Source: Ilumatobacteraceae bacterium (GTDB lineage Bacteria; Actinomycetota; Acidimicrobiia; Acidimicrobiales; Ilumatobacteraceae). From it: DNA of 64,000 bases. Positions 1 through 64,000 of the stretch are shown in pieces. The notes under the pieces were generated by a model. That model was not told the DNA's origin and did no database searches. It saw nothing but the letters and a program-made list of their open reading frames with translations. How positions within the stretch are numbered: position 1 is the stretch's first letter; each line of letters begins with the position of its first letter. A program made the translations under genes and the position numbers. The stretch is from the NCBI GenBank assembly GCA_009691255.1, contig SHUT01000006.1, forward strand, positions 1-64,000, read 5' to 3'.

Positions 1-2
1 GA

Positions 3-476
3 ATTGCTGGACTTGGCGCTTTGCCATCAAGAACCTTCTGCGTCAAAGTAAAGGGCGTAAAATGTTCTGAGCCAGTGAGCGCTGCTTCACTGCAGATGCT
101 GAACACCAACCTGGCCAAGAACGCAGTCTTCCCGAAGGGCACTTTCACACAAAAGAACAACGCAAAAGTTTGGTACGATATGTATCAATTCACCAAGGCA
201 TTGAGTCGAAAATCTTCGGTCAGCCTGGCCAAAATGGCGACTATGGCTCGGGCCATTGATTCAGAAAATATTCTTGTTGATCCAAACCCTGACTGTAAGA
301 ATTGCCCAACTCTTGGAGTGACAACATCACTCACTTTAACTATTTGTAAAGTTCAAGGCTCTTATGTGACTGCGCTTAACAAGAAGGGCATCTGTCAACT
401 CCAGACCTCGTTGCAATCCGTTGATAAGAAGGGCGATGGAACAGTTCCACGCAAGGTCTTTATTCAGGTCAGTTAA
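3..476 (+). CDS. Hypothetical protein, 5' end truncated by window edge (C-terminal part)
   Basis: Frame is open from the window start (IAGLGALPSRTFCVKVKG...), stop at 474-476; no recognised domain. Confidence 0.55.
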   Translation: MAGLGALPSRTFCVKVKGVKCSEPVSAASLQMLNTNLAKNAVFPKGTFTQKNNAKVWYDMYQFTKALSRKSSVSLAKMATMARAIDSENILVDPNPDCKNCPTLGVTTSLTLTICKVQGSYVTALNKKGICQLQTSLQSVDKKGDGTVPRKVFIQVS

Positions 477-545
477 GTCTCTGGGCAATTGTCCTGGGTA
501 TAGGCGAACTGTAGGGATGGCTGGTATTCTAAAAGTCGCCTGAAA

Positions 546-618
546 GGGCGTGTAGCTCAGTTGGTAGAGCGCCACTATGACATGGTGGAGGTCCCGGGTT
601 CAAGCCCCGTCGCGCCCA
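546..618 (+). tRNA. tRNA-Val(GAC)
   Basis: Cloverleaf: acceptor GGGCGTG/CGCGCCC, D-arm GCTC/GAGC, anticodon loop ATGACAT, T-arm CCGGG-TTCAAGC-CCCGT; CCA not encoded. Confidence 0.95.
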
Positions 619-622
619 CTCT

Positions 623-1459
623 GTGGAAATAGTTTTTGCGTTCGCCGCCGCCGTGTTTTACGGTGTGGCGGATTATTGCGGTGGTCGTGCATCGCGCACG
701 GTGTCGCCAATCTTGGTGACTGCACTAGGTCAAGCAGCAGCGTTCGTCGCATTGATCTTGATCGTGCTCATAAGCGGAGTCCCTGTCGCCCCACTTAATG
801 ACTGGGTCTGGGGCGCAATGGCCGGAGTTGCTGGAGCAACTGGATTGCTGGCGTTTTATCGTGCCATGGGAAGCGGTTTCATGACTGTCGTTGCGCCAAT
901 TTCGGCAGTAATGATGGCGAGTGTTCCGGTTGTTGTTGGGTTGGCACAGGGAGAACGACCACGCGTGATCGGGCTTGTCGCAATTCCATTGGGCTTGTTT
1001 TCGGTAGCGATGATTAGCGATCTTTTTGGCCCGCATCATCGGCGAGCACCGCGCAGTGTGGTGCTTCTGGCGCTTTTGTCAGGGGCAATATTTGGGTCGT
1101 TGTTTGTGATGCTCGAACACACATCTTCTGGAAGTGGCTTGTGGCCAGTCCTGGCTATGCGGGCCGCGAGTGTTCCGTACATGGCAATCGTTGTTCTCTT
1201 GACGCGGCAATCAATTCGATCGGGACGTAAACATCTCGGCATTATCGTGGCATCTGGTGTTTTGGACAGTATTGCAAACGTGTTGTATTTGATTGCGGTT
1301 CGCCATGGTTTAATGACGATTGTTGCCGTCATTATTGCGATGTATCCGGCAAGCACATTGGCATTAGCAACCGGACTCGACAAAGAGCGCGTGCATCCAC
1401 CTCAGATTGTCGGGATTGTTCTTGCCGTAGTGTCGCTTGTGATGCTGACAGTCGCCTAG
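623..1459 (+). CDS. EamA/DMT-family membrane transporter
   Basis: 278 aa, about 10 hydrophobic segments starting at the N-terminus, EamA-like pattern. Confidence 0.8.
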   Translation: MEIVFAFAAAVFYGVADYCGGRASRTVSPILVTALGQAAAFVALILIVLISGVPVAPLNDWVWGAMAGVAGATGLLAFYRAMGSGFMTVVAPISAVMMASVPVVVGLAQGERPRVIGLVAIPLGLFSVAMISDLFGPHHRRAPRSVVLLALLSGAIFGSLFVMLEHTSSGSGLWPVLAMRAASVPYMAIVVLLTRQSIRSGRKHLGIIVASGVLDSIANVLYLIAVRHGLMTIVAVIIAMYPASTLALATGLDKERVHPPQIVGIVLAVVSLVMLTVA

Positions 1460-1465
1460 GGGCAC

Positions 1466-2767
1466 TTATTGCGTCGTGAATTGTTTGACAACTGCACGGG
1501 ATTCACGCGATGCGCTCATAAAGATACCTTTGCTCATCAGTGACAATTCTGAATCACGCCGTTGCTTGTAAATATCTGCGCGGATGGCATGAATTGTTGC
1601 GTCATCGGGTGCGGCCCAACCAGCAAAATCAACAAGGTGGCATGCAAGTCGCAGGTCTCCGCCAGCGGCAACTGTTTGGGCACGCGTGGCGAGCACAAGC
1701 GCACCACCGCTGAGGTCTGCTAGTTCGCGCGCCACTACATCGTCAGGTGACGGCTTGAGCCGTGATGCTGCTCCGTCCCACCATCCACCAAACTGACGCC
1801 ACAGGTTATGCACAACAAACTCTGGTTCGTCATAGAACGGACGCAGGTATGGCTTGCTCACCAAATCATCAGAAACTTTGGCAGTGTGAATAATTGTATT
1901 GAGCGTTGCTCCCGCATTCATGAGGCTGAGCACTTGGGTAGAAAGAGACTCGAGCGCAGTTGCGATGTTGCCCAAGACGAGCGCAATACGTTCTTTGCCT
2001 TCGACGGGTAGTCCGTGTGCTGGCAAGAGCAGTTCGGGTTGGCGTGTGATCATGTCACGCAATGCTGCAGCCCATTCGATGGGGTAGCGCTGCACCTTTT
2101 GAGGGTTGCCGGCATTAGGAAAATTCCAAATCACAAAGTCACCCGAAGCCAGCCATTTGCGCTCGGGCATCCACGCCCATAAGTGATCATCTGTTTCGCC
2201 ACGAGCATGATTTAATTCGATCGTGTCGTTGGCAATTTGTAATGTGTGTTGGGCACTAAATGTCTGCGTCACTTCAAGTGTGTCGTGCGGAATGAATGTT
2301 GTTCCTGTGCCGCCAACGCCTAATTTTGCATCCTGAGAAATGCCACCAAACTGACGATGATTAATCGCTAAGTTCCAGTCATTGGTTTGGCGGTAGCGCG
2401 CAAAACGATTAGCAATGTTTTCGTGCCCAACCACATGGGGTAGCGGTTGTCGATGATCTTGGGCGTGGGCCCCAAATGCAGGGCTTCCGCCCACGTGGTC
2501 GGCGTGTCCGTGGGTGTACACGAGCGAATGAAATCGGGTGGGGCGCCAAGACTGAAGTGCGGATACAACAGCGGAGCCGGTGTTGACTCCGCTCGTATCA
2601 AAACACACCAGACCATCACCTGAGTCCCAGGCCACGCAGTGACTAAATGATTCTACCATTGCCAGATCTGGCGCTATTTCAGAGAGCTCGTTTGTGACTC
2701 TGTTTGTGGGTTCGTTGAGAATCGACTCATCAATGATGCGTGTGCTGAGCGCAAGTAAGTCAGTCAT
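1466..2767 (-). CDS. MBL-fold metallo-hydrolase, alkyl sulfatase-like with dimerization domain
   Basis: THGHADHVGG motif; alkylsulfatase-like length and C-terminal region. Confidence 0.8.
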   Translation of the reverse strand: MTDLLALSTRIIDESILNEPTNRVTNELSEIAPDLAMVESFSHCVAWDSGDGLVCFDTSGVNTGSAVVSALQSWRPTRFHSLVYTHGHADHVGGSPAFGAHAQDHRQPLPHVVGHENIANRFARYRQTNDWNLAINHRQFGGISQDAKLGVGGTGTTFIPHDTLEVTQTFSAQHTLQIANDTIELNHARGETDDHLWAWMPERKWLASGDFVIWNFPNAGNPQKVQRYPIEWAAALRDMITRQPELLLPAHGLPVEGKERIALVLGNIATALESLSTQVLSLMNAGATLNTIIHTAKVSDDLVSKPYLRPFYDEPEFVVHNLWRQFGGWWDGAASRLKPSPDDVVARELADLSGGALVLATRAQTVAAGGDLRLACHLVDFAGWAAPDDATIHAIRADIYKQRRDSELSLMSKGIFMSASRESRAVVKQFTTQ

Positions 2768-2791
2768 ACGGTGGAGCCTTTCAGTGAAAAA

Positions 2792-3889
2792 TTATTTTGC
2801 TAGTCCCAAGACTCGCTCACCAAGGATATTGCGCATCACATCAGAAGTGCCACCCATGATGGTGTAAGCGGGTGCGTATAACAAGCTAGGTGTTAAATCA
2901 TTCCACAGCATCGCATGGGCACCCATGATCCGAGCGACAAAGTCCGAGACACGCTGTTCGTGTTCGGTGCAAAAGCACTTTGTGGCTGCAGAAAAACCTG
3001 CAGGTGCTTGCCTGAGGACTTCCCGAAGAACCAAGATTCGTCCGATGCGGTAGGTCGATTCAAGGGCTGCGATTTCTTGGCGGATTTTTGGGTTTGATGT
3101 GTCAGCAATTGAACGCGCATAGAGGAACGATGCGTAATTCGATACTAAGCGATCGATTCCGCCTCGCTCGTGCTCTAGTTGACGCATTGTTTGCTTGAAT
3201 GCACCACCGAGCGTGCCGACCAGGTTGTCCCTTGGCACTCGTGCGTCAGTGTAAAAGACTTCGCAGAAATGACGGTTCGTTGTCATGTCTGTGATTTGTC
3301 GTATTTCAACACCAGCGACATTCATCGGCACAATTATTTCGCTGATTCCTGCGTGTGGTGGTCCGTCTGTGCTGGTGCGACAGATGAGGTAGCAATAGTC
3401 AGCCTGCGCTCCGAAACTTGTCCAAATTTTTTGACCATTGATTACCCACTCATCACCGTCGAGCACTGCTGATGTTGTAAGAGATGCCAAATCAGAACCA
3501 GCATTTGGTTCGCTCATTCCGATGCACCATGTAGCTTCGCCGGCGAGAATTCCGGGCAGAAAATCACGCTGTTGCTGCACTGTGCCGTACTGAATTAACG
3601 CAGGACCCATTTGTCTGTCACCAAACCAACTCGCCGCAATCGGAGCACCTGCCGAGATCAGTTCTTCTCCGACAATCAGGCGGTCAATGGGCTCACGGCC
3701 ACCGCCACCAAACTCAGTTGGCCAGGTCATGCCCAGCCAGCCCCTGGCGCCAAGTTCACGCGAAAACTCACGCGAGTAACCGTTCATCCAGGAATCATTG
3801 TGACGTCCGTAGGTGTCAACTGCCTGGCGGGCCACATCGCGAGCTTCTTGGCGCAGGCTGAGTTGCGAAGGGGTCCACTCAAAGTCCAT
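2792..3889 (-). CDS. Acyl-CoA dehydrogenase family protein
   Basis: [29 protein letters not shown]-terminal [20 protein letters not shown]. Confidence 0.92.
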
Positions 3890-3968
3890 TAGGTCTGATG
3901 GTAGGGCAGGCTGGCACAGTCTGCGCTATCGTGTACAAGTACCATACAAGTGCTCGAAAGGGGACATC

Positions 3969-5183
3969 ATGTCCAAGATCAAAGTTGCTCAACCAGTCGT
4001 TGAACTCGATGGGGACGAAATGACGCACATCATTTGGCAGTTCATTAAAGAGCGGTTGATTTTGCCCTATCTCGACATAACTCTTGATTATTACGACCTC
4101 GGAATGGAATACCGCGATGAGACAAACGATCAAGTCACGATCGACTCAGCGCAAGCAATTCTCAAATATGGCGTAGGCGTGAAATGCGCCACGATCACTC
4201 CAGACGAGGCACGCGTCGAAGAGTTCAAGCTCAAAAAAATGTGGAAGTCTCCAAACGGCACAGTACGAAATATTCTTGGTGGTGTTGTTTTTCGCGAACC
4301 AATCATTTGCAAAAATATCCCACGCCTAGTGCCGGGTTGGACAAAACCAATCGTGATTGGGCGTCATGCACACGGCGATCAATACAAGGCAACCGATTTT
4401 CGTGTGCCCGGAGCTGGCACCGTCACCATGTCATGGATCCCTGACGGAGAAGGCGAACCCATCCAGCTCGAAGTTGCCAAGTTCACTGGCTCTGGCGTAG
4501 CAATGGGAATGTATAACTTCGATGATTCAATTCGCGATTTTGCGCGTGCATCATTGCGCTACGGATTACAACGCAACTATCCAGTCTACATGAGCACCAA
4601 GAACACAATTCTCAAGGTGTATGACGGCCGCTTCAAAGATTTGTTTGAAGAAGTTTTTGAGGCAGAGTTCAAGGCTGATTTTGAGAAAGCGGGACTGACC
4701 TATGAGCATCGTCTGATCGACGACATGGTTGCATGCGCCATGAAGTGGGAAGGCGGCTACTTGTGGGCTTGCAAGAACTATGACGGTGATGTGCAATCCG
4801 ATACGGTCGCCCAGGGATTTGGCTCACTTGGTCTAATGACATCAGTTTTGCTGACGCCAGATGGCAAGACCGTCGAAGCAGAAGCCGCTCACGGCACCGT
4901 CACTCGCCATTATCGCGAACATCAAAAAGGCAACAAGACATCCACTAATCCGGTTGCATCTATTTATGCATGGACACGCGGACTAATGCATCGCGGAAAA
5001 CTTGACAGCAATGCGCCCCTCATTGACTTTGCCGAAAAACTTGAAGCGGTCTGCGTTGAAGCAATCGAAGATGGTGAAATGACAAAAGACCTGGCCATCT
5101 TGATTTCCAAAGAGCAGCCTTGGCTGACAACAGAAGATTTCTTAGCCGCACTTGATCGTCGCTTGCAAGCAAAGATGGCATAG
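3969..5183 (+). CDS. icd: NADP-dependent isocitrate dehydrogenase (eukaryote-like dimeric type)
   Basis: [23 protein letters not shown]..., [15 protein letters not shown]; start placed after an SD-like GAAAGGGGA rather than at the ORF-track start 3813. Confidence 0.95.
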
Positions 5184-5187
5184 ACCA

Positions 5188-6171
5188 ATGCGCGCGGTTG
5201 TGTTGCGCTCTCACGGTGGTCCAGAGGTCCTTGAAATTCAAGACATCGCTGCCCCGACGCCAGGCAATGATGAGATTGCTGTAGATGTCGTTGCAACTGC
5301 ACTCAACCGCGCAGACCTCTTGCAACGAATGGGTCTGTATCCCAATCCGTTTCCAGATGACATCGAGATTCCTGGTCTTGAATTTTCTGGCACCGTGCAT
5401 TCAGTTGGCGCTCATGTTCGTCGCTGGAGTGTTGGTGACCCCGTCATGGGCATCGTGTCTGGTGGTGGTTACGCCCAACAACTTGTGCTGCCAGAGCGTC
5501 AAGCAATGAGAATCCCAACTGGAATAGCAGTTGCGGATGCAGCCGCTATTCCAGAAGTATTTATTACCGCTTGGGATGCACTTGTAGTGCAAGGTGGTCT
5601 TACGTCTGGTCGATGGGCACTTGTGCATGCCGGAGCATCGGGCGTTGGAACGGCCGCTATTCAGATTTGCAAAGCAATCGGTGCACGTATTGTGGTCACT
5701 TGCTCTGCTGGCAAAGTTGGGGCGTGTCGCTCGCTTGGAGCCAATGTTGTAGTGGATTACGGTTCGCAAGACTTTGTGGCAGAAGTCGCTGCGGCGACGT
5801 CTGGTGCCGGAGTAGATGTAGTTCTAGATGTGATTGGCGGGGATTATCTTGATCGCAATATTGCTGCCCTTGCAAGCAAGGGTCGCATTATTCAGGTCGG
5901 CGTCTTGGCTGGCAAACCAACGCTTTTTAATGTTGGCGCTTTATTGGGCAAGCGGGCAACAATTATCGGCACGGTTTTACGCGCCAGACCAGTAGAAGAG
6001 AAAATCGCAATCTCCCAGCGATTTGCTTACGAAGTTCTGCCTCTCTTTGATTCTGGCATCTTGCGAACCGTCATCGATCGCCGTTATCAATTAGACGACA
6101 TCGCAGCAGCCCAAGAATATATGGCTTCAAACGGCAATGTCGGGAAAATTGTTATTGATATTACGGGTTAG
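5188..6171 (+). CDS. NAD(P)H quinone oxidoreductase, zinc-binding dehydrogenase/QOR (PIG3-like)
   Basis: MRAVVLRSHGGPEVLEI..., HAGASGVGTAAIQICKAIGA Rossmann motif; start refined to ATG 5188. Confidence 0.9.
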   Translation: MRAVVLRSHGGPEVLEIQDIAAPTPGNDEIAVDVVATALNRADLLQRMGLYPNPFPDDIEIPGLEFSGTVHSVGAHVRRWSVGDPVMGIVSGGGYAQQLVLPERQAMRIPTGIAVADAAAIPEVFITAWDALVVQGGLTSGRWALVHAGASGVGTAAIQICKAIGARIVVTCSAGKVGACRSLGANVVVDYGSQDFVAEVAAATSGAGVDVVLDVIGGDYLDRNIAALASKGRIIQVGVLAGKPTLFNVGALLGKRATIIGTVLRARPVEEKIAISQRFAYEVLPLFDSGILRTVIDRRYQLDDIAAAQEYMASNGNVGKIVIDITG

Positions 6172-7436
6172 CGTTGAGCGATTGCAGTGTAAGTACGTTC
6201 GTCAGAACCGGTATACCACTGACGAGGGCGACTGATTTTTTGTTCTTTGTCTGCCAATAGTTCTTGCATGTGAGTGAGCCAGCCCACCGTGCGTGGGATG
6301 GCAAATAAGACAGTGAACATGTCGACTGGGAATCCAAGTGCTTGGTAAATCAGTCCTGAATAGAAGTCGACATTTGGATACAACTTGCGTGACACAAAGT
6401 AGTCATCGCTCAACGCCGCCTTTTCGAGTGCGAGTGCCACATCAAGAAGTGGATTCATGCCGGTCACTTTAAAGACTTCGTAGGCAGTGTTCTTGACGAT
6501 TGTGGCACGCGGATCAAAGTTCTTGTACACACGATGTCCAAACCCCATTAAACGACCGTGCCCATCTTTGACCTCATCGATAAAGGCTGGAACATTGGCG
6601 ACGTCTCCTATTTCGGTCAACATGCGTACCACGGCTTCGTTGGCGCCGCCGTGCAGCGGGCCATAGAGCGCAGCGGCAGCGGCAGCCGTGGCGGTGTATG
6701 GATCAGAGTGAGCAGAACTAACAACACGCATGGCGGTGGTTCCGCAGTTTTGTTCGTGGTCTGCGTGCAAGATAAACAATACGTCCATCGCTCGCGCAAG
6801 CACTGGATCGACTTTGTAGTCGTCGCCAATACGAAACATCATATTCAGGAAGTTTTCGCCGTACGACAATGAGTTGTTGGGCGACACAAAGGGCAGTCCT
6901 TGGCTAAACCGGTAGCACATTGCTGCGATGGTTGGAACCTTGGCAACAAGTCGGAGCACTTGTTTGTCAAAAGACTCTTTTTCAAAAATATCTTTGGCGT
7001 CATCGTAGAACGTGCCCAGTGCGGCAATTGCTGAAATAAACATGCCCATCGGATGAGCGTCGTAGTGGAAGCCATCAACAAAGCGTTTGCGCATGTTTTC
7101 GTGGATCATTGTGTGATGCCTTACATCAAGTTTCCACGCGCTTAGTTCTGCAGCAGTCGGCAGTTGTCCATTAATCAAAAGATATGCGACTTCTAGAAAT
7201 GTTGAATTTTGTGCGAGTTGCTCGATGGGGTAGCCGCGATATCGCAAAATTCCGGCATCACCGTCGAGGTAGGTGATTGAAGACGCACATGATGCGGTAG
7301 ACAAATATGCGGGGTCATACATGAATAGGTTCGGGTCTAGTTCCCGAAGAGCAGAAGAACTAAAAACTCCGCCGGTGATCGGAACCGTTACTTTTTTTCC
7401 AGAGCGATCGTCGATAATTGTGATGGTGTCAGCCAT
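6168..7436 (-). CDS. gltA: Citrate synthase
   Basis: LHADHEQNCGTTAMRVV, GPLHGGANEAVV, MGFGHRVYKNFDPRA. Confidence 0.96.
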   Translation of the reverse strand: MADTITIIDDRSGKKVTVPITGGVFSSSALRELDPNLFMYDPAYLSTASCASSITYLDGDAGILRYRGYPIEQLAQNSTFLEVAYLLINGQLPTAAELSAWKLDVRHHTMIHENMRKRFVDGFHYDAHPMGMFISAIAALGTFYDDAKDIFEKESFDKQVLRLVAKVPTIAAMCYRFSQGLPFVSPNNSLSYGENFLNMMFRIGDDYKVDPVLARAMDVLFILHADHEQNCGTTAMRVVSSAHSDPYTATAAAAAALYGPLHGGANEAVVRMLTEIGDVANVPAFIDEVKDGHGRLMGFGHRVYKNFDPRATIVKNTAYEVFKVTGMNPLLDVALALEKAALSDDYFVSRKLYPNVDFYSGLIYQALGFPVDMFTVLFAIPRTVGWLTHMQELLADKEQKISRPRQWYTGSDERTYTAIAQR

Positions 7437-7526
7437 TGGGATCTCCTCTAATGACGTAAGTGAATGGGGGCTTCCTCCCCGTGGGACAGTTTAGAACACG
7501 GCGCCATCACTGCAAGAGTTGTCCGA

Positions 7527-8903
7527 CTACAGGGGAGTATTGTCATGCTTGCGTTGCGTCAATTTCTCTCGTTTATCGCGCAACATATGCAAAGCGGCGC
7601 AGATCTCGGTGCGAGTATTGGCTGGGTCAATGACGGCGTCTATGTATCCGCGTTCGGCGGCAATGTATGGATTAAGAAGTCGTGCTGAGTAGTCCGCTTC
7701 AAAGGCCGCCTTTTCTTCGGGGGTTGCACGCCTCTGCAAGATAGCGGCGGCCTGGCCCGCCCCCATGACGGCAAGTTCGGCCCAAGGCCAAGCCAGACAC
7801 AAGTCATTTCCCATTTCTTTGGAGTCCATCACGATGTATGCGCCGCCATATGACTTGCGCAGGATGACGCAGATGCGGGGCACGGTGGCACGGCCATAGG
7901 CGAAGACAAGTTGAGCACCATGACGAATCATGCCTCGCCACTCCAGGTCTTTACCAGGATAAAACCCTGGCGTGTCGACCAAAGTGATGATCGGAATATT
8001 AAAGGAGTCGCACAACGCAACAAAGCGCGCTGCTTTTTGTGATGCCTCGATATCAAGTGTCCCAGCCAAAGACATCGGCTGGTTGGCGACAACTCCTACT
8101 GGGTAGCCAGCCATTGTTGTAAATCCAGTCACTACGTTGGTTGCCCACAATGGGCGCAGTTCAAAGAAATCAGCGTCGTCGCTAAGAGTCGTAATTATTT
8201 TGCGCACATCATAACTGCCAGTAGAAGTTGGCGGAATCACAGCGCCTGCTTCTGGGGTCAGTCGATCATCGGGGTCATCGGTATGCATGATATGGGGCAA
8301 CTTGTGCACGCTGTCTGGCAAGTACGCAAGCAACGACTCAACCCACTGTAGAGCGGCGGCAACATCTAGCACCACTGCTGTTGTCGCACCGCTTTGCCGC
8401 GCGTGTGCATCAGGACCACCAAGTTCTTCATTTGATACAGCAATACCAGTGAAGTCTGCAACCATTGCTGGCCCCGACACGAAGGCATACGAATCTTGAG
8501 TCATAACAACAAAATCAGCAAGACCAATCAGTAGCGCTGGTCCAGACACTGCTGGTCCAGACACAATACAAATTGTTGGCACGATACCCGAGCAATCAGC
8601 CAGAGCTTTGGCTGCTAGACCCCAACCATGCAACGCGGCGATTCCTTCTTCGATGTCAGCACCCGATGACGCCATCACTGCAACAAACGGAAGTCCTTTT
8701 GACAATGCGGTCTGGGCGGCTAGTGCGATCACGCTTGACGCGGCGGCGGATAATGCACCGCGATGAACAGAACCATCTACATCAAGCCACACCACCTGAC
8801 GACCAGTGCTCAACTGCCGAACAGATGCGTGGGCGGCGCCAGGAATCATTCGCTGTAGTGGTAGTTCGTAATGATCAGATTCTGTTTTCATCGCCACTCC
8901 CAC
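7527..8903 (-). CDS. Acyl-CoA carboxylase carboxyltransferase (PccB/AccD-like) subunit
   Basis: FNIPIITLVDTPGFYPGKDLEWRGMIRHGAQLVFAYGRATVPRICVILRKSYGGAYIVM. Confidence 0.88.
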   Translation of the reverse strand: MGVAMKTESDHYELPLQRMIPGAAHASVRQLSTGRQVVWLDVDGSVHRGALSAAASSVIALAAQTALSKGLPFVAVMASSGADIEEGIAALHGWGLAAKALADCSGIVPTICIVSGPAVSGPALLIGLADFVVMTQDSYAFVSGPAMVADFTGIAVSNEELGGPDAHARQSGATTAVVLDVAAALQWVESLLAYLPDSVHKLPHIMHTDDPDDRLTPEAGAVIPPTSTGSYDVRKIITTLSDDADFFELRPLWATNVVTGFTTMAGYPVGVVANQPMSLAGTLDIEASQKAARFVALCDSFNIPIITLVDTPGFYPGKDLEWRGMIRHGAQLVFAYGRATVPRICVILRKSYGGAYIVMDSKEMGNDLCLAWPWAELAVMGAGQAAAILQRRATPEEKAAFEADYSARLLNPYIAAERGYIDAVIDPANTRTEICAALHMLRDKREKLTQRKHDNTPL

Positions 8904-8939
8904 AGACTATGCGCTCAGCCCGGGTAGCCAGTTGTAGAT

Positions 8940-9845
8940 CTATAGATAAACGCCAGGCTGGCGATTGGCGCGTTGCTTAACGACGGTGGTGGTGACTTGG
9001 CCAACAGCCACAGTGGGCGCACTCGGTCGGGGGCGAATGCGTTGTACCCAGCCAACAGTTCGCCGTGGGAGTTCTGGAACCGAGATGCGAGCGAAGTCTC
9101 CCTGAATCCATCCTGGAATCGCTGTAGCCGGAACAATTGCAGGGCCAAAGTTCTCAAAGGCGAGCGAAGTCATTAATCTGACGCCGTCGATTTCTGCTAA
9201 CGGTGAAAACTCAACACGTTTGTTTGCTGCTGCTCTATCGATAATTTTGCGCAATGCCGACCCGCGCGGTGGCAACAGAATGCTGTATCGGCTGAGTTCT
9301 TCAATAGTGATGGTCGTGCGCTCGGCGAGTTCGTGTGAAGAGTGGGCGAGCAGAACAAGATCTTCTGCAAAGAGTTGTACCGTTTCTACTTCTGATGACT
9401 CCACCGGGAGGTGAACAATGGCGGCATCAAGATGACCTTCTAGTAGTCGAGGAATCAGCGTGCTTGTTCCGCCTTCATGGATTGTGATCTTGACATTTGG
9501 GTGTGACCGAGAGAGTGCGCCAAGCATTTTGGGCATCAACCACCGAGCAGTCGTGCCAATGCTTCCCAAACGACAAGCACCAGCAACGTTGTCCCCAAGT
9601 GACGACATATCTGCACCAATGTCCTCAATCTCATGCAAGATTCGTCTGGCTCGCTCAGCCACGATTTCGCCCTCGTCGGTGAGACCCCCGTGGTGGCGGT
9701 CAACGAGCACAACGTTTAGTTCAGCCTCAAGACGTGCAATGTGGGCTGACACATTGGACTGCACGGTCATCAATGACCTAGCGGCAGCAGAGAAGGTCTT
9801 GTACTCATCAATAGCCAACAGGCTCTGGAGTTGCTTGATTTCCAT
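8940..9845 (-). CDS. LysR-family transcriptional regulator
   Basis: MEIKQLQSLLAIDEYKTFSAAARSLMTVQSNVSAHIARLEAELNVVLVDR HTH; LysR substrate-binding C-terminus. Confidence 0.93.
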   Translation of the reverse strand: MEIKQLQSLLAIDEYKTFSAAARSLMTVQSNVSAHIARLEAELNVVLVDRHHGGLTDEGEIVAERARRILHEIEDIGADMSSLGDNVAGACRLGSIGTTARWLMPKMLGALSRSHPNVKITIHEGGTSTLIPRLLEGHLDAAIVHLPVESSEVETVQLFAEDLVLLAHSSHELAERTTITIEELSRYSILLPPRGSALRKIIDRAAANKRVEFSPLAEIDGVRLMTSLAFENFGPAIVPATAIPGWIQGDFARISVPELPRRTVGWVQRIRPRPSAPTVAVGQVTTTVVKQRANRQPGVYL

Positions 9846-9898
9846 AGTGTCTAAGGTCTTTCTAGAAAAGGCCCTGAAGTAGACCTATCTCTAAAAAC

Positions 9899-9911
9899 GA
9901 TAGCAACTATC
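9899..9911. promoter_or_regulatory. Perfect inverted repeat GATAG-CAA-CTATC upstream of the LysR gene; candidate operator
   Basis: Direct reading of the lysR upstream region. Confidence 0.4.
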
Positions 9912-9964
9912 TTGCTCTCCAACTTGTGTGCTGACCAGATTTGGGAGACAATAGATCTATAAAT

Positions 9965-10064
9965 CCGGTGGGTTACCCCCATTACTCACCGGTACGAACC
10001 CCAAATGGACCCCCCCTTCCATTGGGTTTAGGTTGAGAAGCCCCGCGCCCCCATGCGGGGTTTC
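9965..10064. other. Three consecutive hairpins between acnA 3' end and lysR (terminator/structured RNA region)
   Basis: CCGGTGGGT...ACTCACCGG; AACCCCAAATGG...CCATTGGGTT; GAAGCCCCGC...GCGGGGTTTC. Confidence 0.5.
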
Positions 10065-10083
10065 TCCCGTTGAGGGGTCAGAT

Positions 10084-12351
10084 TTATTTTTTGCTCGCCA
10101 CTTTGGCACGCACAATATTAAGCGCTGAACCCGCGATAAACCACTCCACTTGTTCGTTGCTAAATGTGTGTTTGGCCGCAAACTCGATAGTTCTGCCGTC
10201 AGACTTATTGATCACGCACTTGACGGGAGTATCTGGAATTGGTGGAAGATTAAGCACGCTAATGGTGTCAGACTCCTCGAGTGCATCATAGATAGCAGGG
10301 TCGGCAAATGTGAGCGGAATCAAACCTTGCTTTTTTAGATTTGTATCGTGAATACGTGCAAAGGATCGAGCGAAGATAACGACACCACCACGAAGTCGTG
10401 GCTCCATTGCAGCGTGCTCGCGCGATGACCCTTCGCCGTAGTTCTGATCACCAACAGCACACCATCTCACGCCGGCTTGGCTATATCGCTTGGCAATATC
10501 TGGAAAACTGCGCGTTGCTCCGTCTGTGATATCAATACCTTCGCCCACCGCATTGGTAAATGCGTTTGCAACGCCGATGAACAAGTTGCCAGAAATGTTT
10601 TCGAGATGACCTCTATAGGTGAGCCACTTGCCTGCTGCTGAAATATGATCAGTAGTGCATTTTCCCTGAGCTTTCATCAAGATTGGCAAATCTAGATAGT
10701 CATTGCCGTCCCAAGCAGCGAACGGTTGCAGCAACTGCAATCGATCACTTGTGGGGCTCAGTTCGATCACGATCGCACTGCCATCTGCTGGTGGGGCAAT
10801 GAAAGTGTCGGCGCCAGCGTCGTATCCGCGCGCTGGCAATACTTCTCCGGCTGGTGGATCGAGCTTTACTTGTGTTCCGTCTGGTGCGGTGAGTGTGTCA
10901 GTCATCGGATTAAAATCAAGTCGTCCTGCAAGTGCAAGTGCCACCACAGTGTCGGGGCTTGTCACAAAAGACAATGTGTTTGCAGAACCATCATTGCGCT
11001 TTGGAAAATTGCGATTGAACGAGTTAACGATTGTGTTGGGGACTGCGTTGACGTCTGCAGAGCGTTCCCACTGGCCAATACATGGTCCGCATGCATTAGC
11101 CAACACTGTTGCGCCAATTGATTCGAGGTCTGCCAGCAATCCATCACGCTCGATAGTGGCACGAATCTGTTCGCTTCCGGGCGTGATCAACAATTGTGTC
11201 TTGGCTCGCAGACCCTTTGCTGCTGCTTGTCTGGCAATCGACGCTGCTCGTGTGATGTCTTCGTAAGACGAGTTGGTGCATGAGCCAACAAGCGCTGACG
11301 ATATTTCAAGGGGCCAGTTGTTGGCACGAGCAGCCTCTGCGACGCCTGCACCCACGGAGTGCGCGCGGTCAGGGGAGTGTGGTCCGTTGATAAGTGGTGT
11401 CAGTGCCGAGAGATCGATCTCGATCATGCGATCATATGTTGCGCCGTCATCTGCTCGTAGGTCTCGAGCAACGATGTCTGCGGCAGCAGCAATTGAGGCA
11501 CGACCTGTTGCTGACAAATATGCCGACATGTTGGAGTCGTATCCAAACACCGAGCATGTTGCGCCGATCTCTGCTCCCATGTTGCAAATAGTTGCTTTGC
11601 CGGTTGCCGAAATTGTGTCAGCGCCCGGTCCGCAATATTCGACAATGGCGCCAGTGCCACCTTCGACGGTGAGTTGACGGGCTACTTCTAAGATGACATC
11701 TTTTGGACTCGACCAACCAGACAGTGAGCCAGTGAGATGCACACCAATGACCTTTGGCCAACGCACGTTAAACGCAAAGCCTGTCATCACATCAACAGCA
11801 TCTGCGCCACCAACACCGATGGCAACCATTGCGAGTCCGCCAGCATTTGGCGTGTGGCTATCGGTACCAATCATCATTCCGCCCGGAAACGCATATTGTT
11901 CGAGCACGACTTGATGAATGATGCCACTACCGGGTCCCCAAAAACCCAAACCGTATTTGGCACTCACAGAACGCAAGAAGTCATACACCTCTCGGTTGGT
12001 GTCTTTGGCAACCTGTAAGTCGAGTTTGGCGCCAGTTTTTGCCAAAATTAAATGATCGCAATGCACGGTGCTTGGCACAGACGTGGTGGCTAGACCGGCT
12101 GTCATAAATTGCAATAGAGCCATCTGCGCCGTTGCGTCTTGCATGGCTAGGCGGTCAGGCGCAAAGTCTGCATAACTGAGGCCACGCTCCATTTGCTGAG
12201 TTGCTGGTGTGACTAGATGATTGATCAGAATCTTTTCGGTGAGAGTAAGCGGTCGACCAAGCCGCTTGCGACCGAGTTCAGAGTTAGCCGTTAGTGACGC
12301 ATAGACATGGTCAACAAGTTCTTGGGGAGTTCCGGTAGCGACGGTCATCAT
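10084..12351 (-). CDS. acnA: Aconitate hydratase
   Basis: VHCDHLILAK, IGTDSHTPNAGG, GSCTNSSYEDI, ANACGPCIGQW, GDQNYGEGSSREHAAMEPR. Confidence 0.95.
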   Translation of the reverse strand: MMTVATGTPQELVDHVYASLTANSELGRKRLGRPLTLTEKILINHLVTPATQQMERGLSYADFAPDRLAMQDATAQMALLQFMTAGLATTSVPSTVHCDHLILAKTGAKLDLQVAKDTNREVYDFLRSVSAKYGLGFWGPGSGIIHQVVLEQYAFPGGMMIGTDSHTPNAGGLAMVAIGVGGADAVDVMTGFAFNVRWPKVIGVHLTGSLSGWSSPKDVILEVARQLTVEGGTGAIVEYCGPGADTISATGKATICNMGAEIGATCSVFGYDSNMSAYLSATGRASIAAAADIVARDLRADDGATYDRMIEIDLSALTPLINGPHSPDRAHSVGAGVAEAARANNWPLEISSALVGSCTNSSYEDITRAASIARQAAAKGLRAKTQLLITPGSEQIRATIERDGLLADLESIGATVLANACGPCIGQWERSADVNAVPNTIVNSFNRNFPKRNDGSANTLSFVTSPDTVVALALAGRLDFNPMTDTLTAPDGTQVKLDPPAGEVLPARGYDAGADTFIAPPADGSAIVIELSPTSDRLQLLQPFAAWDGNDYLDLPILMKAQGKCTTDHISAAGKWLTYRGHLENISGNLFIGVANAFTNAVGEGIDITDGATRSFPDIAKRYSQAGVRWCAVGDQNYGEGSSREHAAMEPRLRGGVVIFARSFARIHDTNLKKQGLIPLTFADPAIYDALEESDTISVLNLPPIPDTPVKCVINKSDGRTIEFAAKHTFSNEQVEWFIAGSALNIVRAKVASKK

Positions 12352-12417
12352 GGCTCGATTCTGTGTTGTGCTTGGCTATGTATACAACTCTAATACAAGT
12401 ATGGCTAGAATACAAGC

Positions 12418-13149
12418 GTGAGGACAATCCGATACCACGGCATCGCCGACGAGCTTCGCTTGCGGGTGTCGTCTGGGGCATATGCAGCAGGACGAGTCTT
12501 GCCCAGTGAATCGGCAATGTCAGCAGAGTTCTGCGTTAGTCGTGTCACTATTCGCAAAGCACTCGAAATCTTGCGTGACGAAGGCCTCGTGGACGCCCGT
12601 CAAGGGTTTGGGTGGTTTGTTGCTGGCAAGCCCGTGCGTCAGCCTCTTGGGCGACTCGCCACCATTGAAGACCAGATGCGCGATAGCGGAATGCAGCCCG
12701 AGCGTCACATTCTTGAGTTTGTCTTTGAAAAAGCACCGCGTGATATCAGTGCCACACTTGGCACTACGCAGGTGTTGCGAGTGACACGACTCAATACTGC
12801 TGACGCCGAACCATTTGCTTTGGTCACCGTGTGGTGTCCAGCAGATCTAGGACAACACCTGTCGCGCGCAGATGTAGAACGATCTCCGTTTTATGAACTA
12901 CTTGAGGTGCCGCTCAGTGGTGCGTCACAAACAATCGGCGCAGATGCCGCAAGTGCATCAGAGGCACAACTCCTGCATGTTCCGATTGGTTCGCCCGTGT
13001 TACGATGTGAACGCATTACATCTAACACTAATGGTCAAGTTGTGTTGGTGTCTAGACACGTGTTTCCAGCTCACCGTACGGAGTTCGTTGTCGATCTTCC
13101 GTTCGCTGAGCCTTCAATTGCGCCGTCGGGCTTGCGTCTGGTTGATTAG
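12418..13149 (+). CDS. GntR-family regulator with UTRA-like C-terminal domain
   Basis: GntR winged-helix N-terminus (LRVSSGAYAAGRVLPSESAMSAEFCVSRVTIRKALEILRDEGLV). Confidence 0.9.
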   Translation: MRTIRYHGIADELRLRVSSGAYAAGRVLPSESAMSAEFCVSRVTIRKALEILRDEGLVDARQGFGWFVAGKPVRQPLGRLATIEDQMRDSGMQPERHILEFVFEKAPRDISATLGTTQVLRVTRLNTADAEPFALVTVWCPADLGQHLSRADVERSPFYELLEVPLSGASQTIGADAASASEAQLLHVPIGSPVLRCERITSNTNGQVVLVSRHVFPAHRTEFVVDLPFAEPSIAPSGLRLVD

Positions 13150-13865
13150 ACCTGAGCAGACACGAATTGTTTTTGCCAACCAGCCGAGTCGATAACGAGT
13201 CCAGCGCGAATGGCTTCTAGAACTTGACCACGTACGCGCTTTTTGCTTGCTAGATGTGCCGCCACATTGAGACCCGATGTGGACTGAGCAAAGGCCATCG
13301 CTGATGTCATTAAGTCAGCATCATCAACAACGAGATCAAGAAAGCCCGTCTCGACTGCATTATCTGGTGTAAATACTTCAGCGAGCATGACTGAACGGTT
13401 GATTGCAGATGGCGTTAAACGATTGCGCATGATTTCAATTGTGGAATACGGCATTGTCATGCCAATGGCGACCTCGTTTGCTGTGTAGCGGAAGTTGCCC
13501 TTTACTCCGATGCGATAATCACCCGAAAGCAGAAGGAATACCCCCATGGCAATCGCATGACCACCGCATGCAATCACTACTGGAGTCGGAAAACTCAATA
13601 AACGAATTGCTATTTCGATACCGCCATTAAGCATTGCTACTGCGTCTGCGCCGCCGGCGTTGAGTGTTTTGAGATCAAAACCTGCAGAGAGGATTCCGGG
13701 TCGCCCTGCTAGTACCACGGTTGCAGTATCTTTTTCTGCTTGATCAAGTGCCGCATTGAGGCCCTTTTGCATTGCCAATGAGATGGCGTTTGCTTTTCCA
13801 TCATCCATCGTGATGACGCCGACACCGTCGATTAGTGCATATGTAACAGAATCGTTCGTCACCAT
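13146..13865 (-). CDS. Enoyl-CoA hydratase/isomerase (crotonase) family
   Basis: ITMDDGKANAIS, PGILSAGFDLKTL, VIACGGHAIAMGVFLLLSGDYRIG. Confidence 0.88.
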   Translation of the reverse strand: MVTNDSVTYALIDGVGVITMDDGKANAISLAMQKGLNAALDQAEKDTATVVLAGRPGILSAGFDLKTLNAGGADAVAMLNGGIEIAIRLLSFPTPVVIACGGHAIAMGVFLLLSGDYRIGVKGNFRYTANEVAIGMTMPYSTIEIMRNRLTPSAINRSVMLAEVFTPDNAVETGFLDLVVDDADLMTSAMAFAQSTSGLNVAAHLASKKRVRGQVLEAIRAGLVIDSAGWQKQFVSAQV

Positions 13866-14506
13866 TTGTCCCAGTGCATCACTGAAGAAAGAGGTAAGCG
13901 CTTTGCTGGCTTAAAGTCAGTTCCAACCGTATATGCGATCGGGAACAATCCGCCCTGGCTGATTGTGGCATGGGGGATTCCGAGCAAGTTGGCGGCTTCT
14001 TCTTCGCCGCCGTTCATCATGTGAATAGTTGTCCAGGCTGAACCCATTCCGCGCTCACGCAAGGCCAACATGAAGCTCCACACAGCGGGCAGAAGCGAAC
14101 CCCACGCCGACGCCGTTGCGAATGACGGCAAGTTGTCAAGACGACCCTCAATGCACGGAATCAACATCAGCGGTGATTTATGAAAGTTGTCTGACAAATA
14201 CATTGCCGAGTTACGAACTGCACCGATTTGTGCTGCTCGCATATCTCCTTCTGCAAATACACGGCCAGGTGAATTGATGTACATATCAAAATTCTTCTTG
14301 TAGATATCAGCAAGTGCTTTTTTCTTGGCGGTGTCTTCAATGATTACCCAATGCCAACCTTGGCTGTTTGAACCCGTTGGCGCCTGTAATGCCAACTCAA
14401 GACATTCTTCGACGATCTCTCTCTCGACAGGCTTATCAAAATCGAGGCGTTTGCGCACGCTGCGGGTGGTGGTGAGTACTTGATCGGCTGAAAGGTTTAA
14501 ATGCAT
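13859..14506 (-). CDS. Nitroreductase family protein
   Basis: TTRSVRKRLDFDKPVE..., QAPTGSNSQGWHWVI, FMN-binding nitroreductase pattern. Confidence 0.88.
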   Translation of the reverse strand: MHLNLSADQVLTTTRSVRKRLDFDKPVEREIVEECLELALQAPTGSNSQGWHWVIIEDTAKKKALADIYKKNFDMYINSPGRVFAEGDMRAAQIGAVRNSAMYLSDNFHKSPLMLIPCIEGRLDNLPSFATASAWGSLLPAVWSFMLALRERGMGSAWTTIHMMNGGEEEAANLLGIPHATISQGGLFPIAYTVGTDFKPAKRLPLSSVMHWDKW

Positions 14507-14594
14507 ATGCGCATTCTGACATGTAGCGGGTGTTCGGTCAGTAGTGGGCGCTTGGGGTATGTATTGGCGTGCCCATTACTGGCATAATGACGTT

Positions 14595-15410
14595 ATGAGC
14601 GACAGAGTCACAGTCAATATTTCAGATGGCATAGCGGATGTGCGGTTTAACCGTGCCGAGAAGCGCAATGCGCTAGACGGTGAGCAATTTAGTGCCATTG
14701 TCGAAGCGGGCGAATCCCTAAAGACGAACAAGAGTATTCGTGTTGTCGTCTTGTCAGGGGAGGGAGCATCGTTTTGTGCCGGACTTGACCTTGCATCAAT
14801 GGGTGCAATCGCCAACGGCAGCAGTGCATCCCAAGACCGTCAGCCCCAGGCATCCGATATGCAAGAGGGTCGCATCACGCACTTGGGTCAGCAGTCTGCT
14901 TGGGTATGGCAAGAAGTGCCAGTGCCTGTCATCGCCGCATTACACGGACATGCTCTTGGCGCTGGCTGTCAAATTGCGCTCGGTGCTGATATCCGCATCG
15001 CTCATCCAGACACAAAGTTCAGTGTGCGCGAAACATACTGGGGATTAGTGCCCGACTGTGCCGGAACAGTACTGCTGCAGGGACTAGTGCGACCAGATGT
15101 CATAAAAGACATTGTTTTCACGGCACGCATCTTTGACGGTCGCGAGGCCCACGAAATCGGAGTGGTAACCCGATTGTCAGAGAACCCACTCGATGACGCT
15201 TTTGCCTACGCAGCCGAGATTTGCAAGCGCAGCCCTGACGCAGTGCGCGGAGCCAAAGAACTGCTCAATCGCATGACGGTCGAGTACGCAGCGGCCCAGT
15301 TCGCCGCCGAGAGGCGCATTATTGGCGGTGTTATTGGTGGCCATAATCAACGCGAAGCGGTGATGAGCGATTTCGAGAAGCGCCCCCCGTCTTATATAGA
15401 CGCTAAATAG
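14595..15410 (+). CDS. Enoyl-CoA hydratase (crotonase) family
   Basis: FNRAEKRNALDGEQF, GASFCAGLDL, ALHGHALGAGCQIALGADIRIA; start refined to ATG 14595. Confidence 0.9.
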   Translation: MSDRVTVNISDGIADVRFNRAEKRNALDGEQFSAIVEAGESLKTNKSIRVVVLSGEGASFCAGLDLASMGAIANGSSASQDRQPQASDMQEGRITHLGQQSAWVWQEVPVPVIAALHGHALGAGCQIALGADIRIAHPDTKFSVRETYWGLVPDCAGTVLLQGLVRPDVIKDIVFTARIFDGREAHEIGVVTRLSENPLDDAFAYAAEICKRSPDAVRGAKELLNRMTVEYAAAQFAAERRIIGGVIGGHNQREAVMSDFEKRPPSYIDAK

Positions 15411-15494
15411 CATTTTGCTAATTAATAGTGCGCCAATGCGCGCATCTCTGTAGTCTAAAGGTTGCTCGGGCCAGCGTTGTCTCGGGAGTACACA

Positions 15495-15510
15495 CTCGGC
15501 TTTGGCCGAG
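15495..15510 (+). promoter_or_regulatory. Leader hairpin CTCGGC-TTTG-GCCGAG upstream of gltB
   Basis: 6-bp perfect stem about 40 nt before the ATG, downstream of TAGTCT (15451-15456) -10-like element. Confidence 0.4.
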
Positions 15511-15550
15511 ATCTCTCCACCTTGAATTTGACGTTAAATAAGGACAACGC

Positions 15551-18500
15551 ATGAATCACGATCTTCCTCCTGCCTATGGGCTGTACGACCCGCGCTTTGA
15601 GCACGATGCGTGCGGCGTGTCGTTTGTGGTCAACATCAAGGGAATACAGAGTCGCGAATTGGTATCGCTGGGTCTGGGTGCGTTGTGCAACATGGAACAT
15701 CGTGGCGCTACCGGGGCAGAGGCTGCTACGGGTGACGGTGCTGGAGTCTTGTTTCAGATTCCAGACAAGTTTTTTCGAGGTGTCGTCGATTTTTCTTTAC
15801 CCGAAGCGGGTGCGTACGCAGCAGGTCTGGCGTTTTTGCCAGCAGATGATGACGATGCGCGCACGGCAATTGCAACCGTTGAACGAATCAGTCGGGAAGA
15901 AGGATTGCGTCCGTTGGGATGGCGCAATGTTCCAGTCGAGCCCGCATGTTTAGGTGCGAGTGCATTGGCCGTAATGCCATCGTTTTATCAATACTTTGTT
16001 GATGACCCAGATGGTGCAATAAGTATTGATCTTGATCGCAAGTTGTTCATTGTTCGCAAGCGTATCGAGCATGAACTAACCGGTCCAATGCGTACATATT
16101 TTGCGTCGTTATCGGCACGAACATTTATCTACAAGGGAATGCTCACGACACCTGAGTTGCAAGAGTTTTTCCCAGACCTTGCCGACGAGCGCATTGAATC
16201 GGCTCTTGTGTTGGTGCACAGTCGTTTCAGCACAAACACGTTTCCGTCGTGGCCATTGGCGCACCCGTATCGCTATATCGCCCACAACGGCGAGATCAAC
16301 ACCGTGCAAGGAAACCGCAACTGGATGGCTACCCGCGAGGCATTGCTCGAGAGCGAATTGATTCCGGGTCTTGATCGAGCGTTTCCGATTTGCACACCAA
16401 GCATGAGTGACAGTGCCAGTTTTGACGAGGTGCTGGAGTTGTTGCATTTGGGTGGTCGGTCGTTGCCACATGCATTGTTGATGATGATTCCAGAAGCATG
16501 GGAAAACAACGATCGAATGGACCCTTCAAAGCGTGCTTTTTATAAGTTTCATTCTTCGCTCATGGAACCATGGGACGGACCAGCAGACATTGCTTTTACA
16601 GACGGAACCTTGATTGGTGCAGTGCTCGATCGCAACGGCTTGCGACCAGGTCGATACTGGGTGACGTCAGATGATCTTGTCGTGCTCGCCAGCGAGACAG
16701 GCGTGTTGGATATTGAGCCATCTCGAGTTGTCAAGAAAGGTCGTCTACAGCCAGGGCGAATGCTGTTGATTGATACAGGACAAGGTCGCATTATTGACGA
16801 CGATGAAATCAAAGCAGAGTTGGCTGCTCAGCATCCGTATCAGAAGTGGTTGCAAGATGGCCTCACAGAACTTGATGATTTGCCGCCGCGAGAACACGTT
16901 GTGCACAGTCGCGACAGCGTGATACGGCGCCAGCAGATGTTTGGCTACACACACGAAGAACTAAAAGTAATAATTGCGCCAACTGCACGAACTGGAACAG
17001 AACCAATCGGCTCGATGGGAACAGATACACCCATTGCGGTGCTGTCAGAGCGCCCTCGGTTGTTGTTTGACTACTTTGGGCAGTTGTTTGCTCAAGTGAC
17101 AAACCCGCCCCTTGACGCCATTCGTGAAGCAGTAGTTACCGCCATCGGCACGAGTGTTGGTCCAGAAGGCAACTTGTTGTCACCAGGCCCAGAGAGCTGT
17201 CGACAATTGTCATTGCCGTTTCCGATTTTAGACAATGATGACTTGGCAAAAATAATTCACATCAATGATGACAACACGCATCCGCATCTGCGGTCAATTG
17301 TGATGAGTGGTTTGTATCGCGTGGCTGATGGTGGTGCAGGTTTGCGCGAAGCATTAAACCGTGTAAGAGACGAAGTCTCAGAAGCAATCATCGACGGAAT
17401 TCGAATTGTGGTGTTGTCTGATCGCAATAGCGACGAAGTATTCGCCCCAATTCCTTCATTGCTGCTGGCCAGCACGGTGCATCATCATTTGATTCGTGAA
17501 AAAACTCGCACACAAGTTGGGTTGATTGTAGAAACGGGCGATGCACGAGAAGTACACCACATGGCATTGCTCGTGGGATACGGTGCCGGAGCAATTAACC
17601 CATATTTGGCATTTGAATCAATTGAAGCGATGGTTGCTGCCGATGACGGTCGTGGATTGCACTCACTCGGCGAAATGGATCCGCAGAAGGCAGTGCAGAA
17701 CTACATCAAAGCCTCTGGAAAGGGCGTGTTGAAGGTGATGTCCAAGATGGGCGTGTCAACTGTGGCGTCGTACACGGGTGCACAAATTTTTGAAGCGATT
17801 GGCTTGTCAACTGAACTCGTGGATGAGTTCTTTGTTGGCACGGTGTCGCGATTGGGTGGCATTGGTCTTGATGAGATCGCCCATGAAGTTGCTTCACGGC
17901 ACGCAATGGCACATCCGCAACGCCCAGAGTTGCGCGCGCATCGCCAACTAGATCTAGGTGGCGAGTATCAGTGGCGTCGCGAGGGCGAGCATCATCTGTT
18001 TAATCCCGATACGGTGTATCGCTTACAGCACTCTACGCGAGCCAAGCGATACGACATTTTTAAGGAATACACAGCATTGGTCGATGACCAAGCCAAAACA
18101 TTGTCAACATTGCGCGGTCTATTTCACTTGCGAACCGATACTCGGCCAGCAATTTCTATTGACGAAGTAGAACCAGTTGCAGAAATCGTCAAGCGCTTTT
18201 CAACTGGCGCGATGAGCTACGGATCTATTTCTGCGGAAGCCCACGAGACCCTGGCTATTGCGATGAACCGAATTGGTGCAAAAAGCAATACGGGTGAAGG
18301 CGGCGAAGACGCAGAGCGATTTGTTCCTATGCCAAACGGAGACTCTAAGCGCAGTGCTATCAAGCAAGTTGCGTCTGGCCGTTTTGGGGTGACGAGTGAA
18401 TACCTGGTCAATGCCGATGACTTGCAAATAAAAATAGCGCAAGGAGCAAAGCCCGGAGAAGGCGGTCAGTTGCCCGGATACAAGGTGTATCCGTGGATTG

Positions 18501-20122
18501 CCAAGACGCGTCACAGCACACCAGGAGTTGGATTGATTAGTCCGCCACCGCATCACGATATTTATTCGATTGAAGATCTTAAGCAGTTGATTCATGACTT
18601 AAAAAACTCAAACCCTGCTGCGCGTATTCACGTCAAGTTGGTCGCAGAAGTCGGAGTTGGAACGGTTGCTGCTGGTGTAAGCAAGGCCAAAGCAGACGTA
18701 GTTTTGATCTCCGGGCATGATGGCGGAACTGGTGCGTCCCCATTGACATCGCTCAAGCACGCTGGAGCGCCGTGGGAACTTGGGCTTGCCGAGACACAGC
18801 AGACTTTGTTGCTAAATGGTTTGCGCGATCGCATTGTGGTGCAAACAGACGGACAAATGAAGACTGGTCGCGACGTTATTATTGCCGCGTTATTAGGCGC
18901 TGAAGAATTTGGTTTTGCGACTGCGCCACTTGTGGTGAGCGGTTGCATCATGATGCGCGTATGCCACCTTGATACATGTCCAGTGGGTATTGCCACGCAA
19001 AACCCGGAGTTGCGATCACGCTTCAACGGCAAACCTGAGTTTGTCGTTAACTTTTTCGAGTTTATTGCTCAAGAAGTGCGTGAGAACTTAGCCGCTCTTG
19101 GATTTCGTAGCATCGCCGAAGCAGTTGGTCATGTCGAGATGATTGATGCACGTCAGGCTATTGATCACTGGAAAGTGCAGGGTCTTGACATTTCGTCACT
19201 CTTGGCAATACCAAAAAATCCGTACAACCAGACTTTGCTTCAATCAGTTGCCCAAGATCACGGTCTAGAACTTGCCCTTGATAATCAACTAATCGCCTTG
19301 TCTGAGGCGGCGATCAACGATGCCAGCAAGGTCTCAATCAAGATGCCAATTCGCAACATTCATCGCACAGTCGGAACAATGCTCGGAAGCGTTATCACCC
19401 AGAAGTGGGGTGGTGCAGGCTTGCCAGATGCAACGATTTCAATTGAGTTCACTGGCTCAGCGGGCCAAAGTTTTGGAGCATTTGTTCCGAGTGGCATTGA
19501 GATGCGTCTTGAAGGCGACTCCAATGACTATTTGGGCAAAGGGTTATCTGGTGGTCGACTGATTGTGTTTCCGCATCGAGACTCAACTTTTGTGGCTCAA
19601 GACAATGTGATTGCTGGCAACGTGATTGGATACGGCGCAACGAGTGGCGAAATATTTTTGCGCGGCACAGTCGGTGAGCGCTTCTGCGTGCGCAACTCAG
19701 GAGCGACGGCAGTTGTAGAAGGCATCGGAGACCATGGTTGTGAATACATGACTGGTGGCAATGTTGTGGTGTTGGGTTCGACCGGAAGAAACTTTGCAGC
19801 CGGAATGTCGGGTGGCGTTGCCTATGCCTATGACCCAGACGGCGTATTCTCAGACAATGTGAACTATGAAATGGTCGAACTAGAGACTGTGCAAGGCCAA
19901 GACGAACTTTGGTTGCACAACATCATCGAACGTCATCAGCAGTACACGGGCTCAGAGATTGCAGCCGTGATCCTGGCAGCATGGTCAGATGAGATTGCGC
20001 ATTTTCATAAAGTGATGCCAGGTGATTACAAGCGCGTTCTTGCTGTGCTTGAGTCGGCCAAAGAACAGGGATGGTCTGAAGATGTCACAGCAGTTCGAGT
20101 GATGGAGATCGCCCGTGGGTGA
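15551..20122 (+). CDS. gltB: Glutamate synthase large subunit
   Basis: [10 protein letters not shown] class II GATase N-terminus, FMN domain ([14 protein letters not shown]), C-terminal GXGXG domain; 1523 aa. Confidence 0.97.
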
Positions 20123-21566
20123 GGCAACAGGCTTTTTGAAATGGGACCGCTCTGGAGCAATACGTCGTCCCGTGCAGGTGAGATTGCGTGACTGGCGTGA
20201 GGTGTATGAGCCGTTCCCCGCAGACGACTTGCGTGAGCAAGCAGGACGTTGCATGGATTGTGGTATTCCGTTTTGCAATAACGGGTGTCCGCTTGGCAAT
20301 TTAATTCCGGACTGGAACGACTTGGTGTATCGCCAGCACTGGCACGAAGCAATTGATCGTCTTCATGCCACAAATAATTTTCCGGAATTCACTGGCCGTT
20401 TGTGTCCTGCGCCATGCGAGTCCGCGTGTGTTTTGGGCATTAATCAAAAGCCAGTATCGATTAAACAAGTTGAGGTTTCAATCGTCGACATGGCATGGGA
20501 GAACGGATGGATCGAGCCTCAAATTTGTGCCACTAAAACGGGCAAGCGTGTTGCTGTGATCGGAAGCGGTCCAGCAGGACTTGCTGTGGCTCAGCAATTG
20601 ACTCGTGCTGGTCACGATGTCGTTGTGCTAGAGCGCGCTGACAGAATCGGTGGTTTGTTGCGTTACGGAATACCAGAGTTCAAAATGGAAAAGCATCAGA
20701 TCGAGCGACGGATTGAGCAGATGAGAGCCGAAGGAACAGAGTTTCGAACAAACGCTGATGTTGGCGGTCTGTTGAACATTGATATCTTGCGCGCTGGTCA
20801 CGATGTTGTGGTATTGGCGTGCGGTGCAACGGCGTGGCGCGATCTGCCAGCACCCGGACGAGAATTGCGTGGCATTCATCAGGCAATGGAGTATTTGCCG
20901 ATTGCCAATAAGGTGCAAGAAGGTGACTTTGCTGAGCCAGCGATTTCGGCAGAAGGCAAGCACGTCATAATTATCGGTGGCGGTGACACGGGTGCAGACT
21001 GTTTGGGCACAGCGCATCGTCAAGGTGCTGCTAGCACCACGCAACTTGAGATAATGGCGCAACCGCCAGATGTTCGTGCCGGCAATAATCCTTGGCCGCA
21101 GTGGAGCTTGATCTATCGCACATCGTCAGCGCACGAAGAAGGCGGCGAACGAATTTTTAGTGTGAATACTGAAAAGTTCATTGATGACGGCAACGGCAAT
21201 GTCAAGGCGTTGCTATTGCACGAAGTCGAGATGCGCGACGGCAAGTTTGAAAAAGTCGCCGGAACAGAACAAGAACTACCAGCCGACTTGGTGCTGTTGG
21301 CTCTTGGTTTTGTGGGTCCAGAAAAAGGTTCGTGGTTGAGCGATCTGGGAGTCAACTTTGATGAGCGTGGCAACGTGGCTCGTGCCCATAACTACATGAC
21401 AAACGTGCCAGGAGTATTTGTGGCGGGTGACATGGGCCGTGGGCAAAGCCTGATCGTCTGGGCCATCGCTGAAGGGCGCTCGTGTGCTCGGGGCGTAGAC
21501 GAATTCCTCATGGGTGCATCTGATTTGCCGTCGCCCGTACTGCCGACCGCCCGTCCATTGATGTAA
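20115..21566 (+). CDS. gltD: Glutamate synthase small subunit
   Basis: [58 protein letters not shown]. Confidence 0.97.
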
Positions 21567-21629
21567 TCCGTCATATTTTGAGCGCAACTACTGCATGCGC
21601 CACCATTGACGACTCTCTAGCACCTACTG

Positions 21630-22271
21630 TTGAGGGCTGTGCGAACATTTCTGCGACGTCGAATCCCGACACATGTAATCGTGACAACAGTGGTCATGGT
21701 GGGGGCGTCGTTTTTAATTTCTGCTTGCGGTGCCGACACGCTGGGTGTTGCCACCACGGTAGTGCCGGTGCAGCCCACCGACTTTGCAACGATTCCACCT
21801 GTGTCGAGCACACTGCCCGGGACAACAACGACCTATCCGCTCAATGCCGTCGGGTCGGAGCAGTCCTACACAGTGGTGGCAAATGATTCACCTATTGCGG
21901 TGGCCAATCGATACGGAATCTCGGTCACGGCATTGCTGGCTTATAACGGATGGGTGAGTCCTGCTCAGTTTCCGTATCCAGGGCAGGTTGTCAAGATTCC
22001 GCCACAAGCAATTGCGCCGGTCGATAATGGCAATCCAGTTGACCCGGCAACCGGAACGTCTACGCCAGGTGCTTCTACAGATCCGATCTTGACGAAGTGT
22101 GGCACTCGACCAGCGGGCACATATATCGTGGCCAAAGGTGACTCGATCTTTACTATTCGTCGCAAGTTTTGTGTGTCAACAGTGGCGCTGCTATCGGCAA
22201 ATAACTGGACAGATACTGGTGCATTGTTGCTTGTCGGAGACACGATAAATATTCCGGCTGCCGGAACATAG
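21630..22271 (+). CDS. LysM-domain secreted/lipoprotein-like protein (true start may be GTG 21639)
   Basis: Lipobox-like FLISACG; two LysM-like repeats (YTVVANDSPIAVANRYGISVTALLAYNGW; YIVAKGDSIFTIRRKFCVSTVALLSANNW). Confidence 0.85.
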   Translation: MRAVRTFLRRRIPTHVIVTTVVMVGASFLISACGADTLGVATTVVPVQPTDFATIPPVSSTLPGTTTTYPLNAVGSEQSYTVVANDSPIAVANRYGISVTALLAYNGWVSPAQFPYPGQVVKIPPQAIAPVDNGNPVDPATGTSTPGASTDPILTKCGTRPAGTYIVAKGDSIFTIRRKFCVSTVALLSANNWTDTGALLLVGDTINIPAAGT

Positions 22272-22275
22272 GTTT

Positions 22276-23319
22276 CTAGCGTTGCGTGTTTCGCTTACGG
22301 CGACCATGACGCTGGCGCGCAAGTAAAATAAGTTCATCAATCAGCGCAGAGTATTCGAGTCCCGATGCCTGCCAGAGTTTTGGATACATCGAGATGGGGG
22401 TGAAACCCGGAATCGTATTGACTTCGTTGCACAAAAACCCCCGACCATTTTCTTCGAAGAAAAAATCAACTCGTGCCATGCCATCACATCTGAGTGCCGC
22501 AAATATTTTGAGGGCCAGTTGTTGAACGACGGTTGTTTGTGCGGCCGTCAAGGGTGCAGGGATAAGAAGTTGTGCGCCTTCGTCGACGTATTTGTCGTTG
22601 TAGTCATAGAAATCGTTTCCGGGAATGATCTCGCCAGGCACTGATGCACGGGGTGAATGATTGCCAAGAACAGATACTTCTATTTCGCGTCCAACGATCG
22701 CTTCTTCGATAAGTATCCATTCGTCATAGGCAAATGCCGTGCTTGTGGCGCTGACAAGTTCGGTCATGTTGCTTGCCTTAGAGACTCCAACGGATGAGCC
22801 CATGTTGGCTGGCTTTACAAAGACAGGGAGTGCGAGGTCAGTCGCAATTTCTTGTAGACGTGCTGGCGTAGCGTCGCTTTCGTGCACGGCGGTGTAGCGA
22901 GGCTGAGCAATGCCATGGCTAGCGCAGACATCTTTAGCGACTGCTTTGTCCATTGCAATCGCACTCGACAGCACACCACTGCCTACATACGGCAAGTTGA
23001 GTATTTCGCAGAACCCTTGCACGGTTCCGTCTTCGCCCAGCGGTCCATGCAACAGCGGCATCACCACAATGTCAGGACCAAGGGTAGACATAATTGATGG
23101 AGTCGTTGGCTGACCAATGGCCTCAAGTCGCTGCGCGGTGGCGTCTGGCTGGGCCAGCACCCAGTTGCCTGTTCGCCCGATGCCAACAAGTACGAGGCGG
23201 TATTTATTGGGGTCAGCAGCCCTCATGACATGGGCCGCGGTGACGCAACTGACATCATGTTCTGCCGACTGCCCGCCGAACAAAATGACCACCGTGGTGC
23301 GCGAATCAGGAGCGTTCAT
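22276..23319 (-). CDS. ddl: D-alanine--D-alanine ligase
   Basis: VILFGGQSAEHDVSCVTA, FVKPANMGSSVGVSK, FLCNEVNTIPGFTPISMYPKLW. Confidence 0.95.
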   Translation of the reverse strand: MNAPDSRTTVVILFGGQSAEHDVSCVTAAHVMRAADPNKYRLVLVGIGRTGNWVLAQPDATAQRLEAIGQPTTPSIMSTLGPDIVVMPLLHGPLGEDGTVQGFCEILNLPYVGSGVLSSAIAMDKAVAKDVCASHGIAQPRYTAVHESDATPARLQEIATDLALPVFVKPANMGSSVGVSKASNMTELVSATSTAFAYDEWILIEEAIVGREIEVSVLGNHSPRASVPGEIIPGNDFYDYNDKYVDEGAQLLIPAPLTAAQTTVVQQLALKIFAALRCDGMARVDFFFEENGRGFLCNEVNTIPGFTPISMYPKLWQASGLEYSALIDELILLARQRHGRRKRNTQR

Positions 23320-23354
23320 CTGCTCAGACGGTAGCCGCCGCTAGGGTTCGCTCC

Positions 23355-24683
23355 ATGATCATCAGGGCATCTGTTGCTGCTATTGAGATTGGCGGAACCC
23401 TGGTGGGTAACGACACCGATATTGACGGCGTCTGTTTTGACTCTCGCCTGATAGTTACAGGTCAAGTATTTGTCGCTCTTTGTGCAGAGCGCGACGGACA
23501 CGATTTCGTTGCCCAAGTAACAGGCATTGCTGCAGCTGCAATTGTTCAGCGCGCCAAACGTCCGGCCAACGGATGGCCATTGACCGTAATCGAAGTAGAC
23601 GATACGCAGCAGGCGCTGTTGGCACTTGGGTCGTATGCGCGCGAGCAACTGATGCAAGCACAGGGCCGCGTAGTAGCAATAACTGGTTCAGTGGGTAAGA
23701 CCAGCACGAAAGATTTTATTCATGCTGTGTTTAGTTCGCAGTTTTCATTAGTGGTGGCAAGTGAGAAATCATTTAATAATGACATTGGGTTACCCGTGAC
23801 ATTGCTGGCCGCGCCAAGAGATGCGCAAGCAGTGGTGCTAGAGATGGGCATGCGTGGCTTTGGTGAAATTTCGCGACTTTGCTCTGTTGCTTCGCCAGAC
23901 ATCGGAGTCATCACTCGCGTTGGTGAAGCCCACACTGAGCGAGTAGACGGCGTGATGGGCGTACAAAAAGCAAAAGCAGAACTAGTGCAGTCCTTGCCAA
24001 AGAGTGGATGGGCTGTGCTCAATGCCGACGATGAGTTGGTACTCGCGATGAGACCCCTAACCCATGCATCAGTGCTGACATACGGTGCTAATAAAAAAGC
24101 CGATGTGCGTTTTAAAGTGATGGCAACCGATGACGAAGGTCGAATTATCGCCGAGGTGCATCACAAGGTGACTGGCGAGACGGCAGTGTTTCGTTGTTCT
24201 GCGCCAGGTTTGCACATGGCCTCAAATGCGGTGGCTGCACTTGCGGTGGCTGGGCTGGTCGGAATTGAACTTACTCAAGCGTGTCGCGCTCTCGAGACGG
24301 TCAATATCACTGGATCACGCATGGAGCGTCGATCAACGGCATCTGGGGCGATATTGATCGATGATTCATACAACGCAAACCCAACATCAACCCAAGCAGC
24401 ACTTATGACATTGGCATCACTTGACGTTTTGCGCCGCGTGGCGGTGCTAGGCATAATGGCCGAAGTTGCCGATGCCAACGAGGCACATTTGCGGATTGCA
24501 TTAATGGCTCAACAACTCGGCATCGAACTTATTGCCGTCGAGACAGATCTGTACGGAGTCGTTGGCTTGTCATGCCAAGACGCAATTGGGCGACTTGCCC
24601 ATGTCGGGGACGAAGCAGCAATCCTGGTCAAAGGGTCGCGTGTCGCTCAACTAGAGCGTGTTGTGCAAGCCCTCGTTGGCTGA
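23355..24683 (+). CDS. murF: UDP-N-acetylmuramoyl-tripeptide--D-alanyl-D-alanine ligase
   Basis: ITGSVGKTSTKDFI P-loop, DDSYNANPTSTQAAL. Confidence 0.95.
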   Translation: MIIRASVAAIEIGGTLVGNDTDIDGVCFDSRLIVTGQVFVALCAERDGHDFVAQVTGIAAAAIVQRAKRPANGWPLTVIEVDDTQQALLALGSYAREQLMQAQGRVVAITGSVGKTSTKDFIHAVFSSQFSLVVASEKSFNNDIGLPVTLLAAPRDAQAVVLEMGMRGFGEISRLCSVASPDIGVITRVGEAHTERVDGVMGVQKAKAELVQSLPKSGWAVLNADDELVLAMRPLTHASVLTYGANKKADVRFKVMATDDEGRIIAEVHHKVTGETAVFRCSAPGLHMASNAVAALAVAGLVGIELTQACRALETVNITGSRMERRSTASGAILIDDSYNANPTSTQAALMTLASLDVLRRVAVLGIMAEVADANEAHLRIALMAQQLGIELIAVETDLYGVVGLSCQDAIGRLAHVGDEAAILVKGSRVAQLERVVQALVG

Positions 24684-25913
24684 TTCGTCGACCCGTTCGA
24701 TATTGCACCACCACGACAAAAACATTGCCCAGACGGCTCCTGCCAAGAGCACCCATCGCGCACCGTATGCATCAATTACTCGACCAAAAACCATGTTGCC
24801 AAGCGGAACTGTTCCGCCAAAAGCCATAAACCACAGAGCCATTACCCTGCCGCGTACTTCTGATTCAAGGCGACTCTGCAGCACTGACAACAGAGATGTT
24901 GCCGTAAAGAAATATGCAGTTCCTAAAAAGAAGGCGACAATGAATGCAGGCACTGGCGTTCGCACTACTGCAAAGATTCCAAGCGCAATTGAGAAGCAAG
25001 CAAATCCACGACGAACGAGCATGCGTTGATCTGAGCCCACAAACACTGTTCCGACTGCAAGACCCCCAAGACATGCCCCCAGACCCCATGTGGCGTATAG
25101 CCATTTGTAGAGAACAGATTTTGCGGCAATACCGAAATTAAGTTGAGAAACTGCCGGAAACAGCCCAACGTATGTGAGCGATAAAAATGAAAAACTCATC
25201 ATCGACAGGAGAATCCGCCTTGACACAGGGTGATCGCGCACAAACCGAATTCCAAAAGTAAAACTACTCCAGCCAGTTGCCGGAGGCTTCGTTAGTTTCG
25301 GGATCGTAATTTTGGTCAGAGCAAAGATGACAATCAAGTATGTGAGTGCATTTATGAAAAAGAATTGGGCTGGTGTCACGCCATAGACAGACAGTATGGC
25401 CACGATGATGGGGGCCACGATTCGAGATCCGTTAACGACCGTGCTGTTGAGCGAAATAGCCCCCGGCAGATCTTCTGGTTTTACCAATGTCGGCAACACC
25501 GCAGACCATGTCGGCGCATTGAGCGCACCGCCAATGCCCACGCCAAATTGCATTAAAAATAACAATGCGATGCGAGAATCTGCGGCAGCGCATACTCCTA
25601 AAAAGATAGAGAACGTTAACTGAATGACTTGTGACGAGATCAACCAGCGACGACGATCAAAACGGTCTGCTAAAACGCCCCCCGGAATAGATAGCAAGAG
25701 CAGCGGCCCAAGTTGGGCAAAAATAAAAACACCCACGAGTGAGGCGCGATGTGTGCGCTCGTAGATGTAAGCAGGAAGCACCACATTCTGCATCCATGTT
25801 CCGCTACTTGAGGCCAGATTGGCGTACCACATCCAGCGAAAATCCCGCGTGGCAAGAGCCGCTCGGGCGCTCCCTGGTCGAGGCGTTGTAACGGGGGCGA
25901 GAGGCGTATTCAT
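24651..25913 (-). CDS. MFS transporter (DUF894/enterobactin exporter-like)
   Basis: 12-TM pattern; GGVLADRFDRRRWLISSQ. Confidence 0.88.
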   Translation of the reverse strand: MNTPLAPVTTPRPGSARAALATRDFRWMWYANLASSSGTWMQNVVLPAYIYERTHRASLVGVFIFAQLGPLLLLSIPGGVLADRFDRRRWLISSQVIQLTFSIFLGVCAAADSRIALLFLMQFGVGIGGALNAPTWSAVLPTLVKPEDLPGAISLNSTVVNGSRIVAPIIVAILSVYGVTPAQFFFINALTYLIVIFALTKITIPKLTKPPATGWSSFTFGIRFVRDHPVSRRILLSMMSFSFLSLTYVGLFPAVSQLNFGIAAKSVLYKWLYATWGLGACLGGLAVGTVFVGSDQRMLVRRGFACFSIALGIFAVVRTPVPAFIVAFFLGTAYFFTATSLLSVLQSRLESEVRGRVMALWFMAFGGTVPLGNMVFGRVIDAYGARWVLLAGAVWAMFLSWWCNIERVDESANEGLHNTL

Positions 25914-26003
25914 CAGACAGTTAAACCTCTAAAACGCTAGTGCTTGACCAAGACGAGAGAGGGTATCCACCGTTGTAATGTGGCATGACACAAGACTCAA
26001 GAG

Positions 26004-26168
26004 ATGACAACCAAGCCAGCCGCAGAGATCAGTTTGAGTCAAGAGCCATCATGTCGGGCACGATTTGGGACATTTGCCGAGTGTCCGCTGTGTGGCAGCA
26101 ATTTGTCTCCAGAGCACGCGCATTTTAAGTGCACTGATTGTGGGTGGCGCGATAGTTGTTGCGACTAG
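26004..26168 (+). CDS. Small (54 aa) zinc-ribbon-like protein, absent from the ORF track
   Basis: Manual translation MTTKPAAEISLSQEPSCRARFGTFAECPLCGSNLSPEHAHFKCTDCGWRDSCCD*; CPLCG...CTDCG pair. Confidence 0.6.
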   Translation: MTTKPAAEISLSQEPSCRARFGTFAECPLCGSNLSPEHAHFKCTDCGWRDSCCD

Positions 26169-26180
26169 TCGCTGGCGTTG

Positions 26181-27191
26181 TTAACTCTGTGATTGGCTAG
26201 CGACAAAGGCGTCGAGCGCAGTCATGGCTTGGGCTGGGTTTGCCGCATTGATTCCGTCAATTTTTAAGTTCAGTAGTTCTGTGTAACCTGCCGTGTTTTC
26301 CCATTTGGAATCGCTTGGCCAGATCCACAAGATGAAGCCCTCAGCATGAGCGCGAGCGACGAACTCAGCGTTAAGTTCAAACTTCACAGCAGGTTCTGCG
26401 GTCGGAATTTGCAGGATACGCATGCCATGTGGAATTGGAATCTTGTTGACGAACCAATTCACAAGGTTGGCGCGACCAGGCGAGAGTTCGACAGTTGGAG
26501 CAAGCTTGCGGAATTCATCGATCACTTTGTCATCAAATGATGTGACTACGGCGCGATCATTGGCGCCAATTTCTTGCAGGATGCGGGCTAATTCTTTGGC
26601 CGCAGGAATTGCAGCGGGGAACACATCTTTGATCTCGATATTGAGCATGTATTGGGGGTACTTCGTGGCGATGTCAATAAATTTTGGGATAATAAAATCT
26701 TCAGCGGTGTAGCCCCGAGGGGGAACAATTTTTGCGGTGCGAACGCCACGAAAAATGTAGTCAGCGGCAGGCTTGTCTTTGCACGTGCAGTCCTTTGTAA
26801 ACCAATACGCGTTATCCAGCGCCAAAACTTGGTCGTACGTGATGTCGATGACGTTTCCGGTGCCATCGGTTCCAGCGTCGACATCCAAGTTATGTTGCAC
26901 CACTAAGACGCCATCTTTTGTGAGTTGCACATCAAAGTCCAAGATGTCAACGCCGTCTTTGACTGCTTCTGCATAACCGTATGGCGTAGAATGTGGATGA
27001 ACATTTTCGCCAGAAGCGTGCGCCATGATGACTGGTCGACCAAGTGCCAAGTTGTCTGCGACCGTCGTGGCTTCAGGAGCAACAAGAATCGGCGTTGTTG
27101 TCGCAATCTCGTCTGGCACAGAACTCGAAGACGATCCTCCACACGCTGCTAAAACACTGAGCGCAATAGTTGAGATGATTATCCGTTTCAT
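26181..27191 (-). CDS. Glycerophosphodiester phosphodiesterase family lipoprotein
   Basis: MKRIIISTIALSVLAACGG lipobox; PVIMAHASGENVHPHSTPYGYAEAVKDGVDILDFDVQLTKDGVLVVQHNLD. Confidence 0.88.
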   Translation of the reverse strand: MKRIIISTIALSVLAACGGSSSSSVPDEIATTTPILVAPEATTVADNLALGRPVIMAHASGENVHPHSTPYGYAEAVKDGVDILDFDVQLTKDGVLVVQHNLDVDAGTDGTGNVIDITYDQVLALDNAYWFTKDCTCKDKPAADYIFRGVRTAKIVPPRGYTAEDFIIPKFIDIATKYPQYMLNIEIKDVFPAAIPAAKELARILQEIGANDRAVVTSFDDKVIDEFRKLAPTVELSPGRANLVNWFVNKIPIPHGMRILQIPTAEPAVKFELNAEFVARAHAEGFILWIWPSDSKWENTAGYTELLNLKIDGINAANPAQAMTALDAFVASQSQS

Positions 27192-27195
27192 GGTT

Positions 27196-28419
27196 CTAGT
27201 GCCCTGATGTAAAGGTAATGGGCAGTTTTTCGGGACCAAAGATGGCAGCTGTTCCGGATTTGTACACGATGTCTCCGGCTATTGCCAGATTTGGAAGACG
27301 ACGAGACAAGATGACGAGCGCCTCTTGCAATTCTGCGCGAGCAAGGGATGCGCCGAGGCAATAGTGCACGCCAGAACCAAAGGTGAGTTGAGGTTGTCCG
27401 ACAGGTTCGCGAGTAATGTCGAAGTTGTTTGGTTCGGGAAACACAGACTCATCAAAATTGGATGTTCCGAGACTCGGAAACACGAGAGTGCCTTTTGGAA
27501 ACAGAACACCTTTGTATTCGATGTCTTCGGTGGCATAGCGCCCTGTTCCGCGAACTGCGCCGAAATAGCGCATGCATTCTTCGACTGCACGTGGCGCCAT
27601 CTCAGGGTGGTCAGCCAAAAGTTTCCATTGTTCAGGATGCTCGGCAAATAAGATGAGCGCCAGACCAAGTTGATTGCGCGTTGTATCTGTGCCACCAATA
27701 ATGACTGCGCTAACCATGGTGACAAGTTCTTGGGTATTGAGTTTGTCGCCTTGTTCTTCAGCGGTAATTAAGTCTGTGATGAGATCATCTGCTGGCACAT
27801 TGCGCCGCGCTGCAATCAAATCTTGCACATATTCGCTGAGGTCGTCTTGGGCTTTCATGATGAATGGAGCATCGCGATTGAGATTGCCATCAAATACTTT
27901 CAAGATGTCAGTCGCCACTCTACTGAACAACCTCCAGTCTTTCTTGGGGGCACCAAGTAGTTCACAGATAATTGGAATCGGGTATGGCTCGCAGACGGAC
28001 GACACAAAATCTGCTTTACCAACAGCCGCAATGGGGTCGACAAGAGAATTAAGAACATCGCGCATGATGGGGCGCAAACGGTCGGCGACACGCGGATTAA
28101 AAGCAGGCGCCACGAGTCGACGCAGACGCACGTGTTCGGGACCGTCGGCAGAAAGGATCGAGTTTTGTCGTGGTCGATTGTTGTATTCGACATTATCCGT
28201 GGGTTGGGATCCAGAGATAAACCCAACAGAGCTGAACCATCTCTTATCACGCAATACAGCAACGACATCTTCGTATTTCAGGATTGAATAACCAAAGGCA
28301 TTTTTTGCTAGCCAGTTGTCCTTGGCAACATTGCGCAGGGTTTCAATGCGATGGTCGCGTTCTTCTTCGTCAAATAGTGGCAAGAGTGGCAAATCAAGTG
28401 TTTCAACGGGCACAGCCAT
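27196..28419 (-). CDS. Cytochrome P450
   Basis: GGTDTTRNQLG I-helix, ECMRYFGAVRGTGRYATED, heme motif LTFGSGVHYCLGASLARAEL. Confidence 0.95.
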   Translation of the reverse strand: MAVPVETLDLPLLPLFDEEERDHRIETLRNVAKDNWLAKNAFGYSILKYEDVVAVLRDKRWFSSVGFISGSQPTDNVEYNNRPRQNSILSADGPEHVRLRRLVAPAFNPRVADRLRPIMRDVLNSLVDPIAAVGKADFVSSVCEPYPIPIICELLGAPKKDWRLFSRVATDILKVFDGNLNRDAPFIMKAQDDLSEYVQDLIAARRNVPADDLITDLITAEEQGDKLNTQELVTMVSAVIIGGTDTTRNQLGLALILFAEHPEQWKLLADHPEMAPRAVEECMRYFGAVRGTGRYATEDIEYKGVLFPKGTLVFPSLGTSNFDESVFPEPNNFDITREPVGQPQLTFGSGVHYCLGASLARAELQEALVILSRRLPNLAIAGDIVYKSGTAAIFGPEKLPITFTSGH

Positions 28420-28576
28420 GCCACAACGCTAGTGCGTATAACTCGGCGAGAGTCATTTGAGCGCCAAGATCATGGGTAGGCCAATAAACAAGGTTTACAC
28501 CCAATTGTTAAGACCTCGCGACACCTTCATCAGATCGGTGTTGTGGCGGTGGCACAAAATGTGGAAACCTACAGAG

Positions 28577-30004
28577 ATGCGTTCATTTCAGAACTTCGTC
28601 AATGGGTCACTTTCCGATGCTGCCGATGGCCAGACCACTCCGGTGATTAATCCCGTCACAGGTGAGCAGTATGCAACCGCGCCACTAAGCGGTGCAGTTG
28701 ATATCGACGTAGCAATGTCTGCGGCAGCAACTGCTTTTGAATCATGGAGAAACACCACGCCGTCGGAGCGATCGTTGGCGATCTATCGCATTGCCGACGC
28801 CATCGAAGCGCGGGCAGAAGAAATGATTGCACGAGAAGTAGAAAACACAGGCAAGCCAACTGCGATGACAAGGGCAGAAGAAATTCCCCCAATGATTGAT
28901 CAGATTCGGTTCTTTGCCGGTGCTGCTCGCATGCTCGAAGGCAAGAGCGCCGGTGAGTACATGCGCAATATGACATCATTCGTGCGACGCGAGCCAGTTG
29001 GCGTGTGTGCGCAGGTAGCACCGTGGAACTACCCGATGATGATGGCGGTCTGGAAATTTGCTCCAGCGATTGCTGCGGGCAACACGGTTGTTTTAAAACC
29101 ATCAGACACCACGCCAGCGACGACAACGTTATTGGCAGAAATCGCTGCTGAGTTTTTGCCGCCTGGCGTGTTTAACGTGGTCTGTGGCGATAGAGAAACT
29201 GGCAAAGCAATGGTGCTGCACGACACCCCTTCAATGGTTTCGGTTACAGGATCTGTGCGTGCCGGCATGGAAGTGGCTGAGGCTGCATCGCGTTCACTTA
29301 AGCGCGTTCACTTAGAACTTGGCGGGAAAGCACCGGTCATTGTATTTGATGACGCAGATATTGAAGCAGCAGTTGCGGGAATTAGTGGCGCAGGATTTTT
29401 TAATGCGGGTCAAGATTGCACTGCAGCAACCCGCGTGTTGGTGGGCCCCCGAGCGTACGCTGATTTTGTTGCGGCATTGGCCGAGCAAGCCAAAGCAACT
29501 CGCACGGGCGCACCCGATGATGAGGATGTTCTGTATGGTCCTGTCAATAATCAAAACCAACTAGCGCATGTATCGGGCTTCATTGATCGCGCCCCAAAAC
29601 ATGCACGAATCGTGGCCGGCGGGTCGAGGTTCGGCAACACCGGATACTTCTTCGAGCCGACAGTGGTGGCGGACTTAAAACAAAATGACGAAATGATTCA
29701 GCGTGAAATATTTGGACCAGTCATCACAGTGCAGCAATTCACTGACGAAGAAGAAGCTCTGTTGTGGGCCAATGGAGTCGAGTATGGACTTGCCTCGTCG
29801 GTCTGGACACGCAACTTTGGTCGAGCAATGCGGATGGCCAAGCACTTGGACTTCGGGTGCGTTTGGATTAACACACACATCCCCATCGTGGCCGAGATGC
29901 CTCATGGCGGCTACAAGAAGTCTGGCTACGGCAAAGATCTGTCGTCGTATGCCTTTGAGGACTACACCCGCATCAAGCACGTGATGGCCAATCTTGATAG
30001 TTGA
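28577..30004 (+). CDS. Aldehyde dehydrogenase (aminobutyraldehyde dehydrogenase-like)
   Basis: [62 protein letters not shown]; start refined to 28577. Confidence 0.9.
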
Positions 30005-30094
30005 CGGCAATATGTACATCGTGGGTGGATTAACTGTCTGAGTGCTGAGATTGTCTAGTATTTGCCAAGCGCAGTCAGTCAGGGGGGAGGGCGA

Positions 30095-31204
30095 ATGAAC
30101 AAAGAGAGAGGCTCAGTCGAACTCGTCGGTGTGACCAAGCAATACGGATCCGTTGTCGCAGTTGATTGTCTTGATCTTGTTGTTCAGCCCGGTGAATTTT
30201 TATCGCTGCTAGGGCCCAGCGGCTGTGGCAAGACCACCACGCTGCGGATGCTTGCTGGTTTTGAACAGTTGGATGCCGGACATATTCGCATCAGCGGAGT
30301 CGAGGTGCAAGGAGTTGCGCCGTACAAGCGTGACGTCAATACGGTCTTTCAGCACTACGCGCTTTTTCCGCATATGACTGTGGCCGAAAACGTGGCGTAC
30401 GGATTACGACAACGGGGAGTTAATAAATCCGAGACCGCAGCGCGAGTGTTTGAAGCACTCGACATGGTGCAGATGACAAAGTTGGCTGAGCGCAAGCCGC
30501 GTCAGATGTCGGGTGGGCAGCAGCAACGTGTCGCGGTCGCCCGAGCTTTGGTGAACAGGCCAAGCGTGTTGTTGCTCGATGAGCCACTCGGTGCGCTTGA
30601 TCGCAAATTGCGTGAAGAAATGCAGATTGAACTTAAGTTGCTACAGAGTCGTCTGGGAATCACATTTGTGTTTGTGACCCATGATCAAGAAGAAGCCATG
30701 AGCATGAGTAATCGCATCGCCATCATGCTGGACGGCCATGTTGAGCAACTAGGCGACCCAGAGACCGTTTACGAACATCCCGCTTCAGCGTTTGTTGCAG
30801 GCTTCATTGGACGAAATAATTTCTGGCAAGGAACTGCAACTGCCAACGGTGCCGTCGCCGAAGATGGCACAGTATTTGTAGCCACCCGACCAGAAGAAGT
30901 TGTTCCGACTGGTCATGCCGCCTTGGCTGCGGTTCGGCCTGAATGCGTGAACTTGTTTGTCGATAAGCCACTTGAGACAACAAACTGTGTAGCCGCTCAG
31001 GTGGTAGGTGTGTCGCACTTTGGCGATGTCTTGCAGTATGTAGTCACGGCTGGCGATCGAGACGTGTTGGTGCTGACGCCCCGCACCAAGGCAGTTCGCC
31101 ACCAGATGGGTGACAATGTATGGTGCAGTTGGTCGGCCGACGACGTGTATTTCTTCTCTGCTAGGCAAGCAGAGGTGGTACTAGCAGAGTCGCACGAGGA
31201 CTAA
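30095..31204 (+). CDS. potA: Spermidine/putrescine-type ABC transporter ATP-binding protein (PotA-like)
   Basis: GPSGCGKTTTLRMLAGFE Walker A, MSGGQQQRVAVARAL, TOBE-like C-terminus; SD GGGGAGGG before ATG 30095. Confidence 0.9.
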   Translation: MNKERGSVELVGVTKQYGSVVAVDCLDLVVQPGEFLSLLGPSGCGKTTTLRMLAGFEQLDAGHIRISGVEVQGVAPYKRDVNTVFQHYALFPHMTVAENVAYGLRQRGVNKSETAARVFEALDMVQMTKLAERKPRQMSGGQQQRVAVARALVNRPSVLLLDEPLGALDRKLREEMQIELKLLQSRLGITFVFVTHDQEEAMSMSNRIAIMLDGHVEQLGDPETVYEHPASAFVAGFIGRNNFWQGTATANGAVAEDGTVFVATRPEEVVPTGHAALAAVRPECVNLFVDKPLETTNCVAAQVVGVSHFGDVLQYVVTAGDRDVLVLTPRTKAVRHQMGDNVWCSWSADDVYFFSARQAEVVLAESHED

Positions 31205-31289
31205 TCTCAATGATGCAAACTATGTTGAAGCAAAACAGTTGCCGAATACTTTTCAATAACACCCAAACTAATATATAAAGGAGCAGACA

Positions 31290-32567
31290 ATGACCAAGGA
31301 ACTAAGAATTCTGGCACCAGAAAGTTTTCGCGAGGCACTTTCACGTCGCGCATTTTTGAAAGTTGGTACTGTCGCTGCAGGTCTTGCAGTAGTTGTAGTG
31401 GCCTGCGGCGGTTCTGATTCACCGTCTTCATCATCACCAGATACAACTGGATCACCAGATACAACTGGATCGTCTGATACAACCACACCTGACGGTGCAG
31501 CACCGAGTGGCTTAGCCTCCGGTGACTGGAGCCGCATTGTCAATCAAGCCAGCGGAACACTTGCGATGTACACATGGGGTGACTACGACGATCCAGAACT
31601 GGTAGGAGCGTTGGCAGAAAAAACTCTTGGCGTGAAGATGAAAGTCGATTACTTTGCCAGCAACGAAGACCTCATCACTAAGTTGGCCACCGCTGGCGGA
31701 AGCAGTGGGTTTGACATCGTGGTGCCAACCGGACCATATATTCCGCAAATGATCGAAAAGGGTCTAATCCAAAAGTTTGACAAGACGTTGTTGCCAAACA
31801 TGGTCAATGTTGATCCATTGTATTTGGGTCAAGCATGGGACACCACAAATGACTATTCGGTGTGCAAGAACTGGGGAAGCACAGGGTTCTTCTATGACAC
31901 GACAAAAATTTCGCGCGAACTGACGTCATGGCAAGACTTCATTGACGTGTGCATGGGAGAAGCGAGCGGACAATGCTCCATCATTGATGCTGCACCAAAC
32001 GTGGCTGGAATGTATTTCTGGTCAAAAGGAATCGACTGGAACACCGAAGAGAAGAACGATCTTGATACATATGAGAAGTTCATGGTCGATGAATTTGCAT
32101 CACACATCAAAGCTTTTGATAGTTACCCAAGTACCAAACTGGCAGAGGGCGCCTACAGCATCGCAATGGCATGGAACGGCGATGCACGACAGGCCTATGT
32201 ACGCATCCAAGAAGCCGGTGGCACGCCTGAAAACTGGAGATGGGTCTTAGGAACTCCAGACACAGAATTATGGATGGACAACTTCTGCATTGCCCAAGGC
32301 GCACCAAATGCTGAGGCTGCACATGCTTGGATCAATTGGATCTTGATACCCGAAGAATCTGTACAAGACCTGCAGTATCACGGCTACAACACGGGAATGA
32401 AGAACATGTCCGCACTGATTGCTGAGATCGCACCAGATCTTGAAAAAGGCGACATGATCTTCTTCAAAGACGAAGAAGTAAAAACCATGCACACGCAGAT
32501 CCTGAACACCTCAATTGATCGTTTGGTAGATATTTTGAACAAGGTCAAGGCAAAGGCCGGAGGCTGA
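31290..32567 (+). CDS. potD: Spermidine/putrescine-type ABC transporter substrate-binding protein (PotD-like)
   Basis: SRRAFLKVGTVAAGLAVVVVACGG Tat/lipoprotein signal; MYTWGDYDDPELVGA..., GFDIVVPTG. Confidence 0.9.
   Translation: MTKELRILAPESFREALSRRAFLKVGTVAAGLAVVVVACGGSDSPSSSSPDTTGSPDTTGSSDTTTPDGAAPSGLASGDWSRIVNQASGTLAMYTWGDYDDPELVGALAEKTLGVKMKVDYFASNEDLITKLATAGGSSGFDIVVPTGPYIPQMIEKGLIQKFDKTLLPNMVNVDPLYLGQAWDTTNDYSVCKNWGSTGFFYDTTKISRELTSWQDFIDVCMGEASGQCSIIDAAPNVAGMYFWSKGIDWNTEEKNDLDTYEKFMVDEFASHIKAFDSYPSTKLAEGAYSIAMAWNGDARQAYVRIQEAGGTPENWRWVLGTPDTELWMDNFCIAQGAPNAEAAHAWINWILIPEESVQDLQYHGYNTGMKNMSALIAEIAPDLEKGDMIFFKDEEVKTMHTQILNTSIDRLVDILNKVKAKAGG
31434..31487 (+). repeat. 18-bp tandem repeat (about 3 units, two identical) in potD linker
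   Basis: TCACCAGATACAACTGGA x2 then TCGTCTGATACAACCACA; encodes SPDTTG-SPDTTG-SSDTTT. Confidence 0.85.
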
Positions 32568-32573
32568 GTTCAG

Positions 32574-34607
32574 GTGACGGTTGCGGTTCATTCGAAGCCA
32601 CGGCTGAGGTTGCGAGCTCCTAAATGTTTGCTAGCCATACCAGCGATAATTTGGTACTTCATATTTTTTGTTGTACCGATTGGCTTCATTGTCGTGTATT
32701 CGTTCGGAGCAAAAGACGGCAGTAAACTAATCCCTGTTGATCTTGGACATTTGTCTACGGCCAACTACTCGAATGTCTTTGATGACACATTTTTTCGCAC
32801 GTTTAAAGCCACACTGCGAATTGCCACAGTTGCTACAGCCATGTGTGTCTTTGTCGGCTTACCCGTGGCATATTTTGCAGCCTTTAAAGTCGCGGAGCGC
32901 TGGAAAGCAATCTTGTTGGCACTCGTGGTGGTGCCAAGTTTTACAAGCTTTCTAATCAGGACAGTTGCGTGGCGGATTCCACTAGCGCCTAACGGCACAT
33001 TTTCTCACTGGCTTGTAGATCTTGGTTGGATCAGTAATAACGGAATACAAATTCTCGAGACGCCAATGGCCGTGCAAATCGCCATCGTCTACAACTACTT
33101 AGGGTTTATGATTTTGCCTTTATATGTTGCCCTTGATCGTATCGATGTGCGCATGCGTGAAGCCGGGAAAGATCTTGGTGCAGGACGATTAGCCACGTTT
33201 GTGACAATTACCTTGCCTCTCGCAGGTCCCGGAATAGTAGCTGGTGTCTTGCTGACGTTTATTCCAATGTGTGGCGACTACGTTACGGCCACTGTGTTGG
33301 GCGGCGCCAAAGGAAACATGATCGGATCAATGATTGCATCGCAGTTTACGAGTGCGCAAAACTGGCCGCTCGGATCAGCAATGGCAGTGCTCATGATTGG
33401 AGCAGTATTGGCTTCTTTGATAGTTGGCGCACTCATCGTGTGGGTGTTCCCGTGGGGAGTGCAGTTAATGCGTCCTCTCATCGACAAGGTGCGTCGTACT
33501 ATGCGCGCACGATCTGACGCACAAGTGCGTGTTTCCCGCACGATACGCATTGGGCGTTTTGAGTTGTTGCAACTGGTGTTGGCGATATGGACAGTTCTGG
33601 TGCTGTTATTTTTGTTTATACCTATTTTATTAGTTGTTCTCCATTCATTTAATACCGGTAGTTCTTTCACGATTTGGGCTGGCTCTACAACCCTCAAATG
33701 GTGGGACGAACTTTTCGTCGGCTCGGTTGCATGGGCAGTCATTGCAAGATTTGTTGTCATCGTGGCGCTTGGTTTGACTATTCGTCGGATACTTACTGCT
33801 CGATCTTCGATGGCCGCGCGAACGCTAAATTGGTTCGGACCTGGAGCATTTATTTTGGCCGTGATCGTGAATGGATTAGCCACCGATTGGTATCGCCAGA
33901 TATTTGACTTTGCCGGTATCGGTGACTCCATTCGCAACTCGTTCATCGCCGCATCTGGGGCAACTGTGATTGCGGTGTTGTTGGGTGGACTATCTGGCGT
34001 GGCATTGGCAAGACGCCCTGGCGTCTGGACCAAAATATTTATGGCAGTTGTCTTTTTGATCTTGGTAACGCCAGAAATCATGGACGCCATCGCGCTTGCA
34101 ACTTGGTTTCCGCGGATTAAAGATATTCCGCTCGTTGGTATCCCCTTTACTGATGGTCTTGGTCCGTTCAACGGTGGGATTAACAAACTGTGGGTGGGTC
34201 AATCGCTATATGCAAGTGCCGTTGTCACGCTCATTGTGCGAGCGCGTCTTGCGGGCTTGGATGAATCCCTTGAAGAGGCTGCTGCGGATCTTGGGGCAAC
34301 GCCAGCGCGGGCATTTCGACAAATCACACTGCCACTTATTTCAGCCGCCCTCGTGGCTGGTGCGTTGTTGTCATTCACCTTATGTCTAGACAATGCGGTG
34401 ATTTCTACGTTGATTAGCGAAGCCGGATCAACAACTTTCCCAGTAGCGCTTCTGGGGGCTACTCGCAGCACGATCAAGCCATTTTGGGGAGTCGGGGCTG
34501 TGCTGTTGTTTGTGGTGACGCTTGGAGCGTTGTGGTTCGTTGCCGTTGTGTTGAGGCGTTCTGGCAGTTCCTCAAGTGAGATTGCTGCAACTCTCGCTGG
34601 CTCGTAA
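32574..34607 (+). CDS. Fused PotB-PotC type ABC transporter permease (677 aa)
   Basis: Two EAA loops: EAGKDLGAGRLATFVTITLPLAGPG and EAAADLGATPARAFRQITLPLISAA. Confidence 0.9.
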   Translation: MTVAVHSKPRLRLRAPKCLLAIPAIIWYFIFFVVPIGFIVVYSFGAKDGSKLIPVDLGHLSTANYSNVFDDTFFRTFKATLRIATVATAMCVFVGLPVAYFAAFKVAERWKAILLALVVVPSFTSFLIRTVAWRIPLAPNGTFSHWLVDLGWISNNGIQILETPMAVQIAIVYNYLGFMILPLYVALDRIDVRMREAGKDLGAGRLATFVTITLPLAGPGIVAGVLLTFIPMCGDYVTATVLGGAKGNMIGSMIASQFTSAQNWPLGSAMAVLMIGAVLASLIVGALIVWVFPWGVQLMRPLIDKVRRTMRARSDAQVRVSRTIRIGRFELLQLVLAIWTVLVLLFLFIPILLVVLHSFNTGSSFTIWAGSTTLKWWDELFVGSVAWAVIARFVVIVALGLTIRRILTARSSMAARTLNWFGPGAFILAVIVNGLATDWYRQIFDFAGIGDSIRNSFIAASGATVIAVLLGGLSGVALARRPGVWTKIFMAVVFLILVTPEIMDAIALATWFPRIKDIPLVGIPFTDGLGPFNGGINKLWVGQSLYASAVVTLIVRARLAGLDESLEEAAADLGATPARAFRQITLPLISAALVAGALLSFTLCLDNAVISTLISEAGSTTFPVALLGATRSTIKPFWGVGAVLLFVVTLGALWFVAVVLRRSGSSSSEIAATLAGS

Positions 34608-34616
34608 GCACATCAG

Positions 34617-35540
34617 ATGAGCGAGCGTATTCCACTGGGTATTGCGATTGGCCCACAGCCGGTTGCTGAGTGGGTAACCCAGGCGGTGAACAGAGGCCAA
34701 GGGCGAGTATGTACATACCAAGACGCAACTGGACTGATATGGATGTCACGGAATGATGTTGCTGGTCTTGATGTTGTCTTGCATGAGAACCCACACATTG
34801 ACTGGGTGCAACTTCCGTTTGCAGGTGTAGAAAATTTTATTCAAATCATCAACGATGATCGTGTCTGGACATGCGGCAAAGGCGTGTATGCAGAACCAGT
34901 AGCCGAACATGCATTGGGTTTAATGCTTGCCAGCATGCGCAATATTGGCGTGTATTCCCAAGAAATATCATGGACACGACCAGTAGGGCGCAATCTGTTG
35001 GGAGCGAACGTCACCATTGTTGGCGGTGGCGGCATCACCACATCGTTAGTGCGCTTATTGCAACCGTTCTCATGTCACATCACGGTTGTGCGTCAATTCG
35101 TTACAGACATGGAAGGAGTAGATCAAGTTGTCAGTTCGCAAAATCTGATCGATGCACTTATCGGTGCAGATATTGTCGTGCTGGCATTGTCCTTGACTCC
35201 AGAGACACAGGGTTTGTTGTCACGCCAAGAGTTTGAACTGATGGAACCACACGCCTGGGTGGTCAATGTTGCTCGCGGCAAACACATCGTGACCGATGAT
35301 CTGGTGTGGGCTTTGGCCAATAGCAAGATTGGTGGTGCAGCCCTTGATGTAACTGATCCCGAACCATTGCCCACAGGACATCCATTGTGGTCAGAGCCCC
35401 ATTGCATTATTACTCCCCATGCGGCTAACACGCCAGCCATGGCAAAGCCACTTTTGGCCCAACGGATTAGTGCAAATGTGGCGCTGTATATGAAAGGTGA
35501 GCAATTAATAGGTACTGTCGATACTAATCGTGGCTACTAA
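34617..35540 (+). CDS. D-isomer-specific 2-hydroxyacid dehydrogenase family
   Basis: NVTIVGGGGITTSLVRLL, WVVNVARGKHIVTDDLVWAL, GGAALDVTDPEPLPTGHPLW. Confidence 0.88.
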   Translation: MSERIPLGIAIGPQPVAEWVTQAVNRGQGRVCTYQDATGLIWMSRNDVAGLDVVLHENPHIDWVQLPFAGVENFIQIINDDRVWTCGKGVYAEPVAEHALGLMLASMRNIGVYSQEISWTRPVGRNLLGANVTIVGGGGITTSLVRLLQPFSCHITVVRQFVTDMEGVDQVVSSQNLIDALIGADIVVLALSLTPETQGLLSRQEFELMEPHAWVVNVARGKHIVTDDLVWALANSKIGGAALDVTDPEPLPTGHPLWSEPHCIITPHAANTPAMAKPLLAQRISANVALYMKGEQLIGTVDTNRGY

Positions 35541-36147
35541 GAATTTTTACGAACTCCTCGGAGTAAATCGCGACGCATCGACACGACAAATTCGCGACGC
35601 TTATCGCACACTTGCGCGCACATTGCATCCCGATGCTCGCCATACGAGCGCCACGAATAGTGCTACACATAGCGCCGACGATGCCAGCCAAATGGCACAA
35701 ATAAACAACGCGTGGCATGTGTTGTCTGATGCGGTTCGACGGCAAGAATACGATCGTTCTCTTGGGCTAATGCGTGCAGGCGCCGAGCCTCAAACGACTG
35801 AGTATGTCGCACCAATCTTTTATCCACCATCACCGTTTCCGTGGAGGTGGATGCTGACATTGTTAATTGCTGGAATCATTGCAGTTCTTGTTTTTGGTGC
35901 CAATAGCGATGTACCTCCAGACAAGCCAGATCAACTGTTGCAGGCAGGTTCTTGTGTCATCTTTGACGGACCTGGTGCGGTCTCAGAAGTGTCATGCACG
36001 ACAGCACACGATGCAGTTGTTCGCCAACTGATCGGATACGACATGACATGTCCGTCAGATACTGAGCCATTTAGAGATCGCCAGGGCATGGGAACTGCGT
36101 GCGTCGATCGAGTAACCCCGTTGGTAGGCCCAGCAACCTCGGGCTAG
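35530..36147 (+). CDS. J-domain (DnaJ-like) membrane protein with Cys-containing C-terminal domain
   Basis: NFYELLGVNRDASTRQIRDAYRTLARTLHPDA (HPD); TM WMLTLLIAGIIAVLVFG; C-terminal CVIFD...SCTTAHDAVVRQLIG. Confidence 0.85.
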   Translation: MATKNFYELLGVNRDASTRQIRDAYRTLARTLHPDARHTSATNSATHSADDASQMAQINNAWHVLSDAVRRQEYDRSLGLMRAGAEPQTTEYVAPIFYPPSPFPWRWMLTLLIAGIIAVLVFGANSDVPPDKPDQLLQAGSCVIFDGPGAVSEVSCTTAHDAVVRQLIGYDMTCPSDTEPFRDRQGMGTACVDRVTPLVGPATSG

Positions 36148-36160
36148 CCTAAGATTGTTG

Positions 36161-36233
36161 GGGCGATTAGCTCAGTCGGAAGAGCGCCACGTTCACATCG
36201 TGGAGGTCATGGGATCGAGGCCCGTACCGCCCA
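36161..36233 (+). tRNA. tRNA-Val(CAC), with atypical T-loop (A54) and an acceptor A-C mismatch
   Basis: GGGCGAT...ACCGCCC, anticodon loop TTCACAT, T-arm ATGGG-ATCGAGG-CCCGT. Confidence 0.85.
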
Positions 36234-36312
36234 CTTTCATACTTGAGTAGCCACGTCTGTTTGAGCGTGGGCTAACTTACCGTCGGGTGATTTGCCAACG
36301 AAGGGGATACTG

Positions 36313-38070
36313 ATGCTTGATTATGTCATTAAGGCCGGAACCATTGTCGACGGAACAGGAAGCACTCCTCGTCAGGGAGATATTGGTATACGCGATGGTG
36401 TAATTGTCCAAGTCGGTGGCACAATCACCCAAGCAGCGCAAGAAACTATTGACGCAGACGGCGCCATCGTGACACCGGGTTGGGTTGACGTGCACACTCA
36501 CTACGACGGCCAGGTCAGTTGGGACGATGTCATGGATCCGTCAGCAGGCAATGGTGCCACCACAATTGTGATGGGCAATTGCGGAGTCGGGTTCGCACCT
36601 GTGCGCCCTGGTGGCGAAAAATCGCTGATTGAGTTGATGGAAGGCGTTGAAGATATTCCAGGTACTGCGTTGTACGAAGGAATCGAATGGGGGCAATGGG
36701 AATCTTTTCCGGAATATATGGACTACATCGCGAGTCGTAGGTACTCGCTTGATGTTGGGGCACAAGTTGCCCACGGTGCATTGCGCTACTACGTCATGGG
36801 GCAACGCGGCAAAGAAAATCTAGATGCCACGCCAGAAGATCTAGCAGAAATGTCGCGACTCCTTACTGATGCACTCGAAGCCGGAGCCATGGGATTTAGC
36901 ACTTCACGCACAATTGGACACCGTGCTCTTGACGGATCTCCGGTACCCGGAACATTTGCTCCAGACTACGAACTAAGTGCCATCGCAGATGCAATGGCCA
37001 AAGCAGGGCGCGGAGTTTTTGAAATGATTCCAGCGGGCACCGTGGGCAAACTCGAAGCATTGGGTGGTGAGCGCACAACTCCCGAAGCAGAACTTGAATT
37101 GATGGCCGGATTTTCACGTCAAAGCGGACGCAAGGTGACGTTTACGTTGGTGCAATCACCGGACTATGCACCCGATACTTGGCAGCGATTGCTCGAGATG
37201 ACAGTGTCTGCAAATCAGTCAGGGGCGCAACTGTTTCCCCAAGTTCCGTCCCGACCAATTGGCTTGGCGTCAGGATTATCTGGCTATCACGCTTTTCAGC
37301 GGCGACCAACATATATAAAACTTGCGGCATTGTCGTTGGCTGATCGTGCTCGCGAGATGGCCAAACCTGAGATCAAAAGTGCCATCATGTCCGAGAACGA
37401 TGTACCCGTTGATCAGCCTGGCTCAATGGCAAACATGTATCGGTTGTTTCAAACTGCTGCACCTTTCTTGTATCCATTGGCAGATCCCGTCGACTACGAA
37501 CCAGATCCGTCGCTCATGCTGGGCACGCGTGCTGCCGCAACTGGACAAGATATTTTGAGCGTGCTGTACGACTATCTACTTGAACAAGACGGCGCGGCGA
37601 TGTGTGCGCTGATGGGTGGAGCCAATGTGCATGAGAGTCAAGAAGTTTTGCGCCAGATGTTGGTTCATCCCGAAACCGTGACTGGTCTTAGTGACGCAGG
37701 TGCGCATGTCACATTGATCTGTGATGCCACCATGCCAACAACACAACTCACGTTTTGGGCTCGCGATCGCCACAAGGGTGACCGTATTCCGCTTGAGTTT
37801 TTGGTGGCAAAGCAATCTGCTCGAAATGCAGACTTGTATGGCTTAAGTGATCGCGGTCGCTTGGCAGTTGGACTTCGTGCTGACATCAATGTGATTGACT
37901 TTGACAATTTGCGGGTCTCGCCGCCCAAGGCATTTCACGATTTGCCAGCAGGCGGAACCCGATTGATTCAGCCTGTATCGGGCTATTTGGCCACACTGGT
38001 CAAAGGCCAGATGACTCGCCGACACGATGCCGACACCGGGGCTCGCCCAGGGTCGCTTGTACGTGGCTAG
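36313..38070 (+). CDS. N-acyl-D-amino-acid deacylase / amidohydrolase family
   Basis: DYVIKAGTIVDGTGSTPRQGDIGIRDG, TPGWVDVHTHYDGQVSWD, GLSDAGAHVTLICD. Confidence 0.9.
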   Translation: MLDYVIKAGTIVDGTGSTPRQGDIGIRDGVIVQVGGTITQAAQETIDADGAIVTPGWVDVHTHYDGQVSWDDVMDPSAGNGATTIVMGNCGVGFAPVRPGGEKSLIELMEGVEDIPGTALYEGIEWGQWESFPEYMDYIASRRYSLDVGAQVAHGALRYYVMGQRGKENLDATPEDLAEMSRLLTDALEAGAMGFSTSRTIGHRALDGSPVPGTFAPDYELSAIADAMAKAGRGVFEMIPAGTVGKLEALGGERTTPEAELELMAGFSRQSGRKVTFTLVQSPDYAPDTWQRLLEMTVSANQSGAQLFPQVPSRPIGLASGLSGYHAFQRRPTYIKLAALSLADRAREMAKPEIKSAIMSENDVPVDQPGSMANMYRLFQTAAPFLYPLADPVDYEPDPSLMLGTRAAATGQDILSVLYDYLLEQDGAAMCALMGGANVHESQEVLRQMLVHPETVTGLSDAGAHVTLICDATMPTTQLTFWARDRHKGDRIPLEFLVAKQSARNADLYGLSDRGRLAVGLRADINVIDFDNLRVSPPKAFHDLPAGGTRLIQPVSGYLATLVKGQMTRRHDADTGARPGSLVRG

Positions 38071-38146
38071 TTGTTTCGCTCGCCGTATTGAGGCGCAATA
38101 ACCCAAGGTGCTCTGATTCGTGGTCTGGGCGAACTAACTTCGTGTT

Positions 38147-38710
38147 GTGCGTAAGTTATGTGAACGATCAGGATGTGCCAGACCAAGTGCCGTGGCATAT
38201 GGCATCGACAATGCACGCTTGACCGTGTGGTTTGAAGTAGCCCACGAACAGGATCCAACCCAAGCAGGCGCGTTGTGTCGCCGCCATGCAGACGCACTAG
38301 TGGTACCCAAAGGCTGGACCATTGATGATCGGCGCGAGCCTGTGCCCAAATTGTTTCGAACCCAAGACACGACTGTTGTTGACAAGGCTAAATCACGAAC
38401 CAAAGACAAACGCAAGACAGCGCCAAGCACAAAAGTAAAACAAAGCCTGGTTGCCGTTCCGTCGCTGCTGGATAAGTTGTCACCCGAAGAATACACAACC
38501 GCAATAAAAATCGTGCCATCTGTTCCTGTGGTTGCCGCTGTTGTTGAAGACGCGCACCTTGACGAGACACAGGCAATTCCATGGATGCCAAAGCTCGTTC
38601 GTCGTGGCGACTACGACATTGACCAATCCACTGGTCAGCCACACGGTGATGACACTGCCTCGCACGGGCGATTAATGCGTCGTGCATTTGGCGATCGCCC
38701 ACAGGGCTGA
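38147..38710 (+). CDS. DUF3499-like protein
   Basis: MRKLCERSGCARPSAVAYGID...LCRRHADALVVPKGWTIDDRR. Confidence 0.75.
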   Translation: MRKLCERSGCARPSAVAYGIDNARLTVWFEVAHEQDPTQAGALCRRHADALVVPKGWTIDDRREPVPKLFRTQDTTVVDKAKSRTKDKRKTAPSTKVKQSLVAVPSLLDKLSPEEYTTAIKIVPSVPVVAAVVEDAHLDETQAIPWMPKLVRRGDYDIDQSTGQPHGDDTASHGRLMRRAFGDRPQG

Positions 38711-38714
38711 CTGC

Positions 38715-39176
38715 GTGCGAGTTTCATCGGTGATTGTCATTGATGCACCGTTGCTCTCTGTGCTGCCATTTGTCAGCGTTCTTGACGCTTATCCATTGTG
38801 GATGAACATGGTGCATCGGGCCGAGGTATCAAAGGATTGCATCGATGAATGGAACGTGGAGTTACGAGCCAGGGTCGGGCCATTGGCAAGATCAAAGCGG
38901 TTGCTCATGAAACGAACTACAAGTGAAGTAGCGGCAAATGGCGACACAGCCAAAGTGGTTTTTGAGCGAGCCGAATCTGATGGCAGACAACATGCGCAAT
39001 GGGTGTTAACGATTGATCTCACAACAGCAGAACCATCTGCATCAACGCGCGTGGACGTGGAACTTTTTTATGGTGGAGCACTCTGGACTGGCGGAATTCT
39101 TGAAAGAGTATTAGCAGACAACATCAGATCTGGACATGACCGACTCTGCCAGGTCGTCAAAGCTAAAATTTCGTAG
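38715..39176 (+). CDS. SRPBCC/START-like family protein (start tentative)
   Basis: Size and pattern IDAPLLSVLPFVSVLDAYPLWMNMVHRAEV...; weak recognition. Confidence 0.55.
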   Translation: MRVSSVIVIDAPLLSVLPFVSVLDAYPLWMNMVHRAEVSKDCIDEWNVELRARVGPLARSKRLLMKRTTSEVAANGDTAKVVFERAESDGRQHAQWVLTIDLTTAEPSASTRVDVELFYGGALWTGGILERVLADNIRSGHDRLCQVVKAKIS

Positions 39177-39181
39177 CGAAC

Positions 39182-39988
39182 TTAATCTAATGCGTGGGCG
39201 GTTAGCCGTCCGTTTGGTCGAGTCTGCACAACTAGTTGCATCTCAAAGCACGTTGACAGTGCGCTCGAAGTAAGAGTCTCATCAATTGGGCCTGCACCGA
39301 TGACTTCTCCGTCTCTTAAGAGCAGAGCGTGTGTCGTTGATGTCGGTATCTCTTCGACGTGATGAGTTGCTAGTACTGATACTAAATCCGGCATCGTGCT
39401 GGCACATTCATCAAGAAGCGATACAAGATAGTGGCGCCCACCTAGGTCAAGTTGAGCACTTGGTTCATCAAGCAAGAGAGCAAGTGGGTTATTCATTAGC
39501 GCGCGAGCAATGAGAACTCGTTGTTGTTCTCCGGAGGACAATGAACCAAATGATCGCTGCGCAGTGCCAAGAACCCCTAGACGCTCAAGACAGGAGTCTG
39601 CTTGAGTAGAATCTGCATCGGTGTAGTCATGCCACCATGTCTCAAGGGCGCCGTAGCGAGCAGTCATCACCACGTCATGGGCACTTAACGCTGGACGCAA
39701 GTCATTGGTCAAAGATGCAGACATATAGGCCAATCGGGCACGAGCAGTGCGCACGTCAAATGTGCCGAGGGATTGACCTGCAACTGCAATGTCGCCCCTA
39801 GACGGGTGCAGATAAAGTGACAACACGCGTAACAAGGTGGTTTTACCGCAACCATTTGGCCCCATCACTATCCATCGCTGCCCACATTCAAAGCGAACTG
39901 AGAGGGGCTTTAATACTGTGTGATTGTCGAACACCACTGCAACATCGCGCAGCTCAATTACCGCAGACTGGTGGGTCAGGCTTGGCAT
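39182..39988 (-). CDS. ABC transporter ATP-binding protein
   Basis: MGPNGCGKTTLLRVLSLYLHPSRG, GSLSSGEQQRVLIARALMNNPLALLLDEPSAQLDLGG; start chosen from TACCGT-N7-ATG. Confidence 0.88.
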   Translation of the reverse strand: MPSLTHQSAVIELRDVAVVFDNHTVLKPLSVRFECGQRWIVMGPNGCGKTTLLRVLSLYLHPSRGDIAVAGQSLGTFDVRTARARLAYMSASLTNDLRPALSAHDVVMTARYGALETWWHDYTDADSTQADSCLERLGVLGTAQRSFGSLSSGEQQRVLIARALMNNPLALLLDEPSAQLDLGGRHYLVSLLDECASTMPDLVSVLATHHVEEIPTSTTHALLLRDGEVIGAGPIDETLTSSALSTCFEMQLVVQTRPNGRLTAHALD

Positions 39989-40037
39989 CAACATCACGGT
40001 AGTCGGCTCAACGGCGCCAACATGGCAAAGTAGTGAT

Positions 40038-40991
40038 GTGAGCATAAACACCCTTGTTGATGCACTGGCGAGTGATTTGTCACTACTGCTTGGTGCGCGT
40101 GAGATCAGCAATTTGCGGCGACTCACTGGCGGCGCATCACGCGAAACATGGCGCTTTGATGCCGATGGTTCTTCGTTTGTATTACAGCGCGTGCGCCCCG
40201 GAACAATTGGGGGACTAAAACAAGAACCATCTGTGCTGGTGATGGCAGCACGACACGGAGTGCCTGTTCCGGAACTTGTGTTTGACGGATCTGCATCAGA
40301 TGCACTGACTCAGCCATTTATGATCGTGCGTGCTGTTGAAGGAGAAACCATTGCTCGCAAGATTCAAAGAGACGACGCTTTTGGTTTGGCCAGGCAGAAT
40401 TTTTGTCGCGACGCAGGCACGGCATTGGCAAAGTTGCACGGCATCGATGTGCAGGAAGTCTCTGGACTAGAAGATGAAGATCAAGTGGAGCGATATCGCG
40501 AAGTTCTAGATTTCTTAAACGAACCACATCCAACATTCGAACTGGTGTTTAAGTGGCTCAAGGCGCATCAGCCTGAGTCTCGTCGGCGCACAATTGTGCA
40601 TGGTGATTTTCGATTAGGAAATCTGATGATTGGCCCGCGTGGCATTGAAGCCGTGCTGGATTGGGAACTAGCCCACCTCGGAGATCCAATGGAAGACCTG
40701 GGTTGGCTGTGCGTGAAGGCGTGGCGTTTTGGCGGAGCCCAACCAGTGGCGGGTCTGGGCTCTTACGACGATTTATTCAGCGCGTACGAAGAACATTCTG
40801 GAGTAAAAGTGGATCATGACGTTGTGCGTTGGTGGCAGGTGCTCGGAACACTGAAGTGGGGAATCATCTGTATCTCTCAGGCATCAACTCATCTATCTGG
40901 TGTTATACGGAGCCATGAGTTGGCAGCGATTGGTCGCCGGGTCTGTGAAAATGAATATGACTTGTTCCAACTACTAGAAGGAGAATGGTGA
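40038..40991 (+). CDS. Aminoglycoside-phosphotransferase-like (APH) kinase family protein
   Basis: LTGGASRETWRF, IVHGDFRLGNLMIGPRGIEAVLDWELAHLGDPMEDLGWL. Confidence 0.9.
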   Translation: MSINTLVDALASDLSLLLGAREISNLRRLTGGASRETWRFDADGSSFVLQRVRPGTIGGLKQEPSVLVMAARHGVPVPELVFDGSASDALTQPFMIVRAVEGETIARKIQRDDAFGLARQNFCRDAGTALAKLHGIDVQEVSGLEDEDQVERYREVLDFLNEPHPTFELVFKWLKAHQPESRRRTIVHGDFRLGNLMIGPRGIEAVLDWELAHLGDPMEDLGWLCVKAWRFGGAQPVAGLGSYDDLFSAYEEHSGVKVDHDVVRWWQVLGTLKWGIICISQASTHLSGVIRSHELAAIGRRVCENEYDLFQLLEGEW

Positions 40992-41335
40992 TGGCTCATC
41001 CCCACGATGTTCCAACAAGCTCACAACTACTTGAGGCCGTGCGTCAATGGCTCGAACGCGATGTCATGCCAGCAGTAGATGCACGATTGCAGTTTCACGG
41101 CCGAGTGGCAATGAATCTTCTAGCGATGGTCGAACGAGAAATCGAGATCGGTCCAGGGCAAGCCGTTGAACATGATGAGCGCCTTGCAACTCTTGAATGT
41201 GCCGACGATTCAGAACTTGCTCAACGCATTAAAAGCGGTGAAATGGATGACCGACTTGAAGAAGTAAGGGCCCTTGTCTACGCCAGCGTGGTTGACAAAT
41301 TGCTTGTTGCTAATCCGAAGTACCTCGAAAAATAA
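40991..41335 (+). CDS. DUF6285-like protein, partner of the APH-family gene
   Basis: MAHPHDVPTSSQLLEAVRQWLERDVMPAVDARLQFHGRVAMNLLAMVERE. Confidence 0.75.
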   Translation: MAHPHDVPTSSQLLEAVRQWLERDVMPAVDARLQFHGRVAMNLLAMVEREIEIGPGQAVEHDERLATLECADDSELAQRIKSGEMDDRLEEVRALVYASVVDKLLVANPKYLEK

Positions 41336-42397
41336 TTATTCGACCGAGCGTGGTGGTCTGCCCAGTGTGACGGGTTGACCAGCAGCCAACTGCCCACACG
41401 CAGCAGCAATGTCTGTACCACGGTTCTGGCGAATGGTCGCGTTGGTTCCGAGCGCTTCAAGGCTGCGGCGAAAGGCGTGCACTTTATTGTTGCTGCTTCC
41501 GCGCGTCGGCCAACCTGGGGTTGGATTGAGTGGAATCAGATTGACATGTGCACTTGGTCGCAATGATGCGCACAAAGTGTGTAGTTCGCGGGCATCGCGC
41601 TCTGTGTCGTTGACTCCGTCTATTAGTGCCCACTCAAAAGTAATACGCCGATTCTTCTTGTCGAGATAATCGCGACAAGATTGCATGAGGTCTTCAATTG
41701 GGTAGCGCTTATTGATTGGCACAAGTTCGTCGCGCAAATCATTACGCGCCGCATGCAGTGATACGGCAAGATTGACGGGTAGTGGACGATTGCTAAGTGT
41801 GCGAATTCCAGGAATTATTCCGACAGTGCTGATTGTTAGATGTCGCGCCGAGATCCCCATGTCGTGGTTCATTTTTTCGACTGCACCCCATACGGCTGAC
41901 TCATTGGCGAGCGGTTCTCCCATGCCCATGAACACCACATTGCCAACGCGCACGTCAGTAAGCGCAGCAATGCGAGAAACCAGGATGACTTGTTCGACAA
42001 TTTCTCCGGTTGTCATGTGTCGAGTGAAACCTGCTTGACCAGTTGCACAAAAACCACAGCCCATCGCACACCCCGCTTGTGTACTCACGCATACCGTGGC
42101 GCGGTCTTCGTAGTACATCAGCACCGTCTCGATAGGGGAACCGCCGTCTACGAGGTTGAATAAGAACTTGACTGTTTCTCCGTCATCGGCGACCGTGCGT
42201 GATACCTCTTGCAATGACAACGGCAATGCTTCTTGCAAAACGTGGCGTAAATTGTTGGGCAGTGAAGAGATCTCGGACGGAGCCTTTAGATGGGTATACA
42301 AACCTTCCCACACTTGATCGATGCGGTACCTTGGTTGTCCCGCCAGTATTTTGGCGATGTCCTCACGCGAAGCGTCGTAGAGCGATGTTGTCGTCAT
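41336..42397 (-). CDS. rlmN: 23S rRNA (adenine2503-C2)-methyltransferase
   Basis: TQAGCAMGCGFCATGQAGFTRHMTTGEIVEQV radical-SAM CxxxCxxC. Confidence 0.95.
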   Translation of the reverse strand: MTTTSLYDASREDIAKILAGQPRYRIDQVWEGLYTHLKAPSEISSLPNNLRHVLQEALPLSLQEVSRTVADDGETVKFLFNLVDGGSPIETVLMYYEDRATVCVSTQAGCAMGCGFCATGQAGFTRHMTTGEIVEQVILVSRIAALTDVRVGNVVFMGMGEPLANESAVWGAVEKMNHDMGISARHLTISTVGIIPGIRTLSNRPLPVNLAVSLHAARNDLRDELVPINKRYPIEDLMQSCRDYLDKKNRRITFEWALIDGVNDTERDARELHTLCASLRPSAHVNLIPLNPTPGWPTRGSSNNKVHAFRRSLEALGTNATIRQNRGTDIAAACGQLAAGQPVTLGRPPRSVE

Positions 42398-44202
42398 CAG
42401 ATGACAACCGATTTTGAAAGTGTGTTGTAGTCAGCGATGCGATTGCGCACAACATCAAGGCTCGCTGTCCAAAATGCTTCACCCGTAACGTCAAATCCGA
42501 AGGCTGCGCCGAGTTCTTCTGCTGTATCCATTCCGGCGCGCGACAATAGCGTGTCGTAGCCGTGTCGGAACTTGTCAGGATCTGCCTGAAACTGAGAGAA
42601 CAATCCGAGTCCAAAGAGCAAACCGTACGTGTATGGCCAGTTATAAAAATGACTGCCGTAGTAATGAGGCTTGAGCACCCACATATGTGGATGAGCAGTG
42701 GATTGGTCTAGTCCGTCACCGTATGCAGTGGCCTGGGCATTGGTCATCATCTCGTTGAGTTCACTTACTCCGAGTGTGCGTCGTTGGCGCCGCGCAAACA
42801 CTTCGGTTTCGAACAAGAAACGGCTGTGGATATCGACAACCACTTGATTAGAACCAACGAGATCAACATCCAAAAGAGCAAGTCGTTGGTTACCAGAAAG
42901 TGTTGCTAGGCCGGCTTCGACCATCAGTGTCTCACAAAAAATACTGGCTGTTTCGGCGAGTGCCATCGGGAGACGTTTTTGTAATGGCGTGCGTTGCGCC
43001 AACTGAGTGTTGTGGTAAGCGTGGCCAAGTTCGTGAGCAGTCATCTGAGCGCTATCGGCGCTACCAGTCCAATTCAGGAGCACAAGAGACCGATCTCCGA
43101 CGAAAGGCATACAAAATGCACCACCTACTTTGCCATCACGAGGTTCTGCGTCGAGCCATTTTTCTGTAATTGCTCTATCCACGAGTCCGGCCAGCTCGGT
43201 GCTGTATGTGCCAAAAGCATGTCGAACCGATTGAATGCCTTGTTCCCACGAGATCTTGTCTGCGCCCACTGGTAGCGGAGCCATCATGTTCCACCACGGC
43301 AACGATTCACCCGATGCATGCAATGACGATTTTGTTTTCATCCACTGCCGAAAATCAGGAAGTGAATCAGTAACTGCTTTTTGCATGGCATCAAATGTTG
43401 GTCGACTCACACTGTTGCCATACAAAGAAGCTTCAAGGGGTGACTCCCAATGTCGCCGAGCGTTAACGGTGTTTGCTTCGCCCTTGATGCTGTTCATGGC
43501 GGCAGCACACACCACTGCAACGCGGGGCCAAGCGTTCATCTCGGCTTCGTATCCTGCGCGACGCGTTGCTTCGTCTGCGTGACTCGCTAAGCCACGCACC
43601 GCAGGCATCGGCATTTCTTGTGTTGAACCATCTGGAAACGAAACAGTGCCGCCTAGTTGCGATGTGATGTCTCCCTGTAGACGACCCCATGCGCCAGAAC
43701 CAGTGGTTGCAAGTTCTGCATACAAACCTTCTTGGGCTTCAGGCATTTGATGGGCGGCGCGTTGAGCGAGTCGCAACAATGGTCCGTGGTGTTCGTGGGC
43801 TTGTGTACTGCGAGCGCTGAGTTCGTCAATGCCAAGCGACCCGATCCATTGGGCCAGGCGTGCTAGTAACGGACGCATGCGCGAGTCGAGTACCTCGACT
43901 TCGCTCAATAAGCCCTGTGCTTGTTCGTCGCGAGAATTGGTGGTGACGGTGGCATAAACATATGCCTCCAATATTTCAGAGTGCGCCAAGACACGATTGA
44001 CTGCAGCAATGATTTCGTCAGCGGCGGGTCCGTCTGCGTCAGTGATGACACGTTCGACATCGCGTACATTGTGTTGTTCGAACAGCGCTTCGAGGCGTGC
44101 CACGTCTGATGCAAGATTTTCCATATCATCAGTAAAAGTTCGAGATGACAAAGAATCATGGACGTCGGTCACGGACCAGCGCGGCAAAGTGGTATCAGGC
44201 AT
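42397..44202 (-). CDS. pepF: M3-family oligoendopeptidase F
   Basis: TAHELGHAYHNTQLAQRTPLQKRLPMALAETASIFCETL (HExxH..E). Confidence 0.93.
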   Translation of the reverse strand: MPDTTLPRWSVTDVHDSLSSRTFTDDMENLASDVARLEALFEQHNVRDVERVITDADGPAADEIIAAVNRVLAHSEILEAYVYATVTTNSRDEQAQGLLSEVEVLDSRMRPLLARLAQWIGSLGIDELSARSTQAHEHHGPLLRLAQRAAHQMPEAQEGLYAELATTGSGAWGRLQGDITSQLGGTVSFPDGSTQEMPMPAVRGLASHADEATRRAGYEAEMNAWPRVAVVCAAAMNSIKGEANTVNARRHWESPLEASLYGNSVSRPTFDAMQKAVTDSLPDFRQWMKTKSSLHASGESLPWWNMMAPLPVGADKISWEQGIQSVRHAFGTYSTELAGLVDRAITEKWLDAEPRDGKVGGAFCMPFVGDRSLVLLNWTGSADSAQMTAHELGHAYHNTQLAQRTPLQKRLPMALAETASIFCETLMVEAGLATLSGNQRLALLDVDLVGSNQVVVDIHSRFLFETEVFARRQRRTLGVSELNEMMTNAQATAYGDGLDQSTAHPHMWVLKPHYYGSHFYNWPYTYGLLFGLGLFSQFQADPDKFRHGYDTLLSRAGMDTAEELGAAFGFDVTGEAFWTASLDVVRNRIADYNTLSKSVVI

Positions 44203-44236
44203 ATCTTTAGGCTATTGGTGTTCTGGCGTGACGGCG

Positions 44237-45160
44237 CTACGAATGAGAGATGTCACCCACAAAAGCAAGTTCTGTGTGATGGGTGACAAACCCAAGTCTG
44301 GAATACATCGCAATTGCAGCAGTGTTATCAGCATCAACGAACAACATGCCAATCTCTGCGCCTGAGGCGGCCAGATAATTCAGGCCAGCCACTGTGATGG
44401 CGGAGCCCAAGCCACGGCCGACAAAATCGGGGTGTACCGCGATTACATAGATTTCGCCAACAAGTGGTGTTGTTTCGGGATGCATTTTAGTCCAGCAGAA
44501 TGCCCCAAGTTTGGAGTCAATATCGTGAATCAAAAACCCATTGGCATCAAACCACGGTTCGGCAATTCTGGATTGCAAGACATCAAGTTCCCAAGCACCT
44601 TGCTCTGGGTGCTCAGTAAAGGCAGCATTATTTGTCTCAAGCCAAAGCAGCGCATCGCCAGAGAAATCAAATGGGCGAGTGGTGATTGTGGAGCCGCGGT
44701 AGGCGATTACTTTTGGAAGCGGAAGTGGAACACGTAGTTGCAATAACTCACGACCTTGTTGCAGTCCAAACTCTTGGGCGAGTGTTCGATGCAACTGTGA
44801 TGCTTCAAATACCCACCAATGCACATGACCTCCGCCCTCGGACTTAACAATGTCAAGGGCCGCGGTCATTAGTTCGTGTCCGATAACGGCCATGTCATAT
44901 CGATGATGAGGATGCACCACTAAATCGAGCGACCATGACTCATTGCCACGGGATAACTGGCAATACGCAATGGGGTGGTCATGGTCCTCTTCGGTGGCGA
45001 TCAGACCAATAAAGCCAGGACGTCCACCCTGGCGAAGATCAAGCCACAAATGATCGCTTAGTGGCCGAACACCATCGGCTCGCTCGGCATCGGTTAGCAA
45101 TTCGGAGATGTTTTGGATGGCGGCGGTGTCCATTTGCCGCTTGATGATGAGGGAACGCAC
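44237..45160 (-). CDS. mshD: Mycothiol synthase (double GNAT)
   Basis: GNAT motifs VVHPHHRYDMAVIGHELMTAAL and VIAVHPDFVGRGLGSAITVAGLNYL; GTG start supported by TACCCT-N6-GTG. Confidence 0.85.
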   Translation of the reverse strand: MRSLIIKRQMDTAAIQNISELLTDAERADGVRPLSDHLWLDLRQGGRPGFIGLIATEEDHDHPIAYCQLSRGNESWSLDLVVHPHHRYDMAVIGHELMTAALDIVKSEGGGHVHWWVFEASQLHRTLAQEFGLQQGRELLQLRVPLPLPKVIAYRGSTITTRPFDFSGDALLWLETNNAAFTEHPEQGAWELDVLQSRIAEPWFDANGFLIHDIDSKLGAFCWTKMHPETTPLVGEIYVIAVHPDFVGRGLGSAITVAGLNYLAASGAEIGMLFVDADNTAAIAMYSRLGFVTHHTELAFVGDISHS

Positions 45161-45166
45161 TCAGAA

Positions 45167-45176
45167 AGGGTACCCT
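45167..45176. promoter_or_regulatory. Palindromic divergent -10 pair AGGGTACCCT for mshD (-) and nth (+)
   Basis: TACCCT on each strand, exactly 6 nt to a GTG start on each side. Confidence 0.6.
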
Positions 45177-45182
45177 CGCGCC

Positions 45183-45884
45183 GTGGGAAAGCCCCGAACT
45201 CCAGCAGCACGTTCTCGCGAAATCCAGCGACGATTGGTCGAGATCTATCCCGTGGCAATCTGTGAACTCAGGCATGCCAACGCCTTCGAGCTGCTTGCGG
45301 CCACGATCTTGTCCGCGCAATGCACCGATGTGCGCGTCAACATGGTGACGCCCGCATTATTCAAGAAATATCCCACGCCAAAAAAACTCGCCAACGCCAA
45401 TATTGCTGATGTTGAGGTGCTAATACGGTCCACTGGCTTTTTTCAGACCAAGGCTCGCAATCTCGTGGGGATGGCCCAAAACGTGATGGAGCACTTTAAT
45501 GGTGAGATTCCAGTTGAGTTAGAAGACCTCATCACGCTGCCAGGAGTTGGTCGCAAAACTGCCAACGTGTTGCGTAGCGTCGTGTATGACTTGCCGGGCC
45601 TCGCAGTCGATACGCATGTTGGCAGATTGTCGCGCCGATTGGGTCTTACAACCGAAGAAGACCCTGTCAAAGTCGAAAGAGTTCTCAATGATTTTTTGCC
45701 ACCAGAGCAATGGGGCGGATTCGGTCTACGTCTGATCCTGCATGGGCGCCGAGTCTGTGATGCAAAGAAACCAAAATGCGATATTTGCGAACTCGAAGAC
45801 ATCTGTCCATCGACATTGATGCCGACTCGCAAGAAGCCAAAGCAAGAAGCCAAAGCAAATACCAAGACAAGAGGACCAAGATGA
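45183..45884 (+). CDS. nth: Endonuclease III
   Basis: ATILSAQCTDVRVNMVTP, LPGVGRKTANVLRSVVYDLPGLAVDTHVGRLSRRLGL, [4Fe-4S] cysteines. Confidence 0.95.
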   Translation: MGKPRTPAARSREIQRRLVEIYPVAICELRHANAFELLAATILSAQCTDVRVNMVTPALFKKYPTPKKLANANIADVEVLIRSTGFFQTKARNLVGMAQNVMEHFNGEIPVELEDLITLPGVGRKTANVLRSVVYDLPGLAVDTHVGRLSRRLGLTTEEDPVKVERVLNDFLPPEQWGGFGLRLILHGRRVCDAKKPKCDICELEDICPSTLMPTRKKPKQEAKANTKTRGPR

Positions 45885-46072
45885 GCGACACTATCCGTGC
45901 TGAACTTGCCGCCGCCGCCGAGGCTCTTGAGCGATATCGCTTGCGGGTGAGTGGGTTGGTCGACACAGTAGGTCCTGACCACGAAGATCTTGTGTCGGCT
46001 CTATACGAAGCCGAGCGAGCATTGCTTGGCGCACAACGCCTTGTGGCTCGGGCCGGCAAACTGGCTCGCTAA
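45881..46072 (+). CDS. Small helical protein (63 aa) coupled to nth by ATGA overlap
   Basis: MSDTIRAELAAAAEALERYRLRVSGLVDTVGPDHEDLVSALYEAERALLGAQRLVARAGKLAR. Confidence 0.65.
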   Translation: MSDTIRAELAAAAEALERYRLRVSGLVDTVGPDHEDLVSALYEAERALLGAQRLVARAGKLAR

Positions 46073-46114
46073 AAGCGTTCTCTTTCGGGGCTCTTGGCTC
46101 GGTAGTTTGACTGA

Positions 46115-47194
46115 GTGACAGAACTCAGGCCCCGGGCCGACATCGTGGCGATGGATAAGTACCACTCGCCCCAGGTTGATGTTGCTGTGCGCCTCAACAC
46201 AAACGAATCACCACTCCCTGTTCCGCCAGAGTGGATCACTGATGTACGCAACGCAGTCGACGAAGTTGCATGGAATAGGTATCCCGATCGATCTGCTCTC
46301 GCATTACGCCAAGCAATTGCCAATCGTCATGGCGTGAGCGCAGACAATGTGTTTGTTGCAAACGGATCAAACGAGGTACTACAAACACTTCTTTTGACAT
46401 ACGCAGGTGCTGGCCGCACGGTCGCAACCTTTGAGCCCACTTATCAGATGCACGCGCACTTGGCCCGAATCTCGGGAGCAACAGTGGTATCTGGTCAGCG
46501 TGATAGCGATTTTGAATTACAAGAATCCGAAATTCGGCGAGTACTTGACACCGCTCAACCTGAAGTCGTCTTTTTGTGTAGTCCAAATAATCCAACAGGT
46601 CGTCTTGAGCCACGTCGCAATATTGAGTTAGTGGTTGCCAACGCCCCTGGGCTAGTTGTGATCGACGAGGCCTACGCTGAGTTCTCGGACTGGAGTGCAC
46701 TCGAACTCGTGACAGAACACTCCAATGTTGTGGTGACAAGAACATTTTCAAAAACATGGTCACTCGCGGCATTGCGCTTGGGATATGCAATTGCGCCAAC
46801 ACGCATGGTCGAAGAACTAAACACCGTAGTGATGCCGTATCACCTAGATGCTCTCAAACAGATAGCGGGTGAGCGTGCGTTGCGCTATGTCGAGCAGATG
46901 CAATCTCGAGTCGCCGGAATCGTTCAAGAGCGTGGACGCATTGCGGGTCGTCTTGGCGAGCTCGGCATCGACACCTGGCCAAGCGGTGCAAACTTCATTT
47001 TGTTTCGACCGACTTCTGCTGCATCCTCGGGCTCTGAGTCGGTGTGGCAAAAATTGCTCAACACAGGCATTTTGGTGCGAGATTGCAGCACCTGGGCTGG
47101 ACTTGATGGCTGCCTGCGGGTGACCGTTGGAACCCCAGCAGAAAACGATTTGTTCTTAAAGGCGCTTAGTTGGGCCGTCGGCAAGGGAGAATAG
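46115..47194 (+). CDS. hisC: Histidinol-phosphate aminotransferase
   Basis: LNTNESPLPVP, VANGSNEVLQTLL, FLCSPNNPTGRLE, RTFSKTWSLAALRLGYAI. Confidence 0.93.
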   Translation: MTELRPRADIVAMDKYHSPQVDVAVRLNTNESPLPVPPEWITDVRNAVDEVAWNRYPDRSALALRQAIANRHGVSADNVFVANGSNEVLQTLLLTYAGAGRTVATFEPTYQMHAHLARISGATVVSGQRDSDFELQESEIRRVLDTAQPEVVFLCSPNNPTGRLEPRRNIELVVANAPGLVVIDEAYAEFSDWSALELVTEHSNVVVTRTFSKTWSLAALRLGYAIAPTRMVEELNTVVMPYHLDALKQIAGERALRYVEQMQSRVAGIVQERGRIAGRLGELGIDTWPSGANFILFRPTSAASSGSESVWQKLLNTGILVRDCSTWAGLDGCLRVTVGTPAENDLFLKALSWAVGKGE

Positions 47195-47198
47195 ACAC

Positions 47199-47792
47199 AT
47201 GGCTCGCACAGCAACTCGCAATCGGTCGACCAAAGAAACATCAATCGATGTCAGCATCAACATTGATGGCTCTGGTCAGTCATCAGTGTCTACCGGAATA
47301 CCTTTTTATGACCACATGCTCGATCAGTTAGCGCGTCATGGAGGATTCGACCTTAATGTGGCGGCTAAAGGCGACCTGCATATCGATACTCATCACACAG
47401 TTGAAGACGTTGCAATTGCTATCGGCGAGGCTTTGCGCGAAGCACTTGGGGACAAAGCAGGTGTGCGTCGTTTTGCTAGCGGAACATTTCCGCTTGACGA
47501 AGCACTCGTTGAAATCTCGCTCGACCTAAGCGGTCGTCCGTTTGTGGCGTGGGATGTTGAGTTGCCAGAGTGCTTGCCGTTAGGAAACCCTGCATTTGAT
47601 CCATCGTTGGCAGAACATGCAATTGCCTCATTGGCGACGGCCGCCAACATCACATTGCATGTCAATCTGCGCGCAGGCCGAAATGTTCATCACATCATTG
47701 AGGCAACATTTAAAGGGCTGGCTCGCTGTCTGCGCGATGCAGTACGCATTGACTCGACAGGAGTACCGTCCACAAAGGGCGTTCTTTCGTGA
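47199..47792 (+). CDS. hisB: Imidazoleglycerol-phosphate dehydratase
   Basis: TGIPFYDHMLDQLARHGGFDL, DTHHTVEDVAIAIGEAL, NVHHIIEATFKGLARCLRDAV. Confidence 0.96.
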   Translation: MARTATRNRSTKETSIDVSINIDGSGQSSVSTGIPFYDHMLDQLARHGGFDLNVAAKGDLHIDTHHTVEDVAIAIGEALREALGDKAGVRRFASGTFPLDEALVEISLDLSGRPFVAWDVELPECLPLGNPAFDPSLAEHAIASLATAANITLHVNLRAGRNVHHIIEATFKGLARCLRDAVRIDSTGVPSTKGVLS

Positions 47793-48415
47793 CCCAACCA
47801 CCGCGCATTGCGGTGCTCGACTACGGAATCGGCAATCTTCGTTCTGCACAAAAAGCATTAGAACGAGTCGGGGCTCACGCAGTTCTCACTACTTCGCATT
47901 CCCAGATTGATGCAGCAGATGCAATCGTGCTGCCAGGCGTCGGCGCATTTGGCGCATGCATGGACGCATTGCGTTCTGCTGATTTAGAAGAGGTCACGTT
48001 GCGCGCAGTAGGCAGTGGCAAACCATTTCTTGGCATCTGCGTTGGGATGCAGATGTTGTTTACACGCAGCGAAGAAGACCCCAATGCGTTGGGACTCGAT
48101 GTCATCCCCGGAAGCGTGCGCTGGATTCCGACGTCTGTGCCAAGACCACAAATGCAATGGAACCAGTTAGACATCGCCAATCCTGATCCTATGTTTGGGG
48201 GTCTTGATTCAAAACCCTGGATGTATTTTGTGCACTCGTTGCACGGTGTGCCTGACGACGACACCCAGATAGTCGCAACCGTGCAATACGGCGAAAAACT
48301 TAATGTGGCGTTTCGCAAAGACAATGTATTTGCTACACAGTTTCATCCTGAAAAGTCTGCCGCATCTGGCCTTGCTCTGCTGCGTAACTTTGTTTTAATG
48401 GCGGGTGCATCATGA
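47789..48415 (+). CDS. hisH: Imidazole glycerol phosphate synthase subunit HisH
   Basis: LDYGIGNLRSAQKAL, VLPGVGAFGACMDAL, FLGICVGMQMLF, ATQFHPEKSAASGL. Confidence 0.96.
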   Translation: MTQPPRIAVLDYGIGNLRSAQKALERVGAHAVLTTSHSQIDAADAIVLPGVGAFGACMDALRSADLEEVTLRAVGSGKPFLGICVGMQMLFTRSEEDPNALGLDVIPGSVRWIPTSVPRPQMQWNQLDIANPDPMFGGLDSKPWMYFVHSLHGVPDDDTQIVATVQYGEKLNVAFRKDNVFATQFHPEKSAASGLALLRNFVLMAGAS

Positions 48416-49134
48416 TCCTGTATCCGGCAATAGATATTCGTGGTGGTTGTGTTGTGCGTTTGCGCCAAGGTGATTACGCGGACGAAACAATTTATGGTTC
48501 TGATCCTGTTGCTGCAGCCCTGGCATTTGCAGACGCTGGAGCAACATGGGTGCATATGGTTGATCTTGACGCGGCACGCAGTGGAGACCCCGTCAATCGA
48601 AGCATTATTGGCGAAGTTGCACAAGCATTGCGCGGTCGTGCAAAGCTGCAAGTTGGCGGCGGAGTTCGAACCTTGACAGACGTTAATCAACTCGCCACAG
48701 CAGGAGTATCGCGAGTGGTTATGGGGTCAGCGGCCGTAAGTAATCCAGAGCTTGTTGTTCAAGCGTCGACTGTGCTGCCGATTGCCGTTGGCCTAGATCA
48801 TCGAGATGGCGAAATTGCTATACACGGATGGACCAAGGCGAGCGGACTATCGCTCGTAGCCGCTCTTGACATGTTTAGAACAGCGACTGTTTTTGTTATC
48901 ACTGATATTTCTCGCGATGGTATGTTGCAGGGTCCTGATATTGATGGTCTTCGTTTGGCCGCCAATGCAACGACGATTCCAATAATCGCAAGCGGCGGAG
49001 TCGGCACGCTCGAGCACTTGGTGCAATTAGTAAATGTGCCAAAACTCCAGGGAGTCATTACGGGCAAAGCGATTTACGAAAACTGTTTCAGCGTGCAAGA
49101 AGCAATTCAGGTACTAGGGGCTAGTCAACAATGA
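48412..49134 (+). CDS. hisA: 1-(5-phosphoribosyl)-5-[(5-phosphoribosylamino)methylideneamino]imidazole-4-carboxamide isomerase (HisA)
   Basis: [51 protein letters not shown]. Confidence 0.93.
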
Positions 49135-49946
49135 GTACGGCCCAAACTGACGTCGTAGCACGGGTGATTCCGTGTCTTGATGTCACTGATGGACGAGTCG
49201 TTAAAGGCATCAATTTTGTCGACCTTCGAGATGCCGGTGACCCAGTAGAGCTTGCCGCTAGGTACGACTCCCAAGGTGCTGACGAACTGGTATTCCTTGA
49301 CATCACGGCATCATCTGATCGACGCAACACCATGATCGATGTGGTTTCACGCACTGCAGAACAAGTATTTATACCGCTCACAGTTGGCGGCGGAATCAGG
49401 AAGTTGTCGGATGCACGCGCATTATTGCGAGCAGGTGCCGACAAAGTAAGCGTCAATACATCAGCTGTTGAGCGACCAGAACTAATTGCCGACATTGCGC
49501 TTGAGTTTGGGGCGCAATGTGTGGTTTGTGCCATTGATGCAAAACGCAATGCTGCTGGTCAATCATGGGAAGTATTTCTGCACGGAGGCAGAACTGCAAC
49601 CGGAATCGATGTCATTGAATGGGCAACCCGGGCAGTATCACTCGGGGCTGGAGAAATTTTGCTGACATCAATGGACCGCGATGGCACCCGGGAAGGATTC
49701 GATCTTGTTCTTACACGCGCTGTCGCTAATGCTGTCGGAGTTCCAGTTATTGCAAGTGGTGGAGTCGGCACACTTGATCACTTGGTTGACGGAGTCTTGC
49801 AAGGTGGAGCAAGTGGCGTATTGGCTGCATCAATTTTTCATTTTGGCGAACATACCGTGGGTGATGCTAAGATGCTGATGCAATCGCGCGGGATACGAGT
49901 TCGTCCAGTACCGAGTGTTTTGTCTGATCAAAACAACCAGCCATAA
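49131..49946 (+). CDS. hisF: Imidazole glycerol phosphate synthase subunit HisF
   Basis: [63 protein letters not shown]. Confidence 0.96.
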
Positions 49947-50505
49947 AGTGATCAGCGCCAACTAACACATCAAGCGATGTGTTGCGCCAAGAGTCGGCGG
50001 CAATCCGTGCATCAGCGATGCTTGTAAACTGGTCGTGCTCAGGCATCAAAATAAATTTGTGATGATGATCATGTGCGGCAACAGGTGAGCCAGCGAACAT
50101 TTCCAATGGTGGAGCGAGCGCAATCCAGGCCCCGATTCGTGGCTCTACAACCCAGAGTGCAGTAGCGGCACCAAAGGAGTACCCGGCCACGATGATGGGT
50201 AGGTCGCCCACTACATGTGACATCAGATCAATCGCTGCGGCGATATCAAGTCGTTCGGCTCCGTTGCCGTCGTATTTGCCTTGGCTCATGCCCACCCCTC
50301 GAAAATCAAAGGCGATGGCAGGGCAAGATGCATTGATTGCCGCCCGTACAAGGGCTGCCACCACCATGTCGTGTCGACTACCGCCATAGAGCGGATGCGG
50401 ATGGCAAACCACGAATCCAGCCTTGGCCTGACCATCAGGTCGCCATAGGTCACCGTCCAGAATCAGATTGTCAATCGTCAAGAGGTGAACCAACTCATTA
50501 TGCAT
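49867..50505 (-). CDS. Alpha/beta hydrolase (dienelactone hydrolase-like)
   Basis: [57 protein letters not shown]. Confidence 0.88.
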
Positions 50506-50579
50506 GCCAAGAACGGTATCGCAGGCACGAGTATGAAATCGGGCGGGAGCAGGCGAGGCAAAAGCCGTAGCATAGAAAA

Positions 50580-50969
50580 ATGACGGATGCCACCAACGCC
50601 CCACGGGGCGAGCAAATCTCTGCCTCGCCAGAGCAATTAGCAGCGGTGGCGTTTAACAAAGATGGTCTCGTGCCAGCAATATCGCAGTGCCGTGCTACTG
50701 GACGCGTATTGATGATGGCATGGATGAGCCGGGAGTCATTACAACAGACATTTGCCCAAGGGCGCATGGTGTACTGGAGTCGCAGCAGAAACGAATTGTG
50801 GCGCAAAGGCAACACTAGTGGTGATGCTCAATTCGTGCGCGAGGCCTATTACGACTGCGACGGCGACACACTGTTGTTTATTGTCGACCAAGAAGGCGAT
50901 GGAGCGTGTCATACGGGTGAGTACTCGTGCTTCTTTAATACTTTTGGTGATGCCAAAATTGAAGAGTAG
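50580..50969 (+). CDS. hisI: Phosphoribosyl-AMP cyclohydrolase
   Basis: MMAWMSRESLQQTFAQGRMVYWSRSRNELWRKGNTSGDAQFVREAYYDCDGDTLLF. Confidence 0.95.
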   Translation: MTDATNAPRGEQISASPEQLAAVAFNKDGLVPAISQCRATGRVLMMAWMSRESLQQTFAQGRMVYWSRSRNELWRKGNTSGDAQFVREAYYDCDGDTLLFIVDQEGDGACHTGEYSCFFNTFGDAKIEE

Positions 50970-50972
50970 TTC

Positions 50973-52499
50973 GTGAATACACAAATGAAACCAACACTCG
51001 AAGAGTTTCGAGAACTTGCCCAGTCATACACGGTCGTGCCCGTGTGGACAGAAATATTGGCTGATCTAGAAACACCAGTAGCTGCATTTGTAAAACTTGT
51101 CGGCGAAGGTGATGGATTTCTGCTTGAGTCAGTCGAACACGGAGAGCGCTGGAGCCGTTTTTCATTTGTTGGTCGCAACCCGCGCGCAACACTGACTTTG
51201 CGTGATGGCTTGATCACAACGATGGGTGATGTCCCAGATTCTGTGCCGCTCAATCAGGGAATGCTCGCCGCAATGGAAGCGTTACTAGGGGTGTATCGCG
51301 CCCCAGTGATCGAAGATCTTCCTCCCTTGCAAGGTGGGCTGATGGGTTTTCTTGGGTACGACATTATTCGCGAAGTAGAGCACCTTCCCAACGCTGCACT
51401 CGACGATCGGCATTTGCCAGATGCCACGATCAGCGTGATCGGATCTCTTGCTGCATTCGATCACTGGCGTCAACGCGTTTACATGCTTGAGAGCGTGCTG
51501 GTTGCCGGACTAGATGCAGGCCAGGTTGACGTCGCTTATGTCGCTGCAACACAGCGAGTCGAACAAGGCGTTGCAGACATGTGCCGGCCACTTGAATATG
51601 TAGCAGTCGAGCCTCCAGTAACAGATGAAGATCTGCCGCCGATGACGTCTTCAATGTCTGGCGGAAACTATCAGCTAGCAGTAGAAGTCGCCAAAGATTA
51701 TATTCGTGCCGGCGATATTTTTCAGGTGGTGCTGTCTCAGCGATTTGATATCGACCTACAGGCAGATCCCTTTGATGTATATCGCGTCTTGCGGCAAGTA
51801 AACCCCAGTCCATATATGTATTTCTTGCGTCAGCCGGGTTTGACAATTGTTGGCGGATCACCAGAGCCAATGGTGCAAGTGCAAAATGGTCGCATTATTA
51901 GTCGCCCAATTGCGGGCACTCGCAAGCGCGGTCGCAATGATCAACACGATCGACGATTGGCAGCAGAACTGCGCGAAAATCCCAAAGAAGGCGCAGAGCA
52001 CATCATGCTTGTCGACCTAGCGCGCAATGATGTTGGTCGTGTCGCCGAGTTTGGTTCGGTTGTGGTTGACGAACTGATGACTCTTGAACGCTATAGCCAC
52101 GTCATGCACCTGACATCACAGGTGTCAGGAGACCTTCGCGACGGGCTCGGACCCATTGATGTGTTGCGCGCTACGTTGCCAGCCGGAACCGTAAGTGGGG
52201 CACCAAAAGTACGTGCAATGGAAATCATTGACGAACTAGAGCCCGTCAAGCGCGGTCCGTATGCTGGTGTTGTGGGTTATGTCGACTTCGCGGGCAATCT
52301 CGACACTGCTATTGCGATTCGCACGATGTTTGTTGGCCCCAACGGAGCATCGCTTCAAGCAGGGGCCGGAATCGTCGCCGACAGCGTGCCTCAAGACGAA
52401 GATCTAGAATGCCACAACAAGGTTGCAGCATTACTCGCCACAATTCCTGCCGCTCGCAAGATGACGCAACGCAGACGCCAAGCCGGTACTCGCGCATGA
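50973..52499 (+). CDS. trpE: Anthranilate synthase component I
   Basis: IRAGDIFQVVLSQRFD, SPYMYFLRQPGLTIVGGSPEPMV, PIAGTRKRGRN, GTVSGAPKVRAMEIIDELE. Confidence 0.95.
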   Translation: MNTQMKPTLEEFRELAQSYTVVPVWTEILADLETPVAAFVKLVGEGDGFLLESVEHGERWSRFSFVGRNPRATLTLRDGLITTMGDVPDSVPLNQGMLAAMEALLGVYRAPVIEDLPPLQGGLMGFLGYDIIREVEHLPNAALDDRHLPDATISVIGSLAAFDHWRQRVYMLESVLVAGLDAGQVDVAYVAATQRVEQGVADMCRPLEYVAVEPPVTDEDLPPMTSSMSGGNYQLAVEVAKDYIRAGDIFQVVLSQRFDIDLQADPFDVYRVLRQVNPSPYMYFLRQPGLTIVGGSPEPMVQVQNGRIISRPIAGTRKRGRNDQHDRRLAAELRENPKEGAEHIMLVDLARNDVGRVAEFGSVVVDELMTLERYSHVMHLTSQVSGDLRDGLGPIDVLRATLPAGTVSGAPKVRAMEIIDELEPVKRGPYAGVVGYVDFAGNLDTAIAIRTMFVGPNGASLQAGAGIVADSVPQDEDLECHNKVAALLATIPAARKMTQRRRQAGTRA

Positions 52500-53287
52500 G
52501 CGTGCTCCACTGTGTTGCGCCACGTGATGTCGTGCTCGTCCAGGGTGACGACGCTAAAACTTTTCTGCATTCACAACTCGCCCAGGACATCAGCACGGTT
52601 TCTATTGCCGACAGTGTTGAAAGTTTATTGCTCGAACCATCTGGGCATGTTGTCGCACTCGCGCGCGTGGTGCGGCATGCAGACACGGTCTACACGCTTG
52701 ATGTCGATGCTGGTCTTGGTGATGCAGTCGTAAAACGCCTGAGCAAATTCGTCCTGCGAGCCAAAGTAACAATGCGTGTCAGTGATTTTGTAGTTCATTC
52801 ATACTGGGGCAGTGGTGCGCGTGGTGCTGTTGGTCAAGGAGTAGGCAGGGCAAGTGTGGCATCCACTGTCGCAGGCTCAGATACATACCTAAATGCTGTC
52901 GACATCGTTGGCATCGATGCAGACGCACCACGTGTTGGCGACGATGTGTCCCAGGATGTGTGGCAGATGCACCGCACTGACTTGCGCTGGCCACATGTGG
53001 GTTCAGACATTGAGGTCGGCGATATTCCAGCAACCACTGGCGTAACAAGTGTGGCTGTCAGTTTTACGAAGGGTTGTTATCCAGGGCAAGAACTCGTGGA
53101 GCGCATGGACTCTCGCGGCTCAAATGCGCCTGTGGTGTTGCGGGCACTCGCGGCGGCGTCCTATCGGGTCGGAGATGTCGTTCAACATGATGGTGTTGAC
53201 GTTGGGCGTGTTACATCTGTGGGCCATGTATATGCACTTGCACGCATCAAACGTGGACACGATATCGGAACAGCACTGCTGCAATAG
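52496..53287 (+). CDS. YgfZ/GcvT-like folate-binding protein
   Basis: GDDAKTFLHSQLAQDIS, SFTKGCYPGQELVERMDSRG signature; ATGA overlap with trpE. Confidence 0.9.
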   Translation: MSVLHCVAPRDVVLVQGDDAKTFLHSQLAQDISTVSIADSVESLLLEPSGHVVALARVVRHADTVYTLDVDAGLGDAVVKRLSKFVLRAKVTMRVSDFVVHSYWGSGARGAVGQGVGRASVASTVAGSDTYLNAVDIVGIDADAPRVGDDVSQDVWQMHRTDLRWPHVGSDIEVGDIPATTGVTSVAVSFTKGCYPGQELVERMDSRGSNAPVVLRALAAASYRVGDVVQHDGVDVGRVTSVGHVYALARIKRGHDIGTALLQ

Positions 53288-54301
53288 TCACCGGGTTTGC
53301 ACGAGCAACAGTAATTCAGATCTAAGTGCGTCAAACTCATTGACGCCGTGTAATTCTTGCAACTCGTAGGCGGCGTTTATTTTTTCGAGCAACGTCGCAA
53401 AGTCTATTGAAGAGTTTTTAGCGGCCTGCAGCCACGTTATTGCCCCTTTGGGATCGCCACGTAACATCAAGGCACGGGCAACATTGACCGCCGTATCACT
53501 AAATGGGCACAAAGCAAAAGATCCGGCGCCATAGCTAATTGCTGCATCGATTCTTTGGTTGTCAACGAGGATGCCAGTCATGAGTGAATCACGAAGAAAA
53601 TCTCCGCTTGGCTTGAGTCGCTGCCATGCAGTTTGTGGCTTTGGTCGCAATGCCTGCACTTGATAGATCAGCAAAAATACGACGAAAGGCAAAAACCCTT
53701 GCAGATTTGAAGTGAAGAACAAGAAAAGTGCGGCTGCAGTGGTGGCACCCAAACTAAACCGAATCATAAAGAGGTGACCGTGACGCGGAAACAATCTTTC
53801 GACGACGCTTGACACAATTGCGCCACCATCAAGTGGGAGCACCGGCAAGAGATTCAAGATTCCAAGCGCAATGCTTGCCCACCACACAGCAACTGACGCC
53901 TCAGATGTGCCGATATCAAATCGATTAACTGGATTAATGCCACCTAGTAGCAAAGTGGCAGTGCCAACCAAGATCTGAAGCGCAGGGCCAGCTACAGCGA
54001 TGGCAGCACGCTCAAACCACAGCAGTGGTCTTGGGGGTTGATAAGCAGCGTACGCAATTAAAAAATCAAGTGAAATCTTTGCTTCTGCTCCGTACGCGCG
54101 TGCTGCTAGTGCATGACCAAGTTCGTGCAAAATAGTAAAGATGCCAATCGCCCCGGCAGTCCAGAGCCCAAGTGTTCCACCATAGATAAAGACAATCAGG
54201 ATCAGAAAGAACGCAAATCCACGTCTAACTTCGACTGGAAATCCCAAAAGCACCAGATCGCGGTGTCGTCGGGGAGAAGACCACTGTGCCATATCTTTCA
54301 T
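53288..54301 (-). CDS. Site-2 protease (M50) family membrane metalloprotease (start tentative)
   Basis: TILHELGHALAARAYGA HExxH; LNLLPVLPLDGGAI. Confidence 0.9.
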   Translation of the reverse strand: MKDMAQWSSPRRHRDLVLLGFPVEVRRGFAFFLILIVFIYGGTLGLWTAGAIGIFTILHELGHALAARAYGAEAKISLDFLIAYAAYQPPRPLLWFERAAIAVAGPALQILVGTATLLLGGINPVNRFDIGTSEASVAVWWASIALGILNLLPVLPLDGGAIVSSVVERLFPRHGHLFMIRFSLGATTAAALFLFFTSNLQGFLPFVVFLLIYQVQALRPKPQTAWQRLKPSGDFLRDSLMTGILVDNQRIDAAISYGAGSFALCPFSDTAVNVARALMLRGDPKGAITWLQAAKNSSIDFATLLEKINAAYELQELHGVNEFDALRSELLLLVQTR

Positions 54302-54347
54302 TCTATGGATTGCGCCCGAAAGCAAGGCTCGTGCCTAGACTTTATGG

Positions 54348-57029
54348 GTGCCTTACGTCTTTGCCTTTGATCATAAATACCGCCGTGCCCCAATGGAACT
54401 CAAAGATCTCCTCGGTGGTAAGGGTGCCAACCTCGCCGAAATGATGAGCGTGCTCAAGTTGCCAGTGCCACACGGGTTCACCATCACCACCGACGCTTGT
54501 CGCGACTATATGCATGGCGGATGGCCCAAGTCCCTCGACAAAGAAATTGCTCTCCATGTAGCATCACTCGAGCGCAAAATGCGTCGTGGCCTTGGTGATG
54601 CAACAGACCCATTGTTGGTCTCGGTGCGATCAGGTGCCAAGTTTTCAATGCCCGGGATGATGGACACGGTTCTCAACTTAGGCCTTAATGACAAAAGCGT
54701 CAAAGGTCTGGCAATCTCAACCAACAATGAGCGTTTTGCCTATGACTCGTATCGTCGATTTATTTCGATGTATGGGCGCATTGTTTTAGGCATTGACGGT
54801 GAAAAATTCGAGCATGCTCTTGAAGCCGCAAAAGCCAAGTGCAATGCCAAGACCGATGCCGATGTTCCTGCTGACGCTCTCAAAGATCTGTGTGAGCAAT
54901 TTAAAGCAACTGTTGCTGCCCAAAGTGGTAAACCGTTTCCCCAAGACCCAACCAAACAATTGCGAGGCGCAGTTGAGGCGGTATTTCGGTCCTGGAACGG
55001 CCCACGCGCAATTGCTTACCGTGTTCGCGAAAAAATAAGTCATGATCTTGGCACTGCCGTCAATGTGCAGGCCATGGTCTTTGGTAACCGTGACGACAAT
55101 TCCGGAACAGGCGTTGGCTTTACGCGCAATGCCGCAACCGGAGCCAACAAACCATACGGCGACTTCTTGGTCAATGCCCAAGGAGAAGACGTTGTTGCAG
55201 GTATTCGCAATACCGAAGACCTTGATGCAATGAAAAAGAAGTTTCCGGTAATTCACGCCGAATTGATGGCAATCTTTGTTCGGTTAGAAAAGCACTACAA
55301 AGATATGTGCGATACCGAGTTCACTATCGAGCAAGGCAAGCTCTGGATGTTGCAAACTCGTGTCGGCAAGCGAACAGGTGCGGCCGCACTCAAAATGGCA
55401 GTTGACATGACCAAGTTGTCTGCGCCAAAGGGTGGCTGGAAAATCAGCAAGCGCGAAGCCTTAATGCGCGTCACTGCTGATCATTTAGATCAAGTATTGC
55501 ATCCACAGTTTGCTAACAAAGGAAAAGTATTAGCCAAGGGTTTAGCGGCATCACCAGGTGCAGCAGTCGGCAAAGTTTATTTCACCGCAGATGATGCTGT
55601 TGATGCTGCTGATCGCGGCGAAGCAATTATTTTGGTACGCAGCGAAACCAGCCCTGAAGATGTTCATGGCATGATGGTTGCCAAAGGCATCTTGACTGCG
55701 CGCGGTGGCCTCGTAAGTCACGCCGCTGTTGTTGCGCGTGGTTGGGGAACCCCTGCGATTGTGGGTGCCGACATGGTCAAGATTGATGGTAAAACGTTCT
55801 CTGTTGGCGATATCACGGTCAAAGAGGGTGACGTAATTTCTCTTGACGGTACAACCGGTGAAGTTGTGCTCGGAGAACTTCGCCTTGAAGCAGCAGAACC
55901 TCCCAAAGAGTTCAAAACTATTCTCAAGTGGGCTGACGAAGTACGCAAGGGCAAACTAGATGTGCGCGCCAACGCCGACACCGCAGAAGACGCAGACAAA
56001 GCGCGCGAACTCGGGGCTCAAGGAATCGGGCTATGCCGCACAGAGCACATGTTCTTGGCTCCTGACAGACTGCCGGTCGTTCGCAGAATGATTTTGGCAA
56101 ATACACCAGAAGAAGAAACAAAAGCTCTTGAAGAATTGCGCCAAGTACAAAAAGCAGACTTCGCTGGTTTGTTGCGCTCTATGTCTGGCTTGCCTGTAAC
56201 CATTCGCTTGCTCGATCCTCCGTTGCATGAATTCTTGCCCCGAGTAGACGAACTTGAAATCAAAAAAGCCGTTTCTGGTCTTAGTCCTCAAGAAGAAGAC
56301 CTCTTGAAAGCAGCACACAGTTGGGCTGAGTTCAACCCAATGCTGGGAACCCGCGGCGTGCGACTCGGCGTGGTCAAGCCTGGTTTATACGCGATGCAGG
56401 TGAGAGCACTAATGGAAGCGGCTGATGAAGTGGCATCAGAAGGCTACAAACCAGTGATTGAAGTCATGATTCCGCTCACAGTGACGCGAGAAGAAATGGC
56501 CCTTGCTCGCAGTTGGGTCGAAGAAGTTCTCGCAGATATAAATTCTCGCCCAGTTCCCAAATCTAAAAAAGGTTCTAAGCGTGTAGTGAGACCAAAAGTG
56601 ACAATAGGCACAATGATCGAAACTCCTCGTGCTGCGCTTCGTGCCGATGAGCTTGCAGAAGTTTCAGATTTCTTTAGTTTTGGCACGAACGACCTTACTC
56701 AGATGACATTTGGCTTTAGTCGTGACGACATTGAGAGCCGCATGATGCCTGCATACCTAGAGGCTGGTTTGCTTAAGCGCAATCCGTTTGAAACCATTGA
56801 TCAAACAGGCGTCGGCGAACTCGTTGAGATTGCGGCCAAACGTGGTCGCAAGGTAAAGCGCGGAATGAAACTTGGCGTTTGCGGGGAGCACGGTGGTGAC
56901 CCCGAATCAATCGGATTATTTTATCGTGCGGGTCTTGACTATGTCAGTTGCTCCCCGTATCGGGTTCCGATTGCAAGACTGTCTGCCGCGCAGGCAGTCA
57001 TCGGCGGAAACAAGTCCGACACCAAGTAA
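54348..57029 (+). CDS. ppdK: Pyruvate, phosphate dikinase
   Basis: LLGGKGANLAEM, TARGGLVSHAAVVARGWGTPAIVG, GIGLCRTEHMFL, SFGTNDLTQMTFGFSRDD. Confidence 0.97.
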   Translation: MPYVFAFDHKYRRAPMELKDLLGGKGANLAEMMSVLKLPVPHGFTITTDACRDYMHGGWPKSLDKEIALHVASLERKMRRGLGDATDPLLVSVRSGAKFSMPGMMDTVLNLGLNDKSVKGLAISTNNERFAYDSYRRFISMYGRIVLGIDGEKFEHALEAAKAKCNAKTDADVPADALKDLCEQFKATVAAQSGKPFPQDPTKQLRGAVEAVFRSWNGPRAIAYRVREKISHDLGTAVNVQAMVFGNRDDNSGTGVGFTRNAATGANKPYGDFLVNAQGEDVVAGIRNTEDLDAMKKKFPVIHAELMAIFVRLEKHYKDMCDTEFTIEQGKLWMLQTRVGKRTGAAALKMAVDMTKLSAPKGGWKISKREALMRVTADHLDQVLHPQFANKGKVLAKGLAASPGAAVGKVYFTADDAVDAADRGEAIILVRSETSPEDVHGMMVAKGILTARGGLVSHAAVVARGWGTPAIVGADMVKIDGKTFSVGDITVKEGDVISLDGTTGEVVLGELRLEAAEPPKEFKTILKWADEVRKGKLDVRANADTAEDADKARELGAQGIGLCRTEHMFLAPDRLPVVRRMILANTPEEETKALEELRQVQKADFAGLLRSMSGLPVTIRLLDPPLHEFLPRVDELEIKKAVSGLSPQEEDLLKAAHSWAEFNPMLGTRGVRLGVVKPGLYAMQVRALMEAADEVASEGYKPVIEVMIPLTVTREEMALARSWVEEVLADINSRPVPKSKKGSKRVVRPKVTIGTMIETPRAALRADELAEVSDFFSFGTNDLTQMTFGFSRDDIESRMMPAYLEAGLLKRNPFETIDQTGVGELVEIAAKRGRKVKRGMKLGVCGEHGGDPESIGLFYRAGLDYVSCSPYRVPIARLSAAQAVIGGNKSDTK

Positions 57030-57049
57030 TCAAGTAGACTAAATCCATC

Positions 57050-58018
57050 ATGTTGATGTTGGGTGCCAAAGTAGATCTCAACATAAATCCATGGCACTGG
57101 TTTTTATTAATTGGTCTACTGGGTTCTTTGTTATTGATTGACATTCTTGTAGTGCATCGCACGGCACACGTGGTGAAGCCCAAAGAAGCTGCGATCGAAA
57201 CTGTGGCGTGGGTGTCAATCGGACTGCTTTTCGGCGCATGGATTGCCTATGAGTTCGGCAAACATGCCGCGGGAGAATACATCAGTGGGTACTTGATCGA
57301 AGAAAGTCTCAGCATTGACAACGTCTTTGTATGGGCTGTACTGTTTTCTCACTTTAAGGTTCCGCCTCAGTATCAGCACCGGGTTCTGTTCTGGGGAATC
57401 TTTGGGGCTTTCATCATGCGACTTGGCTTTATTTTTGCTGGTGTTGCAATTATTGATACTTTTAAAATTTCACTCATTGTCTTTGGTCTTTTTTTGGCAT
57501 ACACCGGAGTGCGGTTATTGCGAAGCGGCGATGAAGAGTTCGACCCCCAAAAAAGCAAAATCTTAAGAGCCTTTCATCGGGTGGTGCCAAGCACCGATGT
57601 CCTGGATGGTCAAAAACTTTTCACGGTTGTCAATGCCAAGAGGCTGGCAACACCACTCCTGGCAGTACTTGTCATGGTGGAACTTTCTGACATTATCTTT
57701 GCTGTCGACTCAGTGCCAGCAGTCTTGTCGGTGACAAAAGAGCAATATGTTGCTTTTGCGTCGAACGCCTTTGCAATCATGGGGCTCAGGGCCCTCTACT
57801 TCTTGGTGGCTGGCATGAGGGACCGTTTTCAGTATCTACAAACCGGGCTTGGAGTTATTCTGGTCTTCGTAGGAGCCAAGATGGTGTGGTCGTATTCGGA
57901 TCATCATCTACCTATTGGGCTGTCATTAGCTGTCATTGTGCTCGTGCTCGCAGGTTCTGTTTTTGCGTCAATCAAGTGGGGCACACCCCCTACCAACGAG
58001 GACACGCCGAAGCATTAG
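57050..58018 (+). CDS. TerC/Alx-family integral membrane protein
   Basis: EYISGYLIEESLSIDNVFVWAVLFSHFKVP, DIIFAVDSVPAVL. Confidence 0.92.
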   Translation: MLMLGAKVDLNINPWHWFLLIGLLGSLLLIDILVVHRTAHVVKPKEAAIETVAWVSIGLLFGAWIAYEFGKHAAGEYISGYLIEESLSIDNVFVWAVLFSHFKVPPQYQHRVLFWGIFGAFIMRLGFIFAGVAIIDTFKISLIVFGLFLAYTGVRLLRSGDEEFDPQKSKILRAFHRVVPSTDVLDGQKLFTVVNAKRLATPLLAVLVMVELSDIIFAVDSVPAVLSVTKEQYVAFASNAFAIMGLRALYFLVAGMRDRFQYLQTGLGVILVFVGAKMVWSYSDHHLPIGLSLAVIVLVLAGSVFASIKWGTPPTNEDTPKH

Positions 58019-58027
58019 TGTTTGACA

Positions 58028-59770
58028 ATGGGCATTGTTGACGACGACATCGAGAGAGTGCGCGTTGCCATCTCGATCGTCGATGTAGTTAGCGAGTATG
58101 TCACCCTCAGGCGAGTCGGCAGGAGCCTTGTTGGTTTGTGCCCTTTTCATTCTGAAAAATCTGGTTCATTTAATGTTCGCGAAGACACTGGTCGGTTCAA
58201 GTGCTTCGGATGCGACACCGGTGGCGATGTTTTTAAATTCATTCAGGACATTGAGCATCTCGACTTTGTTGCGTCCGTTGAACGACTTGCTCTGAGGGCG
58301 GGCGTCGAACTGCACTACACCACGGGTCCAGGCGCTGGCAAAGATCGCAAACGCCGCCAACAACTTCTTGAGGTAATGGAAAAAGCAGTTGCGTGGTATG
58401 AGAAGCGACTCCTAGAGAGCCCAGACGGCAGAGCTGCTCGTGATTACTTGCGATCTCGGGGCATCTCGGGCGACATCGCTCGACAGTTTCGTTTGGGCTG
58501 GGCTCCTGACGATTGGGACACGCTGTGTCGCGAGATCGGAGTAGCCGATGATCTTTTGCGTGAAGTCGGACTTGGTTTCACCAACAAGCGTGGTCGCATG
58601 CAGGATTCTTTTCGTGCTCGGGTGTTGTTCCCGATTTTTGACGAGACGGGTGTGCCTGTTGCCTTTGGTGGTCGGGTGTTGCCGGGTAGCGATGATCCAG
58701 CAAAATACAAGAACTCAAGCGAGACTCCGATTTATGCCAAGTCGCGCACCCTGTATGGTGTCAACTGGGCAAAGAACGACATCGTCAAAGCCGACACCGT
58801 TGTGGTCTGTGAGGGCTATACCGACGTCATTGGCTTTCATCGCTCGGGGGTGGGCATCGCTGTGGCTACATGCGGAACTGCATTAACAGAAGATCATGTG
58901 CGTTTGCTCAAGCGATTCGCCACAAAAGTTGTTCTTGCATTTGATGCCGACTCCGCAGGTCAAGGCGCAGCCGCACGTTTTTATGAATGGGAAAAGCGAT
59001 ACGACGTGCAAGTTTCTGTTGCGCGATTTCCACAGGGCAAAGACCCCGGCGACCTAGCGTCAAGCAATCCAGATGCACTTCGCGACGCTGTCTCTGGAGC
59101 AACACCATTTTTGGGATTCCGAGTGCAACGCGCTCTCAATGCCGGAAACATTAAGACCCCTGAAGGTCGCGCCCGCACCGCAGAGTCCGCCATCATGATC
59201 ATCAACGAGCACCCAGACATCAACGTGAGGCGATTGTATGCGAGTGAAGTAGCCATGTTCACAACACTTCCTGCACAAGACATGGTGCGCATGGTCGAAC
59301 GCGGAGGCAGTGCACGAGTTGTCGTGGCAACCCCCGTGCGCCAGCGCCCCCAGGGAGCAGGTTTCGTCGCACTCACAATGCTCATTCATCGCTGGAACGA
59401 CATAGCCCCTTGGCTAGTAGAGGCACTCTTTGTCCAAGACACTTATCGCGAAGCATTTAAGGCCATTGTTGAGGCTGACGGCAATGTTGAGGCTGCATTA
59501 TTACTCGTCGAGGGCGAAGCCCGAGACATTATTGAGCGAGCAGCCGTGTCTGATTTTGAGACAGACCCAATTCTAGAATCTCGCGCATTGTTGGCTGCTG
59601 CAGTTCGTCGTGAGTTGGCCCAACGTGTGCACATCACCGACGCTGATGAGATTCGTCAAGACCGTCAAGCCCGAATCACTCTGTCTGATTTCGATGATCC
59701 TCGTAAAGCCAATGACGCTGCAGTGCAGTTGTTACAGTGGCTGACAAGTCGCACAACTTCAGCAGCATGA
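58028..59770 (+). CDS. dnaG: DNA primase
   Basis: VGLCPFHSEKSGSFNVREDTGRFKCFGCDTGGDVFKF zinc domain, VVCEGYTDVIGFHRSGV TOPRIM. Confidence 0.96.
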   Translation: MGIVDDDIERVRVAISIVDVVSEYVTLRRVGRSLVGLCPFHSEKSGSFNVREDTGRFKCFGCDTGGDVFKFIQDIEHLDFVASVERLALRAGVELHYTTGPGAGKDRKRRQQLLEVMEKAVAWYEKRLLESPDGRAARDYLRSRGISGDIARQFRLGWAPDDWDTLCREIGVADDLLREVGLGFTNKRGRMQDSFRARVLFPIFDETGVPVAFGGRVLPGSDDPAKYKNSSETPIYAKSRTLYGVNWAKNDIVKADTVVVCEGYTDVIGFHRSGVGIAVATCGTALTEDHVRLLKRFATKVVLAFDADSAGQGAAARFYEWEKRYDVQVSVARFPQGKDPGDLASSNPDALRDAVSGATPFLGFRVQRALNAGNIKTPEGRARTAESAIMIINEHPDINVRRLYASEVAMFTTLPAQDMVRMVERGGSARVVVATPVRQRPQGAGFVALTMLIHRWNDIAPWLVEALFVQDTYREAFKAIVEADGNVEAALLLVEGEARDIIERAAVSDFETDPILESRALLAAAVRRELAQRVHITDADEIRQDRQARITLSDFDDPRKANDAAVQLLQWLTSRTTSAA

Positions 59771-61002
59771 CAAAAAAATTCACGATACCCACGCCACCTG
59801 ATGGAGTAGTGCCTACTGATTGGTTGTCATTGCTTGCGTCATGCGATGAAGAAGGACAAATCGATCAAGACGACATCGTTCAGGTGTTGCGAAATGTTGT
59901 TCTCACTGAAGACATGCTGACTTCGGTCACCAAAGTTCTTGAAGATGCTGGATACGTCATCAAAAGTGAAACCGAAACCGACGCCGAAACCGAAACCGAC
60001 GCCGAAACCGAAACCGAAACCGAAACTAACACCACTGCGTCAGTGCCTACCCAGAAGACCACTTCTAAATCAATCACTATATCTATTGGCGACACAGTTG
60101 GTCTGTATTTGCGCGAAATTGGTCAGGTGCAATTGCTTACGGTCGAAGACGAGCGTCGGCTCGGCAAAGCAATTCAATTAGGACTGCAAGCAGAGGCAAC
60201 TGAGCTGCCAGAAGGTGCATCACTGCGCGAACGACGAGATCGACGAGGCGTGATACAAGAGGGAGAAAAAGCGGTTCAAGAAATGATCAAAGCCAACTTG
60301 CGGCTAGTTGTTTCTATTGCCCGTCGGTATGTCGGGCGCGATCTACAGTTAGCCGATCTTATTCAAGAGGGCAATATCGGACTGATGCGTGCAGCCAAAA
60401 AATACGACTGGGAAAAAGGTTTTAAGTTCTCGACATATTCCACATGGTGGATCCGTCAGGCCATGATGCGCGCAATGACCGAGCAAGGGCGCACGATCCG
60501 TATTCCTGGAAACATTGTCGGAGAAACAAACCGACTTAACAGAGCACAACGAGAACTTGTGATGGAACTCAAACGAGAGCCAACCATCGAAGAACTCGCT
60601 GTAAGAACATTTCTTGAACCATATAAAATTTCTGAGTTGATGCAACTCTCTACCGTCACGATGAGTCTTGATGCGCCATTATCTCAAGACGAAGACAGCT
60701 CCGCTGGTTATGAGCGGGTGTATGACGACGAGCAAGAGACGCCGCTCGACATCGCTGAACGTCAGCAACTAACTGAGATCATTCAATCAGAGCTATCAAA
60801 TTTGCCCGAACGAGATCGGCGTATTCTTGAAAAACGATTTGGTATCGGTATTGATAATGTCGTTCCGCGCACACTTGATGATGTGGCCGAAGAAGAAGGC
60901 GTCACTCGGGAGCGCATTCGCCAGATTGAGCAAAAGACCCTGGCACGGCTTAGGCACCCAAACAACAGCCTAAAACTTCGAGGATTGATCGACGAAGCCT
61001 GA
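59767..61002 (+). CDS. rpoD: Primary RNA polymerase sigma factor
   Basis: LRLVVSIARRYVGRDLQLADLIQEGNIGLMRAAKKYDWEKGFKFSTYSTWWIRQA; region 4 HTH; ATGA overlap with dnaG. Confidence 0.95.
   Translation: MTKKFTIPTPPDGVVPTDWLSLLASCDEEGQIDQDDIVQVLRNVVLTEDMLTSVTKVLEDAGYVIKSETETDAETETDAETETETETNTTASVPTQKTTSKSITISIGDTVGLYLREIGQVQLLTVEDERRLGKAIQLGLQAEATELPEGASLRERRDRRGVIQEGEKAVQEMIKANLRLVVSIARRYVGRDLQLADLIQEGNIGLMRAAKKYDWEKGFKFSTYSTWWIRQAMMRAMTEQGRTIRIPGNIVGETNRLNRAQRELVMELKREPTIEELAVRTFLEPYKISELMQLSTVTMSLDAPLSQDEDSSAGYERVYDDEQETPLDIAERQQLTEIIQSELSNLPERDRRILEKRFGIGIDNVVPRTLDDVAEEEGVTRERIRQIEQKTLARLRHPNNSLKLRGLIDEA
59968..60027 (+). repeat. Hexanucleotide repeat (GAAACC/GACGCC, 10 units) inside rpoD
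   Basis: GAAACC GAAACC GACGCC GAAACC GAAACC GACGCC GAAACC GAAACC GAAACC GAAACT, encoding ET/DA repeats. Confidence 0.9.
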
Positions 61003-61074
61003 TGCGATCGTCAGGAAATGTGTTGGCAGGCGCGGCTGCCACTAGAGTGAATACGCCATAACACGGGCATGTTT

Positions 61075-61090
61075 AGACGGTTCGCCGTCT
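61075..61090 (+). terminator. AGACGG-TTCG-CCGTCT hairpin (UUCG tetraloop) between rpoD and tRNA-Asn
   Basis: Perfect 6-bp stem; no following T-run, so terminator vs processing element is unclear. Confidence 0.35.
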
Positions 61091-61105
61091 GTCGCGCTCG
61101 TCCTT

Positions 61106-61178
61106 TCCGGGGTAGCTCAGTTGGCAGAGCAACGGACTGTTAATCCGTTTGTCGTGGGTTCGAGCCCCACCCCCGGAG
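61106..61178 (+). tRNA. tRNA-Asn(GTT)
   Basis: TCCGGGG...CCCCGGA acceptor, anticodon loop CTGTTAA, T-arm GTGGG-TTCGAGC-CCCAC. Confidence 0.95.
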
Positions 61179-61193
61179 CTTTCCCCGATTCGC

Positions 61194-61270
<77 letters not shown>

Positions 61271-61278
61271 CGGGGTAC

Positions 61279-61311
61279 GCACCTAAGTCCGATGTTTTGT
61301 GCACCTAAGTC
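61279..61311 (+). repeat. Two direct copies of GCACCTAAGTC at 22-nt period
   Basis: 61279-61289 and 61301-61311, just inside the putative left end. Confidence 0.7.
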
Positions 61312-61372
61312 GGTCGCGTCGCGCAACAGTTCTTAGTACGGCCAGAGTTGTCAGTGTTGCCCGTATTTGCAC

Positions 61373-61394
61373 CCAGTTAGTAAACAGTCGCATT
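61373..61394 (+). repeat. Imperfect direct repeat, left copy (18/22 identical to 62353-62374)
   Basis: CCAGTTAGTAAACAGTCGCATT vs CCAGTTAGCAAACAACCGAATT. Confidence 0.6.
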
Positions 61395-61455
61395 GACTTC
61401 TGCTAGCAAGCGAGACGCAAGACAAACTGGTGCATAAGGGAGTCTGAGCAGTACA

Positions 61456-61469
61456 GTCATGTACATGAC
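61456..61469. promoter_or_regulatory. 14-bp perfect palindrome GTCATGTACATGAC overlapping the small-ORF start
   Basis: Overlaps TACAGT (61452-61457) -10-like element and ATG 61465. Confidence 0.5.
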
Positions 61470-61590
61470 AGATGCCCCGCAAGCGAACACTGCTACCTCT
61501 CTGGTTGCTAACTGTATTTGCGAGGAAGGTCTTAAGACTTGGCTCACTAACCTCATATTTGAGCAGACCTACAATGGTGAAGCGGCATGA
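61465..61590 (+). CDS. Small ORF (41 aa), translationally coupled (ATGA) to the GIY-YIG gene; absent from the ORF track
   Basis: MTDAPQANTATSLVANCICEEGLKTWLTNLIFEQTYNGEAA*; stop overlaps ATG 61587. Confidence 0.5.
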   Translation: MTDAPQANTATSLVANCICEEGLKTWLTNLIFEQTYNGEAA

Positions 61591-62351
61591 GTCCTGAACT
61601 ACGCGAAGAACTTGCTAGCGCATTGCGCAACAATGACGGGCAACTTGGCAAGGTGTTCGCTCTGCTTGAAGAGGGCGAGACCACCAACCGCGAGTTTGTC
61701 GAAGGTGGTGCTGCTGCTAACGAAGGGGCCGTTGGGAACCTGAGGCGGGTAATCAAGACTGTCCTTGAGGGAAACCCACCGAAGGCTCCGTCAAGGGCAC
61801 TCGGCGCTCGGAGTAGCATCGGCGGGCTTCTTCGCGACAATCCGGGTCTGAGCACCGCCGCCCGCGAGTATCTCGTGCGTTTGCGCGATGAGCTTGAAGT
61901 AATTGCAACGGACAGCAAAGCGATTGAAGAAGAAGACAAGGACCTAGAACGTGCATCAATAGAGATGGAGAAGTCGCTAGAGGAACTGCCTGGGGTCTAT
62001 GTCTTCACACTTCCGTCGTTCTATCGCACGGTGCAGAAAACTGATCCGGATCGCCACTGGTTAAAGGTAGGCAATACCGATCGTGCTGCTGGCGTGCGAA
62101 TAGGCGAGCAGATGCGCGCAACCGGGCTCCCCGAAGATCCTTGGATAGCGCGCGTATATCGCCATCCTGTTCTCGACCCTAGAGAACTTGAATCACAGTT
62201 CCATCGGCTGCTGACGGCCGCTGGCCATTCCCGGGCATCTGGGAAACACTCAGGTCGTGAATGGTACGCAACCAATCTTGAGTTCCTAGACGCAATCGGC
62301 TCCGCTCTAGGTTGCGTGATTTCAGAGAATCACTCACCTGAGGATCTCTAG
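61587..62351 (+). CDS. Protein with C-terminal GIY-YIG (T5orf172/MUG113-like) domain and novel helical N-terminus
   Basis: GVYVF...HWLKVGNT...GVRIGEQMRATG...ELESQFHRLL...GREWYA. Confidence 0.75.
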   Translation: MSPELREELASALRNNDGQLGKVFALLEEGETTNREFVEGGAAANEGAVGNLRRVIKTVLEGNPPKAPSRALGARSSIGGLLRDNPGLSTAAREYLVRLRDELEVIATDSKAIEEEDKDLERASIEMEKSLEELPGVYVFTLPSFYRTVQKTDPDRHWLKVGNTDRAAGVRIGEQMRATGLPEDPWIARVYRHPVLDPRELESQFHRLLTAAGHSRASGKHSGREWYATNLEFLDAIGSALGCVISENHSPEDL

Positions 62352-62352
62352 A

Positions 62353-62374
62353 CCAGTTAGCAAACAACCGAATT
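62353..62374 (+). repeat. Imperfect direct repeat, right copy
   Basis: CCAGTTAGCAAACAACCGAATT. Confidence 0.6.
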
Positions 62375-62476
62375 TCGATTAGAAATACCCTAAGCGTCAG
62401 GCCTCAAAGCCTGCAGTTACTGGACTAGAGAATTAGGTTCATACCCCACCACGGTGAGACAGATGTCAACGTTTGC

Positions 62477-63529
62477 GTGTTGAATAGTGCAATGCCGACC
62501 ACGCCATCTCGACGACAATTTATTGGCGGAGCAGTAGCGCTCGGTAGTGCCAGTGTGATTGCTGCGGCGTTTCGTTCGTTGAGCGGAACACCAACATCAA
62601 CGGGTTCTGCCGTGCTGGCAACTCCAAGCACAATTCCTAGCCCAACCCTTGCTCCTTTAATTACGCCAGTTAAAGACTTTTATCGCATTGATACAGCATT
62701 TGAGATTCCACAAGTAAACCCCACAACTTGGTCTCTTCGAATTAGTGGAATGGTCGACAAGGAAAAACGCTTCACACTCGATGACATCAATGCAATGCCC
62801 CAAGTCACCCACGACATCACGATGGGCTGTGTGTCAAATGAAGTCGGTGGTGATCTGATCGGTACGGCTCAGTGGAGTGGTGTTTTGCTCGCCGATGTTT
62901 TGCGTTCTTGTGGGGTGCAATCAGGCGCTGAACAATTAGTTAGCAGAAGTGTTGACGGATGGACCTGTGGAACCCCAGTAGACGCAATCATGGACGGTCG
63001 TCCTGCAATGCTGGTGACATCAATGAACGGCGAACCGCTGATTCCCAAGCATGGGTTCCCGGTGCGAATGGTGGTTCCTGGATTATTTGGCTACGTGTCG
63101 GCAACAAAGTGGGTGCAAGATATTGAACTCACCACATGGAACGCATTCGATGCATATTGGATTGACCGTGGGTGGGCCAAACAAGGGCCAATGCTGTCGT
63201 CGAGTCGCATTGATCTTCCGCGCAATGGCGCACAGATAAAAACACCATCGGTCATCATCGCCGGATTCGCATGGGCCCCACGCGCTGGCGTGAAATCAGT
63301 TGATGTGCGCGTTGATGACGGTCAGTGGATTCCAGCCGAAGTCAAAAAATCACCGACTGGTGATACGTGGTGTCAATGGAAACTCAACTGGACAGTGACA
63401 CCAGGTCAACACAAGTTCACTACTCGCGTCATTGATGCCACAGGTGCCATTCAAGACGAACAAGTTCGTCCTGTCGAGCCAAGCGGCGCAACTGGATACC
63501 ACTCCATTAGCGTCGAGTGTGTTGCCTGA
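62477..63529 (+). CDS. Tat-exported molybdopterin-dependent oxidoreductase (sulfite oxidase-like)
   Basis: SRRQFIGGAVALGSASVIAAA twin-Arg; TLDDINAMPQVTHDITMGCVSNEVGGDLIGTAQWSGVLLADVL; start may be ATG 62492. Confidence 0.88.
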   Translation: MLNSAMPTTPSRRQFIGGAVALGSASVIAAAFRSLSGTPTSTGSAVLATPSTIPSPTLAPLITPVKDFYRIDTAFEIPQVNPTTWSLRISGMVDKEKRFTLDDINAMPQVTHDITMGCVSNEVGGDLIGTAQWSGVLLADVLRSCGVQSGAEQLVSRSVDGWTCGTPVDAIMDGRPAMLVTSMNGEPLIPKHGFPVRMVVPGLFGYVSATKWVQDIELTTWNAFDAYWIDRGWAKQGPMLSSSRIDLPRNGAQIKTPSVIIAGFAWAPRAGVKSVDVRVDDGQWIPAEVKKSPTGDTWCQWKLNWTVTPGQHKFTTRVIDATGAIQDEQVRPVEPSGATGYHSISVECVA

Positions 63530-63649
63530 GTTCAGTCATCATCACCGCAGTCATCATCGTCTGATGGCTTGCTCTTGCCCGGTGTGAGACCGCCTGAGAT
63601 ATCAGAATTTACGATCACCTTGCTGTCTGCGTCAGGGACTGACTAATAA

Positions 63650-64000
63650 TTAGTCTTCGTCGAGCCAGAACGGAACACGTTCAAGTAGATCAAGACTGAC
63701 ATCTCGGCAATTGTCAAACACGTCGCAAAAATCATCGTCTGCACCGCGAAACACATTTGCTAATGACACCGCAATGCGCCCAACAATGCTGAGGCTTCGC
63801 TCGGGAGCATCAGTGACGGAGTGATACGAATCTATTGCTGAAACTTCAAGGGGGAGTTGTGGTCCGCCAACACCAGCAATCTCTGTGGCGAGGACCAACA
63901 AGTCAGGAGGTGAGGTGAGTGGCGGAAATGTCCACGTGAAAATGAGCGGAAAACTGAATCCCTCTGGTGGGTCAGCATCAGGGTCGTCTTGTTTTAGAAC
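63650..64000 (-). CDS. Hypothetical protein, 5' end beyond the window
   Basis: Frame open to the window edge: VLKQDDPDADPPEGFSFPLIFTWTFPPLTSPPDLLVLATEIAG...VPFWLDED*. Confidence 0.6.
   Translation of the reverse strand, partial: VLKQDDPDADPPEGFSFPLIFTWTFPPLTSPPDLLVLATEIAGVGGPQLPLEVSAIDSYHSVTDAPERSLSIVGRIAVSLANVFRGADDDFCDVFDNCRDVSLDLLERVPFWLDED

Follow-up and report, generated by a model that had tools for sequence, protein, structure and literature searches.

Towards the right-hand end of the window, by which we mean the whole 64,000-nt stretch of DNA that was analysed, a tRNA-Met gene (anticodon CAT; 61194-61270) is followed by two overlapping ORFs, one of 41 aa (61465-61590) and one of 254 aa predicted to encode a GIY-YIG-type nuclease (61587-62351). 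All three lie on the forward strand. The preliminary description of this DNA had singled out the small ORF as a gene coupled to the nuclease gene, and what it had read from the letters was reproduced: translation of 61465-61590 gives exactly the peptide claimed, the TGA of the ORF (61588-61590) overlaps the ATG of the 254-aa gene, a TACAGT hexamer (61452-61457) stands 7 nt 5′ of the ATG at 61465 in a TACAGT-N7-ATG arrangement, and a 14-bp palindrome, GTCATGTACATGAC (61456-61469), covers the ORF start. It had overlooked a second in-frame ATG two codons upstream, at 61459, from which the ORF is 43 aa long.

Besides its translation, the small ORF was analysed by shuffles, codon score and homologue search. 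Dinucleotide-preserving shuffles of the 192 nt that precede the GIY-YIG start produced coupled ORFs 41 aa or longer in 4.9% of runs when the ATGA was kept and in 2.1% when the fourth base was random. Perfect 14-bp palindromes occur twice in the 64,000-nt window, where about four are expected (64000/4^7), and therefore only the position of the palindrome is notable. At 0.054 bits per codon, the codon score is intermediate between those of real and of spurious ORFs and does not decide the coding status: among 41-codon stretches taken from real genes 11% have a lower score, and 10% of the spurious ORFs have a higher one. What is gene-like about the ORF, namely its overlap with the nuclease gene and its position, is weak.

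No convincing homologue of the ORF was found in 224 genomes of the family or in any of the fetched loci, and the peptide matched nothing in Pfam, PHROGs, NCBIfam or PADLOC. The best weak match (38% identity, in genome G593, locus L136) had an E-value of 0.004 per genome over 224 genomes and sits in a 142-aa frame with no GIY-YIG gene there; we counted it as chance. The recurring 14-36 matches of the peptide contain stops and represent a single chance match repeated in orthologous DNA. A search for homologues of the peptide upstream of other GIY-YIG genes had been suggested as a check, and none was recognisable at the 44 GIY-YIG homologues whose upstream regions were scanned. About one in five homologues carries some 30-75-aa ORF that ends near the gene start, none of them like the 41-aa ORF, which indicates that such ORFs arise often. 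At the closest complete homologue (L043; 75-76% identity) there is no such ORF, and the gene starts 7 nt behind an 850-aa helicase gene. The GIY-YIG gene is thus found in relatives without the ORF (L043) or without one recognisably like it, an occurrence that the preliminary description had taken to speak against its proposal, although the nearest copies of the cassette described below (L044 and L101) end or are deleted before the ORF position.

That proposal was a two-gene toxin/antitoxin or small defence module, of which the nuclease-type gene and the defence association of its family have held up, while the small ORF as its partner, without a convincing homologue and absent at L043, has not. 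A peptide that neutralises or guides the nuclease, with the palindrome as an autoregulatory operator, would fit the TGA/ATG overlap, the palindrome and the −10-like hexamer at the ORF start, as well as the defence-associated family and the AbiEii-like and PIN-like cargo of related elements (the PIN likeness is by eye only, with no Pfam match). We nevertheless regard it as very doubtful, given that the ORF is missing or unrecognisable beside the other nuclease genes, that it has neither a convincing homologue in the 224 genomes nor a database match, and that palindromes of this size are as frequent by chance. The conserved small partner gene expected of a type II toxin-antitoxin operon was not found in the 224 genomes or in the 44 upstream regions.

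That the ORF is pure chance and untranslated, the cargo consisting of the GIY-YIG gene and its promoter, has slightly less than an even claim in our judgement: coupled ORFs of this length in 2-5% of shuffles, the ambiguous codon score and the lack of homologues agree with it, whereas the ORF is placed, and overlaps the next gene, as a coupled leader would, for which 2-5% is not negligible evidence. Most likely the 41-aa ORF is a private leader or a chance ORF, and a role as a conserved antitoxin or immunity gene is improbable. The ORF lies in the 5′ region of the GIY-YIG cargo and, if translated, would through its TGA/ATG overlap link its translation to that of the nuclease gene, making it a leader at most.

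The assignment of the 254-aa gene as a predicted GIY-YIG-type nuclease gene draws on motifs, homologues and an AF2 model. The residues G136, Y138, K160, G162, R171 and E202 are invariant in 37 homologues, to which H206, H214 and W226 are likewise common. The model (pLDDT 90.3) places a strand-strand-helix-strand-helix core (strands at 136-141, 157-164 and 186-192; helices at 168-179 and 198-211) behind a helical N-terminal part (residues 1-131). With the MUG113/T5orf172 branch of the GIY-YIG superfamily (PF13455) the protein shares the GxY...KxG motifs, the catalytic-type R and E and the core topology; it differs in its sub-threshold match to Pfam MUG113 (E = 0.027, 15.5 bits vs a cut-off of 22.3) and in the long helical N-terminal part. 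Neither Foldseek nor a profile search returned a PDB match at E <= 0.001, and a fold search of the whole model against the PDB matched nothing; the basis of the assignment is therefore motif and topology.

The GIY-YIG gene is accessory: none of the 100 nearest genomes has it, and among 396 genomes of the class it occurs in five, its own included and one of the five being a weak broken match. The genome scan yielded 49 relatives, mostly in Actinomycetota, and the neighbourhoods that follow are a sample of loci and not a count over all 49. The L043 operon, one of restriction-modification, consists of an Eco57I methylase gene, the gene of the 850-aa (ResIII) helicase and, last, the GIY-YIG gene, with an HNH gene behind it. 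The contig of L043 (CANIAA010000028.1) is filed as Flavobacteriales, and its GIY-YIG protein is 75-76% identical to the actinobacterial one, which could reflect transfer or misbinning. Type ISP restriction-modification enzymes precede the homologue at L057, at L059 (by PADLOC) and at L074 (with EcsC between), and the genes in front of it at other loci are those of Type I HsdR (L052), ZacC (L050) and a UvrD helicase (L048). A defence role of the family is plausible by this association, and it is from the neighbourhood that we infer a defence function for the cargo in the window, which would likely act by cleaving DNA that enters the cell, either unaided or in concert with a restriction system of the host. 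Neither the GIY-YIG protein nor the end motif of the element matched a phage record or a viral contig, and a viral origin was set aside.

The two ORFs lie on inserted DNA. In the relatives G022 (L037) and G028 (L038), tRNA-Asn and tRNA-Met are followed directly by a molybdopterin oxidoreductase gene, and the same gene stands in the window at 62477-63529, behind 1181 bp of extra DNA between two copies of CCCACCACGG. The left copy (61264-61273) spans the 3′ end of the tRNA-Met gene, which is the insertion target and is left intact (ARAGORN; Rfam RF00005); the right copy (62445-62454) is followed by chromosomal sequence (GTGAGAC...). The repeat amounts to a 5-, 7- or 9-nt duplication, according to where one sets the ends of the element, and it can be read as a target duplication of that length or as a recombinase core. 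A gene for a sigma-70 type factor, with an N-terminal low-complexity TETDAETE stretch, lies at 59737-61002, immediately before the two tRNA genes.

The element is bounded by inverted repeats (GGGGTAYGMACCTAAKT), the left one being GGGGTACGCACCTAAGT (61272-61288) and the right one AATTAGGTTCATACCCC (62431-62447). Its left arm (61274-61394) closes with CCAGTTAGTAAACAGTCGCATT (61373-61394), behind which the cargo begins, and this sequence recurs just 3′ of the GIY-YIG stop as CCAGTTAGCAAACAACCGAATT (62353-62374; 82% over 22 nt), where it opens the conserved right end (model R1; 62353-62451). These features, too, were assigned to the forward strand. The left arm is homologous, through CCAGTTAGTAAACAGTCGCATT, to that of a cargo-less unit at L101 (11313-11413; z = 12.4, with none of 300 shuffles as good), and without its cargo and one repeat the window element would measure 200 bp, in line with the size of the cargo-less units. 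It has no ORFs other than those of 41 and 254 aa and encodes no transposase and no integrase. In the left end, GCACCTAAGTC occurs twice, 22 bp apart (61279-61311), the first copy alone lying within the terminal inverted repeat. A Tn3-like end (38-bp GGGG-N30-TAAG) fits the left end by eye and does not fit the other ends. A known or structured RNA was also considered and rejected: Rfam matches above the cut-off were tRNAs only, the RNAalifold covariation term for the right end was unfavourable, and the cargo-less unit folded no better than its shuffles (z -1.05).

Further copies of the right end were found in other genomes. A covariance model identified 14 copies in 11 of the 224 family genomes, and one further copy lies in another family of the order (G846, L179), giving 15 copies in 12 genomes, of which the second copy in G474 and that in G059 are weak; the first 31 nt of the right end occur in seven of the 224. 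A candidate behind a tRNA-Arg gene (L163, E = 0.0016) is unproven. Because most of the others are at the ends of contigs, the window and G054 copies are the only two with cargo in which both element ends could be seen. In G054 an initiator tRNA-Met gene is followed by an element whose left and right ends enclose 12 kb, Type I restriction genes among them, with CCACCAAGA and CCACCAAAA as the direct repeats. About 90 bp past this right end a second initiator tRNA-Met 3′ end (GGTTCCCCTCCCCGCCACCAAATG) is present (G054:C2; L161, about 5740-5970), and islands seem to be nested at this tRNA gene. In G846 the right end is preceded by an ORF and, before that, by the terminal part of an HsdR gene that shares 84% identity with the G054 one.

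Smaller and empty units were found as well. In G551 a tRNA-Arg gene is followed by a truncated GIY-YIG gene, a right end, a 933-aa ORF and then a second, cargo-less unit, whose ends are 171-173 bp apart (L101, 11313-11485) and which has no clear target duplication; relatives of G551 have the tRNA-Arg gene directly before a CarD-like gene, so that 3.5 kb have been added in G551. G538 has a unit of about 185 bp with an eroded left end behind tRNA-Val. In G562 a contig starts with a 199-bp unit whose 17-bp inverted repeats are exact (L159, 1-199), followed by a DUF347 gene and another right end. Apart from the truncated gene at L101, GIY-YIG cargo recurs on the element at L044 (75%). In G474 the right end is preceded by an AbiEii-like gene. 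The right ends at L103 and L162, from two genomes, stand behind the same small lipoprotein-like tail (…GQKTTG…EAWCE), which at L162 is fused to an AbiEii-like start; at L103 a second GTTAGGC site follows in tandem. The last co-oriented cargo ORF stops 4-7 nt before the GTTAG core in five copies (the window, L101, L102, L162 and L179), and the distance is 25 nt at L044 and 37 nt at L161.

We consider it probable that the region is a non-autonomous mobile cassette of tRNA ends that carries a defence-associated nuclease. The cassette (61272-62447), inserted at the 3′ CCA end of the tRNA-Met gene, consists of a left arm of about 120 nt, the cargo and a right end of about 99 nt, closed by inverted repeats. 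As it holds no mobility enzyme, it must presumably move in trans, in the manner of mobile insertion cassettes and preferentially to the CCA ends of tRNA genes. The enzyme responsible was not found, and the only candidate for an autonomous parent with the same ends was a DDE-type ORF within the G054 island, more likely an unrelated IS. This transposase ORF (G054:C2; L164, about 289534-291027) has a 4-nt overlap with an ORF of 333 aa that by eye resembles a degenerate tyrosine recombinase. With a weak DDE_Tnp_1_6 match for the one and no Pfam match for the other, both were set aside as movers and assigned to a separate IS.

A different origin, to which we give a lesser though real chance, is that the element is the remnant of a larger tyrosine-integrase island, with CCCACCACGG as attL and attR and the integrase gene lost, leaving it mobilisable in cis. 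Its target, a tRNA 3′ end, is the one such islands use, the att sites of elements that target tRNA genes can measure as little as 8 bp (PMC6563490), and a distant GIY-YIG homologue (L040/L049) does lie in a 4.3-kb island that has 54-bp copies of a tRNA-Leu end on both sides and a Phage_integrase gene. At L040 (G112) these copies are perfect (4466-4519 and 8762-8815), and the tyrosine integrase ORF spans 7382-8065. The right end of the window element, however, repeats nothing of the tRNA T-arm or acceptor beyond CCCACCACGG, the ends are inverted repeats, and an eroded island would not yield the cargo-less units of 170-200 bp.

We also considered integron-like cassettes, with the GTTAG core as a recombination site just behind the stop at which single genes are inserted in the same orientation. 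The 22-nt direct repeats around the window cargo, the five stops 4-7 nt before GTTAG, the GTTAGGC site at L103 and the pairs of same-orientation sites on one contig in G551 and G562 would suit it; it is nonetheless improbable, as the aligned right ends, on inspection, have neither end of an attC site in place (no RYYYAAC...GTTRRRY order), and TIGR02249 stayed below its cut-off in 13 genomes, which are incomplete, with Xer-like scores only, as also in all control genomes. Hardly more probable is that the conserved ends belong to an undescribed integron-like system of Actinomycetota (Acidimicrobiia, by the names of the homologues), in which a trans-acting enzyme other than an integron integrase brings single genes or defence operons to tRNA 3′ ends through the GTTAG core.

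The cassette around the ORF is a more interesting object than the ORF itself. Phage defence varies in small streamlined aquatic bacteria, and the integrase-free traffic of single defence genes at tRNA ends is poorly known. Short elements with shared ends, either empty or loaded with nuclease, Type I restriction or AbiEii-like cargo, give a handle on that traffic, and their defined end sequence can be used to look for the moving enzyme. The locus also illustrates that a short ORF may appear coupled to a defence gene and yet be confined to a single copy.

Several known systems share features with the element. Integron gene cassettes likewise have co-oriented ORFs that end just before a conserved site, and repeats around the cargo; unlike theirs, the site is not attC-like, and no integron integrase was found in the 13 incomplete genomes. 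Casposons use tRNA genes, and their target duplication is longer than the repeat of this element. As Cas1 transposons they have terminal inverted repeats and a target duplication (PMC6563490), and the element resembles them in the former and, by its flanking direct repeat, perhaps in the latter, whereas its window copy has no Cas1 or polymerase. With the tRNA-targeting integrative elements of tyrosine integrases it has in common the site at the tRNA 3′ end, the defence or otherwise variable cargo and the presence or absence between relatives; it differs in that the window copy has no integrase, the ends are inverted repeats and the junctions share only CCCACCACGG. Tycheposons are also tRNA-targeting integrative elements. 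Mobile insertion cassettes and MITEs are non-autonomous derivatives of ISs, some of which carry a passenger gene (PMC5444012). The element departs from them in its repeated occurrence at tRNA 3′ ends, in the internal direct repeat around the cargo, in a parent transposase that was not found and in cargo that extends to a 12-kb island with Type I restriction-modification. It is like them in that the window copy has terminal inverted repeats, a passenger gene, no transposase and a short flanking direct repeat, and in that other copies are cargo-less units of 170-200 bp.
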